Source of the DNA: Phenylobacterium sp. | GTDB taxonomy: Bacteria; Pseudomonadota; Alphaproteobacteria; Caulobacterales; Caulobacteraceae | Direction of reading: 5' to 3' | DNA: 64,000 bases | Assembly (NCBI GenBank): GCA_020402745.1 | Contig: JADBYZ010000005.1 | Span: 16,510 to 80,509 of the forward strand | Shown: positions 1 through 64,000 of the stretch, piece after piece | Position numbering within the stretch: the stretch's first letter is position 1 | Layout: every line of letters starts with the position of its first letter | Made by a program: the position numbers and the translations under genes | The notes under the pieces: model-generated | Told to the model about the DNA's origin: nothing | The model's database searches: none | What the model saw: only the letters and a program-made list of their open reading frames with translations

Positions 1-647
1 CAGAGCACCAGCCCGGCGGCCAGGGCGGCCAGGCTCTCGACGCCGCCGCCGGTAAGAACATGCAGGATCGACCTTCCCGCGAAGGCGGTCAGGGCGATCT
101 TGGGGATGATGCCGAGGGCGGTCCCGGCGGCGAAGTCCCGGACGCGGATCGGCGTCACGCCCGCCGCCATATTGACCACGATGAACGGTGCGGACGGCAC
201 AACGCGGACCACCAGGCTGGCCAGGAACCCGTTGCGGGCGATCAGGGCCATGAAACGGTCCAGGCTCTCGCTCGAGAACATCTGCAGCGTCCTGGCACCG
301 GCCGAGCGCCCGAGCCAGAAACCGATCATCGCCGAGACCAGGGTCCCGACCCAGCTGTAGATCGCCCCGTTGACGGGCCCGAAGGCGACGACGGCGGCGG
401 CGATCAGCACGAACTGGGGCGCGCCCAGGAAGGCCAGTCCGGCGAAGGCCGCCACCGCCACCGGCAGGGCCCAGGGGCCGTGGGCCGCGCCGAGCCAGCC
501 CTCGAGGGCCGCCTCGCTGTCGAAACCCATGAGCCGGGCTCCGAAGACGAAGACCAGACCCACCCCTCCGAACAGGAGGAAGGACACGCCGAGGCTGACC
601 CAGGCCCGGGCGTCCATATTGCTGACCATGTGGAACAGGCGGCGCAT
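1..647 (-). CDS. TVP38/TMEM64 (VTT/DedA-like) membrane protein, C-terminus cut off
   Basis: Reading from an ATG at 647, the minus strand stays open to the left edge for about 215 residues. The protein starts MRRLFHMVSNMDARAW and has hydrophobic segments near residues 17-36, 60-90, 95-110 and 165-210. The central stretch contains APQFVLIAAAVVAFGP, GTLVSAMIGFWLGRSAG and RVVPSAPFIVVNMAAG, which is the pattern of the VTT domain with its two re-entrant halves. Family members are inner-membrane proteins linked to lipid scrambling or small-molecule transport; the substrate cannot be told here. The end of the gene lies outside the window. It is divergent from the aminotransferase gene, with about 165 bases between them. 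Confidence 0.8.
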   Translation of the reverse strand, partial: MRRLFHMVSNMDARAWVSLGVSFLLFGGVGLVFVFGARLMGFDSEAALEGWLGAAHGPWALPVAVAAFAGLAFLGAPQFVLIAAAVVAFGPVNGAIYSWVGTLVSAMIGFWLGRSAGARTLQMFSSESLDRFMALIARNGFLASLVVRVVPSAPFIVVNMAAGVTPIRVRDFAAGTALGIIPKIALTAFAGRSILHVLTGGGVESLAALAAGLVL

Positions 648-692
648 GCCCCCGAGTCGCGCGGTCCGGCCTCCGGGTCAAGGCGGCTTGGG

Positions 693-2014
<1,322 letters not shown>

Positions 2015-2016
2015 CG

Positions 2017-2190
2017 ATGACACTCGTCAGCCTCTCCAAGGCCCGCAAGGCCCGGGCGAAGGCGGCGGACAAGGCCCAGGCCGCCGAGAACCGCGTCGCC
2101 TTCGGCCGCACCAAGGCCGAGAAGGCGCAGGCGAAGTCCGAAACCGCCCGCGCGGCCCGAAGCCTGGACGACAAGCGCCTGGAGCCCTAG
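2017..2190 (+). CDS. DUF4169 family small basic protein
   Basis: This 57-residue protein begins MTLVSLSKARKARAKAADK and ends in LDDKRLEP. The Lys/Arg/Ala-rich helix with NRVAFGRTKAEKAQAK matches the DUF4169 pattern, a short family of unknown function in alphaproteobacteria. Its ATG lies 2 bases after the aminotransferase stop, so the two are almost certainly co-transcribed. In relatives DUF4169 often sits beside a ribbon-helix-helix gene; here such a gene lies about 1.1 kb downstream at 3293, past a gene on the other strand. Confidence 0.8.
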   Translation: MTLVSLSKARKARAKAADKAQAAENRVAFGRTKAEKAQAKSETARAARSLDDKRLEP

Positions 2191-2301
2191 CGGCGCCCCA
2201 GCAGACCCCTCCGGCCCGCTGCGCGGTCCACCTCCCCCTGGGGTATGGAACCATTGCTCCCCCAAGGGGGAGCTCCGACCGAAGGTCGGTGAGGGGGTCA
2301 A
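2191..2301. repeat. Intergenic palindromic repeat, copy 1
   Basis: This is the first of two adjacent related units. It opens CGGCGCCCCAGCAGACCC, runs through CCACCTCCCCCTGGGG and AAGGGGGAGCTCC, and ends GGTGAGGGGGTCAA. The CCTCCCCCTGGGG and GGGGGAGCT parts can pair. It lies between DUF4169 and the Coq4 homologue, where both genes end, so it may act in 3' RNA protection or termination. Elements of this look are common between genes in Caulobacteraceae. Confidence 0.75.
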
Positions 2302-2421
2302 CGGCGCCCCAGCAGACCCCCTCCGACGCGCTGCGCGCGCCACCTCCCCCTGGGGGGAGGAATTGATCGGTAATTGCTCCCCCCAGGGGGAGCTGTCAGC
2401 GAAGCTGACTGAGGGGGTCAA
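2302..2421. repeat. Intergenic palindromic repeat, copy 2
   Basis: The second unit follows directly and starts again with CGGCGCCCCAGCAGACCC. It contains CCACCTCCCCCTGGGGGG, AATTGCTCCCCCCAGGGGG and GAGGGGGTCAACGGC. The first 18 bases and last 14 bases match copy 1 almost exactly, while the middle differs. A third, inverted copy lies at 63818-63885. Confidence 0.75.
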
Positions 2422-2446
2422 CGGCCTCGCGGCCTCTCCCCTTCCC

Positions 2447-3199
2447 TCACACCGCTGGGATGATGTCGCGCGCTTCCGGGGGGATGGAGTCGTAGATCGT
2501 CGGCGGGGTGATGCCCAGGCGGCGGCGGGCCGCCTCCAGGGGCTCGGCGAAGAGGGCCTCGTAGTCCTCGCCCAGCAGCCACCCGGCCGCCTTGCCGCGC
2601 CGGTAGCCTTGCAGGATGGCCCGGGCGTAAGGGTACTTGCCCCTGCGCGTACGGGAGACCGCGCCCAGGGCGATCAGGGCCCAGCCCAGGCTGCGGGTCT
2701 GGGGATAGGAGAAGGCCACCAGGCAGGCCTCGCCCAGGCCGTCGCGGCCATAGCCGCTCAGGACGTGCCAGACGTCGTGGACGTCGCGGGTGCGCCGGGC
2801 CATCCAGGCCACGGGGTGCGGGGTGTCGATCTCTCCGCCCGTCTCGCGGCTGACCTCGGCCAGGCCGTCGGCGGAGATCTGCTGGCTGCGGATGAAGTGG
2901 CGGTAGGCCGCGCCGACGGACCCCTCAGGGAAGGTGTCGAGCCAGGCGTCATCCATCAGCTTGCGGGCCAGCTCGACCCGCTGGTAGGCGATGCGACCGC
3001 CCCGCGGCGTGGTGTAGAGCCGCCGGTAGTTCTCGTTCATGGAGTCGCCGGTCAGGGCCCGCATGATCTCGAAGACCTGGCGGGTGTCCTCCTTGTCGCG
3101 CAGCAGGCGGCGCAGGGCCTTCAGGGCGGCGCCCCAGTCGCGGCGGGGCTTCGGGAGGGGAGTGTCGGCGGTCAGAACGTCGGCGGTCATGGCGTCCAT
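2447..3199 (-). CDS. Coq4 family ubiquinone-biosynthesis protein
   Basis: This 250-residue protein has the Coq4 signature: the HDVWH motif (H141, D142, H145), which binds a metal in the family, preceded by PVAWMARRTRDV and followed by GYGRDGLGEACLVAF. Coq4 organises or catalyses oxidative decarboxylation of the ubiquinone ring precursor in the Coq complex at the membrane. No signal peptide or membrane span is seen. ATG 3199 is taken; an in-frame ATG at 3190 is also possible because neither has a strong ribosome site. The gene is isolated, facing away from the ribbon-helix-helix gene. Confidence 0.85.
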   Translation of the reverse strand: MDAMTADVLTADTPLPKPRRDWGAALKALRRLLRDKEDTRQVFEIMRALTGDSMNENYRRLYTTPRGGRIAYQRVELARKLMDDAWLDTFPEGSVGAAYRHFIRSQQISADGLAEVSRETGGEIDTPHPVAWMARRTRDVHDVWHVLSGYGRDGLGEACLVAFSYPQTRSLGWALIALGAVSRTRRGKYPYARAILQGYRRGKAAGWLLGEDYEALFAEPLEAARRRLGITPPTIYDSIPPEARDIIPAV

Positions 3200-3292
3200 T
3201 AAACAGTGCTAAGTTGCCGGGAAGTAAACCTGCGGCGAAAGGGATTCAAGGGCCTGCCGTCCGCCGCCTGCATGATGTAATCCTGACGGGGC

Positions 3293-3496
3293 ATGACCCT
3301 GATAAAGCGCTCCCTCAACCTGGCCGGCCACGCGACCTCCCTGGCGCTGGAGCCTGAATTCTGGGCAGTCCTGGAGACCCTGGCCTCCGCAAGGGGCCTG
3401 CGCCTGTCCGCCCTGGTGGCCGAGATTGACGCCGGACGCGGCGAGCGCCCCCTCGCCTCGGCCTGCCGGGTCGCGGCGCTGCAGGCGAAGGGCTGA
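3293..3496 (+). CDS. Ribbon-helix-helix domain protein (RHH_4-like)
   Basis: This 67-residue protein starts MTLIKRSLNLAGHATSLALEPEFWAVLETLASARGLRLSALV. An N-terminal beta strand followed by two helices (roughly 17-32 and 35-47) and the phrase LEPEFWAVLETLA are typical of the ribbon-helix-helix family found across alphaproteobacteria, usually annotated as a transcriptional regulator or DNA-binding protein. No toxin gene accompanies it. It ends 33 bases before the uvrD-type helicase gene and may share its transcript. The target is unknown. Confidence 0.78.
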   Translation: MTLIKRSLNLAGHATSLALEPEFWAVLETLASARGLRLSALVAEIDAGRGERPLASACRVAALQAKG

Positions 3497-3529
3497 ATCC
3501 CCCGCCCCGCGCGTGCTACATCCGTTCCC

Positions 3530-5890
3530 ATGTCGGAGATGGAATCACATGACGGACCTGAGGCGGAGCGTGGCCTCACCCTCAGCCAGAGGGCCAGCGC
3601 GGGTCTTCGCGCCGGGGCCGAGCCGGACTACCTCAAGGGCCTGAACCCCCAGCAGCGCGAGGCCGTGGAGGCCGTCGACGGCGCCGTCCTGGTGCTGGCG
3701 GGCGCGGGCACGGGCAAGACCCGGGTCCTGACCACGCGGCTGGCCCATATCCTCGCCACCGGCCGGGCCCGGCCCTGGGAGATCCTGGCCGTCACCTTCA
3801 CCAACAAGGCCGCGCGCGAGATGCGCGAGCGCCTGGCCGCCATCCTGGGGCCTGAGGCCGAGGGCCTGCGCTGGCTGGGCACCTTCCACTCCATCGCCGC
3901 CCAGATCCTGCGCCGGCACGCCGAGATCGTCGGCCTGAAGTCCACCTTCACCATCCTCGATACCGACGACCAGGAACGCCTGATCAAGCAGGTGATGGAG
4001 GCGGCCAACATCGACGTGAAGCGGTGGACGCCCAAGGCCCTGGCCGGCCTGATCGACCACTGGAAGAACCGCGGCTGGACCCCCGAAAAGCTCCCTTCCT
4101 CCGAGGGCGCGGGCTTCGCCGGCAACAAGGTGCAGGAGCTCTACCGCGCCTACCAGGAGCGCCTGCGGGTGCTGAACGCCTGCGACTTCGGCGACCTGCT
4201 GCTGCACAACCTGACCCTGCTCCAGGCCCGGCCGGACATCCTGGAGGAGTACCACCGCCGCTTCCGCTACATCCTGGTGGACGAGTACCAGGACACCAAT
4301 GTCGCCCAGTACCTCTGGCTGCGCCTGCTGGGCCAGTCGCGGGGCAATGTCTGCTGCGTGGGCGATGATGACCAGTCGATCTATGGCTGGCGCGGCGCTG
4401 AGGTGGACAACATCCTGCGCTTCGAAAAGGACTTCCCGGGCGCCAAGGTCATCCGGCTCGAGCGCAACTACCGCTCCACCGCCCACATCCTCGGGGCCGC
4501 CTCAGGCCTGATCGCCGCCAACCGCGGCCGGCTGGGCAAGACCCTCTGGACCGAGGCCGAGGGCGGGGCCAAGGTCTTGGTGCGCGGCGTCTGGGACGGC
4601 GAGGCCGAGAGCCGGCTGGTGGCCGAGGAGATCGAGCGCGCCCACCGGGGCGAGCGCGACGAGGCGCCCCTCGTCTATCGCGACATGGCCATCCTCGTCC
4701 GGGCCTCCTTCCAGATGCGCGCCTTCGAGGAACGCTTCGTCCTCATGTCCATCCCCTACACGGTGGTGGGCGGACCGCGCTTCTTCGAGCGGGCCGAGAT
4801 CCGCGACGCCCACGCCTATCTGCGCCTGGTCCAGTCGCCGGACGACGACCTGGCCTTTGAGCGCATCATCAACACGCCCCGGCGGGGAATCGGCGAGGCC
4901 TCTGTCCAGAAGCTGTTCCAGATCGCCCGGGCCTCCGGCGTCTCGGCCCTGGCCGCCGCCCGCGAGGCCGCCGTCACCGACGAGCTGCCGGCCCGCACCC
5001 GCACCGCCCTGGCCAACTTCCTGCGCGACCTGGACCGCTGGACGGCCCTGTCCCGCGACACCCACCACGCCCGCCTGACCGAGGCCATACTGGAGGAGAG
5101 CGGCTACACCGACGCCCTGCGCGCCGACCGCACCCCCACCGCCCAGACCCGGCTGGAGAACCTGAAGGAACTGGTCCAGTCCATGGACGCCTTCGACACC
5201 CTGCAGGCCTATCTCGAACACGTCTCCCTGGTCATGGACATGGACCGGGGGCCCCAGGCCGACGCCGTCCAGATCATGACCCTGCATTCGGCCAAGGGGC
5301 TGGAATTCCCCCTCGTCTTCCTGCCCGGCTGGGAGGAAGGGGTCTTCCCCTCCCAGCGCAGCCTGGACGAGACCGGCGAGAAGGGCCTCGAGGAAGAGCG
5401 GCGCCTGGCCTATGTCGGCCTGACCCGGGCGCGAAAGTCGGCGCGGATCAGCTTCGCCGCCAACCGCCTGGTCTACGGCCGCTGGACCAGCCAGCTGCCC
5501 AGCCGCTTCGTCGACGAACTGCCTGAGGCCCATGTCGAGGCCGTCTCCGAGACCGGCTATTTCAGCGGCGGGCCAGGCATGCAGGCGGCGTCGAGCCGCT
5601 GGGACGAGACCCCGGCCTTCGGCTCCGGCTACGATTCCCCCGGCTGGCGGCGGGCCCAGGATCGGCCCCGTCCGGCCGCCCCCGTCAACCGCAAGGCCGT
5701 CATCGAGGGCGAGGGCAAGCTCCTCGCCGTCTCCGATCCCCAGTCCAGCGCCTACGCCCGGGGCGACCGGGTCTTCCACCAGAAGTTCGGCTATGGCCGG
5801 GTCCTCGTCGCCGAGGGCTCCAAGCTGACCGTGGCCTTCGACAAGGCCGGCGAAAAGAAGGTGCTCGACAGCTTCGTCGCCAAAGCCTGA
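3530..5890 (+). CDS. uvrD: UvrD/PcrA-type ATP-dependent DNA helicase
   Basis: This 786-residue superfamily 1A 3'-5' helicase acts in nucleotide excision and mismatch repair and in clearing DNA-bound proteins. The Q motif LNPQQREAV (38-46), Walker A AGAGTGKT (57-64), Walker B VDEYQDTN near 250, GDDDQSIYGWRGA, motif IV RLERNYRS, the MTLHSAKGLEFP motif near 585 and VGLTRARK near 635 are all readable. The C-terminus has the RGDRVFHQKFGYGRV element, the RNA-polymerase-binding tail of the PcrA/UvrD group. ATG 3530 is used; ATG 3539 is an in-frame alternative with CGGAG directly before it. Confidence 0.93.
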   Translation: MSEMESHDGPEAERGLTLSQRASAGLRAGAEPDYLKGLNPQQREAVEAVDGAVLVLAGAGTGKTRVLTTRLAHILATGRARPWEILAVTFTNKAAREMRERLAAILGPEAEGLRWLGTFHSIAAQILRRHAEIVGLKSTFTILDTDDQERLIKQVMEAANIDVKRWTPKALAGLIDHWKNRGWTPEKLPSSEGAGFAGNKVQELYRAYQERLRVLNACDFGDLLLHNLTLLQARPDILEEYHRRFRYILVDEYQDTNVAQYLWLRLLGQSRGNVCCVGDDDQSIYGWRGAEVDNILRFEKDFPGAKVIRLERNYRSTAHILGAASGLIAANRGRLGKTLWTEAEGGAKVLVRGVWDGEAESRLVAEEIERAHRGERDEAPLVYRDMAILVRASFQMRAFEERFVLMSIPYTVVGGPRFFERAEIRDAHAYLRLVQSPDDDLAFERIINTPRRGIGEASVQKLFQIARASGVSALAAAREAAVTDELPARTRTALANFLRDLDRWTALSRDTHHARLTEAILEESGYTDALRADRTPTAQTRLENLKELVQSMDAFDTLQAYLEHVSLVMDMDRGPQADAVQIMTLHSAKGLEFPLVFLPGWEEGVFPSQRSLDETGEKGLEEERRLAYVGLTRARKSARISFAANRLVYGRWTSQLPSRFVDELPEAHVEAVSETGYFSGGPGMQAASSRWDETPAFGSGYDSPGWRRAQDRPRPAAPVNRKAVIEGEGKLLAVSDPQSSAYARGDRVFHQKFGYGRVLVAEGSKLTVAFDKAGEKKVLDSFVAKA

Positions 5891-5948
5891 GCGCTTGCGG
5901 CCCGGCGGCCGGCGCGCCATCGTGCCGCCAACTTCACAGGAGACGGAC

Positions 5949-6842
5949 ATGGCGCGGCTGACGGCGAACGGCATCGGGATCGAGTACGACATCCACGGAC
6001 CCGAAGGCGGCGAGCCCATTGTCCTGGTGATGGGCCTGGGCGCCCAGATGATCCGCTGGTCCATGGACATGGTCGGCGACCTGGCCGGGCGCGGCTATCG
6101 CGTCGTGCGGTTCGACAACCGCGACGTGGGCCTGTCCCACCGCTTCGATGACGCCCCGCCGCCCAGCATTGGCGACGTCGCCAAGGCCGTCCGCGAGGGC
6201 CGCCGGCCCGACGTGCCCTACTTCCTGTCCGACATGGCCGCCGACGCCGCCGGCGTGATCGAGGGCCTGGGCTTCGGCTCGGCCCATGTGGTCGGCGCCT
6301 CCATGGGGGGCATGATCGTCCAGATGCTGGCCGCCGAGCATCCGCACAGGGTGCGGTCCCTCACCTCCATCATGTCCACCACCGGCAATCCCACCCTGCC
6401 GCGCGCCAAGCCCGAGGCCGTGGCCTTCCTGGTCAACCGGGGGCCGGATCCGCACCAGGACCTGGACGCCTTCCTCGAGCATGGCCTGAAGTCCGCCCGG
6501 GTGATGGCGGGCCCCGCCGGCCTGCATGACGAGGCGGCCGAGCGCGCCGGGATCGAGGCCTCCTTCCGGCGCGCCTACTATCCCGTCGGCTTCCTGCGCC
6601 AGTATGCGGCCATCCTGGGCAGTGGCGACCGGCGCGAGGCCCTGCGGCGCATCACCGCGCCCACCGTGGTCATCCACGGGGCCGACGATCCCCTGGTGCC
6701 CGTCGAGGGCGGCCATGACACCGCCGCCTGCGTGCCCGGCGCCGAGATGCACGTGCTCGAGGCCATGGGGCACAACATCCCCGCGCCCCTGGTCCCGACG
6801 GTCTGCGACCTGATCGAGCGGGCTGTCCGCCGGGCGGCATGA
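5949..6842 (+). CDS. Alpha/beta-fold hydrolase
   Basis: This 297-residue hydrolase reads IVLVMGLGAQMIRW (oxyanion loop), VVRFDNRDVGLS, the nucleophile elbow GASMGG with Ser118, the acid in HGADDPLVP and the histidine in AMGHNIP near the C-terminus. The catalytic triad is therefore complete. ATG 5949 is chosen because AGGAG lies 6 bases upstream; upstream codons to 5895 look like untranslated leader. The family includes esterases and aclacinomycin methylesterase-like enzymes; the substrate is not predictable. Its stop overlaps the next gene (ATGA), so it leads a three-gene run ending in prmA. Confidence 0.86.
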   Translation: MARLTANGIGIEYDIHGPEGGEPIVLVMGLGAQMIRWSMDMVGDLAGRGYRVVRFDNRDVGLSHRFDDAPPPSIGDVAKAVREGRRPDVPYFLSDMAADAAGVIEGLGFGSAHVVGASMGGMIVQMLAAEHPHRVRSLTSIMSTTGNPTLPRAKPEAVAFLVNRGPDPHQDLDAFLEHGLKSARVMAGPAGLHDEAAERAGIEASFRRAYYPVGFLRQYAAILGSGDRREALRRITAPTVVIHGADDPLVPVEGGHDTAACVPGAEMHVLEAMGHNIPAPLVPTVCDLIERAVRRAA

Positions 6843-7234
6843 AGGTTGAACTGGCCGGCGCGGCGGCCTTCGCCTGCCTTGGCCTGATCGCCGGCGCCCT
6901 GCTGCGCCCGCAGCCTGCAGACTTCCGGCCGGATCCGGCCGTTGAGCCCCCCGGCTTCAACGGCCCTCCGGGCGGACCCTTCGGCGGCGCCGATCCCACG
7001 GGCGGATGGAACGGCGGCGGCTGGACCGGGATCGGCCCGGTCCCCGACTATGTCGTCGGCACGGACTCCCTCCAGCCGCCGCCGCCCGCCTGGGAGGAGC
7101 CGGAGGCCGCCGCGCCGGCGCCCCAGCTGGAGGCCGCTCCAAGCCCGCCAGACGCCCAGGCCCCGCCCGCGAAACCGCCCGAGGCTCCCGCCCCCTCGCC
7201 TTCGGAACCGGACCGCCCTAAGGAGGGCGAATGA
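6839..7234 (+). CDS. Hypothetical Pro/Gly-rich exported or membrane-anchored protein
   Basis: This 131-residue protein has an N-terminal hydrophobic segment ([21 protein letters not shown]) followed by a low-complexity tail. The tail is first Gly/Pro/Trp-rich ([19 protein letters not shown]), then Pro/Ala/Glu-rich to the end. It is reliably a gene because its start and stop both overlap neighbours by four bases (ATGA at 6839 and at 7231). I recognise no domain. The tail is probably disordered and periplasmic. Confidence 0.62.
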
Positions 7235-8097
7235 GCGAAGACGCCGTCCAGATCATCGCCCGGGGGCCCCGGGCGGCCGCCGAGTCCGCCGCCATCGCCC
7301 TCGACGCCGACCCGGTCCTGGAGGGCGCGACCTACTCCATCCTGGAGGAGGACGAGGACCGCGACGTCTGGCGGATCGACGCCTTTCCGACCACCGGGGA
7401 GGAGGCCGACGCCCTGAAGGCCCGGCTGAACGCCCAGCCCGGCCTGGTCGTGACAGTCGAGCCCCTGGCGGACGCCGACTGGCTGGCCATGTCCCTTTCG
7501 GGCCTGCCCCCCGTGCGCGCCGGGCGGTTCTTCGTCTACGGCGCCCACGACCGCGGCCGGGTCCCGCCCAACGCCGTGGCCCTGCGCATCGAGGCCGGCG
7601 CGGCCTTCGGCACCGGCCACCATGGCACCACGGTGGGTTGCCTCCAGGCCTGGAACGACCTCCTCAAGGCCCGCCGGTTCGGCAAGGTGCTGGACGTGGG
7701 CGCCGGCACCGGCGTGCTGGCCATCGCCGCCGCCCGCACGGGCGCGCGCCTCGCGCGCGGCACGGACATCGACGCCCCCTCCGTCCGCATCGCCCGGGAG
7801 AACGCCGAACTGAACGGCGCCCGGGCCGAGTTCGTCCACGCTTCGGGGCTCGGCCACCAGCGGGTGCGCTCGGCCGCGCCCTACGACCTGGTCTTCGCCA
7901 ACATTCTGGCACCGCCCCTGGTGGCCCTGGCCCAGGACATTCGCGGCGCCCTGCGGCCCGGCGGAGTCGCCATCCTGTCCGGCCTCCTGCGCACCCAGGA
8001 GCGGCGGGTGCTGGCGGCCTACCGCTCCCGCGGCTTCCGCCTCCTGAGGCGCATCCACCGCGACGCCTGGGCGACCCTGGTGCTGGAGCGGCCCTAA
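7231..8097 (+). CDS. prmA: Ribosomal protein L11 methyltransferase
   Basis: This 288-residue methyltransferase trimethylates ribosomal protein L11 using S-adenosylmethionine. The substrate-recognition N-terminal half is followed by FGTGHHGTT, the SAM motif [15 protein letters not shown] (about 153-167), the acidic loop [20 protein letters not shown] and the FANILAPPL motif diagnostic of PrmA. It is the last gene of the hydrolase-hypothetical-prmA run and starts inside the preceding stop. Confidence 0.93.
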
Positions 8098-8116
8098 GGC
8101 GTCAGGCCCCGACGAT

Positions 8117-8464
8117 TCAGGCCACCACCCGCCCGGCGCCCAGTTCTGCACACCAGTGTTTCAGCCGCTCCTGCAGGCGCTGGTTGACCAGGTAGGTGCT
8201 GAGTTCCTCCACATCCACGACCTCGACCTCGTCGAAAACGAAGGCGTCCTCGCCATGGGCCTTCCAGGCCGCCTGCATCTCGCGGTTGGGCGAGCCGCCG
8301 TGCCGGAGGCTGAACCAGACGCTGTTCTGCTGGGCGTCAAGGTTGCGGCTCACGCCCAGCCAGGCCTTCCCCACCGGCCCGCAGGACACGCGGAAGATCC
8401 CCGCCCGGGACTTGCGTCCCTCCTTCCAGGTCTGGGCGATGTCTCGGCGGCGTTGCTTGTCCAC
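8117..8464 (-). CDS. GIY-YIG nuclease-like small protein
   Basis: This 115-residue protein starts MDKQRRRDIAQTWKEGRKSRAGIFRVSCGPVGKAWLGVSRNLDAQ. The two strands AGIFRVSC and AWLGVSRNL, then QQNSVWFSLRHGGSPNREMQAAWKAHG and DAFVFDEVE, match a compact alphaproteobacterial family annotated as GIY-YIG nuclease-like. The canonical GIY and YIG triplets are degenerate (GIF, WLG), so nuclease activity is uncertain. It is convergent with prmA, about 20 bases apart. Confidence 0.65.
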   Translation of the reverse strand: MDKQRRRDIAQTWKEGRKSRAGIFRVSCGPVGKAWLGVSRNLDAQQNSVWFSLRHGGSPNREMQAAWKAHGEDAFVFDEVEVVDVEELSTYLVNQRLQERLKHWCAELGAGRVVA

Positions 8465-8535
8465 GGTCTGATCCTCGACGTGAGCCGGGGTCCATACAGC
8501 CGCGATCCGCTGTCGTCAATTATACCCGGATGTTA

Positions 8536-9093
8536 TTAGAGATTGGCCGCGCGCCATTCGTCCGCCAGCAGCGCGTAGACATAGCTGTCGCGCCAGCCGT
8601 CATGGGCCCTGGTGTTCTTCAGCAGATGGCCCTCGCGGCGCATCCCCACCTTTTCCATGATCGCATAGGAGCCGTGGTTGCGGGCGTCGCAGGTGGCCCA
8701 GATGCGGTGGTGGCCCAGCTCCGTGAAGGCGATCCGGGCCAGGGCTCGGGCCGCCTCGGTCCCATAGCCCTTCCCCCAGGCCTCCCGGCTATAGCAATAG
8801 CCGAAGGCGCTGTTGTCGGTGTTGGCCTCGTGGAGGGAGATGACGCCGATCATCTCAGACGTTGCCTTCACCTCGACGGCCAGGCTCAGGTCCTCCCGCG
8901 GCCAGGTCTTCTGCCGTTCAAGATTGCGGTCCAGCACTTCGCGGGTGACCTCCAGGGTGTTGGGGCCCCAGGTCATGTAGCGCACCACCTCCGGGTCGGT
9001 GCCGTAGGCGTGCATGGCGTCGAAGTCGTCTTCACGGAACTCGCGCAGCCACAGCCGCTCGGTCTCGATGGGAAGCCAGGATGGGGTGGACAT
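8536..9093 (-). CDS. GNAT N-acetyltransferase (RimJ/RimL-like)
   Basis: This 185-residue acetyltransferase opens with IETERLWLREFREDDFDAM, the RimJ/RimL-type N-terminus. It has GVISLHE, the acetyl-CoA loop region EAWGKGYGTEAARAL (Q/RxxGxG/A type) near 107-121, and CDARNHGSYAIMEKVGMRREG, the helix alpha4 region. It probably acetylates a protein N-terminus or a small amine. It is transcribed in the same direction as the GIY-YIG-like gene, 71 bases upstream of it. Confidence 0.83.
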   Translation of the reverse strand: MSTPSWLPIETERLWLREFREDDFDAMHAYGTDPEVVRYMTWGPNTLEVTREVLDRNLERQKTWPREDLSLAVEVKATSEMIGVISLHEANTDNSAFGYCYSREAWGKGYGTEAARALARIAFTELGHHRIWATCDARNHGSYAIMEKVGMRREGHLLKNTRAHDGWRDSYVYALLADEWRAANL

Positions 9094-9342
9094 GGGAACG
9101 ATCCAATTCAGGAGGATCGGACGGGTTCGTGGCTTCGCCAGACCCCGACCGATGTTGGCGGGGTCTGGTTCGACGCGGCGTCAGCTCAAGGCGTGCGCGT
9201 TCGAACGACCCCGGGGGGACCGTTGGAATTGGAGCCAGCAAGAGCCTCGGCGCGAACCATGGGCTGCTTATAGCCGAGCTCGCCGCCAAACTGCAAGATT
9301 GCAGCCTTTGCGCGCCCCGCCGGTCGGGCCTAGATAGCGCTC

Positions 9343-11163
9343 ATGCGCCAGAGCTTCAAAGACTCCGCCGATCCGTCCTACGGGTCCCTCCACCTGCCCC
9401 GCATCCGCGCCGCCATGGCCGCCCAGGGGCTCGACGGCCTGCTGGTCCCCCACGAGGACGAGCACCAGAACGAGTACCTGCCCGCCGCCAATGACCGGCT
9501 GGCCTGGGCCACGGGCTTCACCGGCTCGGCCGGGGCGGCCATCGTCATGGCCGACCGGGCCGCCGTCTTCGTGGACGGCCGCTACACTATCCAGGTCCGG
9601 GCCCAGGTGGACGCCTCCCTGTTCGAGATCTGCGACCTGGTGGTCGGCGGGGTCCCCGGCTGGATCGAGGCCCACACCCGCCCCGGCCAGGTGATCGGCT
9701 ACGACCCTCGCCTGCACAGTCCTGACGCCCTGGGCCATTTGCGGAACGCGGCCATCCGGTCCGGCGCGACCCTGAAGCCCGTCGATCCCAACCCGCTGGA
9801 CCTCGCCTGGGGCGCCGAGCGACCGCCCCAGCCCGCCGCCCCGGTGCGCCCCCACGCCCTTGAGCTGGCCGGCGAGGACTCCGTCGCCAAGCGCGCCCGG
9901 CTGGGCCAGGGCCTGGTGGCGAAGGGGGCGGAGGCGGCGGTCCTGACCGCCCCGGCCTCCATCGCCTGGCTGTTCAACGTGCGGGGCGGCGATGTCAGCC
10001 GCACGCCCCTGCCCCTCGCCCAGGCCATACTGAACCGCGACGGCTCGGCCCGCCTCTTCCTCGATCCGGCCAAGGTGACGCCGGAACTGCCCGCCTGGCT
10101 GGGCAATGGCGTGCGGCTGGAAACCCCGGCCGACCTGCCCGGCGCCCTCTCCGACCTGAAGGGCAAGGTCGTGCTGGTCGACCCGGCCCAGTCCCCGGCC
10201 TTCTACTTTGACGCCCTGGAAGCCGCCGGCGCCCGGGTCCTGCGGGGCGAGGATCCCTGCGCCCTGCCCCGGGCCTGCAAGAACCCGGTGGAGATCGCCG
10301 GGTCCCGCAGCGCCCACGTCCGCGACGGCGTCGCCCTGACCCGCTTCCTGCACTGGGTGGCGACCGAGGCCCAAACCCTCCTGCCCGACGAGATCGAGGT
10401 CGCCAGCCGGCTGGAGGCCTTCCGCGAGGAGGTCGAGGGCCTGGCCGACCTGTCCTTCGACACCATCGCCGCCGCCCAGGGCAACGCCGCCCTGCCGCAC
10501 TACCACCCCACCGAGAAGACCAATGCGCGCACGGCGCCGGGCACCCTCCTGCTGGTGGATTCCGGCGGCCAGTATCCCGACGGCACCACGGACGTGACCC
10601 GCACCATGGCCATCGGGACGCCCAGCCGCGAGATGTGCGAGCGCTTCACCCTGGTGCTCAAGGGCCACCTGGCCCTGGCGGCTCTGAGGTTCCCGGCGGG
10701 GACGACGGGCTCGGCGGTGGACGCCTTCGCCCGCGCCGCCCTCTGGTCGCGGGGCCTGGACTACGACCACGGCACCGGCCACGGCGTCGGCGTCTTCCTG
10801 GGCGTGCACGAGGGCCCGCACCGGATCGCCAAGGCGCCCAACGCCGTGGCCCTGCAGCCGGGCATGATCGTCTCCAACGAGCCCGGCTATTACAAGGAAG
10901 GCGCCTACGGCATCCGGATCGAGAACCTCCAGTACGTGACCGCGCCCCGGACCATCCCCGGGGGCGAGCGCCCCATGCTGGGCTTCGAGGCCCTGACCCT
11001 GGCGCCCATCGACCGGACCCTGATCCTGCCGGACCTGCTCACCGCCGAAGAGCGCGACCAGCTGGACGCCTACCACGCCCGGGTCCTGGCCGAGATCGGC
11101 CCGCACCTCGACGCTCCGGTGCGCGACTGGCTCAAGGCCGCCTGCGCGCCGATCGCCCGCTGA
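9343..11163 (+). CDS. Xaa-Pro aminopeptidase (M24B, aminopeptidase P)
   Basis: This 606-residue protein has two N-terminal creatinase-like domains and a C-terminal pita-bread metallopeptidase. The metal ligands appear in order: LVDSGGQYPDGTTDVTRT (two Asp), GHGVGVFLGVHE (His), SNEPGYY (Glu) and FEALTLAP (Glu). The length matches the long eukaryote-like aminopeptidase P form found in alphaproteobacteria. It removes N-terminal residues before proline in cytosolic peptides. The start MRQSFKDSADPSYGSLHLPRIRAAM fits relatives. It stands alone. Confidence 0.92.
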   Translation: MRQSFKDSADPSYGSLHLPRIRAAMAAQGLDGLLVPHEDEHQNEYLPAANDRLAWATGFTGSAGAAIVMADRAAVFVDGRYTIQVRAQVDASLFEICDLVVGGVPGWIEAHTRPGQVIGYDPRLHSPDALGHLRNAAIRSGATLKPVDPNPLDLAWGAERPPQPAAPVRPHALELAGEDSVAKRARLGQGLVAKGAEAAVLTAPASIAWLFNVRGGDVSRTPLPLAQAILNRDGSARLFLDPAKVTPELPAWLGNGVRLETPADLPGALSDLKGKVVLVDPAQSPAFYFDALEAAGARVLRGEDPCALPRACKNPVEIAGSRSAHVRDGVALTRFLHWVATEAQTLLPDEIEVASRLEAFREEVEGLADLSFDTIAAAQGNAALPHYHPTEKTNARTAPGTLLLVDSGGQYPDGTTDVTRTMAIGTPSREMCERFTLVLKGHLALAALRFPAGTTGSAVDAFARAALWSRGLDYDHGTGHGVGVFLGVHEGPHRIAKAPNAVALQPGMIVSNEPGYYKEGAYGIRIENLQYVTAPRTIPGGERPMLGFEALTLAPIDRTLILPDLLTAEERDQLDAYHARVLAEIGPHLDAPVRDWLKAACAPIAR

Positions 11164-11238
11164 GGCTGGGAGGCGTTGCACGCCCCGAGGCTGTCCCTCC
11201 GCCGGGACGGCGAGGGGCAACCTCTCAGGCCTTCAGAC

Positions 11239-12906
11239 CTACCTTGAGAACTTCTGGAACTTGATCCGGTGGGGGATGAGGCTGTCGGCGCCCAGGCGGC
11301 GCTTCTTGTCCTCTTCGTAGGCCTCGAAGTTGCCCTCGAACCATTCGACGTGGCTGTCGCCCTCGAAAGCCAGGATGTGGGTGGCCAGGCGGTCGAGGAA
11401 CCAGCGGTCGTGGCTGATGATCACCGCGCAGCCCGCGAACTCCTCCAGGGCCTCCTCGAGATTCTGCAGGGTCTCGATGTCGAGGTCGTTGGTGGGCTCG
11501 TCGAGCAGGATGACATTGCCGCCGGTGGTCAGGGTCTTGGCCAGGTGCACGCGGTTGCGCTCACCACCTGAGAGTTGGCCGACCTTCTTCTGCTGGTCGC
11601 CGCCCTTGAAGTTGAACGAGCCCACATAGGCCCGCGTGTTGATCTCGCGCTTCCCCACCGCAAGGATGTCGAGGCCGCCGGAGACCTCCTGCCAGACGGT
11701 CTTGTTCGGATCGAGGGCGTCGCGGCTCTGGTCGACATAGGCGAGCTTGACGGTCTCCCCCAGCCGGAAGGTCCCCCCGTCGGGCTGCTCCTGGCCGGTG
11801 ATGATCCGGAACAGGGTCGACTTGCCAGCGCCGTTGGGGCCGATGACGCCGACAATGCCGTTGGGCGGGAGTTTGAACGAGAGGTCCTTGAATAGGACCT
11901 TGTCCCCATAGGACTTTGAAAGGTGGGTCGCTTCCAGCACCACATTGCCCAGGCGCGGGCCGGGCGGAATCTGGATGGCGGCGAAGGTCTGGGCCTGGCG
12001 GGCGCTTTCCTGCTCGGCGACCATGCGCTCGTAGGCGGCGAGGCGGGCCTTGGACTTGGCCTGGCGGGCCTTGGCGCCCGACCGCACCCATTCCAGCTCG
12101 CGGGTCATGGCGCGCTGGCGGGCCTCGCTCTCAGACTGCTCCTGGACAATGCGCTTGGTCTTCTGCTCCAGCCAGCCGGAGTAGTTGCCCTCGTAGGGAA
12201 TGCCCTTCCCGCGGTCGAGCTCCAGGGTCCACTTGGTCACCTGGTCCAGGAAGTAGCGGTCGTGGGTGACCAGGATGACGCAGCCCGGGAAGGCCTCCAG
12301 GTGGTGCTGCAGCCAGGCGACGCTCTCAGCGTCGAGATGGTTGGTGGGCTCGTCCAGCAGCAGCATGTCCGGCTTGGACAGAAGCAGGCGGGCCAGGGCC
12401 ACGCGGCGCTTCTCTCCGCCTGACAGGTTGTCGACCGGCCAGTCGTCCGGCGGGCAGCGCAGGGCGTCCATGGCCATCTCGACCTTGGAGTCGATGTCCC
12501 ACATGTCGCCGGCGTCGATCTGCTCCTGGAGGGTGGTCATCTCCTCCATGAGTTCGTCGGTGTAGTCCTCGCCCAGCTGACCGGCGACCTCGTTGAAGCG
12601 GGCGACCAGGCGTTTCTCCTCGCACCAGGACTCCACGTTCTGGCGGACATTCAGGGTGGAATCGAGATGGGGCTCCTGCTCCAGGTAGCCCATCTTCACG
12701 CCATCGGCCGCCTTGGCCTCGCCGCTGAACTCCTTGTCGAGGCCGGCCATGATCTTCAGCAGGGTCGACTTCCCCGAGCCGTTGACCCCGACCACGCCGA
12801 TCTTGGCGTCCGGATAGAAGGACAGCCAAATGTTCTCGAACACCTTCTTGCCGCCGGGAAAGACCTTGGTCAGGCCCTGCATCTGGAAAATGTGCTGCTG
12901 CGCCAT
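11239..12906 (-). CDS. ettA: Energy-dependent translational throttle protein EttA (ABC-F)
   Basis: This 555-residue ABC-F ATPase binds the ribosomal E site and gates entry into elongation according to ATP/ADP. It has two ATP cassettes: Walker [10 protein letters not shown] and GPNGAGKST, signatures [11 protein letters not shown] and [11 protein letters not shown], and Walker [12 protein letters not shown] and [11 protein letters not shown]. The long linker between them carries [18 protein letters not shown], and the C-terminus ends [11 protein letters not shown], which is typical for EttA. ATG 12906 ([16 protein letters not shown]) is taken as the start; upstream codons to 12960 do not look like protein. 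Confidence 0.94.
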
Positions 12907-12960
12907 GGGGCTTGCGGGCTCGCGGTTCGAGGAATGGGAAGGCCCGCCAGATAGCCCCAC

Positions 12961-12986
12961 GGCGGGGCCGGCGCAATGGCCCCGCC
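12961..12986. repeat. Inverted repeat between divergent ettA and TonB receptor genes
   Basis: Nine-base arms GGCGGGGCC (12961-12969) and GGCCCCGCC (12978-12986) flank an 8-base loop. No T-run follows on either strand, and it lies upstream of both flanking genes, so an operator or leader hairpin is more likely than a terminator. Confidence 0.45.
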
Positions 12987-13083
12987 TGTCAGACGACTGT
13001 CACCCCTTCTTCGTCGATCTGTCGCACCCGCTCCCTAGTTTCCGAGGTACTCGGTCGATCAACGGCCGGATTCGGGGATCACC

Positions 13084-15396
13084 ATGAAATCAGCGCTCAT
13101 CACGGGGGCCTCCGCCCTCGCTCTCCTTCTCGCCGCCTCCGCAACCTATGCCGCAGAGGATGCGGCCACCATCGAGGAACTGGTGGTCTACGGCAAGGGC
13201 GAGAGCCGCCAGGTCCAGGCCCTGACCCTCGAGGAGATCGAGCGGGCGGCGCCGGGCTCCAGCCCGATCAAGATGGTCGAGAAGCTGCCGGGCGTGAACT
13301 TCCAGGCCGCCGACGCCTTCGGCGCCTACGAGTGGTCCACCCGCATCTCCATCCGGGCCTTCAACCAGAACCAGCTGGGCTTCACCCTCGACGGCGTTCC
13401 GCTCGGCGACATGAGCTATGGCAACCACAACGGCCTGCATATCAGCCGGGCCATCGCCACCGAGGATCTCTCTGGCGTGGAGCTGGCCCAGGGCGCCGGC
13501 GCGCTCAGCGTCGCCTCGACCTCGAACCTGGGCGGGGCCCTGAAGTTCGCCAGCCGCACGCCCTCGGCCGACATGGGCGCCGATGTGGGGCTCACGGTGG
13601 GATCCAGCTCCATGCGCCGCGTCTTCCTGCGCGCCGAGACCGGCGAGCTGCCCGGCGGCGGGCGCGGCTCGATCAGCTATGCCGACCAGAGCGCCGACAA
13701 GTGGAAGGGCCAGGGCGAGCAGAATCAGAGGCAGCTGGGCCTGAAGTTTGTCCAGCCGATCGGCGACTTCACGGTCACGGCCTTCTACAACACCTCCGAG
13801 CGTCGCGAGAACGACTACCAGGACCTGTCCCTGGACATGCTCTCCCGCCTGGGCGCCAACTGGGATAACAATACCGGTCGCTGGGCCGAGGCCGTCCAGA
13901 TCGCCCGCGCCTACCAGAACCCCGCCAACTCTGCCGGCCCGAACCCCATCCTGGATGGGAATGGCTGCTACACCGGTTCGGGCGCCAATCCCTATCCGGG
14001 CAAGGTCAAGTGCGTGGACGACGCCTATTACGACGCCGCTGGCCTGCGTGACGATACCCTTTGGGCCCTCACCGCCGCAGGGCCAGTGGCCGGGATCGAC
14101 CTGACCGCCACCGTCTATGGCCACACCAATGACGGCCAGGGCGTTTGGTACACCCCGTATGTGCCCTCGCCGAACAACAACGTGGCCGGCGCGACCAGCC
14201 AGAACGCCCCCATTTCGACCCGGACGACCGAGTACGCCATCGACCGGACGGGCCTGATCCTTGGCGCCGGCTTTGACCTGGGCGACCACCGGATCTCGGT
14301 GGGGGGTTGGGTCGAGTCCAACGACTTCACTCAGTCGCGGCGGTTCTACGGCCAGAACCTGGCCTCGCCCTCGTCCTCGCTCAGCTTCTTCTCGGGTCCC
14401 TTCCTCACCCAGTGGTCCGGCGACTTCCAGACGGACACCCGGACCTTCTACCTTGAGGACGCCTGGACCGTTTCGGACCAGCTGAAGATCAACTTCGGCT
14501 TCAAGTCGGTCAGTGTTGAAAGCAGCACCGTGACGAAGGTCGGCTCACCGGTGATCAATGGCTCCATCACCTCCGAGGAGACCTTCCTGCCGCAGGTCGG
14601 CTTTACCTGGGCCCTCTCTGAGGACAGCGAGCTGTTCGCCGGCTACGCCAGGAACATGCGCGCCTTTGCCGCCGCCCGGACCGGGCTGTCCCCCTTCGCT
14701 ACGACCCAGCCCGGCTTCGACGCCATCCGCACTAAGCTTCAGCCGGAAACCTCCCAGACTCTCGAGGGCGGCTGGCGCTACCGCTCGGGCGGGTTCCAGG
14801 GCGTGGCGGCGCTCTACTATGTCAGGTTCGACGACCGCCTGATCGGGACCTCGGCGGGCGCCGGCATTGTCGGCAGCCCGACCATCCTGTCCAACGCCGG
14901 CAGCGTGACCGCCCAAGGCTTCGAGGCGGCTGGTACGCTGAAACTGAATGAGGACTGGAGCCTCTTCGGCTCCTACGCCTACAACGACAGCACTTATGAC
15001 GACGACATCCGCAACGCTGCGGGCGTGGTGACCCAGAGGATCAGCGGCAAGACCACGGTGGACTCTCCGAGACACCTCTTCAACGCCGAGGTCACCTTCG
15101 ATCGCGATGGCTGGTACGCCGCCCTGAACGTCCACTATGTCTCGGAGCGGTTCTTCACCTACACCAACGACAAGTCCGTCCCCTCCACCACGACGGCCGA
15201 CCTGTCCTTTGGCTACCGCTTCCAGGGCGAGGGCCTGACCGAAGGCCTGGAGATCCAGGCCAATGTGACGAACCTGACGGACGAGAGCTATGTCTCGACC
15301 ATCGGCTCCAACGGGTTCGGCTATTCGGGCGACAACATGACCCTGCTGACCGCCGCCCCGCGCCAGGCCTTCGTGACGGTGCGCAAGCGCTTCTGA
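13084..15396 (+). CDS. TonB-dependent outer-membrane receptor
   Basis: This 770-residue receptor has a signal peptide (KSALITGASALALLLAASATYAAE), a TonB-box-like IEELVVYG at about 31-38, and a plug domain with MVEKLPGVNFQ, ISIRAFNQNQLGFTLDGVPLGD and the plug end VELAQGAGALSVASTSNLGGAL. A beta-barrel ends in the aromatic-terminal VTVRKRF. It would import a siderophore, vitamin or glycan fragment using proton-motive force through TonB. No transport partner lies next to it, and the ligand cannot be told. A strong terminator follows. Confidence 0.9.
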   Translation: MKSALITGASALALLLAASATYAAEDAATIEELVVYGKGESRQVQALTLEEIERAAPGSSPIKMVEKLPGVNFQAADAFGAYEWSTRISIRAFNQNQLGFTLDGVPLGDMSYGNHNGLHISRAIATEDLSGVELAQGAGALSVASTSNLGGALKFASRTPSADMGADVGLTVGSSSMRRVFLRAETGELPGGGRGSISYADQSADKWKGQGEQNQRQLGLKFVQPIGDFTVTAFYNTSERRENDYQDLSLDMLSRLGANWDNNTGRWAEAVQIARAYQNPANSAGPNPILDGNGCYTGSGANPYPGKVKCVDDAYYDAAGLRDDTLWALTAAGPVAGIDLTATVYGHTNDGQGVWYTPYVPSPNNNVAGATSQNAPISTRTTEYAIDRTGLILGAGFDLGDHRISVGGWVESNDFTQSRRFYGQNLASPSSSLSFFSGPFLTQWSGDFQTDTRTFYLEDAWTVSDQLKINFGFKSVSVESSTVTKVGSPVINGSITSEETFLPQVGFTWALSEDSELFAGYARNMRAFAAARTGLSPFATTQPGFDAIRTKLQPETSQTLEGGWRYRSGGFQGVAALYYVRFDDRLIGTSAGAGIVGSPTILSNAGSVTAQGFEAAGTLKLNEDWSLFGSYAYNDSTYDDDIRNAAGVVTQRISGKTTVDSPRHLFNAEVTFDRDGWYAALNVHYVSERFFTYTNDKSVPSTTTADLSFGYRFQGEGLTEGLEIQANVTNLTDESYVSTIGSNGFGYSGDNMTLLTAAPRQAFVTVRKRF

Positions 15397-15421
15397 TCCT
15401 CTTTCCGAGGCACCCCCCGAC

Positions 15422-15454
15422 TGGCCCCGCCCTGAACGGCGGGGCCAATTTTTT
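15422..15454 (+). terminator. Rho-independent terminator after the TonB-dependent receptor
   Basis: Ten-base perfect arms TGGCCCCGCC (15422-15431) and GGCGGGGCCA (15438-15447) with a 6-base loop are followed by a run of six T at 15449-15454. It lies 26 bases after the receptor stop. This is the clearest intrinsic terminator in the window. Confidence 0.9.
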
Positions 15455-15563
15455 GCCCGAACCCTCCTCGATCCGGATCCTACAGCTTGAACGCCCCGAC
15501 GAGCCCTGTACCACTACAGAGCAAGTATCGGTTGATTTCGCGACCCCTATCAGGAGCGCCCGG

Positions 15564-16877
15564 ATGGCACCCCTTCGATCAATCCCTGCCGCGATCGTCC
15601 TGAGCCTTGGCCTGGTGCTTCAAGGCTGCGCCGGACAGGGACCGCCAACGCTCGCCCTGATGCCGGCGCCGGAAGCCTTCTCGAAGGGGGCCTTCGACCA
15701 GGCGGCGGATGACCGGCCGGTCGGTGACATTCCGGACGGCGGCCTGCTCTACGCGACGGGCCGACAGAAGAGTCCCGGGAACGCTCCTGGCGATTTCTAC
15801 ACCACTGAGCGAAGCCTCGTCGTCCATCTGGGGGAGGCCAAGATCAGCATCAGCCGGCCCGAGATCACCTGGCGGCAGGCCCGCGAGATCGCGCTCCTCA
15901 AGGCGCCGACCGGGGATTATCCGATCCAGGTCTCCGGCGTGACGGAGTTCGGAATCCTGGACCGTTCCGTGACGCCCTATGTCGATCCCGGCCCTCTGGC
16001 AATTGCGCCCGCATCGGCGACGGCGCAGTTCACCAGCGAGGTGAACCGCCGGCTTGAGCGGACAGGTCAGAAGGACGTCTACATCTACGTCCATGGCTAC
16101 AAGGTGACCTTTGACAATCCGGTGCTCGTCGCGGCCGAGATGTGGCACTTCATGGGTTATGAGGGCGTCTTCATCGCTTATTCCTGGCCGGCGACGCCGG
16201 AATCCACGGCCTATATCGGAGATGTCGACACCGCCATGGGCATGGCGCGTAACCTTCGGGAACTGGTGCACACCCTGGAGACGGAAACAAAGGCCGAGCG
16301 GATCCACATCATCGGCTACAGCGCCGGAACACGGCTTGTAAGCCGGACCCTCGAGCAGATGGCCCTCCTGAACCGCGACCGACCGCAGGGCGCCTACAGG
16401 TATGGCTCCCGGCTGGAGAACGTTTTCCTGGTTTCCAGCGATGTCGATCGTTCGGTCTTTGGCGCCTACCTCGCCGATGGAATCCTGGACGTGTCCCGCC
16501 ATCTGATCATCTACGCCTCGGCCAAGGATAACGCCCTCCGGATGTCCGAGGCGATCACAGGTCACGAGAGGCTGGGTCAGGCCCTCAGGGGTGAGGCCGT
16601 CCCGCCCGCATTCGCCCAGCTCCTGAAATCGCGGGCGGACAGGATTTCCTATATCGACGTCTCCGAAGCCCCGGATATCGAGTGGGGGAATGGACATGGC
16701 TACTTCCGGGGCAGCCCCTGGGTCTCCAGCGACCTGATGGTCAAGCTGATGTATCGACTGGATCCTGAGGTGCGGGGACTGGTCCGGGATCCGGCGACCG
16801 GCATCCTCGCCTTCCCGACCGACTATGACCAGCGGATGCAGAAGACGCTGTCCGGGATCAAACGACCGCAGCCCTGA
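15564..16877 (+). CDS. DUF900-type alpha/beta hydrolase lipoprotein
   Basis: The 437-residue protein begins with a lipoprotein signal (MAPLRSIPAAIVLSLGLVLQGC), the lipobox cysteine being Cys22. The body has YIYVHGYKVTFDNPVLVAAEMWHF, AYSWPATPESTAY and the nucleophile elbow GYSAGTRLVSRTL, which match the DUF900/YlyB-like alpha/beta hydrolases; VSSDVDRSVF near 300 would hold the acid. Start 15564 is chosen because AGGAG lies 7 bases upstream and the signal peptide begins there. The substrate is unknown; it probably acts at the outer or inner membrane surface. It is convergent with the next gene, 6 bases apart. Confidence 0.8.
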   Translation: MAPLRSIPAAIVLSLGLVLQGCAGQGPPTLALMPAPEAFSKGAFDQAADDRPVGDIPDGGLLYATGRQKSPGNAPGDFYTTERSLVVHLGEAKISISRPEITWRQAREIALLKAPTGDYPIQVSGVTEFGILDRSVTPYVDPGPLAIAPASATAQFTSEVNRRLERTGQKDVYIYVHGYKVTFDNPVLVAAEMWHFMGYEGVFIAYSWPATPESTAYIGDVDTAMGMARNLRELVHTLETETKAERIHIIGYSAGTRLVSRTLEQMALLNRDRPQGAYRYGSRLENVFLVSSDVDRSVFGAYLADGILDVSRHLIIYASAKDNALRMSEAITGHERLGQALRGEAVPPAFAQLLKSRADRISYIDVSEAPDIEWGNGHGYFRGSPWVSSDLMVKLMYRLDPEVRGLVRDPATGILAFPTDYDQRMQKTLSGIKRPQP

Positions 16878-16883
16878 ACCCAA

Positions 16884-17777
16884 TCATACCGACATGCAGT
16901 TCCGGGTGACGGCAAGAATATCCCATAACCCGGCCTGGACTGAGAGGATGACGATGGCGAGGGCGAGGACGAGGGCGAGCGCCCGGATCCAGCGGCGTCG
17001 ATCCGCCCGCTCCAGCCAGGTGAGCAACCGGCCCGGCGCCACCGGCTCTGACCCGGGGGCGGCGGGATGAAGGATCGGCCAGGACTGTGAGATGTCGATC
17101 ATGTCCCGGGTGATCAGAACCAGGCAGAAGGCGGCGACAAAGCCGACCTGCAACCCCTCCTCTCCCCGGGCGGGGCAGACCTCCCCGGCAGACCGAAACA
17201 GGCTGTAGATGGCGAATAGCAGCACCATGCAGGCGCTGTTAAGCAGCAGCCAGAACACCCTGAGCGCCTCGATCCTTCCGACGATGAGGTCTGGGACGCT
17301 GTTTGCAGGCGGCCTGCCGCGAACGGCCGCCCAGGAGAGGAACAGGGTGTTGGACAGAAGGAACACGGCAGCCGCCAGCACGTACCAGGTGAAGCCGACC
17401 TGCTGAAAGGGCGCGGCGCCCAGCGCCTGGGCCATCAGATAGATGGGCGCCATCGACAGGAGCCCTCTCACGAGATCGAGAAGGAAGATCGGAGGTCGGA
17501 CCCCCAGGAGCCCCGCGCCCCGGTAGGCCACGTCCATGTAGCGATCCGTCTGATAGTGAAAAAGACTGAGGGTGACCAGGAAGGACAAAGTTACCAGCCC
17601 ATGGTGGGCCAGGCTGACCGCGTTGAAGTTCTGGCCAATCAGCGCTGCATGGACCTTGTCATAGGTCCCGGTCAGGGCCAGCCCCAGGCTGAGGGCGAAC
17701 AGGATCGCATACAGCGACCGGAGATTATCCACCGTCCGGTCTGATTGCCTGCGGAAGTCATCATCGTGCAGGGTCAT
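16884..17777 (-). CDS. Polytopic membrane protein of unknown function
   Basis: This 297-residue protein has about seven hydrophobic segments: roughly 22-38, 58-75, 95-118, 130-150, 175-195, 210-230 and 265-285. Conserved-looking features are the FHYQTDRYMDVAYRG stretch between spans 2 and 3 and several charged residues near the C-terminus (WLERADRRRWIRAL). I do not recognise a family. It has no close operon partner; the gene to its right is on the same strand but starts more than 3 kb upstream. Confidence 0.7.
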   Translation of the reverse strand: MTLHDDDFRRQSDRTVDNLRSLYAILFALSLGLALTGTYDKVHAALIGQNFNAVSLAHHGLVTLSFLVTLSLFHYQTDRYMDVAYRGAGLLGVRPPIFLLDLVRGLLSMAPIYLMAQALGAAPFQQVGFTWYVLAAAVFLLSNTLFLSWAAVRGRPPANSVPDLIVGRIEALRVFWLLLNSACMVLLFAIYSLFRSAGEVCPARGEEGLQVGFVAAFCLVLITRDMIDISQSWPILHPAAPGSEPVAPGRLLTWLERADRRRWIRALALVLALAIVILSVQAGLWDILAVTRNCMSV

Positions 17778-17896
17778 GAGAGTCCTTCCGCAAACAGAAC
17801 GCCGTCCGGAGTCCCTCGGGGCGCCGGCGCCCGGCCAAAGAACCTATCGCACCGGGCTGCGACAGGTGTGAGGGGCGATCATCTCAGGGTCTTCTC

Positions 17897-20800
17897 TTAC
17901 CCGTCATCCTGATCGGCGTGGACCCCCGCGCCGCCGCCCGCCGGGCCGGTATAGCCCGGGGCGCCATCTGCGCCTTCCCACCAGTAGGCGGGACGCTTGC
18001 GAGACCCGGTGAGCTCCTCGTTCAGCGTGGCGGCGTCGAGCAGCCGGCCTCCGATCATGACCTTGCTGACCTTGTCGGAGTTGCGGATGTCCTGGGTCGG
18101 GTCGGCGTCGAGCACGACCAGGTCGGCCAGCTTGCCGGGTTCCAGGCTGCCAATGTCGGCGTCATAGCCCAGGCTGCGCGCCGCCTCGATGGTGCCCGCG
18201 CGCAAGGCCTCGACCGGGGTCATGCCGCCCCGGGCGAAGGACCAGAGCTCCCAGTGGGCGGCGATGCCCGGCTCCTGGCCATGCGCCCCGATGGCGACCG
18301 GCACGCCGCGCCGCGCCAGCTTGGCCGCTTCGCGGGCGCTGTCATCGTCCTTGTAGTCACCCTCGGGCGCGATCTCCCGCCGGGCGTTGCTGGCGTTCAG
18401 GATTGCGGCCGGTTGATGCCTTTGCAGCAGTGGGTGCTTCCAGACCTCGGTATGGGCGCGCCAGTAGGGGTCCCCGGCCGGCCCGCCATAGGTCACGACG
18501 AGGGTGGGGGTATAGCCGGTTCGGGACTGACTGAAGAACTGAAGCACATCCTCATAGACCACACCGAGCGGCAGGTTGTGCTCGACCGTGGTGTTGCCAT
18601 CGGCGATCAGGGTCATGTCGAGGCCGAAGAGCGAGCCGCCCTCGGCCACCGAGCGCATCCCTTCGGCCAGGGCCGCAGCAGTCACCTGCTGTCGCTGGTC
18701 GCGGCGCGGCTGGTTGTAGTTCTTGAGGCTGTGGGCGCCCTGGGCCTTGAGACGGCGGACATGGGCCAGGGCGTCCTCATAGCTGTCGATCTGCGCATAG
18801 ACGCCAGCCTGGCGAGCGCCGTAGACGATCTCTGCAGTCGAGAAGGTCCGGGGGCCGACGATCCTGCCGGCGCGGACCATCTCGAGGGCGGGGAAGACCG
18901 TGCGGGCGCTGCTTGAGGGATCGTGCTGGGTGGTCACGCCCAGCGCCAGGTTGACCATTTCCGCCCAGTTGGCCTGGGGGGTGATCTCGTCGATCCCGTA
19001 GGGTCCGTGGGCATGGGCGTCGACCAGGCCCGGGATCACGGTCTTGCCGCTGGCGTCGAGCATCGGCGTTCCCGCCGGGATCGCCACCTCGCCGCGCCGG
19101 CCCACGGCCTTGATCCGGTCACGCTCGACCAGCACCACGCCATCCTCGATGACGCCGCCGTCTGCACCCTTCATGGTGACCACCCGCGCCCCGACGATTG
19201 CGATCCGGCCCCTGGGCTTATCCGCGGTGATCTGCATGGAGAGGGAAACGCCGGTCTTCGGCGGGTCGAACTTCGCCGGCTGGGCGCCCTTGGCCAGCGG
19301 GGCGTCGGCGAACATGGCGGCCCGGTCGGCGCTGAACACTGTCGGGCCAAGAGACCAGTTCAGGCGTTTGCCGCCCTCGCTCCAGTGGATCCAGTCGGCG
19401 CCGTCGCCGCTGACCTTGACGACGGGAAGCGCGCCGCCCTTGGGGGACAGTGAGACTTCCTGGGCGCCGGGCGCCATGGGGGTGACGTAGGCCTGGTAGT
19501 TCTGGCGGAAGGCCAGGAACCCGCCGTCGGGCGAGACCCGGTAGTCATTGACGAGTTCCCCGCGGGCATGAACGCGGCGCGCCTCGCCATTGAGATCAAG
19601 GCTGACCAGCCGGCTTTCCTTGGCGTCGCCTTCGATGACGAAGACGCGATCATTGGCGGCGCCGAACTGGGGACTACCGCCATTATCGGTGATGCGGGTC
19701 ATCTGGCCGCCGCCCGCCGCGACACGGTAGACCCCGGGTTCAGCGGATCCGCGCGGGCTGGAGAGGTAGCCGCCGCGATCCTTCTCGAAGACCACGATCC
19801 CGCCATCGGGGGAGAACCGCGGCCGGGCGTAGTGGCCCGCCGGCGTCAGCGCCGTGGATTTGCCGCCGGTCGCCGCAATGGTGCGCACTTCGCCCAGACC
19901 GGCGTCAGTCCAGCGGACATAGACCAGCTTCCGGCCGTCGGCCGACCAGGAGGGATAGGCCTCCATCGCCGCCTCGTCCCGGGTCAGGCGACGCGGCTCG
20001 CCGCCGGCCATCGGCTTGATCCAGAGCTTGCCGAGGGTCTCAAACACCACGGACCGGCCATCCGGGGAGACGCTGGCCCCGCGCGGCATCTTCGTTTCGA
20101 ACGAATCCGGCGCCACTGCGACGGACGGGCGCGGCGGATCGATCAGGCCGCGTGTATCGGCGATCCTGAAGGGAATGACTGTGCTCTTGCCCGAGGCTAG
20201 GTCGACCCGGTTGAGCTTGCCGCCGGCCCAGACCACGACGCTGGCCGAATCCGGGGTCCAAGCCAGGTTGGGATAGACGCCGGTCACGGCCCAGGTTTCC
20301 TGCATGTCCATGTCGAGCGCGTCGAAGACCTTTCGGTCCTCGCCCGTGGCGAGGTTGCGGACATAGAGCCTTGGCTGGGTCGCCTCACGGCGGACATGGG
20401 CGATCCACTTGCCATCCGGCGAGGGGGTGGGACGCACGGCGCCGCCTTCACCGCCGATCACGCGCTCGGTCTTGCCGGTCGAAAGGTCGTAGCGGTCGAT
20501 GGCGAAGAGCTGGGTATTGCTGTCCTGGGCGTACTCGAAGATCGGGCCCGGCGTGGTGTTCCGCGTGAAATAGACGTGGCGACCATCGGGGGCGAAGATC
20601 GGCTCGCCCAGTTCCTTCTGGTGCTGTTCGCTGGGGCGCTTGACCAGCAGAACCCCGTCCCCGCCGGAGACGTGGTACATCCAGACCTCGCCCGTGCCGA
20701 GCGAGCGCTGGGTGGTGAAGTGCTTCTTGGCGACGATGTACTGGCCGTCCGGGCTCCAGCTGGGCTGGTTCATCAGGCGGAAGCTTTCCTGGGTCAGCTG

Positions 20801-21199
20801 GCGCTTGTCGCTTCCGTCGCGGTTCATGATCCAGATGTTGTCGCCGCCGCCACGGTCGGAGGTGAAGGCGATCCGCCTGCCGTCGGGCGAGAAGCGCGGC
20901 TGGGTCTCGTAGGGCAGGCCCTCGGAGATCCGGGTCGGCGCGCCGCCGCTGATCGGCAGGGTGTAGATGTCGCCAAGGAGGTCGAACACCAGGGTCCGCC
21001 CGTCGGGGCTGACATCCAGGTTCATCCAGGTGCCTTCCTCGACCGCAATCGGGACCTCGCGCACCTTCATCCCCGGAGGCGCGGCGACATCCCACTTCGG
21101 CGCCTCCTTGGCGTCCTCAGCGTGCGCGGCGGCCGGCAGGGCGGCCGCGAGGCCCACCGCCAGGGCAAGACGCGAGGCGGTACGGGCAAAGGTCTTCAT
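17897..21199 (-). CDS. TolB-like beta-propeller/amidohydrolase fusion protein, secreted
   Basis: This 1100-residue protein has a signal peptide (MKTFARTASRLALAVGLAAALPAAAHAE). Repeated WD40-like/PD40 blades follow (FSPDGRRIAFTSDRGG, WSPDGQYIVAK, FAPDGRHVYFTRN, WSADGRKLVYVRW and others, about 60-620). A C-terminal amidohydrolase domain contains VIPGLVDAHAHGPYG (metal-binding HxH), HNLPLGVVYED, IGAHGQEPG and the closing SLEPGKLADLVVLDADP. ATG 21199 is chosen for the signal peptide and the GGGGGAGA upstream. Family members are thought to hydrolyse cyclic amides or peptides in the periplasm; the substrate is unknown. It is monocistronic as far as can be seen. Confidence 0.88.
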   Translation of the reverse strand: MKTFARTASRLALAVGLAAALPAAAHAEDAKEAPKWDVAAPPGMKVREVPIAVEEGTWMNLDVSPDGRTLVFDLLGDIYTLPISGGAPTRISEGLPYETQPRFSPDGRRIAFTSDRGGGDNIWIMNRDGSDKRQLTQESFRLMNQPSWSPDGQYIVAKKHFTTQRSLGTGEVWMYHVSGGDGVLLVKRPSEQHQKELGEPIFAPDGRHVYFTRNTTPGPIFEYAQDSNTQLFAIDRYDLSTGKTERVIGGEGGAVRPTPSPDGKWIAHVRREATQPRLYVRNLATGEDRKVFDALDMDMQETWAVTGVYPNLAWTPDSASVVVWAGGKLNRVDLASGKSTVIPFRIADTRGLIDPPRPSVAVAPDSFETKMPRGASVSPDGRSVVFETLGKLWIKPMAGGEPRRLTRDEAAMEAYPSWSADGRKLVYVRWTDAGLGEVRTIAATGGKSTALTPAGHYARPRFSPDGGIVVFEKDRGGYLSSPRGSAEPGVYRVAAGGGQMTRITDNGGSPQFGAANDRVFVIEGDAKESRLVSLDLNGEARRVHARGELVNDYRVSPDGGFLAFRQNYQAYVTPMAPGAQEVSLSPKGGALPVVKVSGDGADWIHWSEGGKRLNWSLGPTVFSADRAAMFADAPLAKGAQPAKFDPPKTGVSLSMQITADKPRGRIAIVGARVVTMKGADGGVIEDGVVLVERDRIKAVGRRGEVAIPAGTPMLDASGKTVIPGLVDAHAHGPYGIDEITPQANWAEMVNLALGVTTQHDPSSSARTVFPALEMVRAGRIVGPRTFSTAEIVYGARQAGVYAQIDSYEDALAHVRRLKAQGAHSLKNYNQPRRDQRQQVTAAALAEGMRSVAEGGSLFGLDMTLIADGNTTVEHNLPLGVVYEDVLQFFSQSRTGYTPTLVVTYGGPAGDPYWRAHTEVWKHPLLQRHQPAAILNASNARREIAPEGDYKDDDSAREAAKLARRGVPVAIGAHGQEPGIAAHWELWSFARGGMTPVEALRAGTIEAARSLGYDADIGSLEPGKLADLVVLDADPTQDIRNSDKVSKVMIGGRLLDAATLNEELTGSRKRPAYWWEGADGAPGYTGPAGGGAGVHADQDDG

Positions 21200-21372
21200 C
21201 GGTGGAATCTCCCCCAGGCTGGACGAGGACTCTCGGCCAGGCGCTGGAACTGTCAATGCGCCGTCTGGCGAAGGTCGCTTCCACCGGACGACGTCAGATC
21301 AGAACCCCAGCCAAGGCGCGCCCCGCCAGCGCCCGCAAGGGGCCGGCCGAGCGGCCTGCCGGATTGCTAGGC

Positions 21373-22602
21373 TCAGCGCCCGGTCGGCACGTCCTTGAAG
21401 GCGACGTCCTTGTCGAGGCGGATGTCGCCGGGCAGGCCCAGGACGCGCTCGGCGATGATGTTGCGCAGAATCTCGTCGGTGCCGCCGGCGATGCGCAGGC
21501 CCGGGGCCATCATCAGCGAGCCATGGAACCCGCCCGACAGGGGGGCGAGGTCCGGGTCATTGATGATCCCGTACTGGTCCAGCATCTCCACCGCCTCGTT
21601 GGCCAGGTCCTGCATGAGGGTGGCCGAGACGATCTTGCCGATGGAGCTTTCCGGTCCCGGGGTCTGGCCCTTGGACAGGGCGGTCATGGTCCGGTTGCGG
21701 GCGTGGCGCAGGCCCTCGGCCTGGACGTACCAGTCGGCCAGCTTCTCGCGGACAGCGCTCTCCTGGAGCAGGGGGGCGCCATCGGAGCCGGTGGTGTCGC
21801 GGGCGGCCTCCAGGAACTGGGACCAGCCCGCTCCGGTGGCGCCGCCGACGGCCAGGCGCTCGTTCATCAGGGTGACCAGGGAAACCTTCCAGCCGTCGCC
21901 CACGCCGCCGAGGCGCTGGCTGTCCTTGACCCGGACGTCGGTGAAGAAGACCTCGTTGAAGCCCGAGCCGCCGGACATCTGGTGGATCGGACGGACCTCG
22001 ACGCCCGGGTCCTTCATGTCCACCCAGAACATGGTCAGGCCCTTGTGCTTGGGCAGGTTCGGGTCGGTTCGGACGATGACGATGCCAAAGTCCGAGAACT
22101 GGGCGCCGGTGGTCCAGACCTTCTGGCCATTGATGATCCAGTCGCCGGACCCGTCGGGCGCCTTCTCGGCGCGGGTGCGGGCCGCCGCCACGTCGGAGCC
22201 GCCGCTGGGCTCGGAGAAGAGCTGGCACCAGATCTCCTCACCGCGGATGGCGGGCGGCCCGAACCGCTCCTTGGTGGCCGGGTCGGCGAAGTTCATGACG
22301 GTGGGCACGCACATGCCCAGGCCGATCTGGAACGGGTTGGAGGGGATGGGGTAGCGCGCCTCTTCCTCACCGAAGATCACGCTGCCGATGGGCGTGCCGC
22401 CCTGGCCGCCCCACTCCTTGGGCCAGGTGATGCAGGCGAAGCCGGCGGCGGCCTTCTTGGCCTGCCAGGCCTTGGCGGCGGCGAGGTCGCCCCCACCCTC
22501 CCCGTCATCGTTCGCGTCGCGGGTGCGGGGCGCGTTGGCCTCCAGCCAGGTCCGGACCTTCTGGCGATAGGCGGCTTCTTCAGGCGTATCGTTGAAATCC
22601 AT
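21373..22602 (-). CDS. Acyl-CoA dehydrogenase
   Basis: This 409-residue FAD enzyme carries out alpha,beta-dehydrogenation of an acyl-CoA. It shows WPKEWGGQGG, the FAD-contact stretch CQLFSEPSGGSDVAAARTRAEK, ADPSGDWIINGQKVWTTGAQ and the C-terminal GGTDEILRNIIAERVLGLP. It resembles the long-chain or steroid side-chain (FadE17/ACAD10-11-like) class. It lies 14 bases downstream of a second acyl-CoA dehydrogenase on the same strand, and such pairs often form alpha2beta2 heterotetramers. Confidence 0.9.
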   Translation of the reverse strand: MDFNDTPEEAAYRQKVRTWLEANAPRTRDANDDGEGGGDLAAAKAWQAKKAAAGFACITWPKEWGGQGGTPIGSVIFGEEEARYPIPSNPFQIGLGMCVPTVMNFADPATKERFGPPAIRGEEIWCQLFSEPSGGSDVAAARTRAEKAPDGSGDWIINGQKVWTTGAQFSDFGIVIVRTDPNLPKHKGLTMFWVDMKDPGVEVRPIHQMSGGSGFNEVFFTDVRVKDSQRLGGVGDGWKVSLVTLMNERLAVGGATGAGWSQFLEAARDTTGSDGAPLLQESAVREKLADWYVQAEGLRHARNRTMTALSKGQTPGPESSIGKIVSATLMQDLANEAVEMLDQYGIINDPDLAPLSGGFHGSLMMAPGLRIAGGTDEILRNIIAERVLGLPGDIRLDKDVAFKDVPTGR

Positions 22603-22616
22603 GATCGGTTTCCTTC

Positions 22617-23735
22617 TCAGGCGGCCGCGTTGCGGCGTTCGAGGTGGCTGACGAGACGGTCCTTCCAGACCCGGGGGGCGCCGGCGACCAGGGAGAGCTG
22701 GCGCGAGCGGCGATAGTGCAGGTGGCAGTCCACGGCCCAGGTGAAGCCGATGCCGCCGTGGGTCTGGATGTTCTCCTTGGACCCGAACCAGTAGGCCTCT
22801 GAGGCTGCGATCCTCGCGGCGCTGGCGGCAACAGGCAGCTCGGGGGCGTTGGTGTTCAGAGCCCAGGCCCCATAGTAGGCGTTTGAGCGGGCCAGCTCGT
22901 TCTTGACGTACATGTCGGCCAGCTTGTGCTTGATGGCCTGGTAGCTGGCGATGGTGCGGCCGAAGGCGAAGCGCTCCAGGGCGTATTCCTTGGCCATCTC
23001 CAGGGCGCGGTCAGCGCCGCCGGTCTGCTCGAAGGCCAGGAGGACGGCGGCCCGGTCCAGGACCTGCTCCGCCAGGGACAGGCCCTCGCCGGCGCCGCCC
23101 AGGCGCTCGGCCGGGACCTTGTCGAAGACCAGCTTCGCCGCATCCCGCGAGGGATCCAGGGTGGAGAGGGTCTCGCGCTTCACGCCGGCGCCCGACAGAT
23201 CGACCAGGAACAGGCCCGGCTGGCCGCCTTCCTTGGCCAGGACCAGGGCATGGGTGGCGATCCCGCCGTCAGTGACGGGGATCTTGGTCCCGGAGAGACG
23301 GCCGCCCTCAACGGTCGCGCGGATCGAGGCGCCGGACAGGGCGCCAGGCCCTTCTGAAGTCGCAAGGGCGCCGATGACGTCGCCGGCGGCGATGCCCGGC
23401 AGGACGGCGGCCTTCTGGGCCTCAGAGCCGGCGAGCATCACGGCCTCAGCCAGGACATAGACGGTGGAGGCGAAGGGGATGGGCGCTACGGCGCGGCCCA
23501 GCTCCTCGGCGATGACGCAGAGCTCAAGACGGCCGAGGCCGAGGCCGCCGTGCTCCTCGGGAATGGCGGCGCCCAGCCAGCCCTGGCCGGCGACGGCCTT
23601 CCAGAGCTCGGGATCCCAGGTCGCTGAGGGATCGTCGATCACCTTGCGGACGCGGCTCGTCGGGCAGTTGGCCTCGAGGAAGCGCCTCGCCTCGTTCTTG
23701 AGGAACTTCTGGTCCTCGGAGAAATCGAAATTCAT
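22617..23735 (-). CDS. Acyl-CoA dehydrogenase, partner subunit
   Basis: This 372-residue protein starts MNFDFSEDQKFLKNEARRFLEANC at ATG 23735. It has GWLGAAIPEEHGGLGLGRLELCVIAEELG, a shortened middle domain (ATSEGPGALSGASIRATVEGG) and HGGIGFTWAVDCHLHYRRSRQL at the C-terminus. The weakly conserved FAD region compared with its neighbour at 21373 suggests the two form a heteromeric acyl-CoA dehydrogenase in which this subunit helps complete the active site. The pair is transcribed from an intergenic region of 226 bases divergent from the LytTR gene. Confidence 0.85.
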   Translation of the reverse strand: MNFDFSEDQKFLKNEARRFLEANCPTSRVRKVIDDPSATWDPELWKAVAGQGWLGAAIPEEHGGLGLGRLELCVIAEELGRAVAPIPFASTVYVLAEAVMLAGSEAQKAAVLPGIAAGDVIGALATSEGPGALSGASIRATVEGGRLSGTKIPVTDGGIATHALVLAKEGGQPGLFLVDLSGAGVKRETLSTLDPSRDAAKLVFDKVPAERLGGAGEGLSLAEQVLDRAAVLLAFEQTGGADRALEMAKEYALERFAFGRTIASYQAIKHKLADMYVKNELARSNAYYGAWALNTNAPELPVAASAARIAASEAYWFGSKENIQTHGGIGFTWAVDCHLHYRRSRQLSLVAGAPRVWKDRLVSHLERRNAAA

Positions 23736-23961
23736 GGCCTCGCACGCCTCCCTGCGCCGGTCCGTTGTCCGCTCAGCCGGCACCATAGTCCCGGCCACAG
23801 GTCGGCGGAAGACTGACCTCGCGTCAGGGACGGCGACCAATCCGGAGCGCCTCTGACGGGGTCACCAGCCCTGCGGCCCGCCGGGACGAGGCGGCACCGG
23901 CTTTCTTGACGGAGGTCTTTGGAAACATCACAACCCGGGCATGACCCCGGGTGAGATTCAC

Positions 23962-24831
23962 ATGCGTCAAACGACGCTTTCCTGGCCTGCTTTCCTCTGG
24001 GCCGCCGGCCTGGGGCTGGTGACGCTTTTCACGCTCCTGGATCCCGAACCCTCGAGGTCGCTCGGCCTCTTGGAGCGGCTCTTGTTCTGGCTTCTCCACG
24101 TGGGCGGGCTGATCCTCGTGATGCAATCCAGCCAGTCGTTTCTCTCGCGCATCTCACCCTCGCGACACCTGAACCCCTGGATCCAGATTGTGATCGCCGG
24201 CTTGATCGGCGCCGCGATCTTCGCACCCATCGGAGCCTGGCTGGACGGGTTCTTCGGATTGTCGGAGGTCAAGGAGGATGTGAACCAGCCCTGGCCCTAC
24301 CAGGTTTTCGAGGATTTCACCGCAATCGCTCCCGCCGCAGTCTTCTGCTGGGTTGGACTTAACGCGGCGCGCAACCTTCGTTTGCCAGCCCCGAATGAGG
24401 CCTCTCCACGCCCCCCTCCCGCCCCGCAGGAGTTGACCGAGGCCTCTGAACCGGCGCCGGTGCGACTTGACGTCCAGCCCCCGGGCCAAGCCATGGGAGC
24501 AGATGAGGCAGGGCCTCCGTTCTGGTCCCGCGTGCCAAGAGCGCTGGGGCGCGACCTTGTCGCTCTGACCGCCGAACTCCACTACCTGCGGGTCGAGACC
24601 GCAAATGGAGACGCGCTCATCCTCTACCCCTTCGGACAGGCCGTCGCTGAGCTCGCTGCGTCCATGCCGGACGGCTCCCAGATCCATCGTTCACATTGGG
24701 TGGCGCACTCCCATGTGGCCAAGATCCAAAGGGACCGCGGACGGGTATTCTGCCTCTTGAACAGTGGAACGCGACTACCTGTCGGGCGTCGGCGCCAGGC
24801 CGCCATCCTCGCCCGCCTCTCAAGCGCCTGA
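23962..24831 (+). CDS. Membrane-anchored LytTR-domain transcription regulator
   Basis: This 289-residue protein has an N-terminal membrane domain with about four spans (around 8-27, 36-55, 72-92 and 118-138). A Pro-rich linker (145-185) leads to a C-terminal LytTR DNA-binding domain: LVALTAELHYLRVETANGD, VAELAASMPDGSQIHRSHWVA and KIQRDRGRVFCLLNSGTRLPVGRRRQAAIL. There is no receiver domain, so the signal is probably sensed in the membrane. ATG 23962 is preferred because GGTGAG lies 6 bases upstream; ATG 23941 is possible. Direct repeats fitting LytTR sites lie just downstream, before the outer-membrane protein gene. Confidence 0.88.
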   Translation: MRQTTLSWPAFLWAAGLGLVTLFTLLDPEPSRSLGLLERLLFWLLHVGGLILVMQSSQSFLSRISPSRHLNPWIQIVIAGLIGAAIFAPIGAWLDGFFGLSEVKEDVNQPWPYQVFEDFTAIAPAAVFCWVGLNAARNLRLPAPNEASPRPPPAPQELTEASEPAPVRLDVQPPGQAMGADEAGPPFWSRVPRALGRDLVALTAELHYLRVETANGDALILYPFGQAVAELAASMPDGSQIHRSHWVAHSHVAKIQRDRGRVFCLLNSGTRLPVGRRRQAAILARLSSA

Positions 24832-24890
24832 AGGGCCAGGGCGGCGCAGGCGTCGGTCCTGCAGGATACGCACCCCGTCCTTCGGACAGC

Positions 24891-24961
24891 GCCGTTCATG
24901 CGCGCACCCTCGCCATTCGCGCCCCGCACGGCCGTTCGTGCAGGTGCGAGCGCCGTTCGTG
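24891..24961 (+). promoter_or_regulatory. Four direct repeats resembling paired LytTR binding sites
   Basis: GCCGTTCAT (24891), GCCATTCGC (24912), GCCGTTCGT (24931) and GCCGTTCGT (24952) are direct repeats. Within each pair the start-to-start distance is 21 bases, that is 9-mers with a 12-base spacer. Known LytTR sites are two 9-base direct repeats with a GTT core and a 12-13 base spacer. The array ends 68 bases before the ATG of the beta-barrel gene and begins 60 bases after the LytTR gene stop. Regulation of that gene by the adjacent LytTR protein is inference. Confidence 0.65.
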
Positions 24962-25028
24962 CAGCACGCCATTATGGCGCCCATTTTCGGAAGCAGGTTC
25001 GCCTCACCATGAAGACGGAGGTTTCAGT

Positions 25029-25694
25029 ATGTTTCGGTTCCGATCCAGGATCCTTGTAACGACGCTTGTCGGGACCCTTCTTGCCGGAGGCGTTGCGATG
25101 GCTCAGGAGGCCGGCGACCAGCCCGGCTTCTATGCCCGCGTATACGGTGGAATCTCGACACTCAGCGACACCAGGGTGGACGTGGGAATGTCCTCCGCTT
25201 CCGGCGAGTTCAGCGGACGCACCCTCGCCGGCGGCGCCTTTGGCTATGACTATGAGGGGCCGTGGCGCGTGGAGATCGAGTACACGTACCGCTCAAGCGA
25301 CGTCAAAGTGCCCGCCGGCTTCGCGGGCGGCGGGGACTACGCCTCTACGGCGATCCTCGTCAACGGCCTCTACAACTTAGGCCAGTTGGGACCGCTGCGA
25401 CCCTATGTGGGTGCAGGGATTGGCTTTACCCGTGAAGTGGATCTTGATCTAAAGCCGCAGACGGCACCTTCGGCGCCGCCCTCATTCGCCCCCGGGTCCT
25501 ACTCGAGTTCGGGTCGCTTGGCCTTCCAGGCCATTACGGGCGCCGAGATCCCATTCGATGAGCGCTGGTCTGGATTCGGAGAGCTTCGTGCCTTTGCAAT
25601 CGATAGCCCCAACCTGTCGGGCTCCGGCGGGAAGAAACTGAGGGCGGACTATCAGACCTTTGACGTTCTGGTCGGCGTTTCCAGGCGGTTCTGA
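25029..25694 (+). CDS. Outer-membrane beta-barrel protein
   Basis: This 221-residue protein has a signal peptide (MFRFRSRILVTTLVGTLLAGGVAMAQ) and an eight-strand-like barrel: FYARVYGGISTL, GAFGYDYEGPWRVEIEYTYRSSDV, STAILVNGLYNLG, LRPYVGAGIGFTREV, RLAFQAITGAEIPF and the terminal FDVLVGVSRRF ending in Phe. GGAGG lies 7 bases before ATG 25029. It resembles the Omp25/P44-Msp2-type small porin-like family. Its promoter region carries the LytTR-like direct repeats, so it is likely the target of the upstream regulator. Confidence 0.85.
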   Translation: MFRFRSRILVTTLVGTLLAGGVAMAQEAGDQPGFYARVYGGISTLSDTRVDVGMSSASGEFSGRTLAGGAFGYDYEGPWRVEIEYTYRSSDVKVPAGFAGGGDYASTAILVNGLYNLGQLGPLRPYVGAGIGFTREVDLDLKPQTAPSAPPSFAPGSYSSSGRLAFQAITGAEIPFDERWSGFGELRAFAIDSPNLSGSGGKKLRADYQTFDVLVGVSRRF

Positions 25695-25801
25695 CGAAGG
25701 CTGCTGGCGCCCCCTCGCCACCCTGGCGGACCCCCCTGGGGGACAGGCGAGGACGCCCCGGCTGAGCTCGCGCCACTCACGCGAGCGACCCGGTAAGCCG
25801 T

Positions 25802-25859
25802 CTCGCCCTGCATGACAGGGCGAGCGAACGGGCCGGGATCGGGAAGACACCGATCCCGG
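25802..25859. terminator. Tandem hairpins between convergent genes
   Basis: Two perfect inverted repeats lie here. CTCGCCCTG/CAGGGCGAG (25802-25810 and 25816-25824) has a 5-base loop; CCGGGATCGG/CCGATCCCGG (25833-25842 and 25850-25859) has a 7-base loop. They sit between the end of the beta-barrel gene and the end of valS, so they probably serve as a bidirectional terminator or 3' stabiliser, though no T-run follows. Confidence 0.55.
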
Positions 25860-25880
25860 GTCAGGACCGGAGGGGAAAGG

Positions 25881-28535
25881 TCAGTTCAGGCGGGCCAGGG
25901 CCGCCTGCAGGCGCTCGCGAGCCGCCTCGGCTTCGGCCAGGCGCTCGCGGTTCTCCTCCACCACCTCCTCCGGCGCCCGGGCCACGAAGTCCGGGTTGTC
26001 GAGCTTGCGGCGGGTCTGCTCGGCGGTGGCGGCCAGGGCGGCCACCTCCTTGGCCAGGCGAGCCTTCTCGGCGGCGAGATCGATGAACTCGGCCACCGGC
26101 AGGGCCAGGGTCGCGCCCTGGACCACGAAAGGAATGGAGCCGGCGGGCGCTTCGGTCACGACGCTGACGCCCGAAACCCGGAGCATCTGGCCGATCACCG
26201 GGGCGTAGGCCGCCAGTATGGCCGACTGGGCGGCGTCCGCCTCGACCACCAACAAGGAGGGCCGGGCGCCGAGGGGCACGTTCAGTTCCGAACGGACCGA
26301 GCGGCCCTCGGCGATGGCGGCGATGACCAGCCCCACCTCGGCGGCGGCGGACGGATCGGGCGACAGGGCCGACAGGTCGGGCCAGCGGGCGGAGATCAGC
26401 AGGGGCTCTGCGCGGGCGGCGCCCAGGTCGGCGGTCTGGTCCCACAGCTCCTCGGTCAGGAAGGGCATGACCGGATGCAGCAGCTTCAGAATCACATCCA
26501 GGACCCAGGCGGCGGTGGCGCGGGTCTCGGCCTGGGCGCCGGCGTCCTCGCCATTCAAGACCGGCTTGGACAGCTCGACATACCAGTCGCAGAAGGTGTT
26601 CCAGATGAACCGGTAGAGCAGGCCCGCCGCCTCGTCGAAGCCGCAGCCGTCCAGGGCCTCCGTCACCGCCGCAGCCGTGCGCGCGGTCTCGCCGACGATC
26701 CAGCGGTTGACCGCCCCCTTGACCGTCGCCGGGTCGAAGCCCTCGGCCCGGACGCAGCCATTGACCTGGCAGAACCGCGCGGCGTTCCAAAGCTTGGTGC
26801 CGAAATTCCGATAGCCTTCGATGCGCTGGGTCGAGAGCTTGATATCCCTACCCTGCCCCGACATGGCCGTCAGGGTGAAGCGCAGGGCGTCCGCCCCGTA
26901 GGTGTCGATCAGGTCCAGGGGGTCCATCACATTGCCCTTGGACTTGGACATCTTCTTGCCCGAGGCGTCGCGGACGAGGGCGTTGAAGAACACCCGCCGG
27001 AAAGGGACCTCGCCGGTGAAGTGCAGGCCCAGCATCATCATCCGGGCAACCCAGTAGAAGATGATGTCGAAGCCGGTGACCAGGGTGTGGGTCGGATAGA
27101 ACCGCTTGAGGTCCTCGGTCGGTTCCGGCCAGCCCAGGGTCGAGAAGGGCCAGAGCCCAGAGGAGAACCAGGTGTCGAGGACGTCCTCGTCCTGGCGCAG
27201 GGGCGTCTCGGCGCCGTAGTGGGCCTTGGCGGCGGCCAGGGCCTCGGGCTCCGTCTCCTCGACGAAGACGGCGCCGTCGGGCCCGTACCAGGCCGGGATC
27301 CGGTGCCCCCACCAGAGCTGGCGCGAGACGCACCAGGGCTCGATGTTCCGCATCCACTCGAAGTAGGTCTTGGACCAGGCCGCCGGCTCCAGGACGGTGC
27401 GCCCCTCCTCCACCGCAGCAATGGCGGGCTTGGCCAGGGTCGCAGCATCGACGAACCACTGGTCGGTCAGGTAGGGCTCGACGACGACGCCGGAGCGGTC
27501 GCCATGGGGCACCACGTGGCGGGTGGGGTCGATGCCGCGCAGCAGCTCCAGGGCTTCGAACTCGGCCACCACCTTCTTGCGGGCGACAAAGCGGTCAAGG
27601 CCGCGATAGGCCTCGGGCGCGGCCTCGCTGATGCAGCCGAAATCATCGAGGATGTTGATCATTTCCAGGCCGTGGCGCTTGCCCACCTGGAAGTCGTTGA
27701 AGTCGTGCGCCGGTGTGATCTTCACCGCCCCCGAGCCCTTCTCGGGATCGGCGTAGTCGTCGGCGACGATGGGGATCATGCGGCCAACGATGGGTAGGCG
27801 GACCCGCTTGCCCACCAGGTGGGCGTAGCGCTCGTCCTTGGGGTTCACCGCCACAGCGGTGTCGCCCAGCATGGTCTCGGGCCGGGTGGTGGCCACGACG
27901 ATCTCGCCGGAGCCGTCCTCGAGGGGATAGGCGAAGCGCCAGAAGTGGCCGTCCACCTCGCGCGGCTCGACCTCCAGGTCGGAAATGGCGGTCTGCAGGT
28001 GCGGGTCCCAGTTCACCAGCCGCTTGTCGCGGTAGAGCAGGCCCTGCTTGTGGAGGGTGACGAAGACCTTGCGGACGGCGGCGCTGAGCCCCTCGTCCAG
28101 GGTGAAGCGCTCGCGGCTCCAGTCGCAGGAGGCGCCCAGCCGGCGCAGCTGGCGGGTGATGGTGCCGCCGCTTTCGGCCTTCCAGGTCCAGACGCGCTCG
28201 ACAAAGGTCTCACGGCCCATGTCGCGTCGCCCGATGTTGCCCTCGGCGGCCAGCTGGCGCTCCACCACCATCTGGGTGGCGATGCCGGCGTGGTCCGTGC
28301 CCGGCAGCCAGAGCGCCGCCTTGCCGCGCATCCGCTCGAACCGGATCAGCACATCCTGGAGCGTGTGGTTCAGGGCGTGGCCGATGTGCAGGGAACCCGT
28401 GACGTTGGGCGGCGGGATGACCACCGAGAAGGGCTCGGCCGACGGATCATCGGTCGGCGAGAAGGCGCCGGAGGCCTCCCAGCGGGCATAGAGCCGGGGC
28501 TCGGCGGTCTTGGGGTCGAAGGTCTTGTCAAGCAT
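25881..28535 (-). CDS. valS: Valyl-tRNA synthetase
   Basis: This 884-residue class I synthetase charges tRNA-Val. The HIGH motif appears as [19 protein letters not shown] near 38-56, followed by the editing (CP1) domain with [18 protein letters not shown] near 213-229. KMSKS ([14 protein letters not shown]) falls near 528-540, then the anticodon-binding domain, and a C-terminal coiled coil ([24 protein letters not shown] through [13 protein letters not shown]). All family parts are present at normal length. It is preceded on the same strand by popZ, 141 bases upstream, an order I remember from Caulobacter. Confidence 0.96.
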
Positions 28536-28676
28536 GGCGGTTTCCGGAGTGGACCCGTAACGGAAGGGCCGTCCGCGTCAAGTCAGGCCGTCGCGTCGTT
28601 ACGATTCACATCAAGCTCTCGCGCCCAAGACCTTGCCCACTTATCTCTACGGACTCCGAAGCCGGAGTGCTCGGGG

Positions 28677-29210
<534 letters not shown>

Positions 29211-29267
29211 CCGCCACCGCGATTCGGGAAAAGTGCAGCCTCAGAACTGAGGTTAGGCGCGCAGGTC

Positions 29268-29282
29268 TTAACAGACAATTCA
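29268..29282 (-). promoter_or_regulatory. CtrA-like motif upstream of popZ (one mismatch)
   Basis: TTAA-N7-TTCA on the plus strand differs at one base from the CtrA box TTAA-N7-TTAA. It lies 58-72 bases upstream of the popZ start. One-mismatch matches arise by chance, so this is tentative. Confidence 0.3.
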
Positions 29283-29369
29283 CCGTGGCGAAGCCCCGGT
29301 CACAAGCCCACAGGTAATCGACCCCTTTGGGTTGCGACATCGGAGGAACGCAAACTCCGACGAGAAGGG

Positions 29370-30866
29370 CTACCTGCCGGGTGTCAACGCCGCGTCACGA
29401 TCCCCGCCTCCAGGCGGGGGAAGGGGGACGGGGCGATCCGGAATGACCGCCGGCTTCGGGACCAGGAAGCCATCCAACCCGGAGCCAGGAACCTCCCAGG
29501 GGACCCAACCCCAGGTGACCCGTAAGCTCTTGAAATTGGCGGCGGGATCGTAACGCGGAATCTCGGGAACGAGATAGCCTGCCTGTAGACGCCCGACCTG
29601 TCCCAGCACGCCGGCGGCTGCGACATACTCGTCCCGGCGGGCGCTGATCTGCGCCAGCTCTGCGGCCCTCAGCTCCTGCTCGGCGTTGAGGACATCGATG
29701 GTCGTACGCAGCCCCACCCTCTGCTCCTGGACGACGCCCTCAGCAGCGATCCGGGCAGCCCGGACCTGCTTGTCTGTCGCCTCTATGTTGCTGCGAGCGG
29801 CCTGCAGCGCGCTCCAGGACTGGGTGATAGCCTGACGCACCGTCCGGCGGGCGTTCTCCACACCGAGGCGGTCGACAGTGTTACGCTCTGACGCCGCACG
29901 CACCCTCGACAGCGTCTGGCCGCCGGAAAAGATCGGAATGGTGACGACCGCCGAGCCGGACAAGGCGCGGGAGTAAGCGTCGGTATGGAGAGGGTTTACA
30001 AGGCCACTGTAGCCGAGTTGTCCCTGAAGCGCGACGGTGGGCATCTGTTCGGCTCGGGCGCCCGCCACCCGGGCGCGGCTGGCCTGCTCGGCATACTCGG
30101 CTGAGCGCACCACAGGGCTGCCGCTCTCCGCCAGATCCCAAGCCTGCTCGATGGAGCCTGGCATAAGGTGGCTGAACGGAGGCTCAGGCGCCAGGTCGCC
30201 AGGCGACTGGCCGACAACGGCCTCGTAGGAGGCCCGAGAGGTGGCCAGCGTCGCCTGGGCGGAGTTGAGCAGGGCGACCGCCGCCGCGAGCCGCGCTTCG
30301 GACTGTGCAACATCGGTTCGGGTGATCTCGCCCACCTCGAACCTCGCGCGGGACTCATCGAGTTGGCGCTGCAGGACCGCGACGTTGGTCTGGCGGATCC
30401 TAAGGGCCTCCTGGTCGCGCCTTACGTCGACATAAGACTGGATAACCTGGCCAAGCACCTGAGCCTCAACCCGGCGCAGGCCCTCTCGCCCGGACAGACT
30501 GTCGGCCTCTGCAGCCGAAACGGCGGACGCAACCCGACCCCCGCTGTAGACGGGCTGAGTCAGGGACAGAACGGCGGAACCGGAATTGCTCTCAACATCC
30601 ACAAGCGGGCGGGCCCCCGGGAGGGTCGTCTCGGACCAGGTGGCGCGACCACTTACGGACAGGGTGGGCCGATAGCCCGCTCGCGCCTGATACCAATTCT
30701 CATCCAGGGCGCGGAGCTGCGCCCGCTGGGCCTGCAGGGTTGGGTTGGAGGCGTAGGCCATGGCGATGGCCTCCGCTAAAGTCTCGGCGGCAACCGGCGA
30801 CACGGAAAGCGAGAGCGCGGCCAGAGACCCCGCAGCAAGCCAGCGGCTGCGATCACGCTTGATCAT
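29370..30866 (-). CDS. TolC-family outer-membrane efflux/type I secretion protein
   Basis: This 498-residue protein has a signal peptide ending SVSPVAAETLAEAIAMAYASNPTLQAQRAQL. The duplicated alpha-helical tunnel repeats are clear: AQVLGQVIQSYVDVRRDQEALRIRQTNVAVLQRQLDESRARFEVGEITRTDVAQSEARLA and the matching AQRVGLRTTIDVLNAEQELRAAELAQISARRDEYVAA. It forms a trimeric channel for efflux pumps or type I secretion. No inner-membrane partner lies nearby. In Caulobacter a TolC homologue (RsaF type) lies near valS and popZ, which fits this order. Confidence 0.92.
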   Translation of the reverse strand: MIKRDRSRWLAAGSLAALSLSVSPVAAETLAEAIAMAYASNPTLQAQRAQLRALDENWYQARAGYRPTLSVSGRATWSETTLPGARPLVDVESNSGSAVLSLTQPVYSGGRVASAVSAAEADSLSGREGLRRVEAQVLGQVIQSYVDVRRDQEALRIRQTNVAVLQRQLDESRARFEVGEITRTDVAQSEARLAAAVALLNSAQATLATSRASYEAVVGQSPGDLAPEPPFSHLMPGSIEQAWDLAESGSPVVRSAEYAEQASRARVAGARAEQMPTVALQGQLGYSGLVNPLHTDAYSRALSGSAVVTIPIFSGGQTLSRVRAASERNTVDRLGVENARRTVRQAITQSWSALQAARSNIEATDKQVRAARIAAEGVVQEQRVGLRTTIDVLNAEQELRAAELAQISARRDEYVAAAGVLGQVGRLQAGYLVPEIPRYDPAANFKSLRVTWGWVPWEVPGSGLDGFLVPKPAVIPDRPVPLPPPGGGDRDAALTPGR

Positions 30867-31013
30867 CTCTCATCCTCAAGTACCAGACGCACAGACATCC
30901 GCCTATATGACCGGGGTTTCCTCCTGAGGCCAGTGGACCTGACCTTAAGGTTTTTTCACACGCACCTGACGATCCGGTTTCGAACGGGTACGGCGGGTCA
31001 AGGGGCCGAGCGT

Positions 31014-31583
31014 TCAGAACACGAAACCGGTCTGAGGCTCCAGACCCGGCAGGAAGGCGGGCGCGGAATCGAATCCGGTCCGTCTGCCGACGCCCTCACC
31101 CGTCTTGACGTAGACGACCGCACGTCCGGTTGGACCCTGTCGCTCGACGATCACGGCCCTGCCGCCAAGGCTCAGAACCTCAAGCCATGAATCCGGGATC
31201 CGGGCCACAGCGCCCTCGCTCACCAGGAGATCAAAGGGTCCCTGAGGGGGTCGGGCAAGCGAGGCGTCGTCAAACCGGGTGACCGAAACTCCGCAGGCCT
31301 CAAGCAGCATGGCCGCGTAGGGCGCCGCGATAGCCAATGCCGTCTCGCCGTCGGCCGGCAAAGCCAGTTGAATAAGCTTTGCAACGTCTCGCGGCCTCAG
31401 GAGCCGGCGTCCCGGCGCATACTCCGGTTCCGTATCTGCATACGCAAGATAGGCCCGATCGGAAGGAAGAAGCTTCTCCCTTGGTATCCGGCGCATGGCG
31501 TCCTGGATTCGAAGGTCGGTCACGTCGGCAGTCCGGACCTGGCTCTCCACCATGTTCAGGCGGGCTGAAGAGGTTTCATCCAT
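31014..31583 (-). CDS. Degenerate PCMT-family protein (protein-L-isoaspartate methyltransferase-like)
   Basis: This 189-residue protein keeps the family N-terminus ARLNMVESQVRTADVTDLRIQDAMRRIPREKLLP and the later GPFDLLVSEGAVARIPDSWLEVLSLGGRAVIVE. The glycine-rich SAM-binding motif I is replaced by ALAIAAPYAAMLLEACG, with no GxGxG, and the protein is about 30 residues short of usual length. Binding of SAM is therefore doubtful. It lies 147 bases upstream of the TolC gene on the same strand, a pairing common in Caulobacteraceae as far as I recall. Role unknown; perhaps non-enzymatic. Confidence 0.75.
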   Translation of the reverse strand: MDETSSARLNMVESQVRTADVTDLRIQDAMRRIPREKLLPSDRAYLAYADTEPEYAPGRRLLRPRDVAKLIQLALPADGETALAIAAPYAAMLLEACGVSVTRFDDASLARPPQGPFDLLVSEGAVARIPDSWLEVLSLGGRAVIVERQGPTGRAVVYVKTGEGVGRRTGFDSAPAFLPGLEPQTGFVF

Positions 31584-31744
31584 AACGTCTCCGGTCGGCG
31601 AGAGGGAGGGGCGGCTTTGCCAGCATCCACGACACTCTTCAGCTTATAGGGCCCTGAGAGCCGCCAAGGCAATGAGGGCCGCCTCGGACATTGCCCCCAC
31701 CCTCGCCTTCTGATAGCGGTCGCTCGGCCGGTGCGGACCGGCGC

Positions 31745-31818
31745 GGCCTGATGGCGGAGTGGTGACGCAGCGGACTGCAAATCCGTGCACCCCGGTTCGA
31801 TTCCGGGTCAGGCCTCCA
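31745..31818 (+). tRNA. tRNA-Cys (GCA)
   Basis: The acceptor arms GGCCTGA (31745-31751) and TCAGGCC (31808-31814) pair, with discriminator T and encoded CCA (31816-31818). The anticodon stem GCGGA/TCCGT closes the loop CTGCAAA with anticodon GCA. The T arm CCCGG-TTCGATT-CCGGG is perfect. The D arm is GCGG..GACGC. Length with CCA is 74. Confidence 0.95.
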
Positions 31819-32112
31819 AAACCTCCCTTGCAACTTCGCTTTCGCAGGTTTCCACCTGATCGCGAGGTCGGCAGGTGCGCTTCCCAGGAAGCGCAGGGTT
31901 AAAGGGAACAGCCTGACCTCCCCGCGTTTACAGATGATTAACCCCGCCCAACCGATGCTGATTTGAGTTTCTGCAGGACTTCGATTAAACGCCGATCCGA
32001 GAAATCTTATCGATCGCGGACCTGAATTTCGGCCTCGCTGCAGGTTCCCTTGGGTCGAAGCAAGGTAACTCTCGCAATCCGGGCCTCCAAGTGGCGAGGG
32101 AAGAACAGAGCC
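31819..32112. other. Intergenic region between tRNA-Cys and the unknown gene
   Basis: This 294-base gap holds a perfect palindrome (TGCGCTTCC at 31876-31884, centre CA, GGAAGCGCA at 31887-31895). It also holds a CtrA-like TTTA-N7-TTAA (31927-31941, one mismatch). No coding sequence is convincing. A minus-strand frame of 217 codons (31639-32292) runs through the tRNA and is spurious. Confidence 0.5.
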
Positions 32113-33222
32113 ATGCGGCAAGCGAGCGTCGAGAACCATGTGCGCAATCTCGCCGGGCTCGAGAGGACAGCGTCTACGAATCGCGTTCTCAATCTTGTCG
32201 CCATAGCAAACGCCCACAGGGGTGAACCGGAGTATCACGCCCAGCCCTTCTTCAAGACGCCGATCCTGAACGAGTGCATAGTCCTCAAGCACTGGGTGAG
32301 GCCGGATGAGCGTTTTGTTTTCGACGATGACCGGCGAAACTCAACAAAGATCATTCTACCTTTTGAACGCACGGACCTGCGCCTTGGAGGCCGGTCCTTC
32401 TTTGTTGGGCAAAGAGGGTGGCGCGAGATTGCGAGAGACAATGGGGGTGATGGGACCAGTATTGAGCGCGACATTCGCGTCATGGCGGCGCTGGACGATA
32501 TCCCATCATTAGATCCCTTCCTCTTGAGGGAGCACCTTGACCGGATCGGAATTCAGGTAGCCCCATGCTACTTCGCAATTTCGGAGGCCGATCTCGTCCG
32601 AATGCAGGATTTTGTCTCAAAAGAGATTCGCGAGTTGATTAGCTTAACTTTTGAGAACGCCGGGAGTAAGTTAGTATACTCCAACAAGATGGTCAATTTT
32701 CTGCTATCTACCGAGATCAATGAGCATTTGGAGCCGCTCAGGATTGCTCTCAGATTAGATGGGTCAGATTATAAAGAAGGTGTGTTTAACTGGAAGGGAT
32801 TTCTTTACTATAAGTGGGTATTTAGAGAGATCGGGCCGAGCTTGGCGGATGTAAAAGGTCAGATACGACGGCTACGCATTTCAGGCCGTAGAGAAAGAGA
32901 CGCTGTGGCCTATATTGAGGGGGCTCAGGGACGTCTTATTGACTCGCTTGAGATGAATCGCCTTGAGATTGCTGGGGCTCTCGAAGTTTACGATCGCGCC
33001 TTCGCGGACCTGACCAAGAACGGCAAGCCGCTCGCCTTCCGGAACTTTCTTCTGCAGGCGCCCAAAATGTTCCACTCGCTCGGCGAAAGAATCGGGATGA
33101 TCTCCCACATCACCAGTTTCTGGAAATATCGCTTCCCCGACGCCCGCTCCCTCGATGCGCCTATCAACGAAGTTTTCGAGATTCTAACGGATTTCGAGCG
33201 GAGTATGACGACAGTCGACTGA
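32113..33222 (+). CDS. Unrecognised protein with an AT-rich central coding segment
   Basis: The product is 369 residues from ATG 32113 (GAGGGAA about 10 bases upstream); an in-frame ATG at 32050 is less likely. No signal peptide or membrane span is visible. Notable stretches are LNECIVLKHWVRPDERFVFDDDRRNSTKIILPF, LDDIPSLDPFLLREHLDRIGIQVAPCYFAISEADL and a helical C-terminal half (VAYIEGAQGRLIDSLEMNRLEIAGALEVYDRAFADL). I cannot place it in a family. GC falls to roughly 42% between about 32570 and 32870. The gene ends 15 bases before the glutamate-synthase-like gene, so the two are probably co-transcribed. Confidence 0.75.
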   Translation: MRQASVENHVRNLAGLERTASTNRVLNLVAIANAHRGEPEYHAQPFFKTPILNECIVLKHWVRPDERFVFDDDRRNSTKIILPFERTDLRLGGRSFFVGQRGWREIARDNGGDGTSIERDIRVMAALDDIPSLDPFLLREHLDRIGIQVAPCYFAISEADLVRMQDFVSKEIRELISLTFENAGSKLVYSNKMVNFLLSTEINEHLEPLRIALRLDGSDYKEGVFNWKGFLYYKWVFREIGPSLADVKGQIRRLRISGRRERDAVAYIEGAQGRLIDSLEMNRLEIAGALEVYDRAFADLTKNGKPLAFRNFLLQAPKMFHSLGERIGMISHITSFWKYRFPDARSLDAPINEVFEILTDFERSMTTVD

Positions 33223-33237
33223 GAAGGCTCAACCGCG

Positions 33238-34704
33238 ATGAATTGGTTCGCCGGAGTCCTGACCCAAAGTGTCGGTATCCTCTTGGGGCTGTGTCTCGCC
33301 CTGATTGTTCTTGGGCTGCTCATTTATGACCTAACACAACAAAAGCACTCAGTACTTAGGAATTTTCCTGTTATTGGTCACTTCCGCTACTGGCTTGAGC
33401 AGCTGGGAGAATACTTTCGACAGTATTTCTTTGCAAATGACCGTGAGGAAATGCCTTTCAACAGGGCGACTCGGGCCTGGGTCTACCGCGAAGCGAAGAA
33501 CGAGGGAGGCGCGGTTGGCTTCGGGTCGACAAATGATCGCCGCGAGCCGGGAACACTGCTGTTCGTGAACCATCCTTTCCCCGTGCTCGAAGAAGACCGT
33601 CTACCGACTCCACCTCTGATGATCGGCGAAGGTGCTTGCGACAATCCCTTCCTGGCCCGGTCCGTAGTCAACATATCCGGCATGAGCTTCGGCGCGATCT
33701 CCAGACCCGCGATCCAGGCCCTCTCGCGAGGTGCGGGAGAAGCCGGTTGCTGGATGGACACCGGAGAGGGCGGGCTTTCGCCCTACCATCTCGAAGGGAA
33801 TTGCGACCTGATCATGCAGGTCGGCACGGCGCGATACGGCCTCCGCAATCCAGATGGGTCTTTCGCTCCGGAAAAGGCCCAGGAGATCGCGCGCTTTGTG
33901 AAAGCGTTCGAGATCAAGCTCAGCCAGGGCGCCAAGCCCGGTAAGGGCGGGGTTCTTCCCGGTGCGAAGGTCACGGCGGAGATCGCCCGGATCCGGGGCA
34001 TTCCGGAGGGTGAGGACTCCATCAGCCCAAACCGGCATCCCGACATCGCCAACATCGATCAACTCCTCGACCGGATCTGCAACCTGAGGGACCTTACCGG
34101 CCGGCCCGTGGGCGTGAAGACCGCCCTCGGCGACGAAAGCTTCATGACACTGCTCTGCGAGGCCGTCCTGCGAAGGGGCGCCCAGGATGCGCCAGACTTC
34201 CTGACCATCGATGGCGGCGAGGGCGGTACGGGGGCGGCGCCCCAAACTCTCATGGATCATATGAGCCTGCCCATCGCCGAAGCCCTTCCCATGGCCGTGG
34301 ACGCCCTTCGCGATTCTGGCCTCAAGGACCGGGTCCGGGTCATCGCCTCTGGGAAGCTGGTGACGCCCGCCCGTGCAGCCTGGGCCCTTTGCACCGGAGC
34401 GGATTTCGTGCACTCCGCGCGAGGTTTCATGTTCGCCATCGGCTGTATCCAGGCCATGCGATGTCACACGAACACCTGCCCGACAGGTGTGGCGACCCAC
34501 AACCGGCGGCTACAGAGGGGCCTGGTCGTCGAGGATAAGGCCGCGCGGGTGGTCAACTATGTGCGGAGCCTCAACCGCGAGATCGACATGATCGCACACT
34601 CCTGTGGTTGCCGGCATGCCCGGGAGCTGGGGCGGCGACACGTCAGGATCGTCGAAACGGCGGGACGCAGTATTCCCTTGGACGTCCTTCATCCCGGAGC
34701 CTGA
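33238..34704 (+). CDS. FMN-binding glutamate synthase family protein, membrane-anchored
   Basis: This 488-residue protein has one N-terminal membrane span (SVGILLGLCLALIVLGLLIYDL). The FMN/2-oxoglutarate barrel of the large glutamate synthase subunit follows, with VNISGMSFGAISRPAIQALSRGA, GGLSPYHLEGNCDLIMQVGTARYG, KPGKGGVLPGAKV, DFLTIDGGEGGTGAAP and the cluster region QAMRCHTNTCPTGVATHNRRLQRGL. The glutaminase and central domains of GltB are missing, as is usual in this stand-alone family, so it is not a full glutamate synthase. The electron donor and substrate are unknown. Neighbours are a VOC protein and an acyl-CoA synthetase, 3 and 935 bases on. Confidence 0.88.
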   Translation: MNWFAGVLTQSVGILLGLCLALIVLGLLIYDLTQQKHSVLRNFPVIGHFRYWLEQLGEYFRQYFFANDREEMPFNRATRAWVYREAKNEGGAVGFGSTNDRREPGTLLFVNHPFPVLEEDRLPTPPLMIGEGACDNPFLARSVVNISGMSFGAISRPAIQALSRGAGEAGCWMDTGEGGLSPYHLEGNCDLIMQVGTARYGLRNPDGSFAPEKAQEIARFVKAFEIKLSQGAKPGKGGVLPGAKVTAEIARIRGIPEGEDSISPNRHPDIANIDQLLDRICNLRDLTGRPVGVKTALGDESFMTLLCEAVLRRGAQDAPDFLTIDGGEGGTGAAPQTLMDHMSLPIAEALPMAVDALRDSGLKDRVRVIASGKLVTPARAAWALCTGADFVHSARGFMFAIGCIQAMRCHTNTCPTGVATHNRRLQRGLVVEDKAARVVNYVRSLNREIDMIAHSCGCRHARELGRRHVRIVETAGRSIPLDVLHPGA

Positions 34705-34707
34705 GTC

Positions 34708-35565
34708 ATGTTGACAGAAGTCGACCGCCTGTTGGTGGCGACCCCCGACTCAGAGCGGGCCGCCACCGCCTGGCGCAGCATCCTGGGGGCGGAGGAGGTG
34801 CTCCGCGAAAGAGCGACCTCGCTCGCAGCAGTCCGCCGGGTCATCAGGGTTGGACGATCTGATATTGAGTTCCTGGAGCCGGATGGCGCCGGCCCCGTCG
34901 CAGAGGCCCTCTCCCGCCGCGGGCGCGCCCATGTTTTCGCCGCTGGTGCGAGCGCATCTGACCCAGACGCAGTTGCAAAGACGGCGAAGGCCGCAGGCGC
35001 CAAGGTGGAAGCGGACGGGGCCCGCCACCTTGTCACACTTCAGATTGAAGGGGCGCCGATCCGTTTTGTGATCTCGCCGGAGGAAGAGCCCGCGCCGGCC
35101 GGTCGCCTCGACTTCCTCTACGAGGCGACAGTCCTCGCGGCCGATCAGGCCGGCGCCGTGGCCAAGATCCGCGATGCCTTCGGTCTGGACGAGAAGGTCT
35201 TCACAACCATCACCTCCGAGATGTTCGGCTACACAGGGGTCCTGACCCTGTTCCGGGCCGGCCAGCTGCACCGGTTCGAGGTGATCACACCTATAGAGCG
35301 GGATAAGACCATGGGACGCTACCACGCCCGGGAAGGCGCCTGCTTTTACATGGGCTTCGCCGAGGCGCCCGATCTGATCGACATCGAGAAGAGGATCGCC
35401 CCTGGCGGGCTGACGATCGACCGGCCCGAGGGGCGCCGTGACGACCAGTCCCCGGACCAGATCTGGATCCACCCTCCGACCCTTGGTGGGGTCATGCTGG
35501 GCGTTTCCCGCCCGACCATGGCCTGGATGTGGTCGGGTCACCCGGAGCGCGTGGCGGCCCTTTAA
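34708..35565 (+). CDS. VOC (glyoxalase/bleomycin-resistance fold) family protein
   Basis: This 285-residue protein is made of paired beta-alpha-beta-beta-beta modules: VDRLLVATPDSERAATAWRSILGAEEV, IEFLEPDG, HVFAAGAS, then LDFLYEATVLAADQAGAVAKIRDAFGLDE and IWIHPPTLGGVMLGVSRPT. This is the pattern of the vicinal oxygen chelate superfamily. The end PPTLGGVMLGVSRP resembles lactoylglutathione lyase or methylmalonyl-CoA-epimerase-like members, often linked to acyl-CoA catabolism. It starts 3 bases after the glutamate-synthase-like gene and is clearly translationally coupled or co-transcribed with it. Confidence 0.78.
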   Translation: MLTEVDRLLVATPDSERAATAWRSILGAEEVLRERATSLAAVRRVIRVGRSDIEFLEPDGAGPVAEALSRRGRAHVFAAGASASDPDAVAKTAKAAGAKVEADGARHLVTLQIEGAPIRFVISPEEEPAPAGRLDFLYEATVLAADQAGAVAKIRDAFGLDEKVFTTITSEMFGYTGVLTLFRAGQLHRFEVITPIERDKTMGRYHAREGACFYMGFAEAPDLIDIEKRIAPGGLTIDRPEGRRDDQSPDQIWIHPPTLGGVMLGVSRPTMAWMWSGHPERVAAL

Positions 35566-35639
35566 GGACGGGTCGATCGCGTTGACTTCTCAGGCGTCCG
35601 GGTCGCTGAATGGCGAAGGCCACCGAGGGGGAGGACGAC

Positions 35640-37274
35640 ATGACCGACTGGAAGATCGCTGACGTCTGGGAGGCAATCGCCGGCAAGACCCCCAACCGTC
35701 CGGCCCTGATCCAGGGACACCGGGTCATTACGTGGGGGCGGTTCGATGCTCGGGCCGACGCCTTGGCCGCCTGTCTCGTCGCGGGAGGCGTCAGCGCCGA
35801 GGCCAAGGTCGCCGCCTACCTGTTCAATGGCCCGGAATACCTGGAGGTCTACTTCGCGGCCTTCAAGGCGGGCCTGGCCCCGATCAACACCAACTACCGT
35901 TATGGCGGCGAGGAACTTGTCTACCTCTTCGACAACGCCGACGCCGAGGTCGTGGTCTTCCACGCAGGATTTACGGCGACGCTGGAGGCGATTCGGTCTC
36001 GCCTGACCAAGGTCAAGCTGTGGATCGCCGTCGCCGAGCCCGGGCATCCTGCGCCCGCCTGGGCGATGGACTATGAGGCCGCGGTCTCCACCGCGCCCGC
36101 CACACGCCCCGTCAAGGCGCCCTGGGGCCGCTCGGGGGACAACCTCCTCCTACTCTACACCGGCGGCACGACCGGAATGCCCAAGGGCGTCATGTGGCGC
36201 CAGGACGACCTGTTCAATGTCCTCGGCGCCGGCGGCCAGGCGGCGCGAGGCGTAGAGCCAATCGCCAGCGTCCAGGAGGCTGCGGAGCGGCTTGACCCCG
36301 CAGGACCGCGCCCGCCGGTGACACTCGTATGCTGCCCCCTCATGCACGGAACCGGACAGTTTTCGGCCTTCATTACACTTAGCCAGGGCGGCGGCGTGGC
36401 CACCCTGCCCTCAAGGGGCTTCAACGCTGTGGAGCTCTGGGATGAGGTGGAGCGTCTGCAGGCCGATGGGGTGGTGATCGTCGGTCTCGCCTTCTCGACC
36501 CCCATGCTGGAGGCTCTCGAGGCGCACCCGGGCCGGTGGGACTTATCAAACGTCCGGTCGATCAGTTCGTCAGGCTCCATGTGGAGCCAGGAGAACAAGA
36601 GGGGCCTTCTCTCTCACTGCAAGAACGCCACGATCTACGACTCTTTCGGCTCTTCCGAGGCGGTCGGGCTCGGCGCCTCATCCTCGACCCCGGGCGCTGA
36701 GGCGGCCACCGCCGCCTTTGTCCTGGGCCCCACCTGCGCGGTCTTCACCGAGGATGGCCGCCGGGTTGCCCCCGGTTCTGGTGAGCGCGGCCTGGTGGCG
36801 GTGAGCGGCTTCCTGCCGATGGGCTACTACAAGGACCCCGAGAAGAGCGCCAAGACCTTCCTGACCTTTGAAGGCCAGCGCTGGTCGGTTCCGGGCGACT
36901 GGGCCGAGGTCAACGAGGACGGTACGCTCAAGCTTCTCGGGCGAGGCTCGCAATGCATCAACACCGGCGGAGAGAAGGTCTTCCCCGAGGAGGTCGAGGA
37001 GGCTCTCAAGACCCATCCGAACGTTCGTGACGCTGTCGTGGTAGGGGTTCCCGACGCCCGGTTCGGCGAGCGCATCTGCGCGGTCGTGGAACCGGACGGC
37101 GTCAGAGAGCTGGAACTGACCGATCTGTCGGCGCATGTGCGGGAGCGCCTCGCCGCCTACAAGGCGCCGCGGGAGCTCGTTGTGGTGGACAGCATAGGCC
37201 GGGCCCCTAATGGCAAGGTGGACTACAAGGCCTCACGGATAAGGGCCCTGAAGGCGCTGGGCCTTGAAGGCTGA
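35640..37274 (+). CDS. AMP-forming acyl-CoA synthetase
   Basis: This 544-residue ANL-superfamily enzyme activates a carboxylic acid to its CoA thioester. It has the phosphate loop LLYTGGTTGMPKGVMW, the SSSGSMWS and YDSFGSSEAVGLG motifs, VPGDWAEVNEDGTLKLLGRGSQCINTGGEKVFPEEVEE, and the catalytic lysine in GRAPNGKVDYK near the end. ATG 35640 is used because GGGGGAGG lies just upstream; a start at 35610 is in frame but less likely. It most resembles FadD3-like synthetases. It lies 74 bases after the VOC gene in the same direction. Confidence 0.9.
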   Translation: MTDWKIADVWEAIAGKTPNRPALIQGHRVITWGRFDARADALAACLVAGGVSAEAKVAAYLFNGPEYLEVYFAAFKAGLAPINTNYRYGGEELVYLFDNADAEVVVFHAGFTATLEAIRSRLTKVKLWIAVAEPGHPAPAWAMDYEAAVSTAPATRPVKAPWGRSGDNLLLLYTGGTTGMPKGVMWRQDDLFNVLGAGGQAARGVEPIASVQEAAERLDPAGPRPPVTLVCCPLMHGTGQFSAFITLSQGGGVATLPSRGFNAVELWDEVERLQADGVVIVGLAFSTPMLEALEAHPGRWDLSNVRSISSSGSMWSQENKRGLLSHCKNATIYDSFGSSEAVGLGASSSTPGAEAATAAFVLGPTCAVFTEDGRRVAPGSGERGLVAVSGFLPMGYYKDPEKSAKTFLTFEGQRWSVPGDWAEVNEDGTLKLLGRGSQCINTGGEKVFPEEVEEALKTHPNVRDAVVVGVPDARFGERICAVVEPDGVRELELTDLSAHVRERLAAYKAPRELVVVDSIGRAPNGKVDYKASRIRALKALGLEG

Positions 37275-37511
37275 CTCTCTCGTCAACGATGCAGGGTTCT
37301 TTGCCGCCCCCGGGGGTCGACGGGTGGCTCCTGAGGCCGATGGAAGACCCCGTCAGGTTGCTGCTCACCGCAGGGACGGCCTTGGGAAACCCTTGATCGC
37401 CCAGGCCTTCAATCCTGGTCTCGAAATTCCGGACTCTGCGCCTTTTCCCCGATCTTGGGTTAGGGTGTCCCGCCAAAGGGTTAAGGCTTTCGACTTACCG
37501 TGGAGTCCGTG

Positions 37512-38837
37512 ATGCGCATCCTTCTCTGGCTTTGCCTGGGCCTTGCCGCCCAGGCCGCAGCCACCGGCACGGGCTGGGCCTCGCCGGAAGCCGAGGTTAC
37601 AAGACTTTCGACAGATCGAAGATTCATGATCGCTCAGTCGATCCTGCGGTCGGAACACGACCGGACAGTCTCAGACATTATCCGGTTCACTCAGATACCG
37701 GCTCCACCCTTCGGAGAGGGACCGCGAGCGGAGGCCGTCCGGAAAGACTTCCAGGCGCTGGGCCTAGTGGATGTTACAATCGACTCCGAGGGGAATGTGA
37801 CAGGGGTACGCCCCGGTCGCCGCGCAGGTGGCAAGGGGCCCTTCGTTGCTGTGGCGGCCCACCTGGATACGGTGTTCCCGGCTGGGACCGACCTTACAGT
37901 CAAACGGGACGGCTGGCGCCTTTCGGCGCCTGGGGTCGGGGACAACTCGCGGTCTGTCGCCACCCTCCTGGCCTGGATCCGCGCCTTGGACGCTGCGAAC
38001 CTTACAACCGAGGCGGATCTCCTATTCGTCGGCAATGTGGGAGAGGAGGGGGCTGGCGACCTGAGAGGCGTGAAGCACCTCTTCCGGAAAGGCCCCTACG
38101 CTGGGCGTATCTCCGCCTTTTTCTCCGTCGATGGGTCCGATCCTTCAGGAATTGTGACGGGCGGGGTCGGTTCCAAACGTTATAGGGTCAACTTCACAGG
38201 ACCGGGTGGGCATAGCTATGGGGCTTTTGGCATCGTGAACCCGATGGCGGCCATGGCAGGCGCCGTGACTGGCCTTTACGCTCTGAACCCGCCGACCGCG
38301 CCCAAGACCACCTTTTCCGCCAGCGTCGTGGGCGGCGGGACCTCCGTCAATTCGATTCCCGCCAATGTCTTTCTTGAGGTCGACCTGAGATCTGAGAGTC
38401 CGGACGCCCTCGCCGAGCTTGACCGCAGCTTCCAGGCGATAGTCGCAAATGCGGTCGCAACCGAGAATGCAGCCCGCTCCACCGCTTATGGATCGGTAGC
38501 CGCCGATCTCGGGATCATTGGGGAGAGGCCAGCGGGCAGAACGCCTTCAGAAAGCTCGATCGTGCGGATGACTCGAAGCGCCATCATCGCCCAGGGCTTC
38601 ACCGCCGATGAAGAAACCTCGTCCACGGACTCCAATATCCCAATGAGCCTCGGGATCCCGGCGGTGACCATCGGCGCTGGCGGGAGGGGGGGGCGAGCCC
38701 ATGCCCCCGACGAGTGGATCGATGTCGAACCTACCGAGATGGTGCGGGGCATGTCCGCCGGCCTGCTCGCCATCCTCGCCCAGGCGGGGGTTCAGGCTCA
38801 GAGCCCAAGCACCAGCCGCGCCATAATGTCGCGCTGA
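37512..38837 (+). CDS. Secreted M20-family metallopeptidase/amidase
   Basis: This 441-residue protein starts with a signal peptide (MRILLWLCLGLAAQAAATGTGWAS). The di-metal catalytic residues can be seen: VAAHLDTVFP (His, Asp), VGDNSRSVATLLAW (bridging Asp), NVGEEGAGDLRG (catalytic and metal Glu) and a dimerisation insert near 200-310. It cleaves N-acyl amino acids or small peptides in the periplasm. The start is ATG 37512. Its last 40 bases overlap the end of the acyl-CoA dehydrogenase gene on the other strand. Confidence 0.87.
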   Translation: MRILLWLCLGLAAQAAATGTGWASPEAEVTRLSTDRRFMIAQSILRSEHDRTVSDIIRFTQIPAPPFGEGPRAEAVRKDFQALGLVDVTIDSEGNVTGVRPGRRAGGKGPFVAVAAHLDTVFPAGTDLTVKRDGWRLSAPGVGDNSRSVATLLAWIRALDAANLTTEADLLFVGNVGEEGAGDLRGVKHLFRKGPYAGRISAFFSVDGSDPSGIVTGGVGSKRYRVNFTGPGGHSYGAFGIVNPMAAMAGAVTGLYALNPPTAPKTTFSASVVGGGTSVNSIPANVFLEVDLRSESPDALAELDRSFQAIVANAVATENAARSTAYGSVAADLGIIGERPAGRTPSESSIVRMTRSAIIAQGFTADEETSSTDSNIPMSLGIPAVTIGAGGRGGRAHAPDEWIDVEPTEMVRGMSAGLLAILAQAGVQAQSPSTSRAIMSR

Positions 38838-40000
38838 ATCTCGTTGGACCCGCCATAGATCGAACTCGCGCGATTGTTGAGATAGCGGGCCATGCAGGTC
38901 AGGCCATGCTCCGGACCGACGAAATCCTGCCCGGCGTCCGGGGCCCTTGCCGCCATTTGGTCCACACGCGCGTATGCGGCAAGGCCCTCGATGGCAAGCT
39001 CGTCAAGCTTCTGGATGGCCTCTGTGCCCTGCGTCTTCAACATGGACGACGCCGGGCCGGGGTTCCGCCCGGAGGCAAGTTCGGCGAGAACACGGTGCTC
39101 CGTCATCTCTACAGCATCCAGGACGACCCCCATGGCGGAAAGCTTCGACCGAAACCCTGGGTCGTCGATCAGGGCGCCGCCCGCGTCGCTCCGCTCCGTC
39201 TTGGCGAGCACCTTGAGACGCTCATAGCTGACCTTAAGCCCCGCCGCCGAGCCGCCACCTCGCTCGAACTCCAGTAGATACTTAGCGACGGTCCAGCCCT
39301 CGTTTTCCTGTCCGACCCGTCCCGAAACAGGGACGACGACATTGTCAAAGTAGACCTGGTTCACCTCGTGCTCGCCTGCGAGGGTGATTATCGGCCGGAC
39401 TGAGACTCCGGGGGTATCCATGTTGAGAAGCAAAAAGGTGATCCCCGCCTGCGCCTTGCCCTCTGTCCGGGTCCGCACGAGGCAGAACATCCGGTTGGCC
39501 CAATGCGCGTGGGTGGTCCAGATCTTCGATCCGTTAAGGACATAGTGGTCGCCGTCAAGCTCTGCCCTGAGCTGAAGGGCGGCGAGATCAGACCCTGCGC
39601 CAGGCTCCGAATAGCCCTGACACCAGTAGTCCTCACCTGAAAGAATTCGGGGCAGGTAGTACGCCTGCTGGGCTTGTGTCCCGTATCCCATGATCACCGG
39701 CCCAACCATCTTCAGGCCCATGGGCGCTAAGCTCGGGGCTCCGGCGCGCGCCGACTCCGCTGCAAAGATATAGCGCTGCATCTCGGTCCATCCGGTACCG
39801 CCGTACCGCACCGGCCAGGCTGGGGCGACCCAACCCCGGGCGTGCAGTATCTTCTGCCAGGCAAGGCTGTAGGTTTTGTCGATGAAGACGCTGGTGGCCC
39901 GGCGTCCCGCCTGCCTCAGCTCGGGGGTGAGCTTCTCGTCCAGGAATGCGCGGACGTCCTCGCGAAAGGCGAGATCTTCAGAGGAGAGATCGAGTCGCAT
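38798..40000 (-). CDS. Acyl-CoA dehydrogenase
   Basis: This 400-residue protein starts MRLDLSSEDLAFREDVRAFLDEKL. It has WPVRYGGTGWTEMQRYIFAAE, the FAD and substrate loop YWCQGYSEPGAGSDLAALQLRAELDGD, SKIWTTHAHWANRMFCLVRT and the C-terminal NNRASSIYGGSNEIQRDIMARLVLGL. It is of the FadE class that accepts long or branched acyl-CoAs. It ends inside the 3' end of the M20 peptidase gene on the other strand. It may act in the same acyl-CoA pathway as the synthetase at 35640, but it is transcribed separately. Confidence 0.9.
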   Translation of the reverse strand: MRLDLSSEDLAFREDVRAFLDEKLTPELRQAGRRATSVFIDKTYSLAWQKILHARGWVAPAWPVRYGGTGWTEMQRYIFAAESARAGAPSLAPMGLKMVGPVIMGYGTQAQQAYYLPRILSGEDYWCQGYSEPGAGSDLAALQLRAELDGDHYVLNGSKIWTTHAHWANRMFCLVRTRTEGKAQAGITFLLLNMDTPGVSVRPIITLAGEHEVNQVYFDNVVVPVSGRVGQENEGWTVAKYLLEFERGGGSAAGLKVSYERLKVLAKTERSDAGGALIDDPGFRSKLSAMGVVLDAVEMTEHRVLAELASGRNPGPASSMLKTQGTEAIQKLDELAIEGLAAYARVDQMAARAPDAGQDFVGPEHGLTCMARYLNNRASSIYGGSNEIQRDIMARLVLGL

Positions 40001-40068
40001 GGGCGCCCTCAGGCTGATACGGGCGGATTGGATGTACGGCGAGCCGGGAAATCAAGCTCGAAGGCGAG

Positions 40069-42132
40069 CTAGACAACCCGCTTGAGCTCCTGCTTGACCC
40101 TTTCGGCAAGGGTCTTGATATCGATGGGCTTGGCGAGGAAGGACACATTAGTTTCGCCCTCAAGGAGGTTCGAAAACTCCGCCTCGGCGTACCCCGAGAT
40201 GAACATGACGGGAGCGCCCGCCAGATAGTCCCGGGCGGCGCGGAGGAGCTCTGTTCCCTGCATGCCCGGCATCACCACGTCGGAAATCATCAAGTCGATC
40301 TCTCCCGCGTGCGCCCGAGCGATATCGAGGGCCTCCTCGCCGCTGGCGGCCTCAATCACCTCGTAGCCCCTTGCGCGGAGTAGCTTGGCGGCCACGCTGC
40401 GAACGGCGTCCTCGTCCTCCACAAAGAGGATGCGGCCTGCCCCGGAAAGATCCCTTGCGGCGGGGCGGCTGGGCCTCAGCGGCGGCGGAACGACCGTCGC
40501 TGGGACATGGACCGGCAAGAAGATTCGAAAAGCAGCGCCGTGACCCTGGCGGGAGTCCACTGAAATCCAGCCCTCGGACTGCTTGACGATCCCATAGACA
40601 GTGGCGAGGCCGAGGCCAGTCCCCTCTCCCACCGGCTTGGTGGTGAAGAAGGGATCGAAGATCTTGTCAAGAACATCAGGCGGAATGCCCGAACCATCAT
40701 CGGCCACCTCAATCAGGGCCTGCTCGCCATTGGGAGCGGGGAATCCGAGCGCCTGTGCCTCCATCGCGCTGACTCGAGCAGCCCGGATGCAAACTGTGGA
40801 GCCGCCGTGGGAGCGTATGGCGTCGCGGGCGTTGACGACGAGGTTCATGACGGCGGTTTCAAGCTGTCCGCGGTCGGCCCTGACAATCGGCAGATTTCGG
40901 CCATACTCGGTCGCCAGTGCGATATCCTCCGGGAGAACTCGCCGCAGGAGCACCTCGAACTCTGAAATCAGTTCCCCAAGATCCAGGCTCTCACGCTGGA
41001 CAGTCTGTTTCCGGGAGAAGGCAAGAAGCTTGCGAACAAGCTCCGCTGCGCGGGTAGACGTCTGGCGTATCTGATTGAGGCCTTCATAGGATGGATCGCC
41101 GACGGGATGACGCTGGGCGAGCTCATCCAATTGCATGAAGATGGCCATCAGAAGGTTGTTGAAGTCATGAGCTACGCCGCCGGCAAGTTGGCCGATCGCC
41201 TGCATCTTCTGGCTCTGGGATAGTTGCAGCTCGATTTGCTTCTGCTCGGAAACGTCGATGAGGAAGGCCAACCATCGCTCGCCAGCCGGAGACAGATACA
41301 GGTGGACGATCCGAGCTGGATCCGCGGCAAGCCTCATCTCGACCGCCTCAAGGTTCGAGCGTCCAGAATCGAGCCGCTGCCGGGCTTCAGCGAGAGAGAC
41401 AGCGTCGAAGAGCTCGTCGAACCGGCGCCCGACATCCTGAACCGCCGTGATCGCGGTGAGCGCAGGATTGGCCTCGATGATCTCCGCACTGAAGGGGTCG
41501 CCTTCACCCAGTAGCGCTGCGCCGAAAGGTGCGGCGACAGAGAAGGGGTCGAGGGCGTCCGGCGTGCGGGCGTTCGAGGAGTCCGAACCTGTGCCTAAAG
41601 GGTGACCATCGGACGACGTGACGGGGTCGGCCTGCGAATTCAGGGGCAGCCGGATTAGGAAACTGTGAGGCCCCAAGGTGGTGATGACGGCGGAGCGCAC
41701 CTGGCTGCCGGCGACAAGCATCGCCCGTCCTATACGCCCACGACGCGCATCCTTTATCGCCACAAACAAACCAGGCGCCGACGCCGACGCCCTCGGGAGG
41801 CGATTCATCGGACCCATCAGCTCAAGCCAGGCCGAGTTGGCGTACCGAATGCGTCCCTCCACCGCCGCTATCGCTGCGGGCTCTTCCAGAGCGGAGAGGA
41901 ATTGACCCTCGTTGTAAGGAAAGTCCGTCGCGGGGCGACGACGATTCCTGAACATGAGGAATCCAAGTGCGACAAAGCCTGTGAGCCCGGCCAAAAGCAG
42001 AACCCCCGCCGCTGTCTCCGGGCCAGACTTGAAGACCATCCAGGCGGACAGGATCACGACGGAGCCGAAGATGGCCAGGACAAGGATGTCCACGCCGTCG
42101 ATCCGAGTCGTCTGCCTTCTCCGATCGTCCAT
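40069..42132 (-). CDS. cckA: Hybrid sensor histidine kinase CckA
   Basis: CckA starts the CckA-ChpT-CtrA/CpdR phosphorelay that controls the cell cycle in Caulobacterales. The 687-residue protein has two membrane spans ([21 protein letters not shown] and [21 protein letters not shown]), PAS-type sensory domains (about 80-310), the phospho-acceptor helix [21 protein letters not shown], ATPase motifs [18 protein letters not shown] and [13 protein letters not shown], and a C-terminal receiver with [14 protein letters not shown] and [11 protein letters not shown] 42132 is chosen (GGGAG 8 bases upstream). It follows flhB by 95 bases on the same strand, the order I recall for C. crescentus. Confidence 0.95.
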
Positions 42133-42227
42133 GTTTCCAACTCCCGTTTCCCCGGCCGGGTCAGCTGACAACATCCTTGATGGAACTTCGAAAGCCGCCT
42201 TAATCCGGTGAGGTCGAGACTTCCCCG

Positions 42228-43310
42228 TCACCGTGCCGCCGAGAATCGGCGGCGGCCAGCAAGAACGAAGCCAATCACCTTGGCTACAGCTTCATACTGA
42301 GCGATCGGAATCTGTTCGTCGATCTCAACGGCTGCATAGAGGGCTCGGGCAAGCGGCGGATCCTCAACCACCGGCACGCCCGCCTCCTCGGCGACAGCAC
42401 GGATCTTGAGAGCGATGTTGTCAACGCCTTTTGCAACGCAGGTCGGCGCGCCAGCAGCACCCTCCTCGTAGGAGAGTGCGACCGCATAGTGGGTTGGGTT
42501 CATGATGACAACCGTCGCGTTAGGAACTGACGCCATCATACGTTGGCGCGACCGCTGCATCCGGATATTCCTCTGCTGCGCCTTGATAAAGGGATCGCCG
42601 TCGGACTGCTTAAACTCTTCTTTGACTTCCTCTCGCGTCATTCGCTGACGGATAAAGAAACGTTGTCGTTGTATCAACCAGTCGATTGCAGCGATTGCTA
42701 AGGAAAAGCCGGCCACTTGTACGGCCAGAGTCTTCAGAATCTCTAAGGACAGCGGCATCAGGTTGACAACGTCGACAGAGGGAAGCTGCGGAAGTTGGTT
42801 CCAGTGCGGACGTAGAACGAAGAAGCAGATTGCTGCGACGCAGGCCAGTTTCAGGAGGGACTTGACGAATTGGATCAGCGCGTCCGCCCCGAACAATCGG
42901 CGGAAGCCCTGGATCGGCGAAAGCTTTGAGGGCTTGAACGTCAGCATGGACGGCGCCCACATCAGTCCGGTTTGAAGCACATGCCCCAATACGCCCGCCA
43001 CAATGGCGGCGCCTGCTACAGCGAAAAGGAGGGGCGACATCGACCCGGCGAGGTCCCAGCCCAGTGCTGTGACGCCCGCAGGAGAGATATCCATACCGTC
43101 AGGATTCTCAAGAAAGGGCGTCAGGTCCACAATCAGCTGGCGGCTGAACAGGCCCCCTGCAAAAGCCAGCACCGCGGCGATCGCCGCGAAGACCGCGACC
43201 TGAGGCAGATCCGGAGTCTTTGGGACATCACCTTCCTCTCGGGCCTTATCGAGTTTCTGGGCTGTCGGCTCTTCTGTTTTCGAGGCTGAGTCTTTGTCCT
43301 CAGCCACCAC
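42228..43310 (-). CDS. flhB: Flagellar export switch protein FlhB
   Basis: This 360-residue protein is the type III flagellar export gate component that switches substrate class from rod/hook to filament. Four membrane spans follow the charged N-terminus (KTEEPTAQKLDKAREEGDVPKT), and the cytoplasmic domain holds the self-cleaving N271-P-T-H motif (MNPTHYAVALSY). The sequence EDPPLARALYAAVEIDEQIP follows as usual. It overlaps fliR by 11 bases. Confidence 0.96.
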   Translation of the reverse strand: MVAEDKDSASKTEEPTAQKLDKAREEGDVPKTPDLPQVAVFAAIAAVLAFAGGLFSRQLIVDLTPFLENPDGMDISPAGVTALGWDLAGSMSPLLFAVAGAAIVAGVLGHVLQTGLMWAPSMLTFKPSKLSPIQGFRRLFGADALIQFVKSLLKLACVAAICFFVLRPHWNQLPQLPSVDVVNLMPLSLEILKTLAVQVAGFSLAIAAIDWLIQRQRFFIRQRMTREEVKEEFKQSDGDPFIKAQQRNIRMQRSRQRMMASVPNATVVIMNPTHYAVALSYEEGAAGAPTCVAKGVDNIALKIRAVAEEAGVPVVEDPPLARALYAAVEIDEQIPIAQYEAVAKVIGFVLAGRRRFSAAR

Positions 43311-44070
43311 CGACTCCAGAGAAGCTCTTCAGAAGGCCGCCGTAGCCATTGACCCAGACCATGCCGATCATGCCGAGGCTGAGTGAGAGGATCGCGAGGG
43401 ACAGCAGAACCATCAGGGGGGAGGCGACGAAGAAAACCTGGAACTGCGGCATGATCCGGGCTGCCAAACCCAGGGCCACATTAAAGACCAGCGCAAGAAC
43501 GAGCACAGGTGCGCTCAGTTGAATACCCATTCGGAAGGCATCGGAGAGTGTTCTGATCGCGAGCTGTCCCGAGTCATTGATTGAGGCCGAGACGCCAAAG
43601 GGAAATATATTATATGAGTTAACCATCGCACCTAGGAACAAATGATGTAAATTTGTCGAAAAAATGAGAATCAATCCAATAAGACCCAAAAATGTTCCGA
43701 GCGTTGTCGAAGAATCTATAATTCCCGGCGCTGATGTCTGGGCAAATGACAATGTAGACTGAATTGAGATCACTTCACCTGCTACGGCAAGGGCAGACAT
43801 GAAAATTCTCATGACGGCGCCGATCATAATCCCAATGAAGACCTCACGGACCACTTGGAGAGCCATATCACCGAGTTCGACCGGTAGGGCCGGAAGGACA
43901 GGCATGACGACAGGGGTCAGCGTGAGGGTCAGGACAAGGGCGAAGGCGAGCCGTATCCGGGCAGGAACGGCTTGCTCGCCGACCACCGGCATAGTCATGA
44001 CCATCGCCGCAAGACGCGAAAAGACCATAGCGCCTGCATAGACCTGCTGTACGGAGGCGTAGGGCTCCAC
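43300..44070 (-). CDS. fliR: Flagellar export gate protein FliR
   Basis: The 256-residue integral membrane protein reads VEPYASVQQVYAGAMVFSRLAAMVMTMPVVG, ARIRLAFALVLTLTLTPVV, GEVISIQSTLSFAQTSAPG and a hydrophobic C-terminus. I use GTG 44070 as start, because the reading frame further upstream is antisense-like and overlaps fliQ; this gives the usual length. The stretch from about 43600 to 43780 is much richer in A+T than the rest, but the protein sequence there is still normal FliR. Confidence 0.9.
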   Translation of the reverse strand: MEPYASVQQVYAGAMVFSRLAAMVMTMPVVGEQAVPARIRLAFALVLTLTLTPVVMPVLPALPVELGDMALQVVREVFIGIMIGAVMRIFMSALAVAGEVISIQSTLSFAQTSAPGIIDSSTTLGTFLGLIGLILIFSTNLHHLFLGAMVNSYNIFPFGVSASINDSGQLAIRTLSDAFRMGIQLSAPVLVLALVFNVALGLAARIMPQFQVFFVASPLMVLLSLAILSLSLGMIGMVWVNGYGGLLKSFSGVGGG

Positions 44071-44075
44071 GATGA

Positions 44076-44339
44076 CTACATCGCCGAGATACGGGCGACG
44101 ATCTCTGTCATGAATCCTGCCATTAGAGCGCCCATAAGCGGCAGGAAAACAAGAATGGAGATAAACACCGCAACGATCTTGGGCGCAAAGACCAAGGTTG
44201 CCTCCTGGATCTGCGTCAGGGCCTGGAAAAGACCGATCACCACCCCGACGACAAGTCCGACGATCAGCATAGGGGCCGACAACTGAATGGTCAGCCAAAG
44301 CGCATTTCGACCGATGTCGAGGACTTCCGCGCCGTTCAT
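44076..44339 (-). CDS. fliQ: Flagellar export gate protein FliQ
   Basis: This 87-residue protein has two membrane spans (NALWLTIQLSAPMLIVGLVVGVVIGLFQALTQIQEATLVFAPKIVAVFISILVFLPLMG). The middle LFQALTQIQEATLVFAPK is the family signature. It is the smallest part of the FliPQR export gate. It stops 5 bases before the fliR GTG. Confidence 0.95.
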   Translation of the reverse strand: MNGAEVLDIGRNALWLTIQLSAPMLIVGLVVGVVIGLFQALTQIQEATLVFAPKIVAVFISILVFLPLMGALMAGFMTEIVARISAM

Positions 44340-44363
44340 GATGTCAACTCCTTGCGATCCGAT

Positions 44364-44672
44364 TCAGATCGGCATCCGCATGATTTCCTGGTAGGCGCTG
44401 ATCACCTGGTCACGTACGGCAAGCACCGCATCAAGACTGGTCTCGGCAGCTGAGACTGCGGTGGCGACGTCGATGATCTGGACCTTGCCCTGAGCGTGGG
44501 CGAGAATCTGTTGTTCAGCAGCTTTCGAGGACCCAATAGCACTATCAACCGCTGTGCGGACCATCGCACTAAAGTCGGCGCCACCGGCGGCGGCGGCCCC
44601 TTCGGAACCCAGTCCGCCCACGCCCTTCTGGGCTGCGGCATAGGCTTTGGCGACGCTGAGGGCGGTGATCAT
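44364..44672 (-). CDS. fliE: Flagellar hook-basal body protein FliE
   Basis: This 102-residue protein links the MS ring to the rod. The C-terminal half (AHAQGKVQIIDVATAVSAAETSLDAVLAVRDQVISAYQEIMRMPI) is the conserved FliE domain with the final helix ending in MRMPI. The N-terminal half is low in complexity, as normal. It lies between flgC and fliQ with gaps of 15 and 24 bases. Confidence 0.95.
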   Translation of the reverse strand: MITALSVAKAYAAAQKGVGGLGSEGAAAAGGADFSAMVRTAVDSAIGSSKAAEQQILAHAQGKVQIIDVATAVSAAETSLDAVLAVRDQVISAYQEIMRMPI

Positions 44673-44687
44673 TCAGCTTCTCCCGAC

Positions 44688-45107
44688 TTACCTGCGAATG
44701 ATATCCAGAGCCCGGAGCTCCATGGCTCGCGCAGTCTCAATAACAGTAAGATTAGCCTCGTAGGCCCGTTGCGCCGCCCTCATGTCGAGCGACTCGATCA
44801 AGGTGTTGACGTTCGGCAACTTGACGTAGCCTTCTTCGTCCGCCGAAGGGTGCCCCGGATCATACTCAAGCTTGAAGTCACTCCGGTCGGGTGTCACCCG
44901 GACCATCTTGACGCCTTGGCCGGCGTCGGTCTTTACGGGCTCAAAGACGGGCACCTGTCGTCTGTAGGGGTCCCCGCCAGGGGTTCGTGATGTCGAATTC
45001 GCATTGGCGATGTTTTCAGCGATGATCCGCATGCGAGCCTGCTCTGCGCGCAGGGCTGTCGCGGCTATGGCCTGAGCGGAGTTTGACGGGGGTCGCACAT
45101 CAGCCAT
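44688..45107 (-). CDS. flgC: Flagellar proximal rod protein FlgC
   Basis: This 139-residue rod protein has IAATALRAEQARMRIIAENIANANSTSRTPGGDPYRRQ, the FlgB/C/F/G N-terminal motif with the rod-family ANxNS. YVKLPNVNTLIESLDMRAAQRAYEANLTVIETARAMELRALDIIRR is the C-terminal helix. It starts 11 bases after flgB. Confidence 0.96.
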   Translation of the reverse strand: MADVRPPSNSAQAIAATALRAEQARMRIIAENIANANSTSRTPGGDPYRRQVPVFEPVKTDAGQGVKMVRVTPDRSDFKLEYDPGHPSADEEGYVKLPNVNTLIESLDMRAAQRAYEANLTVIETARAMELRALDIIRR

Positions 45108-45118
45108 TCAGCGCGCTC

Positions 45119-45562
45119 CTACCTTCCAGGCGCGCGAGTCGCCGCGCGGATCATGGTCATGGACTTCTGGTAGAAGCCGATGGCGGCTTCATAGTTCACC
45201 CGGGAGTCCGCCATCCGGAGCATCTGATCTTCAAGGGAGATCTGATTGCCATCCAGCGTGGTCTCGAAATCCGCCTTTCGCTCGGCGCGGAAGCCCCGGG
45301 CAGCCGTTATCGCCTCCGAGTCCTGCACCGCCTGGTGGGCGGGGTGGGTGACCCGCAAGACCGTTGGGACCTCGCTTCCAGGATCTACCCCCGACCTGCG
45401 CGCCGAACCCGCGCCCTGGAATCTGAAGGGCGCTAAATCCCTCGGGCGGTAACCGGGAGTGCTCGAGTTGGCCACGTTTTCCGCTCCGATACGCTGACGC
45501 TCGGCGAAATAGCCCATCCGACTGCGGAGCATGGAAAGAAGCGGGATGGAGGTGATGTCCAT
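45119..45562 (-). CDS. flgB: Flagellar proximal rod protein FlgB
   Basis: This 147-residue protein starts MDITSIPLLSMLRSRMGYFAERQRIGAENVANSSTPGYRPRDL and ends with RVNYEAAIGFYQKSMTMIRAAT. It is the first gene of the flgB-flgC-fliE-fliQ-fliR-flhB run. ATG 45562 is chosen; a TTG at 45580 is the only alternative. No ribosome site precedes it, and a CtrA box lies only 25 bases upstream, so the mRNA may be leaderless. Confidence 0.93.
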   Translation of the reverse strand: MDITSIPLLSMLRSRMGYFAERQRIGAENVANSSTPGYRPRDLAPFRFQGAGSARRSGVDPGSEVPTVLRVTHPAHQAVQDSEAITAARGFRAERKADFETTLDGNQISLEDQMLRMADSRVNYEAAIGFYQKSMTMIRAATRAPGR

Positions 45563-45586
45563 ATGGAGTGAGGTAAACAAACAGGG

Positions 45587-45601
45587 TTAATCGACCGTTA
45601 A
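45587..45601. promoter_or_regulatory. Perfect CtrA box in the flgB-fliO divergent promoter
   Basis: TTAATCGACCGTTAA reads TTAA-N7-TTAA on both strands and is flanked by C on the plus side (TTAAC) and CC on the minus side (TTAACC). This is the full CtrA consensus, centred 32 bases upstream of flgB and 31 bases upstream of the fliO ATG. CtrA-activated flagellar promoters place such a box over the -35 region, which would put transcription starts near both start codons. Confidence 0.85.
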
Positions 45602-45624
45602 CATCCTGAGGGCAACCTGTGGCC

Positions 45625-45900
45625 ATGGATATGATCACCTTCGCCCGAGCGACCTTCGCCCTGTTGTTCACACTGGGGCTCATTGGCATCGCCGCTGTCC
45701 TCTTGCGTCGCTATGGGCCCGGCGGGGTCCTCAGATTCTCTTCGGGGAGTCGGGATCGCCGTATGAAAGTGGTCGACACATTGATCCTTGATCCGGCTCG
45801 GCGCCTTGTTCTGATCGAATGCGACGGAGAGTCGCGACTTCTCATGCTGGGCGAGGGTCGCGAGCTCGCGCCTCCCGCTAAGCGTACGGACCCGCTCTGA
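45625..45900 (+). CDS. fliO: Flagellar biosynthetic protein FliO
   Basis: This 91-residue protein has one membrane span (MITFARATFALLFTLGLIGIAAVLLRRYGPGG) and the cytoplasmic KVVDTLILDPARRLVLIECDGESRLLMLGEG, the FliO domain that helps assemble the export gate. ATG 45625 is taken; a GTG at 45619 is an in-frame alternative. It overlaps fliP by one base (TGATG). Confidence 0.88.
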   Translation: MDMITFARATFALLFTLGLIGIAAVLLRRYGPGGVLRFSSGSRDRRMKVVDTLILDPARRLVLIECDGESRLLMLGEGRELAPPAKRTDPL

Positions 45901-46700
45901 TGGCCCTTTCAAAACAGACACCCACCGAGGGCTCGGGCTTCGCTGCAGATCTCCGGCGCGCGGCCAAGCTGGCCCTTCTAGCGGGCGCGTTCGGGCTTCT
46001 GCTGCCGGTGGCCGCGCTCGCTCAGGCGGTCAACATTGATCTGGGAACCGGTGCGGGCCTCACACAGCGCGTGATGCAGCTCGTCGGCCTCCTGACCATC
46101 CTTTCGCTGGCGCCGTCCATCGTCATTATGACAACCTCATTCGTCAGGATGGTGGTGGTGCTCTCCCTCCTGAGGACAGCGCTGGGTATACAGCAAACAC
46201 CGCCGAACGCGGTGCTCGTCAGCCTGGCTCTCTTTATGACAGCCATTGTGATGGCCCCGACCTTCGAAAGATCCTACGAGGTCGGAATCCGACCGCTGAT
46301 GAACAATGAAATGGAGTTACCGGCTGCTTTCGAGGCCGCCAGCGGGCCGGTGAAAACCTTCATGCTCAGTCAGGTGGATCGAGACGATCTCGCGCTCTTT
46401 ATCCGGTTGTCCAGGATCGAGCGGCCGGCGACAGCGCAGGACGTGCCCCTGAGGGTGGTCACGCCAGCCTTCATGATCTCGGAACTCAAGCGAGCCTTCG
46501 AGATCGGGTTCCTGTTATTCATTCCCTTCCTGGTCATTGATCTGGTCGTGGCCAGCATCCTAATGAGCATGGGTATGATGATGCTGCCGCCCGTGGTCGT
46601 CTCCCTGCCCTTTAAGCTCATCTTTTTTGTCCTCGTGGACGGATGGCGGCTGGTGGCCGGAAGTCTGGTGGAAAGCTTCCAGCGAGCTTCTGGCGGATAG
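45900..46700 (+). CDS. fliP: Flagellar export gate protein FliP
   Basis: This 266-residue protein has a cleaved-type signal (ALLAGAFGLLLPVAALAQ) and LTQRVMQLVGLLTILSLAPSIVIMTTSFVRMVVVLSLLRTALGIQQTPPNAVLVSLALFMTAIVM. Later FEIGFLLFIPFLVIDLVVASILMSMGMMMLPPVVVSLPFKLIFFVLVDGW is the FliP signature. It forms the core pore of the type III export apparatus with FliQ and FliR. It ends 54 bases before the convergent TPR gene. Confidence 0.96.
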   Translation: MALSKQTPTEGSGFAADLRRAAKLALLAGAFGLLLPVAALAQAVNIDLGTGAGLTQRVMQLVGLLTILSLAPSIVIMTTSFVRMVVVLSLLRTALGIQQTPPNAVLVSLALFMTAIVMAPTFERSYEVGIRPLMNNEMELPAAFEAASGPVKTFMLSQVDRDDLALFIRLSRIERPATAQDVPLRVVTPAFMISELKRAFEIGFLLFIPFLVIDLVVASILMSMGMMMLPPVVVSLPFKLIFFVLVDGWRLVAGSLVESFQRASGG

Positions 46701-46754
46701 GCTCTCCCCTCAGAACTCTGAATCTCTGCCGGCCCGGATACGGGCTGCGTATGT

Positions 46755-49673
46755 TCAGGCGGGTCTGGCCGGAGCGGCCGGACGGGGCGGGGCGGGCGGC
46801 GCTGGTGCGGCGGCGGCGGGGCGCGAGGAAGATGTTGGTCCAGGGGCCGCGCGGGTAAACCGGGACCTCATCTTGTCCACCCAGCCTGAAAACGCCTCGT
46901 TATCCGCCGTAAGCTTGCTGAAGTCCGCAGCACTGACATCTCCGGAGTCCAGCCCAGTCAGGCCGACCCGGAGAGCATCGGGGTTACTGGCCCCGTCGAT
47001 AAAGTCACTGTACCGCGTACGGAGCCGGGCAAGGGCCGCGTCATCACCGGCCAGGCTGAAGGCGATCCCGGCGCGGAGGAGCTTGCCTTCTTCATCCGAG
47101 GTCAGGGGACCCGGGCGCCGCCAACGCTCTCCGAGACTCCGCTCGAAAGCCGCTGCGGCCACTGGCCAGTTCTTCTTGCGCCAGACGATCTCGTTGCGAA
47201 GTTCATCCGCTTCCGCGGTCCGGTCCCTCTCCAGCAGTTCGACGGCGTCGTCAGGGCGATTGAGGGCGATGAGCGCCCTCGCCTCCACACGCCGGCGCTC
47301 GAGTTGCAGTGGCGGCGGGAGCAGTGTGGTGCGGGAGCTGTTGATCGCCTGCAGCGCCTGTTCGGGCTTGCGGTCCATCAGGTAGATGAGGGCAAGATCC
47401 GTCGCAACCTGAGCCTTGGGCGCACCTTCGAGACGATTCTCGGTCTGATACTTCAGGAGCTCCGCCGCCTGCTCCAGAAGGTCAACCTTGACGAGGCGTC
47501 CGACCAGCCGCCGCACCATCATGTCGCCGTCCGCGCCGAGAGGCGTAAGTTCCTTGAAGTCCAGGAAGAGGGCCAGCGCCTGGACAGGCTGGAGCCCATC
47601 GGCCACGCCATCCATGAAGAGAGCCCGGAAGGATTGGTTCAGGTCCGCCTGTAACTGGACCGCTTCCGGCAGATCCGGCAAAGAACGGCCTGCGGAACGA
47701 AGAGTCTCCAAAGCCTCACGGTATCGGCCCTGGCCCAGGTAAATCCCCCCTAGGGTCCGGATGATCTCCAGCTCTGTTCCATCCCCTCGCCACCGGAATC
47801 GCAGTGCGTTGATCTCGTCGGCCGCGCGGACGGCGTTGATCTTTCCTTGATCCAGGCGGATGCGCGCGGCCTGCAGGGCGGCGGGCGTTGAAAGCCAGTC
47901 CAATGGAGCTGTCGCAACCGCCTGATAAATCCTTAGGGCTCGATCCTTGGATCCCTGAGCCTCCAGCAAACGCGCCTGTAGCAGCCGGGCGGACAGGGTC
48001 TCAGCGGAGTCCGCCCGATCCTCCAGGGCGAGCCGGACCGCCTTGTCGGCGCCTTCAAGGTCCCCCTGCGCTAGCGCAGCCTGCCCCTCGGCTCGGGCGA
48101 AACGGGACTTCCAGACCGGCGAGAACTGGTTGAACGCCTCGGCGCCAGCTGCAAACTCGTTTCGGACCTCTGTCCACTGGCCAAGCTGGGCGGAGATGAA
48201 GGCGCGCCAAAGCGACGCAGAAGGATCAGACGCAAGGATGGGCGCAGAGAAATCGGTTGCGGCTTCCGCATAGCGGCGCGCCATGACCCTCGCGATCCCT
48301 CTCAGGCCTCGGAACTCGGCATTGTCGAGCATCTGTGGCGAGCTGCGGGCAAGATCGTTCAGGACCCCGATAGCCTCGTAGGACAACTCGCTCCCAACGA
48401 GAAACCGCGCAAGCGCTAGACGGTTTGCGGTCGCGGCGTCACGCCCCCCCTGCGCCTCCTCCGCCGCTGCAGAAACAAGATCATTGTACCGACCAAGAAA
48501 GCCCTTCGGTCCGGTGCGAGGCCAGTTCACCGTATCGATCAGGGCCGGCATGATTGCCGGCGGGGGCGCATCGAGTCCGGCGTCCTCAGGGGCAGATCCA
48601 ACCGAAAGCGGTGAGAGGGAGAGCCCCTCAGGCCTGCCGATGCGGACGATGTCGCCATCGTGGGTGACTGCGAGGTCAGGCACAAAGGATTCGAGCGCCA
48701 GCCCCTGCGATGACGGCAGTACGGTGACCTGGGCGAACTCCCTGCGAAGCGGGGCGCCCTTGGCGGGGCCCAGGGCGGTCACGACCGTCATGCGATCCCC
48801 GACCACGGGATCCTCGATACGAAGCACCCGTGTCGCACCCGCAACAGCGCTCTTCAAGGCGGCCGGGCCATCGGCCTCATCGCGAACAACACTCACGAAG
48901 GGTCCTTGGGGGAAGGGCGCCCGACCCAGGACGATATTCCAGGTCGCGCCTGCCGAGTCCGCGCGAAACGGCGTGCCAGGCGGCGCCTCTATACGAACAG
49001 CGGCATAGTCCGATCCGCGAAAAGCCTCGGCCGAGGTCATCTGACGAAGCCCGCGGGGAAAAGTTGAAATGTCCAACCGCGCCGGGGCGTCGAAAACCAC
49101 CCAGATCGACCCGCCCCGCCGGAACACCGCTGCGCCTGCAGGGTTCGCGAAGGGAAAGCTGAGAACGACCTGCCCTTGCCCAGGGGTGGCCTCCGCCTTG
49201 ATCACCCCATTACGTGGCAGCGGATCGGGACGATTGACGGAGGAAACTGTCTCTGTCGAAGGCGCAGAGGCCTCAGGACTGGAGGCCTCGACGGGCGCCG
49301 GCTTTGCGAAGACATTGACCCAGACGGCGCCGTCCGCAACGCCAGTCCTCATGTCGGCGTCAGGGGCGAGGGTCAGGATGAGTTGAGTACGGCCGCTCGA
49401 CTGAGCGACCCGCGCCGACTGGATCCATCTTGGCGTATCTGTCCGGAAGCGCGCCAGGTCTGGCCGCGCACCCGGAGGGAAGGTGAGGATCAGGGTGGCT
49501 CCCTCGCGCCGGGTTGAGACGCCTGGGCCGAGGTCAAGTCGCGTAAACTCTGCAGCCTCGCCGACTCGGACTTCGCGCCCCACGCCGGCCGGCTGGGCGC
49601 CGATCGGAGAAGCGACCGCCGCGGCGATCGCAACAGCCGCGACGCCGGAACCGAGGGATCGGCGCAGGGACAT
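46755..49673 (-). CDS. Large TPR-containing exported protein linked to the flagellar cluster
   Basis: This 972-residue protein has a signal peptide (MSLRRSLGSGVAAVAIAAAVASPIGAQ), an N-terminal beta-rich part of about 400 residues with AMIN-like repeats, and a C-terminal helical part (about 410-900) of tetratricopeptide-like repeats such as YAEAATDFSAPILASDPSASLWRAFISAQLGQW and YREALETLRSAGRSLPDLPEAVQLQADLNQ. A Pro/Ala tail ends it. It starts 3 bases after the MotE-like gene and closes the fliL-fliM run. The likely role is in envelope or flagellar assembly or positioning; I do not know a named homologue. Confidence 0.78.
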   Translation of the reverse strand: MSLRRSLGSGVAAVAIAAAVASPIGAQPAGVGREVRVGEAAEFTRLDLGPGVSTRREGATLILTFPPGARPDLARFRTDTPRWIQSARVAQSSGRTQLILTLAPDADMRTGVADGAVWVNVFAKPAPVEASSPEASAPSTETVSSVNRPDPLPRNGVIKAEATPGQGQVVLSFPFANPAGAAVFRRGGSIWVVFDAPARLDISTFPRGLRQMTSAEAFRGSDYAAVRIEAPPGTPFRADSAGATWNIVLGRAPFPQGPFVSVVRDEADGPAALKSAVAGATRVLRIEDPVVGDRMTVVTALGPAKGAPLRREFAQVTVLPSSQGLALESFVPDLAVTHDGDIVRIGRPEGLSLSPLSVGSAPEDAGLDAPPPAIMPALIDTVNWPRTGPKGFLGRYNDLVSAAAEEAQGGRDAATANRLALARFLVGSELSYEAIGVLNDLARSSPQMLDNAEFRGLRGIARVMARRYAEAATDFSAPILASDPSASLWRAFISAQLGQWTEVRNEFAAGAEAFNQFSPVWKSRFARAEGQAALAQGDLEGADKAVRLALEDRADSAETLSARLLQARLLEAQGSKDRALRIYQAVATAPLDWLSTPAALQAARIRLDQGKINAVRAADEINALRFRWRGDGTELEIIRTLGGIYLGQGRYREALETLRSAGRSLPDLPEAVQLQADLNQSFRALFMDGVADGLQPVQALALFLDFKELTPLGADGDMMVRRLVGRLVKVDLLEQAAELLKYQTENRLEGAPKAQVATDLALIYLMDRKPEQALQAINSSRTTLLPPPLQLERRRVEARALIALNRPDDAVELLERDRTAEADELRNEIVWRKKNWPVAAAAFERSLGERWRRPGPLTSDEEGKLLRAGIAFSLAGDDAALARLRTRYSDFIDGASNPDALRVGLTGLDSGDVSAADFSKLTADNEAFSGWVDKMRSRFTRAAPGPTSSSRPAAAAPAPPAPPRPAAPARPA

Positions 49674-49676
49674 GGA

Positions 49677-50477
49677 TTAGGCGGGGCCGGCCTGCGGCGC
49701 CGGTGCGGCGGCCCTTGGCGCGGGCGCCGCCCCTGCGGGCGCAGGCGCGGGGGTCGCACCCGATGCGTTCGCAGCTGACCGGACAGAGGCGAACCGGCTG
49801 GCAAGGGACTCCGTGAGCTTCTTCGCCTCCTCCGGCGGCATCTGCGCCAGGACGAGCGCAAGAGATTTTTCTTTCATCTTGGCTGCGATCGGCAGGCGCA
49901 CAGAGTCCTGCAGCAGGACCATTCTGGGCGCCGCATCCTTGGGCTTCATGTTCTCGAAGACCTTGACCATCCTCGCGACCTCGGCGGCCTCCTGCTCATC
50001 GGTCGTCTTCAGCAGCCCCTGAATATCCGACTTGATCCCGTTGAGAGTTTTCACCTTGGCGTCCAGCTTGGCCTCAGCCGCCGCAAGGAGGGCCAGTTGG
50101 GTGTTGAAGTCGGCCTCGCGCTGATCAAGCTGTCCCCGGCGGACCCCCAGGCTCTGGAGGATCTGTAACTCCGCCGGCGAAAGCCCTGCTTCCTTCGCGA
50201 GTTCCGCGGCCGTAGGAGCGCATACGAGGGGTTTGGCCGGAGCCGACGCGCCCTCCGCGGGCTTTTCGGCGCCCGCCGCGGCTGGGGCCGCGCCCTGAGC
50301 GGGCCTGGCGGGGGATCCTGGCGGCTGCCCGGCGGCCTGCGCGGCCACCCCCTGAGCGAAGGCCCTTGCGCCGGAGAAGAGGTCCGGCGCTCCAGTGACG
50401 CCCGACAGGGCGTTTAGGGCGAGGACGCCGCCCGCGGCGACGCCTACGAGGGGAAGGATACGGGGCAAACGGCTCAT
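49677..50477 (-). CDS. MotE-like flagellar/motor chaperone family protein
   Basis: This 266-residue protein begins with a signal or anchor segment (MSRLPRILPLVGVAAGGVLALNALSG), has an Ala/Pro-rich linker, then a coiled coil (RRGQLDQREADFNTQLALLAAAEAKLDAKVKTLNGIKSDIQGLL). The MgtE-N-like domain EEAAEVARMVKVFENMKPKDAAPRMVLLQDSVRLPIAAKMKEKSLALVLAQMPPEEAKKLTESLA follows. This order matches the MotE family, which stabilises MotC in rhizobia. The ATG overlaps the previous stop (TGATG), so co-translation is likely. The role here is inferred from context. Confidence 0.78.
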   Translation of the reverse strand: MSRLPRILPLVGVAAGGVLALNALSGVTGAPDLFSGARAFAQGVAAQAAGQPPGSPARPAQGAAPAAAGAEKPAEGASAPAKPLVCAPTAAELAKEAGLSPAELQILQSLGVRRGQLDQREADFNTQLALLAAAEAKLDAKVKTLNGIKSDIQGLLKTTDEQEAAEVARMVKVFENMKPKDAAPRMVLLQDSVRLPIAAKMKEKSLALVLAQMPPEEAKKLTESLASRFASVRSAANASGATPAPAPAGAAPAPRAAAPAPQAGPA

Positions 50478-51001
50478 CAACGGCCTCCCGAGAAGGCTGA
50501 ACGGGACTGGGGTTCTGCGCCCGCGCCGAGGAAGAGGTCATCTTCGAAGTCCGGACGGCGGCGGACCCCAACAATCGGTCGACGGACGGCGGGGGCGACG
50601 GCTTCCCGCCCACGGGCGCGGGCCTCACGGCTCTGGGCGAGGAGCGAGCCCAAATTGCGGCTGAGACGCTCGATGTCAGCCTCGGAAGCCTGCGGATCTC
50701 GCGGATCGACCGCAAGTCCAGCTCGGGCGCCCGCTTCGAACTGCTGGTCGAGCTTGGAGGCCAGGACCCGCGCACGCTCGATACGGGTGACGAGCACTTC
50801 AGCCATCTCATCGCTCGCAGCCTTCAGATCGGCCAGCCCGCGCTCCGCTCGAGCAGCGGCGGCGTCAAGATCGGCCACGGCCTTGGCGAAACCCATCTGT
50901 CCCTGGCGCAACACTTTGAGTCGTTCGTTCAACCGCCACCCCATCCAGATAGCGCCGCAAAGCAAACCCGCGAGCAGAAGATTGAGAACTATCGAAATCA
51001 T
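50477..51001 (-). CDS. DUF6468/PflI-like flagellar positioning candidate
   Basis: This 174-residue protein has one membrane span (MISIVLNLLLAGLLCGAIWMGWRL). A long coiled coil follows (FAKAVADLDAAAARAERGLADLKAASDEMAEVLVTRIERARVLASKLDQQFE), then a basic and disordered tail. It resembles proteins annotated DUF6468. In C. crescentus the gene after fliM is, as far as I recall, pflI, needed to place the flagellum at the pole; equivalence is inference from position and topology. It overlaps fliM by 4 bases and the next gene by 1. Confidence 0.68.
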   Translation of the reverse strand: MISIVLNLLLAGLLCGAIWMGWRLNERLKVLRQGQMGFAKAVADLDAAAARAERGLADLKAASDEMAEVLVTRIERARVLASKLDQQFEAGARAGLAVDPRDPQASEADIERLSRNLGSLLAQSREARARGREAVAPAVRRPIVGVRRRPDFEDDLFLGAGAEPQSRSAFSGGR

Positions 51002-52056
51002 GAGCTGGACATCTCCTGCACGGCCTTACGAGCGGTCCGGGTAAGCGGGGCTTCCACCCGAACGGCGATCTGGTGATTGCGACGACCCATCCGAGCCGTC
51101 GTCAGGTGAACCGCTCCAGCCCTGAGTTCAACCGGGTTGTCCGGCGTGACGTTAAGCATGAGCGTGTCACCAACCTTGAAGTTCAGTACGGTCTGAAGGG
51201 GAAGCTGCTGTTCGTCCAGCACGGCCCGGATATCCATCTGGGTTGTCCAGAGCTCCGTCGCCAGATGGCTCTCCCAGATGTTGTCGCGACCGAACTTCTC
51301 CCCCATGAACTGCTGCAGAAGCATCTTCCGGATGGGCTCGAGGGTTGCGTAGGGCAGGAGAAGCTCCACCCGTCCGCCTCGGTCTTCCATATCGATCCTG
51401 AGTTTGACGAGAATGGCCGCATTCGCAGGCCGGGCGATAGCCGCAAATCTCGGATTGGTCTCGAGCCGGTCCAAAGTAAAGGTCACCGGCGTCAGGGGCT
51501 CAAATGCGAGCTTGGCGTCGGCAAGGATGACCTCCACCATTCTCTGCACCAGAACGCGCTCTATTGTGGTGTAAGGACGCCCCTCGATGCGCATAGCCGC
51601 AGTCCCGCGTCGCCCACCCAGAAGGACATCCACGATCGAGTAGATCAGGTTCGAGTCTACGGTCAGGAGTCCATAATTCTCCAGCTGCTCGGCCTTAAAC
51701 ACCGTGAGAATGGCCGGAAGCGGAATGGAGTTCAGGTAATCTCCAAACCTAATTGATGATATACTGTCTAGACTGACCTCGACGTTATCGGACGTAAAAT
51801 TACGCAAAGACGTCGTCATGTACCGCACTAGGCGGTCAAAGACGATTTCCAGCATCGGTAGGCGCTCATAAGAAACAAGCGCCGAATTTATGATCGCCCG
51901 GATACCAGTCCGGTCGGACAAATCATCGCCAGAGATATCAAAACCGAGGAGACTGTCGATTTCATCCTGATTCAGGATGCGCTCAGCGCCGGCTATAGCG
52001 TCAGCGGACTCGCCTCGACCTTCAGCGCTCGGGGAAGTTTCGTCGGTGTTCGACAT
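50998..52056 (-). CDS. fliM: Flagellar motor switch protein FliM
   Basis: This 352-residue C-ring protein has the CheY-binding region ILNQDEIDSLLGFD near 27-41, the middle domain with FDRLVRYMTTSLRNFTSDNVEVSLDSISSIRFGDYLNSIP, and the C-terminal FliN-like domain (VRAVLDEQQLPLQTVLNFKVGDTLMLNVTPDNPVELRAGAVHLTTARMGRRNHQIAVRV). It sets rotation direction on CheY-P binding. The 51735-51910 segment is unusually AT-rich. It lies 26 bases after fliL. Confidence 0.96.
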   Translation of the reverse strand: MSNTDETSPSAEGRGESADAIAGAERILNQDEIDSLLGFDISGDDLSDRTGIRAIINSALVSYERLPMLEIVFDRLVRYMTTSLRNFTSDNVEVSLDSISSIRFGDYLNSIPLPAILTVFKAEQLENYGLLTVDSNLIYSIVDVLLGGRRGTAAMRIEGRPYTTIERVLVQRMVEVILADAKLAFEPLTPVTFTLDRLETNPRFAAIARPANAAILVKLRIDMEDRGGRVELLLPYATLEPIRKMLLQQFMGEKFGRDNIWESHLATELWTTQMDIRAVLDEQQLPLQTVLNFKVGDTLMLNVTPDNPVELRAGAVHLTTARMGRRNHQIAVRVEAPLTRTARKAVQEMSSS

Positions 52057-52082
52057 GGTGCGATCTCTAAGCGGCCCCGGAC

Positions 52083-52697
52083 CTAGCTGATGAGCATCTC
52101 TTCAATGAGAACCGAGTTAACGCGGGCGGGAGCGATCACCAGGTTGACCCTGCGCAGGATTTCCATCCGGACCTGATACGTCCCCTGAGACCCCTGCAGG
52201 TCCTCGGGCCGGAGCTCCCGGAGAAAACCCTGGAACATGTCGCGGATACGGGGCATCGCGGGCTGGATCATTTCCGCGGTCGCCTGGTCTGGCGCCTCGA
52301 GGGTCAGCTTCAGCTTCAGGTAGACAGGCCTCCCATCCTTGGCCTGCATGTTAGCCACCATGTTGGGCAGACCACAGAAAACGACCCCGCCAGGGCCTTC
52401 CGTGATGATCACCTCAGAGCCCGACTCTCCCTCAGCCCCCTCCTTCTTCTCGCCCGCGCCTTCTTTCTTTTTGTCTTTCTCTTCGGCTTTCTTCTCGACC
52501 TTGGCGCCATCCGCCTCGGGCGGCTTGCTGAAGAAAGCGAAATAGGTCCCAACGCCGCCGCCAACCAAAACGAGGAACGCAGCCGCCGCGATGATGATCA
52601 ACCGAAGCGGAGGCTTCTTGCCGACGCCCGCCTCTTCGGCTTCGGAGCTATCGGCGCCGACCTGTTCTGCATCGGAACTATTGGGGGGTTTGGCCAC
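52083..52697 (-). CDS. fliL: Flagellar basal body-associated protein FliL
   Basis: This 204-residue protein has a cytoplasmic N-terminus, one span (LRLIIIAAAAFLVLVGGGVGTYFAFF), a Lys/Glu-rich linker, and the periplasmic FliL domain (LPNMVANMQAKDGRPVYLKLKLTLEA to GTYQVRMEILRRVNLVIAPARVNSVLIEEMLIS). It stabilises the stator around the motor. The start is GTG 52697 with GAGGAG about 8 bases upstream. It heads the fliL-fliM-PflI-like-MotE-like-TPR run. Confidence 0.93.
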   Translation of the reverse strand: MAKPPNSSDAEQVGADSSEAEEAGVGKKPPLRLIIIAAAAFLVLVGGGVGTYFAFFSKPPEADGAKVEKKAEEKDKKKEGAGEKKEGAEGESGSEVIITEGPGGVVFCGLPNMVANMQAKDGRPVYLKLKLTLEAPDQATAEMIQPAMPRIRDMFQGFLRELRPEDLQGSQGTYQVRMEILRRVNLVIAPARVNSVLIEEMLIS

Positions 52698-52743
52698 GGC
52701 CGGAACTCCTCGCGCTTCTAGGACCGAGTATCTGCGCGTTTAG

Positions 52744-52758
52744 TTAACGATCCGTTTT
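52744..52758 (-). promoter_or_regulatory. CtrA-like box upstream of fliL (one mismatch)
   Basis: TTAA-N7-TTTT on the plus strand (AAAA-N7-TTAA on the minus strand) lies 47 bases upstream of the fliL GTG. It matches seven of eight fixed positions of the CtrA box, and fliL is a CtrA target in Caulobacter. The position fits a -35 box. Confidence 0.5.
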
Positions 52759-52786
52759 TCCCCATCTACAGGCAAGGAGAAAAGGA

Positions 52787-52801
52787 CCCGGCAGAATTCG
52801 C
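52787..52801 (+). promoter_or_regulatory. Possible FlbD enhancer (ftr-like) element
   Basis: CCCGGCAGAATTCGC lies about 60 bases upstream of the sigma54 -24 element. FlbD enhancers in Caulobacter carry CCCGGCA-type arms and sit near -100. One short half is seen, so the call is weak. Confidence 0.3.
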
Positions 52802-52810
52802 ACCCCCACC

Positions 52811-52852
52811 TGAATTAACTATTTTATTTATTGTTTTAATTGACTTTTTCGT
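52811..52852. promoter_or_regulatory. AT-rich tract between enhancer and sigma54 promoter (possible IHF site)
   Basis: About 42 bases with only seven G or C (for example TTAACTATTTTATTTATTG) in a GC-rich genome. The tract lies between the possible enhancer and the sigma54 promoter of flgF, where IHF bends DNA in Caulobacter flagellar promoters. No exact IHF consensus match is visible. Confidence 0.45.
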
Positions 52853-52853
52853 T

Positions 52854-52869
52854 TGGCCCAAGCCTTGCA
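52854..52869 (+). promoter_or_regulatory. Sigma54 promoter of the flgF-flgG-flgA-flgH operon
   Basis: TGGCCC-AAGCC-TTGCA fits the sigma54 consensus TGGCNC-N5-TTGCW, with GG at -24 and GC at -12. Transcription would begin near 52880, giving a leader of about 37 bases before the flgF ATG. Rod and ring genes are sigma54-dependent in Caulobacter. Confidence 0.82.
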
Positions 52870-52916
52870 GGGTACGCCGTGAACCCTAGGGCCCTTAACG
52901 GCAGGCTTAAGAGTCG

Positions 52917-53654
52917 ATGGAAAACGCGCTCTATGTCGGACTATCGCGCCAGATGACGCTTCGGCGGCAGCTGGACATCGTCGCCAACAACATCGCCAAC
53001 GCGGACACCACAGGCTTCAAGGTTGAACAGCCGCTGGTGCAGACTGAGCCGAGAGCCCCCGCCCGCTCGGATGACGGGCCCAACCCCATCAAGTTCGTAC
53101 TCGACAACGGCCTCGCCCGAGACTTCTCACAAGGCTCCCTCAAGATCACTAACGCGACCTTTGATCTTGCGATCGACGGGCCAGGCTTCTTCCAGATCGC
53201 GACCCCTGCGGGAGATCGATTCACCCGAGATGGCCACTTCCGGCTGGACGATATCGGCCGGATCGTCAATCAGAACGGCCAGCCCGTTCTGGATGCGGGG
53301 GGCGCAGAGGTCATTATCGATCCCCGTAATGGCCCCGTAGAGATCGCCCGCGACGGCTCGATAAGTCAGGGCATTGAACAGGTCGGCCAGCTCGGCGTGG
53401 TGACGTTCGATAGCCTCTCGGCCCTCGAGAAGGTCGGTAATAATCAGTTTCGCAATACCTCCAACGCCCAACCCCAGCCAGCCACAGGATCACTGATCCG
53501 CCAGGGCATGCTGGAGGGATCCAACGTCAATGCCATCGTCCAGGTCACTGAACTCATCGAGGTCACCCGCGCCTACGAGTCCATGGCCCGAATGATGGAG
53601 AACACCCAGGAGCTGTCCCGGCGCACGGTCGAGCGGCTCGGACGCGTCGAGTAG
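52917..53654 (+). CDS. flgF: Flagellar proximal rod protein FlgF
   Basis: This 245-residue protein has the rod-family start ENALYVGLSRQMTLRRQLDIVANNIANADTTGFKVEQPL, the middle FDLAIDGPGFFQIATPAGDRFTRDGHFRLDDIGRIVNQNGQPVLD and the C-terminus GMLEGSNVNAIVQVTELIEVTRAYESMARMMENTQELSRRTVERLGRVE. It is the first gene behind the sigma54 promoter. Confidence 0.95.
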   Translation: MENALYVGLSRQMTLRRQLDIVANNIANADTTGFKVEQPLVQTEPRAPARSDDGPNPIKFVLDNGLARDFSQGSLKITNATFDLAIDGPGFFQIATPAGDRFTRDGHFRLDDIGRIVNQNGQPVLDAGGAEVIIDPRNGPVEIARDGSISQGIEQVGQLGVVTFDSLSALEKVGNNQFRNTSNAQPQPATGSLIRQGMLEGSNVNAIVQVTELIEVTRAYESMARMMENTQELSRRTVERLGRVE

Positions 53655-53669
53655 AAAGGCTGACTAATC

Positions 53670-54458
53670 ATGCAAGCTCTCCGGACCGCCACCACCGGCA
53701 TGGCCGCCCAGCAGCTCAATGTCGAGGTCATCTCCAACAACATCGCCAACATGAACACGGTGGGCTACAAGCGTCGGCGCGCCGAGTTCCAGGACCTGCT
53801 CTATGAGACCCTCCAGAGGGCCGGCGCCCAGTCCTCTGACCAGGGCACGGTCGTCCCGACGGGCCTGCAGATAGGCACAGGCGTCAAGGCAGGCTCGATC
53901 TACCGGATCACCGAGCAGGGCTCGATGACCCAGACGGGCAACAAACTCGATGTCGCCGTCCAGGGCCGGGGCTATTTGCAGGTTCTGATGCCTACAGGCG
54001 AGATCGCCTACACCCGAGCTGGCAACCTTTCGCTCAACGATCAGGGGCAGGTGGTGACCGCCGACGGCTACCAGATTCAGCCTGCCATCGTGATCCCTCC
54101 CGACGCCGTCGACATCTCGATCTCGAAGTCCGGTCAGGTTCAGGTCCAGCAGGCGGGCCAGACAGCCCCCTCAATCGTCGGAAACCTTGAGCTGGCGACC
54201 TTTGTCAATGAAGGCGGCTTGGAAGCGATCGGCGACAACCTCTATCTCGAAAGCGGTGCTTCTGGCGCGCCGACCCTCAGTGTTCCCGGCGTGGATGGCG
54301 CGGGCACCCTTCTGCAGGGCTTCACCGAAGCCTCGAATGTCGACGCCGTGGGCGAGATCACCGCCCTCATCGTCGCGCAGCGGGCCTACGAGATGAACTC
54401 CAAGGTCATCACATCTGCAGATGAGATGCTTTCCACCGCCAACCAGGTGAAGAGCTGA
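53670..54458 (+). CDS. flgG: Flagellar distal rod protein FlgG
   Basis: This 262-residue protein begins MQALRTATTGMAAQQLNVEVISNNIANMNTVGYKRRRAEFQDLLYETLQRAGAQSSDQ, which includes the FlgG-specific insert. It ends QGFTEASNVDAVGEITALIVAQRAYEMNSKVITSADEMLSTANQVKS. It forms the distal rod that crosses the peptidoglycan and outer membrane through the P and L rings. It starts 15 bases after flgF. Confidence 0.96.
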   Translation: MQALRTATTGMAAQQLNVEVISNNIANMNTVGYKRRRAEFQDLLYETLQRAGAQSSDQGTVVPTGLQIGTGVKAGSIYRITEQGSMTQTGNKLDVAVQGRGYLQVLMPTGEIAYTRAGNLSLNDQGQVVTADGYQIQPAIVIPPDAVDISISKSGQVQVQQAGQTAPSIVGNLELATFVNEGGLEAIGDNLYLESGASGAPTLSVPGVDGAGTLLQGFTEASNVDAVGEITALIVAQRAYEMNSKVITSADEMLSTANQVKS

Positions 54459-54462
54459 TCCT

Positions 54463-55209
54463 ATGCGAAGCCTGATCATCTTCGCCCTCGCGGTTTCTCT
54501 GATGCTTCCTGTGGGCGCTCACGCAGGCGCACTCGTCGCCCTGAGGGCCGATCCCGCCGACAGCGACGGCGTCGTGACCCTCGGAGATCTGTTCGAGGGA
54601 GCGGCGGCCGCCTCCAGCGTCCGCGTAGCCGGCCGATCAGGCTCCAGCGTCGTTCTGGACGCCGCCGCCGTCCAGGTACTGGCCCGCCGTAACGGGCTGG
54701 ACTGGAGCAATCCCGATCGCCTGCGGCGGATCATCGTACGGGCGGGCGAGCCCGCGCCGGCCGCCTCAACAGGCCGGAGGGGAGAGGTGCAGGCCCTGGC
54801 CTATACGCGAAGCCTTGCCGCCGGCGAAGAGATCCAACCGGCGGACCTGGTCTGGACCCGCGCGGCTGCGGCGCCCGCAGATGCCCTGCGAGATGCCGAC
54901 GCCGCAATAGGCATGATCGCCCGGCGTCCCCTCCGCGAAGGCGCCTTGGTTTCCGCAAGGGATGTCGGCGCGCCCGTTGTGATTCAGGCCGGCGACCTTG
55001 TCGCCGTCACCTACCAGAACGGCGGCGTCTCCCTGACCCTCCAGGTCAAGGCGCTCGGGGCTGGCGCCGTGGGAGAGCTTATCTCGCTCCAGAACCTTTC
55101 ATCCCGCAAGTTGATCCAGGCCGTGGTCACCGGCCCAGGACAGGCTGCTGCCGGGCCCGACGCCCCCGCTGGCGCGACCCGTGTCGCCAGTCGCATCGCC
55201 CGACGTTGA
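54463..55209 (+). CDS. flgA: P-ring assembly chaperone FlgA
   Basis: This 248-residue protein has a signal peptide (MRSLIIFALAVSLMLPVGAHAGA), a VTLGDLFEGAA start, and the C-terminal SAF-type domain (YTRSLAAGEEIQPADLVWTRA, GMIARRPLREGALVSARDV, VQAGDLVAVTYQNGGVSLTLQVKALGAGAVGELISLQNLSSRKLIQAVVTGPGQA). It assists P-ring (FlgI) assembly in the periplasm. It starts 4 bases after flgG. Confidence 0.92.
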   Translation: MRSLIIFALAVSLMLPVGAHAGALVALRADPADSDGVVTLGDLFEGAAAASSVRVAGRSGSSVVLDAAAVQVLARRNGLDWSNPDRLRRIIVRAGEPAPAASTGRRGEVQALAYTRSLAAGEEIQPADLVWTRAAAAPADALRDADAAIGMIARRPLREGALVSARDVGAPVVIQAGDLVAVTYQNGGVSLTLQVKALGAGAVGELISLQNLSSRKLIQAVVTGPGQAAAGPDAPAGATRVASRIARR

Positions 55210-55234
55210 TCCCTTCTAGAGAGAAGCAATTCAC

Positions 55235-55972
55235 ATGAGACTCGCCGCCGCCCTCCTTCTCGCCACACTGCCCCTGGCCGCCTGCTCGACCATCAAAGAG
55301 GCGGCGATCGGACCCACTCTGAGCCCCTCAGACTACCCGGTTACGCCGCAGGAACGCCGACCGGATCTTGGCATGATGCCTCCCCCGTCCGAGGTGACCC
55401 CGGCCTCCGCCAACTCGCTTTGGCGGACAGGGGCCAGGGCCTTCTTCATCGATCAGCGGGCGAGCCGCATAGGAGACATTGTCACCGTAGGGATCGCGAT
55501 CAATGACTCGGCCAGGACCTCGAACACCACTGCGTCCAACAGAACCTCTTCTTCGGACGCGGCGCTCACCAACCTCTTCGGCCTCGAGAACAGGCTGGGT
55601 CGCCTCTTGCCCCCTGGCAACGACGTCAACAGCGCTTCGCCCTTCAACACCGAGTCCAACTTCTCGAACTCGGGCACGGGAAGCGTGAACCGGGCGGAGT
55701 CCATCACGCTGACGGTGGCCGCAGTGGTCACTGGGATCCTGCCCAACGGAAATCTCATCATCGAAGGCACTCAGGAGGTCCGGACTAACGCCGAGGTTCG
55801 CCAATTGACGGTTGCGGGCATGATCCGTCCGGAAGACATCTCGGCCGGCAACACGATCCGGCATACCCAAATCGCCGAGGCGCGGATCAGCTATGGGGGT
55901 CGGGGCGACATCTCGGCGATGCAGAAGGCTCCGGCGGGACAGGCTATCGTCACGAGGCTCTGGCCCTTCTAG
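55235..55972 (+). CDS. flgH: Flagellar L-ring lipoprotein FlgH
   Basis: This 245-residue protein has a lipoprotein signal MRLAAALLLATLPLAAC with lipid-attached Cys17. The L-ring core contains NSLWRTGARAFFIDQRASRIGDIVTVGIAINDSARTSNTTASNR, then NFSNSGTGSVNRAESITLTVAAVVTGILPNGNLIIEGTQEVRTNAEVRQLTVAGMIRPEDISAGNTIRHTQIAEARISYGGRG and the end VTRLWPF. It is the last gene of the flgF operon; its stop lies at the edge of a repeat. Confidence 0.95.
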   Translation: MRLAAALLLATLPLAACSTIKEAAIGPTLSPSDYPVTPQERRPDLGMMPPPSEVTPASANSLWRTGARAFFIDQRASRIGDIVTVGIAINDSARTSNTTASNRTSSSDAALTNLFGLENRLGRLLPPGNDVNSASPFNTESNFSNSGTGSVNRAESITLTVAAVVTGILPNGNLIIEGTQEVRTNAEVRQLTVAGMIRPEDISAGNTIRHTQIAEARISYGGRGDISAMQKAPAGQAIVTRLWPF

Positions 55973-56020
55973 ATCATGTTCCGATGAGTGGGAACCGGTT
56001 ATCGGATCGAAACATGATCT
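55971..56020. repeat. 50-bp intergenic repeat element, copy A, overlapping the flgH stop
   Basis: The 50-base element opens AGATCATGTTCCGATGAGTG and closes ATCGGATCGAAACATGATCT. Ten-base ends are inverted (AGATCATGTT/AACATGATCT). An inverted copy lies at 62166-62215 with 43 of 50 bases identical by my count. The first bases coincide with the flgH stop codon. Elements like this are spread between genes in alphaproteobacteria. Confidence 0.75.
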
Positions 56021-56047
56021 AACGTATTGAAATGACAGCCCGTTTTG

Positions 56048-56074
56048 TCCTTTCAGACGGTCCGTCTGAAAGGA
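56048..56074. repeat. Near-perfect 27-bp palindrome
   Basis: Thirteen-base arms TCCTTTCAGACGG and CCGTCTGAAAGGA flank a single central T. It lies 28 bases after the 50-base repeat and about 80 bases before the end of dxs. No T-run follows. It could be a protein-binding palindrome or part of a larger repeat element. Confidence 0.7.
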
Positions 56075-56152
56075 ACAGACTCTAGGGCTTGGATTCGGCT
56101 TCGAGCCGATACTCGGTTCCCGAGGATCGAACCGGATTCAGACGCCTTATGG

Positions 56153-58072
56153 TCAGGCTCTGAGACCGCCCCGTGCCGACATCCCACCTCCCAAGACACT
56201 GAAGGCCGCCTCCGCAAGGCCCGCGGCGTCGAGACCGGCTTGAGCATACATCGCCTCGGGTTTGTCCTGGTCCTGGAACAGGTCGGGAAGGGTGAGGGTC
56301 CGCACCTTGAGCCCGGAGTCGAGGACGCCGCGGGCGGCCAGCATCTGCAGGACAAAGGCGCCAAACCCGCCGATGGCGCCTTCCTCGACAGTGATCAGGG
56401 CCTCATGCTCCCGGGCAAGGCGCAGGATCAGATCCCCGTCCAGCGGCTTGGCGAACCGGGCGTCAGCCACTGTGGCCGAGACCCCGCGGGCCGCCAGCAG
56501 GTCCGCGGCCTTCAGGCACTCGCCCAGTCTCGCGCCAAAGCATAGCAGGGCGACGGTGGCGCCCTCCCGGACGACCCGGCCGCGGCCGATCTCCAGTGGC
56601 TCAGCAAATTCCGGGACGGCGACGCCCAACCCCTCCCCGCGTGGATAGCGGAAGGCCGAGGGACGGTCGTCGATGGCGGCGGCCGTCGCCACCATGCGGG
56701 CGAGTTCCGCCTCGTCGGCGGCGGCCATCAGGACCATGCCGGGCAGCGCGCCCATGAAACCGATGTCGAAGGATCCAGCGTGGGTGGGGCCGTCCGCACC
56801 CACCAGCCCGGCGCGATCCATAGCGAAGCGGACCGGAAGACGCTGGATGGCGACATCGTGCACCACCTGGTCGTACCCCCGCTGGAGGAATGTCGAGTAG
56901 ATGGCGGCGAAGGGCTTCATCCCGTCGGCCGCTAGGCCCGCGGCGAAGGTGACGGCATGCTGCTCTGCAATGCCGACATCGAAGGTCCGGTCGGGGAACC
57001 GCTTGCCGAACAGGTCGAGGCCGGTCCCCGACGGCATGGCCGCCGTCACCGCGACGATCCGGGAATCCCGCTCAGCCTGGGCGATCAGGGCGTCGGCAAA
57101 GACCCGGGTATAGGAGGGCGGCGCGGGCTGGGCGGGCTTGGCCTGGCGGCCGGTGACGACGTCGAAACGGGCCACCGCGTGCAACTTGTCCTCGGCGCTC
57201 TCCGCGGGCGCATAGCCCTTGCCCTTTTGGGTGACCACATGGACCAGAACGGGACGATCGCGGATCTCCCGGGCGTTCTGCAGGATCGGGACAAGGGCCT
57301 CGAGGTCGTGTCCGTCGATGGGTCCCACATAGTAGAAACCGAGTTCCTCGAAGAAGGTGCCGCCGGTCACCATGCCCCGGGCGAACTCCTCGGCCTTGCG
57401 GGCCGCCTCCTGCAGGGGTCGCGGCAGGGCGCTGGCCATCGACTTGCCTAGCTTTCGCAGGGACTGGTAGCCGCCGCCGGAGACCAGCCTGGCCATGTAG
57501 GCGCTCATGCCGCCCACCGGAGGGGCGATGGACATGTCGTTGTCGTTGAGGATCACCGTCAGCTGGCCGGTGGTCTCGCTGGCGTTGTTCATGGCCTCGT
57601 AAGCCATGCCGGCGCTCATGGAGCCGTCGCCGATCACCGCCACCACGCTGTTTCCGCGCCCGTCAGCATCGCGGGCGGCGCAGAAACCCAGGGCCGCGGA
57701 GATGGAGGTGGCGGCATGGGCGGCGCCGAAGGGGTCGTAGGGGCTCTCGGCGCGCTTGGTGAATCCGCTGAGGCCGCCGCCCTGGCGCAGGGTGCGGATG
57801 CGGTCGCGACGGCCGGTCAGAATCTTGTGGGGGTAGGCCTGGTGGCCGACGTCCCAGATCAGAATGTCCTCAGGCGTCCGGTAGACATGGTGCAGGGCGA
57901 CGGTGAGCTCGACCACGCCGAGGCCGGCGCCCAGGTGCCCGCCTGTCTGGGACACGGCGTCGATTGTCTCAGCGCGAACTTCATCCGCCAGCTGGCGAAG
58001 CTGGGCGACGGAATACCCGCGGATGTCGGCGGGCGAGGACACAGTGTCAAGGAGCGGGGTCAGGGGCGGCAT
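56153..58072 (-). CDS. dxs: 1-deoxy-D-xylulose-5-phosphate synthase
   Basis: This 639-residue thiamine-diphosphate enzyme joins pyruvate and glyceraldehyde-3-phosphate at the entry to the MEP isoprenoid pathway. Visible features are [22 protein letters not shown], the ThDP motif [17 protein letters not shown] and [27 protein letters not shown], the transketolase-like [20 protein letters not shown] and [18 protein letters not shown]. It lies 20 bases after ispA on the same strand; together they supply polyprenyl precursors. Confidence 0.96.
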
Positions 58073-58092
58073 GGCTGTTGCTTTGCTCGCAA

Positions 58093-58977
58093 TCAGCTTC
58101 GACGATCAAGCACGAAATCAAGACAGGCCCGAAGCCCGGCGGCCCTAGGCCCCATCGGACTCAGATGCGCCCGGGCCTGATCGGCGATGAGATCGAGGCG
58201 TGAGCGGGCATCTTCAATCCCCAGAAGCGTCACGAAATTGACCTTGCCGCGGGCGGCGTCCTTGCCCGTCGTCTTGCCGACGACCCCGGCCTCGCCCTCG
58301 GCGTCCAGGAGGTCATCAACGATCTGATACGCCAGTCCCAGGTCCTGGGCGAAGGCCAGAAGGGCGTGTCTCTCCGGCTCGGCCGCGTGGGCCATGACCA
58401 GGGGCATCTCGAAGGCGGCCGAGATCAGTGCTCCGGTCTTGAGCCTCTGCATCCGGGCCACCGCGCCCAGGTCGCCTCCGACGCCGGACAGGTCGATCAT
58501 CTGGCCGCCGCACATGCCCTGCGCGCCGGACGCCCGGGCGAGGGCGCGGACCAACTCCGCCCGGACCCGCCCGTCAGGATGAGTCTCCGGCGCGGCGAGG
58601 ATCTCGAAGGCCAGGGCCTGGAGGGCGTCTCCAGCCAGCACCGCCGTCGCCTCGTCAAAGGCCCGGTGCACAGTCGGACGCCCGCGGCGCAGGTCGTCAT
58701 CGTCCATGCAGGGCAGGTCGTCGTGAACCAGACTATAGGCGTGAATGCACTCCAGGGCGCAGGCGGCGCGCTCGAGCCGGTTGGCCTCGATCTCCAGGAT
58801 CGCTCCCGCTTCAAAGACCAGGAAGGGACGCAGCCGCTTGCCCGGCCCGAGCACGGCGTAGCGCATCGCCTCTGCAAGGGGCGCCTCCGGCCCCTCCGCC
58901 GGAGGCAGGAGCCGGGACAGAGCGCTGTCGGTGCGGGAAGCTGCGGTCGACAGGCGGCTGGCGGCGTCGGGACTCAC
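58093..58977 (-). CDS. ispA: Farnesyl diphosphate synthase (polyprenyl synthetase)
   Basis: This 294-residue enzyme condenses isopentenyl diphosphate with allylic diphosphates. The first Asp-rich motif ([20 protein letters not shown]), the chain-length region before it ([15 protein letters not shown]) and the second motif ([38 protein letters not shown]) are complete. The length and motif spacing fit bacterial IspA. Its start overlaps the xseB stop by 4 bases. Confidence 0.94.
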
Positions 58978-59216
58978 TCGAACCGGGCGGGTTCAGAGGC
59001 TACAGCGCCGGCGGGCCCGACGACGATCTTCTCCACCTTCAGCCGGGCCGCCTCGAGGCGGGCCTCGCAATGGGCCTTCAGCAGGGCGCCCCGTTCATAG
59101 AGGGCGATGGAGTCCTCAAGGGGCGCCTGGCCGGTCTCGAGCTGCCCAACAATGCGCTCAAGCTCGGCAAGGGCCTGCTCGAACGAAAGGCTTGCGATGT
59201 CTGTGGCGTCCGCCAT
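58974..59216 (-). CDS. xseB: Exodeoxyribonuclease VII small subunit
   Basis: This 80-residue protein contains [55 protein letters not shown], the complete XseB signature. It joins XseA to degrade single-stranded DNA. The xseB-ispA-dxs order is a common operon in proteobacteria. It is the first gene of the operon, divergent from the GNAT gene, with 111 bases between. Confidence 0.95.
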
Positions 59217-59327
59217 GGGAATCCCCGTCCTGAGACCCGGAACCTAGACATCGCCGCCGCCGCCCGCAATGCGGACCGGCCAGCTCCGGTCTTTCAGCCG
59301 GGCCGGCGTAGATGTAGGAGGCCGAGG

Positions 59328-59855
59328 ATGAACCCGCCGATCCTCCGCCGCGCAACGACCGCCGACGCCGCCCTGCTGGCCCGTATCGGTCGCGAGACCT
59401 TCGTGGAGACCTTCGGTCATCTCTATCCGGCCGAGGATCTCGCCGCCTACCTGCCGGCGGCCTACGACCTTGAGGCCACCCGGGAGAGCCTTGAGGACAG
59501 CCTGCAGGCCAGCTGGCTCCTCCAGACGGAAACCGGCGAGCCGGTCGGCTTCGCCACGGCCGGCCCCTGCGGACTTCCCCACCCCGAGGTCGGAGACGCG
59601 GCGCTGGAGCTCAAGCGGATCTACCTGACCGGACCCGCACAGGGCGCTGGATTGGGCGGGTGCCTCTTCGATGAAGTCATGGACTGGATGGCCGCCCAGG
59701 CCCCTCCCGACATCTGGATCGGGGTCTGGTCAGAGAACCTGGGCGCCCAGCGCTTCTACGCCCGGCGCGGTTTCGAGAAGGTGGGCGAGTACGGCTTTCC
59801 GGTCGGCAGGACGCTGGACCACGAGTTCATCCTCCGCCGACGCCCGGCCTTCTAA
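59328..59855 (+). CDS. GNAT family N-acetyltransferase
   Basis: This 175-residue enzyme starts MNPPILRRATTADAALLARIGRETFVETFGHLYPAEDLAAYL (AGGAG 7 bases upstream of ATG 59328). It shows LLQTETGEPVGFATAG, the acetyl-CoA loop LTGPAQGAGLGGCLFDEVMDWM and GVWSENLGAQRFYARRGFEKVGEYGFPVG. The end DHEFILRR fits the polyamine or protein acetyltransferase group. The substrate is unknown. It is followed by the VWA gene after 83 bases. Confidence 0.87.
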   Translation: MNPPILRRATTADAALLARIGRETFVETFGHLYPAEDLAAYLPAAYDLEATRESLEDSLQASWLLQTETGEPVGFATAGPCGLPHPEVGDAALELKRIYLTGPAQGAGLGGCLFDEVMDWMAAQAPPDIWIGVWSENLGAQRFYARRGFEKVGEYGFPVGRTLDHEFILRRRPAF

Positions 59856-59938
59856 GGCGTCCCGCACTGGACAGCCGGCCCCGGGGGCCTCACATTCGGA
59901 CTTCAAACATCCGTTCGGCCCGCAAGGGGGCGCCCACC

Positions 59939-61138
59939 ATGTTCATGCGTTTCTTCACCGAGCTCCGCGAGGCCAAGGTCCCCGTGACCCTCAAGGAGTA
60001 CCTGATGCTCATGGAGGCGATGGACAAGGGTGTGATCGACCGCAATGTCGATGACTTCTACTACCTCGCCCGCTCCGCCCTGGTGAAGGACGAGAAGAAC
60101 CTCGACCGGTTCGACCAGGTCTTTGGGCACGTCTTCAAGGGCCTTGAAAAACTTGAAGGTTTGGGCTTTTCCGACATACCTGCGGAATGGCTGAAGAAGA
60201 TCTCCGACAAGTTCCTCACGGAGGAGGAGAAGGCCCAGATCGAGGCCATGGGCGGTTTCGAGGCGCTGATGGAGGCCCTCGCCGAGCAGATGCGCCAGCA
60301 GCGCGAAAACGGCGACGACGGGGACGGCGAAGGCAAGGGGAAGGGCAAGGGCGGACAGGGCCCCAATGGCGACTCCCCCTTCGGCGCCAACGGCTACCAT
60401 CCCGAAGGCGTGCGCGTCGGCCAGGACAAGGGCCGGCATGGCCGGGCCGTGAAGGTCTGGGACAAGCGCGAGTACAAGAACCTCGACGACAGCGTCGAGC
60501 TGGGCACTAGGAACATCAAGGTCGCCCTGCGTCGCCTGCGCAAGTGGACCCGTGACGGCGCCGCCGAAGAGCTGGACATGGACGGCACCATCCGCGGGAC
60601 GGCCGAGAAGGGCTATCTCGACATCAAGCTGCGGCCCGAGCGCCGCAACAAGATCAGCGTCCTGATCTTCTTCGATGTCGGCGGTTCGATGGACAGCCAC
60701 ATCAAGGTCTGTGAGGAGCTGTTCAGCGCCGCGCGCACCGAGTTCAAGAACATGGAGTTCTACTACTTCCACAACTGCCTCTACGAGAGCGTGTGGAAGG
60801 ACAACCGGCGTCGCCACGCCGAGAAGATCCCGACCTGGGACGTGCTCCACAAGTTCAGCCGCGACTACAAGGTCATCTTCGTCGGCGACGCGACCATGAG
60901 CCCCTACGAAATCACCTATCCCGGCGGCTCGGTGGAGCACTGGAACGAGGAGCCCGGAGCGATCTGGGTCGACCGCGTCACCCAGACCTTCGACGACGTG
61001 GTCTGGCTCAATCCCACGGCCGAGAGGCACTGGGACTACACGCCGTCCCTCGAGGTCATGCGGCAGCTGGTCGGCGACCGGATGTTCCCCCTCACCCTCG
61101 AGGGCCTCGAAAAGGCGATGAAGGAGCTGGCGCGGTAG
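59939..61138 (+). CDS. CoxE-like VWA domain protein
   Basis: This 399-residue protein begins MFMRFFTELREAKVPVTLKEYLMLMEAM, the CoxE-family N-terminus. It has a charged linker (EQMRQQRENGDDGDGEGKGKGKGG) and a C-terminal von Willebrand A domain with the metal-ion site FDVGGSMDSHIKV, VIFVGDATMSPYEI and HWDYTPSLEVMRQLVGDRMFPLTLEGLEKAMKEL. The MIDAS reads DVGGS rather than the textbook DxSxS. CoxE-type proteins usually work with a MoxR AAA ATPase as a chaperone pair; none is adjacent here. Confidence 0.86.
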   Translation: MFMRFFTELREAKVPVTLKEYLMLMEAMDKGVIDRNVDDFYYLARSALVKDEKNLDRFDQVFGHVFKGLEKLEGLGFSDIPAEWLKKISDKFLTEEEKAQIEAMGGFEALMEALAEQMRQQRENGDDGDGEGKGKGKGGQGPNGDSPFGANGYHPEGVRVGQDKGRHGRAVKVWDKREYKNLDDSVELGTRNIKVALRRLRKWTRDGAAEELDMDGTIRGTAEKGYLDIKLRPERRNKISVLIFFDVGGSMDSHIKVCEELFSAARTEFKNMEFYYFHNCLYESVWKDNRRRHAEKIPTWDVLHKFSRDYKVIFVGDATMSPYEITYPGGSVEHWNEEPGAIWVDRVTQTFDDVVWLNPTAERHWDYTPSLEVMRQLVGDRMFPLTLEGLEKAMKELAR

Positions 61139-61243
61139 GGGATCGAACCTCACGCCTGGCGCCGCCGCTGGCGCGCCTGAAGCGGACCAGGCGGGGCCAC
61201 GCTTCCGCCCGGAGGCGGAGCTCGCCAGAGTCGCGGAAGGGGG

Positions 61244-61882
61244 TTATGGGACTTTGGGACTCGATAACTCGGACATGTGAAGTGGATGTTGATCCACCAA
61301 ACCAAGCCGAGGCACCCGGGCATCGCGGTTTAACACCGCGCCAGGGGCAATTACAGCATTGGCGCCCACTCGAGTTCCGTCACCGATAAGCGCGCCGAAC
61401 TTTTCCACACCCGTGTCGATCACCTGATCGCCCAGGACAATGCGTATCGTCTTGTCGCTAAGCTCATTTCGATAGTTCGCGACCATACTGCCAGCCTCGA
61501 GATTGACGTCCGATCCGATGATTGAGTCGCCAATGAAGTTCAGGTGTGCAGCCTTCGAACCGCTAAACATGAAGGTGGTCTTGAGTTCAACCGCTGGGCC
61601 AATGATGCAGTCTTCATCTATGAAGACTCCAGCCCTTAGAAGTGCCGAGGCAGATACGAAGCTTCGCGGTCCAATGATCGCAGGGCCTTTGATCGTCGCG
61701 CCTGCCTCGATCTTTGCCGAAGCATGTACCGCCACATCGCCGTCAAAATGGTATTCCGCTCCGAGGGATGTCATCGCCTCACATAGGAGCCTTGGAGCAG
61801 CTTGCGTAATGCTCCAAGGGGAGGCCATGTCGTTCCCAAATGAAACGACTGACCATCTACTGACATAGGCTCTGATCAACAT
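61244..61882 (-). CDS. Left-handed beta-helix (hexapeptide) transferase, GlmU/LpxA-like
   Basis: This 212-residue protein contains hexapeptide turns VHASAKIEAGATIKGPAIIGPRSFVSASALLRAGVFIDEDCIIGPAVELKTT, then SKAAHLNFIGDSIIGSDVNLEAGSMVANYRNE, which is close to the GlmU C-terminal active-site region (GSKAGHLxYIGD and NVNxGAGxxxANY), and VGANAVIAPGAVL. It probably acetylates or acylates a nucleotide sugar. A pyrophosphorylase half is missing. Base composition is lower in G+C than its neighbours, and no sugar-pathway genes flank it. Confidence 0.8.
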   Translation of the reverse strand: MLIRAYVSRWSVVSFGNDMASPWSITQAAPRLLCEAMTSLGAEYHFDGDVAVHASAKIEAGATIKGPAIIGPRSFVSASALLRAGVFIDEDCIIGPAVELKTTFMFSGSKAAHLNFIGDSIIGSDVNLEAGSMVANYRNELSDKTIRIVLGDQVIDTGVEKFGALIGDGTRVGANAVIAPGAVLNRDARVPRLGLVDQHPLHMSELSSPKVP

Positions 61883-62428
61883 GGACCAACCTTAACTGCA
61901 GACGTTGAAAATACACCAAAAGGCTGATCTCCGGCGACCTTGGAAGTCAAGGATTATACCCTGTCGAGGCCCGACAGCATACTGTCCGACGGTCGCCTAT
62001 GGATAGACTCTCCCGGTTGGCTTCGGCGCCAGAAGCGGACCTCCGGCTATTCAACCGCCAGGTGCGACCTGCGGGATTCAACCGTCAGAATTTGACCGCT
62101 AGGACCTGTTCACTCCCGAACCCGCCCCGTCCAGAGGGTCGAATGAGGCCCCAATTTGGAAGTCGAGATCGTGTTTCGATCCGATGATCGGTTCCCAATC
62201 CTCGGAACAGGATCGAGGTCGGCGCTGGAGGGGCCCCAGCCCGCGGCTGCGCCCTCCCCGACGGCAAGACCCTGACGATCGACACCGCCACGGCCGGATT
62301 TCTGGCCTGGGGACCTCGGCTCAGCCTTGTCGCGGACCGGGACTCTGGTAGACCCGAAGTCCATTAGGACTTGAAACCATACTCCGGGAGGGTCCGCCGC
62401 CGGTTGCGCCGGAGCGGGCGAATTCAAA
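61883..62428. other. Gene-poor stretch of 546 bases
   Basis: No intact gene is convincing. It contains the inverted copy of the 50-base repeat (62166-62215). Just after it, from 62210 to 62365, a short open frame reads EVGAGGAPARGCALPDGKTLTIDTATAGFLAWGPRLSLVADRD before a stop; this could be a gene remnant but is too short to judge. The rest has no clear feature. Confidence 0.5.
62166..62215. repeat. 50-bp intergenic repeat element, copy B
   Basis: The sequence opens AGATCGTGTTTCGATCCGAT and closes CTCGGAACAGGATCG. It matches the reverse complement of copy A at 55971-56020 in 43 of 50 bases. It is the more degenerate copy, since its ends no longer pair perfectly. Confidence 0.72.
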
Positions 62429-63781
62429 GTGACCAGGGACGAGTCTCCCCCGGCGTCGCCTGACGCCGACCCGAACCGAGGCGTCCCGCCAGACGGCTCT
62501 CCCGCCGACCTAGACGCCAGGGAGGCGGAGTACGAGCGGTTCGTCTGGGACAACCTGAAGCGCAACTATATCGGCAACTACCTGCACGGCATGCTGGGCA
62601 TGACGGGCTTTCGCCTGATCAACGCGCCGACCTTCATGCCGGTCTACATCCACATGATCTCCGGCTCGAACACCATAGTGGGGCTCGCCCAGGCCCTGCA
62701 GCAGGTCGGAGGCATTATTTCGCCGATCTTCGGCGCCAACGCCATCGAGCACCGCAAGAAGGTCATGCCCGCCGCCCTCTGGATGGGCGGTCTCGGCCGC
62801 GTCCAGATCGTCGGCATGGCGGCCGCGGGCTGGTTCCTGCAGGGCCAGTCCCTGGTCTACGCCATGCTGGCCCTGCTCTTCCTCTTCGGGGTCTTCATGG
62901 GCGCCCAGAGGGTGGTCTTCGGCATGCTGATGGCCAAGGTCATTCCCCTGAGCCGGCGCGGCCGCCTTCAGGCCTGGCGCAACGCCACCGGCGGCCTGAT
63001 CGCCGCCATCCTCGCCTGGGTCGCCGGCAAGTACATCATCGAGCCGGACATGTTGGGTCACGGCTACTCCGTGACCTTCATGCTCGCCGCCGTCCTGACA
63101 ACCCTGGGCCTGTGGGCCCTCCAGGTGCTGCTCAGGGAACCCGAACCGCCGAACCTGCCGGCCAAGGCGCGGTTGCGGGACCGGGTCCGCGATTTCCCGG
63201 CCCTCATCCGGTCAGATCCCGGCTACGGGCCCTTCCTGCTCGTGCAGATGCTCGCCACCTCCAGCCGGATGGCGGTGCCCTTCTACGCCATCTATGCGAC
63301 CTCCTCGATGGGCTTGTCAGGTGCGATCCTGGGCCTCCTGGCCCTGGCCTATCTCGGAGCGGACACGCTCTCCAACCTGCTCTGGGGATATATGGGAGAC
63401 CGGACCGGCTTCCGGCATGTCCTTTTGATCTCCCTGGTCATGTGGATCCTCGCCACGGTGATCCTCATGATGCTGCAGACCCCCGTCGCCCTCTTCATCG
63501 CCTTCTTCGGCCTGGGTGCGGCCCAGTCGGGCTACATGATGGCCGCCCAGACCATGATCCTGGAGTTCGGCAACCGAGAGGAAATGCCCATGAGGATCGC
63601 GATCTCTTCCTCCGCCGAGGGGATCACGGCCTCGATCAGCCCGATCGTCGGCGGGCTGGTGGCCGATGCCCTCGGTTACCCGGCCGTCTTCGGGATCTCG
63701 ATCGGTTTCCTGGTGCTGGGGCTCGCCTGCCTGGTCTTCATGGTGAAGGAACCCCGCAACCGGAAGCTGTCCGAGGTCTGA
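62429..63781 (+). CDS. MFS-type transporter
   Basis: This 450-residue protein starts at GTG 62429, has a charged, disordered N-terminus of about 45 residues, and then about 12 membrane spans. Features include GMLGMTGFRLINAPTFMPVYIHM, FGMLMAKVIPLSRRGRLQAWRNATGG (the loop 2-3-like signature), a central charged loop (REPEPPNLPAKARLRDRVRDF) and a C-terminal half with YLGADTLSNLLWGYMGDRTGFRHV. The substrate is unknown. It stands alone, upstream of a repeat. Confidence 0.82.
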   Translation: MTRDESPPASPDADPNRGVPPDGSPADLDAREAEYERFVWDNLKRNYIGNYLHGMLGMTGFRLINAPTFMPVYIHMISGSNTIVGLAQALQQVGGIISPIFGANAIEHRKKVMPAALWMGGLGRVQIVGMAAAGWFLQGQSLVYAMLALLFLFGVFMGAQRVVFGMLMAKVIPLSRRGRLQAWRNATGGLIAAILAWVAGKYIIEPDMLGHGYSVTFMLAAVLTTLGLWALQVLLREPEPPNLPAKARLRDRVRDFPALIRSDPGYGPFLLVQMLATSSRMAVPFYAIYATSSMGLSGAILGLLALAYLGADTLSNLLWGYMGDRTGFRHVLLISLVMWILATVILMMLQTPVALFIAFFGLGAAQSGYMMAAQTMILEFGNREEMPMRIAISSSAEGITASISPIVGGLVADALGYPAVFGISIGFLVLGLACLVFMVKEPRNRKLSEV

Positions 63782-63817
63782 GCTGAAGGGACGAAAGGCG
63801 CCTGCTGAGAGGCCGCA

Positions 63818-63885
63818 GACCCCCTCATCTGGCTTCGCCGGGAGCTCCCCCTTTGAGCGCCCAATTCCTCCCCCCAGGGGCAGGG
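63818..63885. repeat. Intergenic palindromic repeat, copy 3 (inverted)
   Basis: GACCCCCTCATCTGGCTTCG, then GGAGCTCCCCC, then CAATTCCTCCCCCCAGGGG match the reverse complement of copy 2 at 2302-2421, with a short deletion in the middle. The rest of the window to 64000 shows no gene. Confidence 0.65.
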
Positions 63886-64000
63886 CTATCGCATATAGAT
63901 TCCGCCCATAGAACGACTTGGCTGCGCAAGACCCGCTCGATCAAAAACCGGGAACAAAACGGAATCAGTGACTGCCGTCTTGGACTGCAGCCGCTTACCA

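Follow-up and report, generated by a model that had tools for sequence, protein, structure and literature searches.

A membrane-anchored LytTR regulator, a two-half-site operator and an adjacent outer-membrane barrel gene in Phenylobacterium as a putative envelope circuit

It is an open question how a transcription factor held in the membrane locates and regulates its DNA sites. This question is raised on a small scale by a locus in a 64,000-nucleotide stretch of Phenylobacterium sp. DNA (the window), in which the gene for a LytTR regulator with transmembrane (TM) helices is followed by spaced direct repeats and by an outer-membrane beta-barrel gene (Table 1). A preliminary description proposed that these elements form a surface-sensing circuit. 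The notion of surface sensing was unsupported, and the results presented here do not bear on the signal. The reading that we favor, with a probability of roughly 0.7, is that the locus encodes a self-contained one-component envelope circuit, in which a membrane-anchored LytTR regulator would act through one local operator and probably activate the adjacent envelope gene.

Table 1. Features of the TM-LytTR locus, as positions in the window or residues of the TM-LytTR protein
Feature	Position	Strand	Basis or remark
TM-LytTR regulator gene	23941..24831	+	296 aa
TM helices of the TM-LytTR protein	residues 15-33, 43-70, 79-104, 118-145		hydropathy and predicted structure
Linker of the TM-LytTR protein, low confidence	residues ~146-192		
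LytTR DNA-binding domain, C-terminal	residues ~205-292		
Outer half-site 1, GCCGTTCATGCG	24891..24902	+	kept in G051 and G386; degenerate in G067; missing from G250 and the paralogue
Outer half-site 2, GCCATTCGCGCC	24912..24923	+	GCCGTTCGGG at the same place in G067 and G386
Inner half-site 3, GCCGTTCGTGCA, 5' half of the conserved operator	24931..24942	+	10/11 positions of CCGTTCGTGCA invariant in five related loci
Inner half-site 4, GCCGTTCGTGCA, 3' half of the conserved operator	24952..24963	+	11/11 positions invariant in five related loci
Putative promoter zone	24970..25005	+	inferred from other loci; window copy matches poorly
GGAGG, likely ribosome-binding site for the barrel gene	25017..25021	+	sequence
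Outer-membrane beta-barrel gene, 221 aa, OmpW/OprG-like, signal-peptide-like start	25029..25694	+	PF13505, E 3e-13

The regulator gene was real but had been placed with a start at 23962; position 23941 fits better, as orthologues open with MSLGEIHPRQ and carry a P where the window protein has M8. Hydropathy, the predicted structure (pLDDT 85.9) and a Pfam scan bore out the four membrane spans and the lack of a receiver domain that had been described. The sole Pfam family in the protein was PF04397, matched at residues 205 to 292 above the curated cut-off, and TM helices and DNA-binding domain are thus combined in a single chain without a receiver, as in one-component transmembrane regulators. 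No MHYT domain was matched in the Pfam scan, and with four TM helices the protein falls outside the MHYT-LytTR (CoxC) type. The neighboring ORFs resemble acyl-CoA dehydrogenases and a valyl-tRNA synthetase (names by eye), and the gene is not directly upstream of ctrA. The window regulator is filed here as a LytTR protein and transmembrane transcription regulator that is neither HigX nor CoxC. The charges of the loops suggest that both termini are cytoplasmic and that the periplasmic loops are very short.

Four 9-mers follow the regulator gene (GCCGTTCAT at 24891, GCCATTCGC at 24912 and GCCGTTCGT at both 24931 and 24952), and they were found as previously reported, as two pairs with 21-base spacing (start-to-start steps of 21, 19 and 21). 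Single matches to GCCRTTCRY were unremarkable in the window (9 versus 6.4 expected; 18/100 shuffles reached 9). The two pairs, by comparison, were the only 21-bp pairs with at most 2 mismatches in the window, where a mean of 0.23 was expected and 2/100 shuffles reached 2. When the whole genome (2.87 Mb in 46 contigs) was searched for CCRTTYGTGCA-N10-CCRTTYGTGCA with at most 3 mismatches, 2 matches were obtained, namely, the window operator and a paralogous locus, compared to 1 match for a backwards-pattern control; both genomic matches separate a TM-LytTR gene from a barrel gene, and this recurrence within the genome goes beyond the preliminary description. The 9-mer pair with at most 2 mismatches gave 3 matches genome-wide (control, 0), the third being at C8:32653 with 2 mismatches. 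The operator is nearly unique within the genome. Elsewhere in the window, a perfect 6-bp tandem repeat (CTCGGG, 6.2 copies) occupies positions 28989 to 29025.

Comparison of five related loci (the window, G067, G386, G250 and the paralogue) revealed that 21/22 half-site positions were invariant, versus 3/10 in the spacer and 10/104 in the flanks (6/40 in the 40 bp upstream and 4/64 in the 64 bp downstream). The 21-bp period was constant over all five loci while the flanks diverged, a result that had been named in advance as support. The conserved half-site is 11 bp, exceeding the 9-mers first quoted, and the conserved core is the inner pair, i.e., CCGTTYGTGCA twice at a distance of 21 bp. Of the four-repeat operator originally envisaged, the inner pair therefore held up and the outer pair did not, since it is found only in near relatives (G051, G386 and, in part, G067). 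With 11-bp half-sites, a 21-bp period and about 12 bp between the 9-mers, the candidate operator has the direct-repeat layout expected of LytTR operators. The distance from its 3' half-site to the barrel ATG is 65 bp in the window, 64 to 66 bp in the five related loci, 66 to 68 bp in three rhodobacterial loci and 42 to 109 bp over all loci measured. The paralogous locus of the same genome (G000:C5:195485-197128; L079, L004; operator match at C5:196406) encodes a barrel and a TM-LytTR protein 46 to 47% identical to that of the window. Cross-regulation between the two systems is possible, the half-sites being the same. In Brevundimonas loci, a further pair is often present upstream, at a distance of 62 bp.

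A profile scan was performed with one genome per species, and the best 80 matches were taken; 51 reached the TM part and 27 served as LytTR-only controls, L103 and L144 having been left out (cut off or broken), which left 78 loci. In a quick maximum-likelihood tree of 84 proteins, a branch with an SH-aLRT value of 99 (FastTree support, 0.992) split 45 proteins from 39, and the motif label was carried by 42/45 versus 0/39; these labels mix strict and looser matches, which is offset by the looser-cut-off counts given below. The 45-row clade spans alpha-, beta- and gammaproteobacteria. Two proteins, encoded at L028 and L031, which we take to be HigX orthologues because they lie directly before a CtrA-like gene (recognized by a CtrA motif), stand in for HigX in this tree; they fell outside the clade at the same FastTree support of 0.992 and aligned with the window protein over the LytTR domain only (41% over 100 residues), and neither locus held a strict pair.

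The strict test required at least 8/11 positions in each half and a sum of at least 17 within 500 bp, and the looser test lowered these values to 7 and 16. Among the best 80 matches, a strict pair was present at 33/41 clade loci versus 0/37 outside loci, and a looser pair was present at 38/41 versus 3/37; under the strict test, lags other than 20 and 21 were found in at most 1/41 clade loci of this same set. The operator consensus had been drawn partly from loci that were counted afterwards, and loci selected by pattern (L038 to L067) were excluded from the counts. When clade members were clustered at 60% identity, 20 of the 26 clusters had a strict pair and 20 had a barrel. Within 400 bp, the pair occurred at 30/51 TM-LytTR loci versus 0/27 LytTR-only loci among the best 80 matches, while shuffles gave a mean of 0.08 and a maximum of 1, under the rougher null in which non-overlapping dinucleotide blocks are moved. 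A search that used no motif gave a concordant lag: downstream of the gene, 12-base matches of at least 10 were seen at lag 21 in 17/54 regions (next, lag 20 in 5), and upstream, the counts were 7 at lag 20, 6 at lag 21 and no more than 3 at any other lag. Several loci have the pair ahead of the LytTR gene, in reversed orientation and facing a divergent neighbor. No convincing pair was found at L122, and only a weak one was found at L113.

When 385 alphaproteobacterial genomes were sampled evenly, 13 (the window's own included) matched at an E value of 1e-45 or better. Of the 12 new loci, 2 belonged to the clade, and both had the pair and the barrel; L188 is probably not independent, because its operator is identical to that of L102 letter by letter, so that only L189 is clearly new. 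Four of the 10 loci outside the clade held a loose pair somewhere in the locus. At two TM-LytTR loci outside the clade, L194 (positions 1429 to 1459) and L198 (positions 790 to 820), the LytTR gene is preceded by a variant pair (CCGTTCGCGAAG and CCGTTTGCGTAG, lag 20), which is possibly a sister operator. The LytTR-operator-barrel module is patchy and uncommon.

The same association was seen when 390 Caulobacteraceae genomes were scanned from the side of the barrel. The pair and an adjoining clade LytTR gene accompany nine of the ten good matches to the barrel family (E value, at most 6e-42), so that a check proposed in the preliminary description, a search for genomes that keep both genes and lack the repeats, came out in favor of the operator, the pair being present at 9/9 adjacent LytTR-barrel loci in the family. 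The tenth barrel gene, G386:C40 (L180:3243-4600), lies on a continuous contig in the same neighborhood as the G250 locus, between a GNAT-like ORF and an aroQ-like ORF, and has neither a LytTR gene nor a pair. For four weaker barrel matches (E value, about 1e-26), no clade LytTR gene and no pair were found in the stretch examined. L013 (G108) has both the pair and the barrel. At L018 and L022, a strict pair lies somewhere in the 3.3 kb that make up each locus.

The possibility that the repeats serve chiefly as sites for another LytTR protein, i.e., the paralogue or one of two others in the genome, and not for the product of the neighboring gene, was considered improbable. The paralogous locus does have the same half-sites, so cross-binding is likely; nevertheless, the pair tracks this particular LytTR clade across genomes, with 0/37 outside loci among the best 80 matches passing the strict test. 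Moreover, at G386:C40 the local LytTR gene and the pair are absent together, despite another TM-LytTR of the clade in the G386 genome.

Far less probable still is an origin of the repeats by chance or from unrelated DNA, such as a coding remnant, mobile-element debris or an RNA structure. In DNA this rich in GC, single half-site 9-mers occur often, and when the operator was sought in the 390 genomes with 1 mismatch allowed, 58/390 genomes matched, mostly through one near-identical sequence (CCGTTCGTGGATGAACATCAGCAGTTCGTG), and matches of a similar order were obtained with the backwards control; only the 6 exact places were therefore used, every one of which adjoins a clade LytTR gene. Against a chance origin stand the lag-21 signal, the association with the clade, the near-uniqueness in the genome and the invariance of the half-sites, and when the window was scanned against Rfam, a single match was obtained, to a tRNA-Cys (GCA) at 31745 to 31818, and none at the repeats.

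The PF13505 match confirmed that the gene after the regulator encodes an outer-membrane barrel. Compared with PDB entries, a profile of the barrel family built from 20 relatives matched OprG, OmpW, NspA, Opa and AlkL at E values of 3e-9 to 2e-5, with OprG and OmpW at 3e-9 to 6e-9, as for a small barrel of the OmpW/OprG type; the narrower OmpW family PF03922 exceeded its cut-off in 1 of the 10 target proteins scanned and did not match the window protein. Among the best 80 matches, a barrel of the same family lay within 2.5 kb at 26/41 clade loci versus 0/37 others, and these 26 loci comprised 21 with a strict pair, 4 with a looser pair (L102, L105, L112 and L120) and L113 with its weak pair.

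Where the barrel is missing in Brevundimonas, the pair faces a PAP2 phosphatase gene that is followed by a PMT_2-type gene. A PAP2 gene is also faced in L104 and, by resemblance, in L109; a lycopene cyclase gene is faced in L087 and, by resemblance, in L089; and in L110 and L111, the pair faces an FrsA-like esterase gene that heads a gene row ending in LytTR. In one Brevundimonas locus (L097:2579-3500), the order is LytTR, pair, barrel, pair, PAP2, amounting to two operators. The identified adjacent genes are mostly envelope genes. The rhodobacterial operator at L087:3443-3530 and L089:3499-3530 faces a divergent lycopene cyclase gene, which ties this type of regulator to carotenoids. A further candidate, L201 on a plasmid of Catenovulum adriaticum, in which a LytTR gene is divergent from a gene annotated as MipA/OmpV family, was rejected, as no convincing pair was found there.

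Downstream of the operator, T was found at +8 in 24/33 sites, TG at +8 or +9 in 21/33 and A at +32 in 20/33, and because related loci are included, the 33 sites are not independent events. A -35-like TG 8 to 9 nt past the operator, together with enrichment of A near +32, would be as expected of -35 and -10 elements. No sigma-70 consensus promoter was found in the promoter zone of the window, which has A at +8, and given this poor match, the activation reading rests on relatives. Only a few bases separate the end of the operator from the putative promoter zone, and LytTR activators use this position, so activation is the most likely outcome, and on these sequence features we lean toward it rather than toward repression. 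If the system were repressed instead, the tethered dimer on the same operator would block the promoter until an envelope signal freed it. This would follow the precedent of CoxC, a membrane-bound LytTR repressor with direct-repeat operators (PMC11347149, partial text), and the -35 element of the window is weak at the usual place, so that the true promoter could overlap the repeats. We regard repression as appreciably less probable, because the -35-like TG in 21/33 sites lies beyond the operator and not inside it, and because most LytTR regulators that bind upstream of -35 activate, as stated in the available text on CoxC (PMC11347149).

Comparison with described systems places the window regulator among known LytTR proteins and sets it apart from each. 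LytTR dimers read 9-bp direct repeats 10 to 13 bp apart, or about two turns, as in the RcoM site TTCNNGCA (PMC11347149, partial text), and the AlgR site is CCGTTCGTC (PMC4064291, partial text). AlgR and other LytTR response regulators share the near-identical half-site core CCGTTCGT(C) but are soluble, have a receiver domain and act at many promoters through sites that are single or far apart (PMC4064291, partial text). CoxC of Afipia carboxidovorans, a seven-TM MHYT CO sensor with LytTR and three repeats that represses CO-oxidation genes, resembles the window system in that a LytTR protein is anchored in the membrane and the promoter of an adjacent target has direct-repeat operators, and the CoxC half-site TTNNNGCN fits TTCGTGCA; CoxC differs in its MHYT sensor and in being a repressor, whereas the window protein has four TM helices and no MHYT domain and probably activates (PMC11347149, partial text). 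In the LytTR regulatory systems (LRS) of Streptococcus mutans, a small TM unit likewise works with a LytTR protein, but these are two separate proteins with an inhibiting membrane partner, in contrast to one fused protein here (as related in the available text of PMC13384398).

The closest counterpart in domain plan is HigX of Caulobacter crescentus (CCNA_03131), which, according to the partial text of PMC13384398, has four TM helices, a short disordered linker and a C-terminal LytTR domain, with no periplasmic or receiver domain. The window protein shares the four helices, the linker, the C-terminal LytTR domain and the absence of periplasmic and receiver domains. ChIP peaks of HigX lie near cell-envelope genes, and its motif is an 8-bp inverted repeat without a spacer at many peaks (PMC13384398, partial text), as opposed to the window system, in which the repeat is direct, has a 21-bp period and occurs at one or two local sites. 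The preliminary description knew of no system with this layout in Caulobacterales; the layout is not restricted to that order, and HigX, as a related 4-TM LytTR protein, had appeared in print by July 2026 (PMC13384398, partial text). In a search of open-licence PubMed Central literature, no description of a LytTR-barrel pair or of such an operator was found.

Comparison across genomes upheld the idea that LytTR-type repeats serve a membrane LytTR protein beside a barrel gene; that this protein directly sets expression of the barrel gene is what we infer. In the mechanism that we propose, four helices joined by short loops would form a bundle that anchors the regulator in the inner membrane with its N and C termini inside, and a flexible linker would carry the LytTR domain. 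A dimer would bind the inner CCGTTYGTGCA pair, the half-sites of which would lie on the same face of the DNA two turns apart, and the bound regulator would most likely activate the barrel gene. The TM bundle would adjust this activation as conditions in the membrane or envelope change; a four-helix bundle without a periplasmic domain suggests that membrane state, and not a soluble ligand, is sensed. The position of the operator beside the regulator gene in both copies would fit a tethered protein that acts mainly on DNA which the synthesis of that protein has drawn to the membrane (transertion).

As a more tentative generalization, which we hold to be possible rather than probable, the clade may represent a widespread but patchy family of minimal inner-to-outer-membrane feedback switches. 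In each, one membrane-anchored LytTR protein would read the membrane or envelope state and directly set one adjacent envelope gene through a conserved two-half-site operator; the target would mostly be an OmpW-like barrel, and its place would be taken at other loci by an esterase, a lycopene cyclase or a PAP2 lipid phosphatase that is accompanied by a glycosyltransferase-like gene. Targets would have been swapped in evolution while regulator and operator were kept together, and tethering would confine the action to the regulator's own locus. The locus also offers a hypothesis of function for a family of small barrels. Since the trio of regulator, operator and target fits into about 1.8 kb and occurs in many genera, and since the operator is nearly unique in the genome, the binding specificity, the reach from the membrane and the signal of a membrane-fixed transcription factor become testable in a small system.
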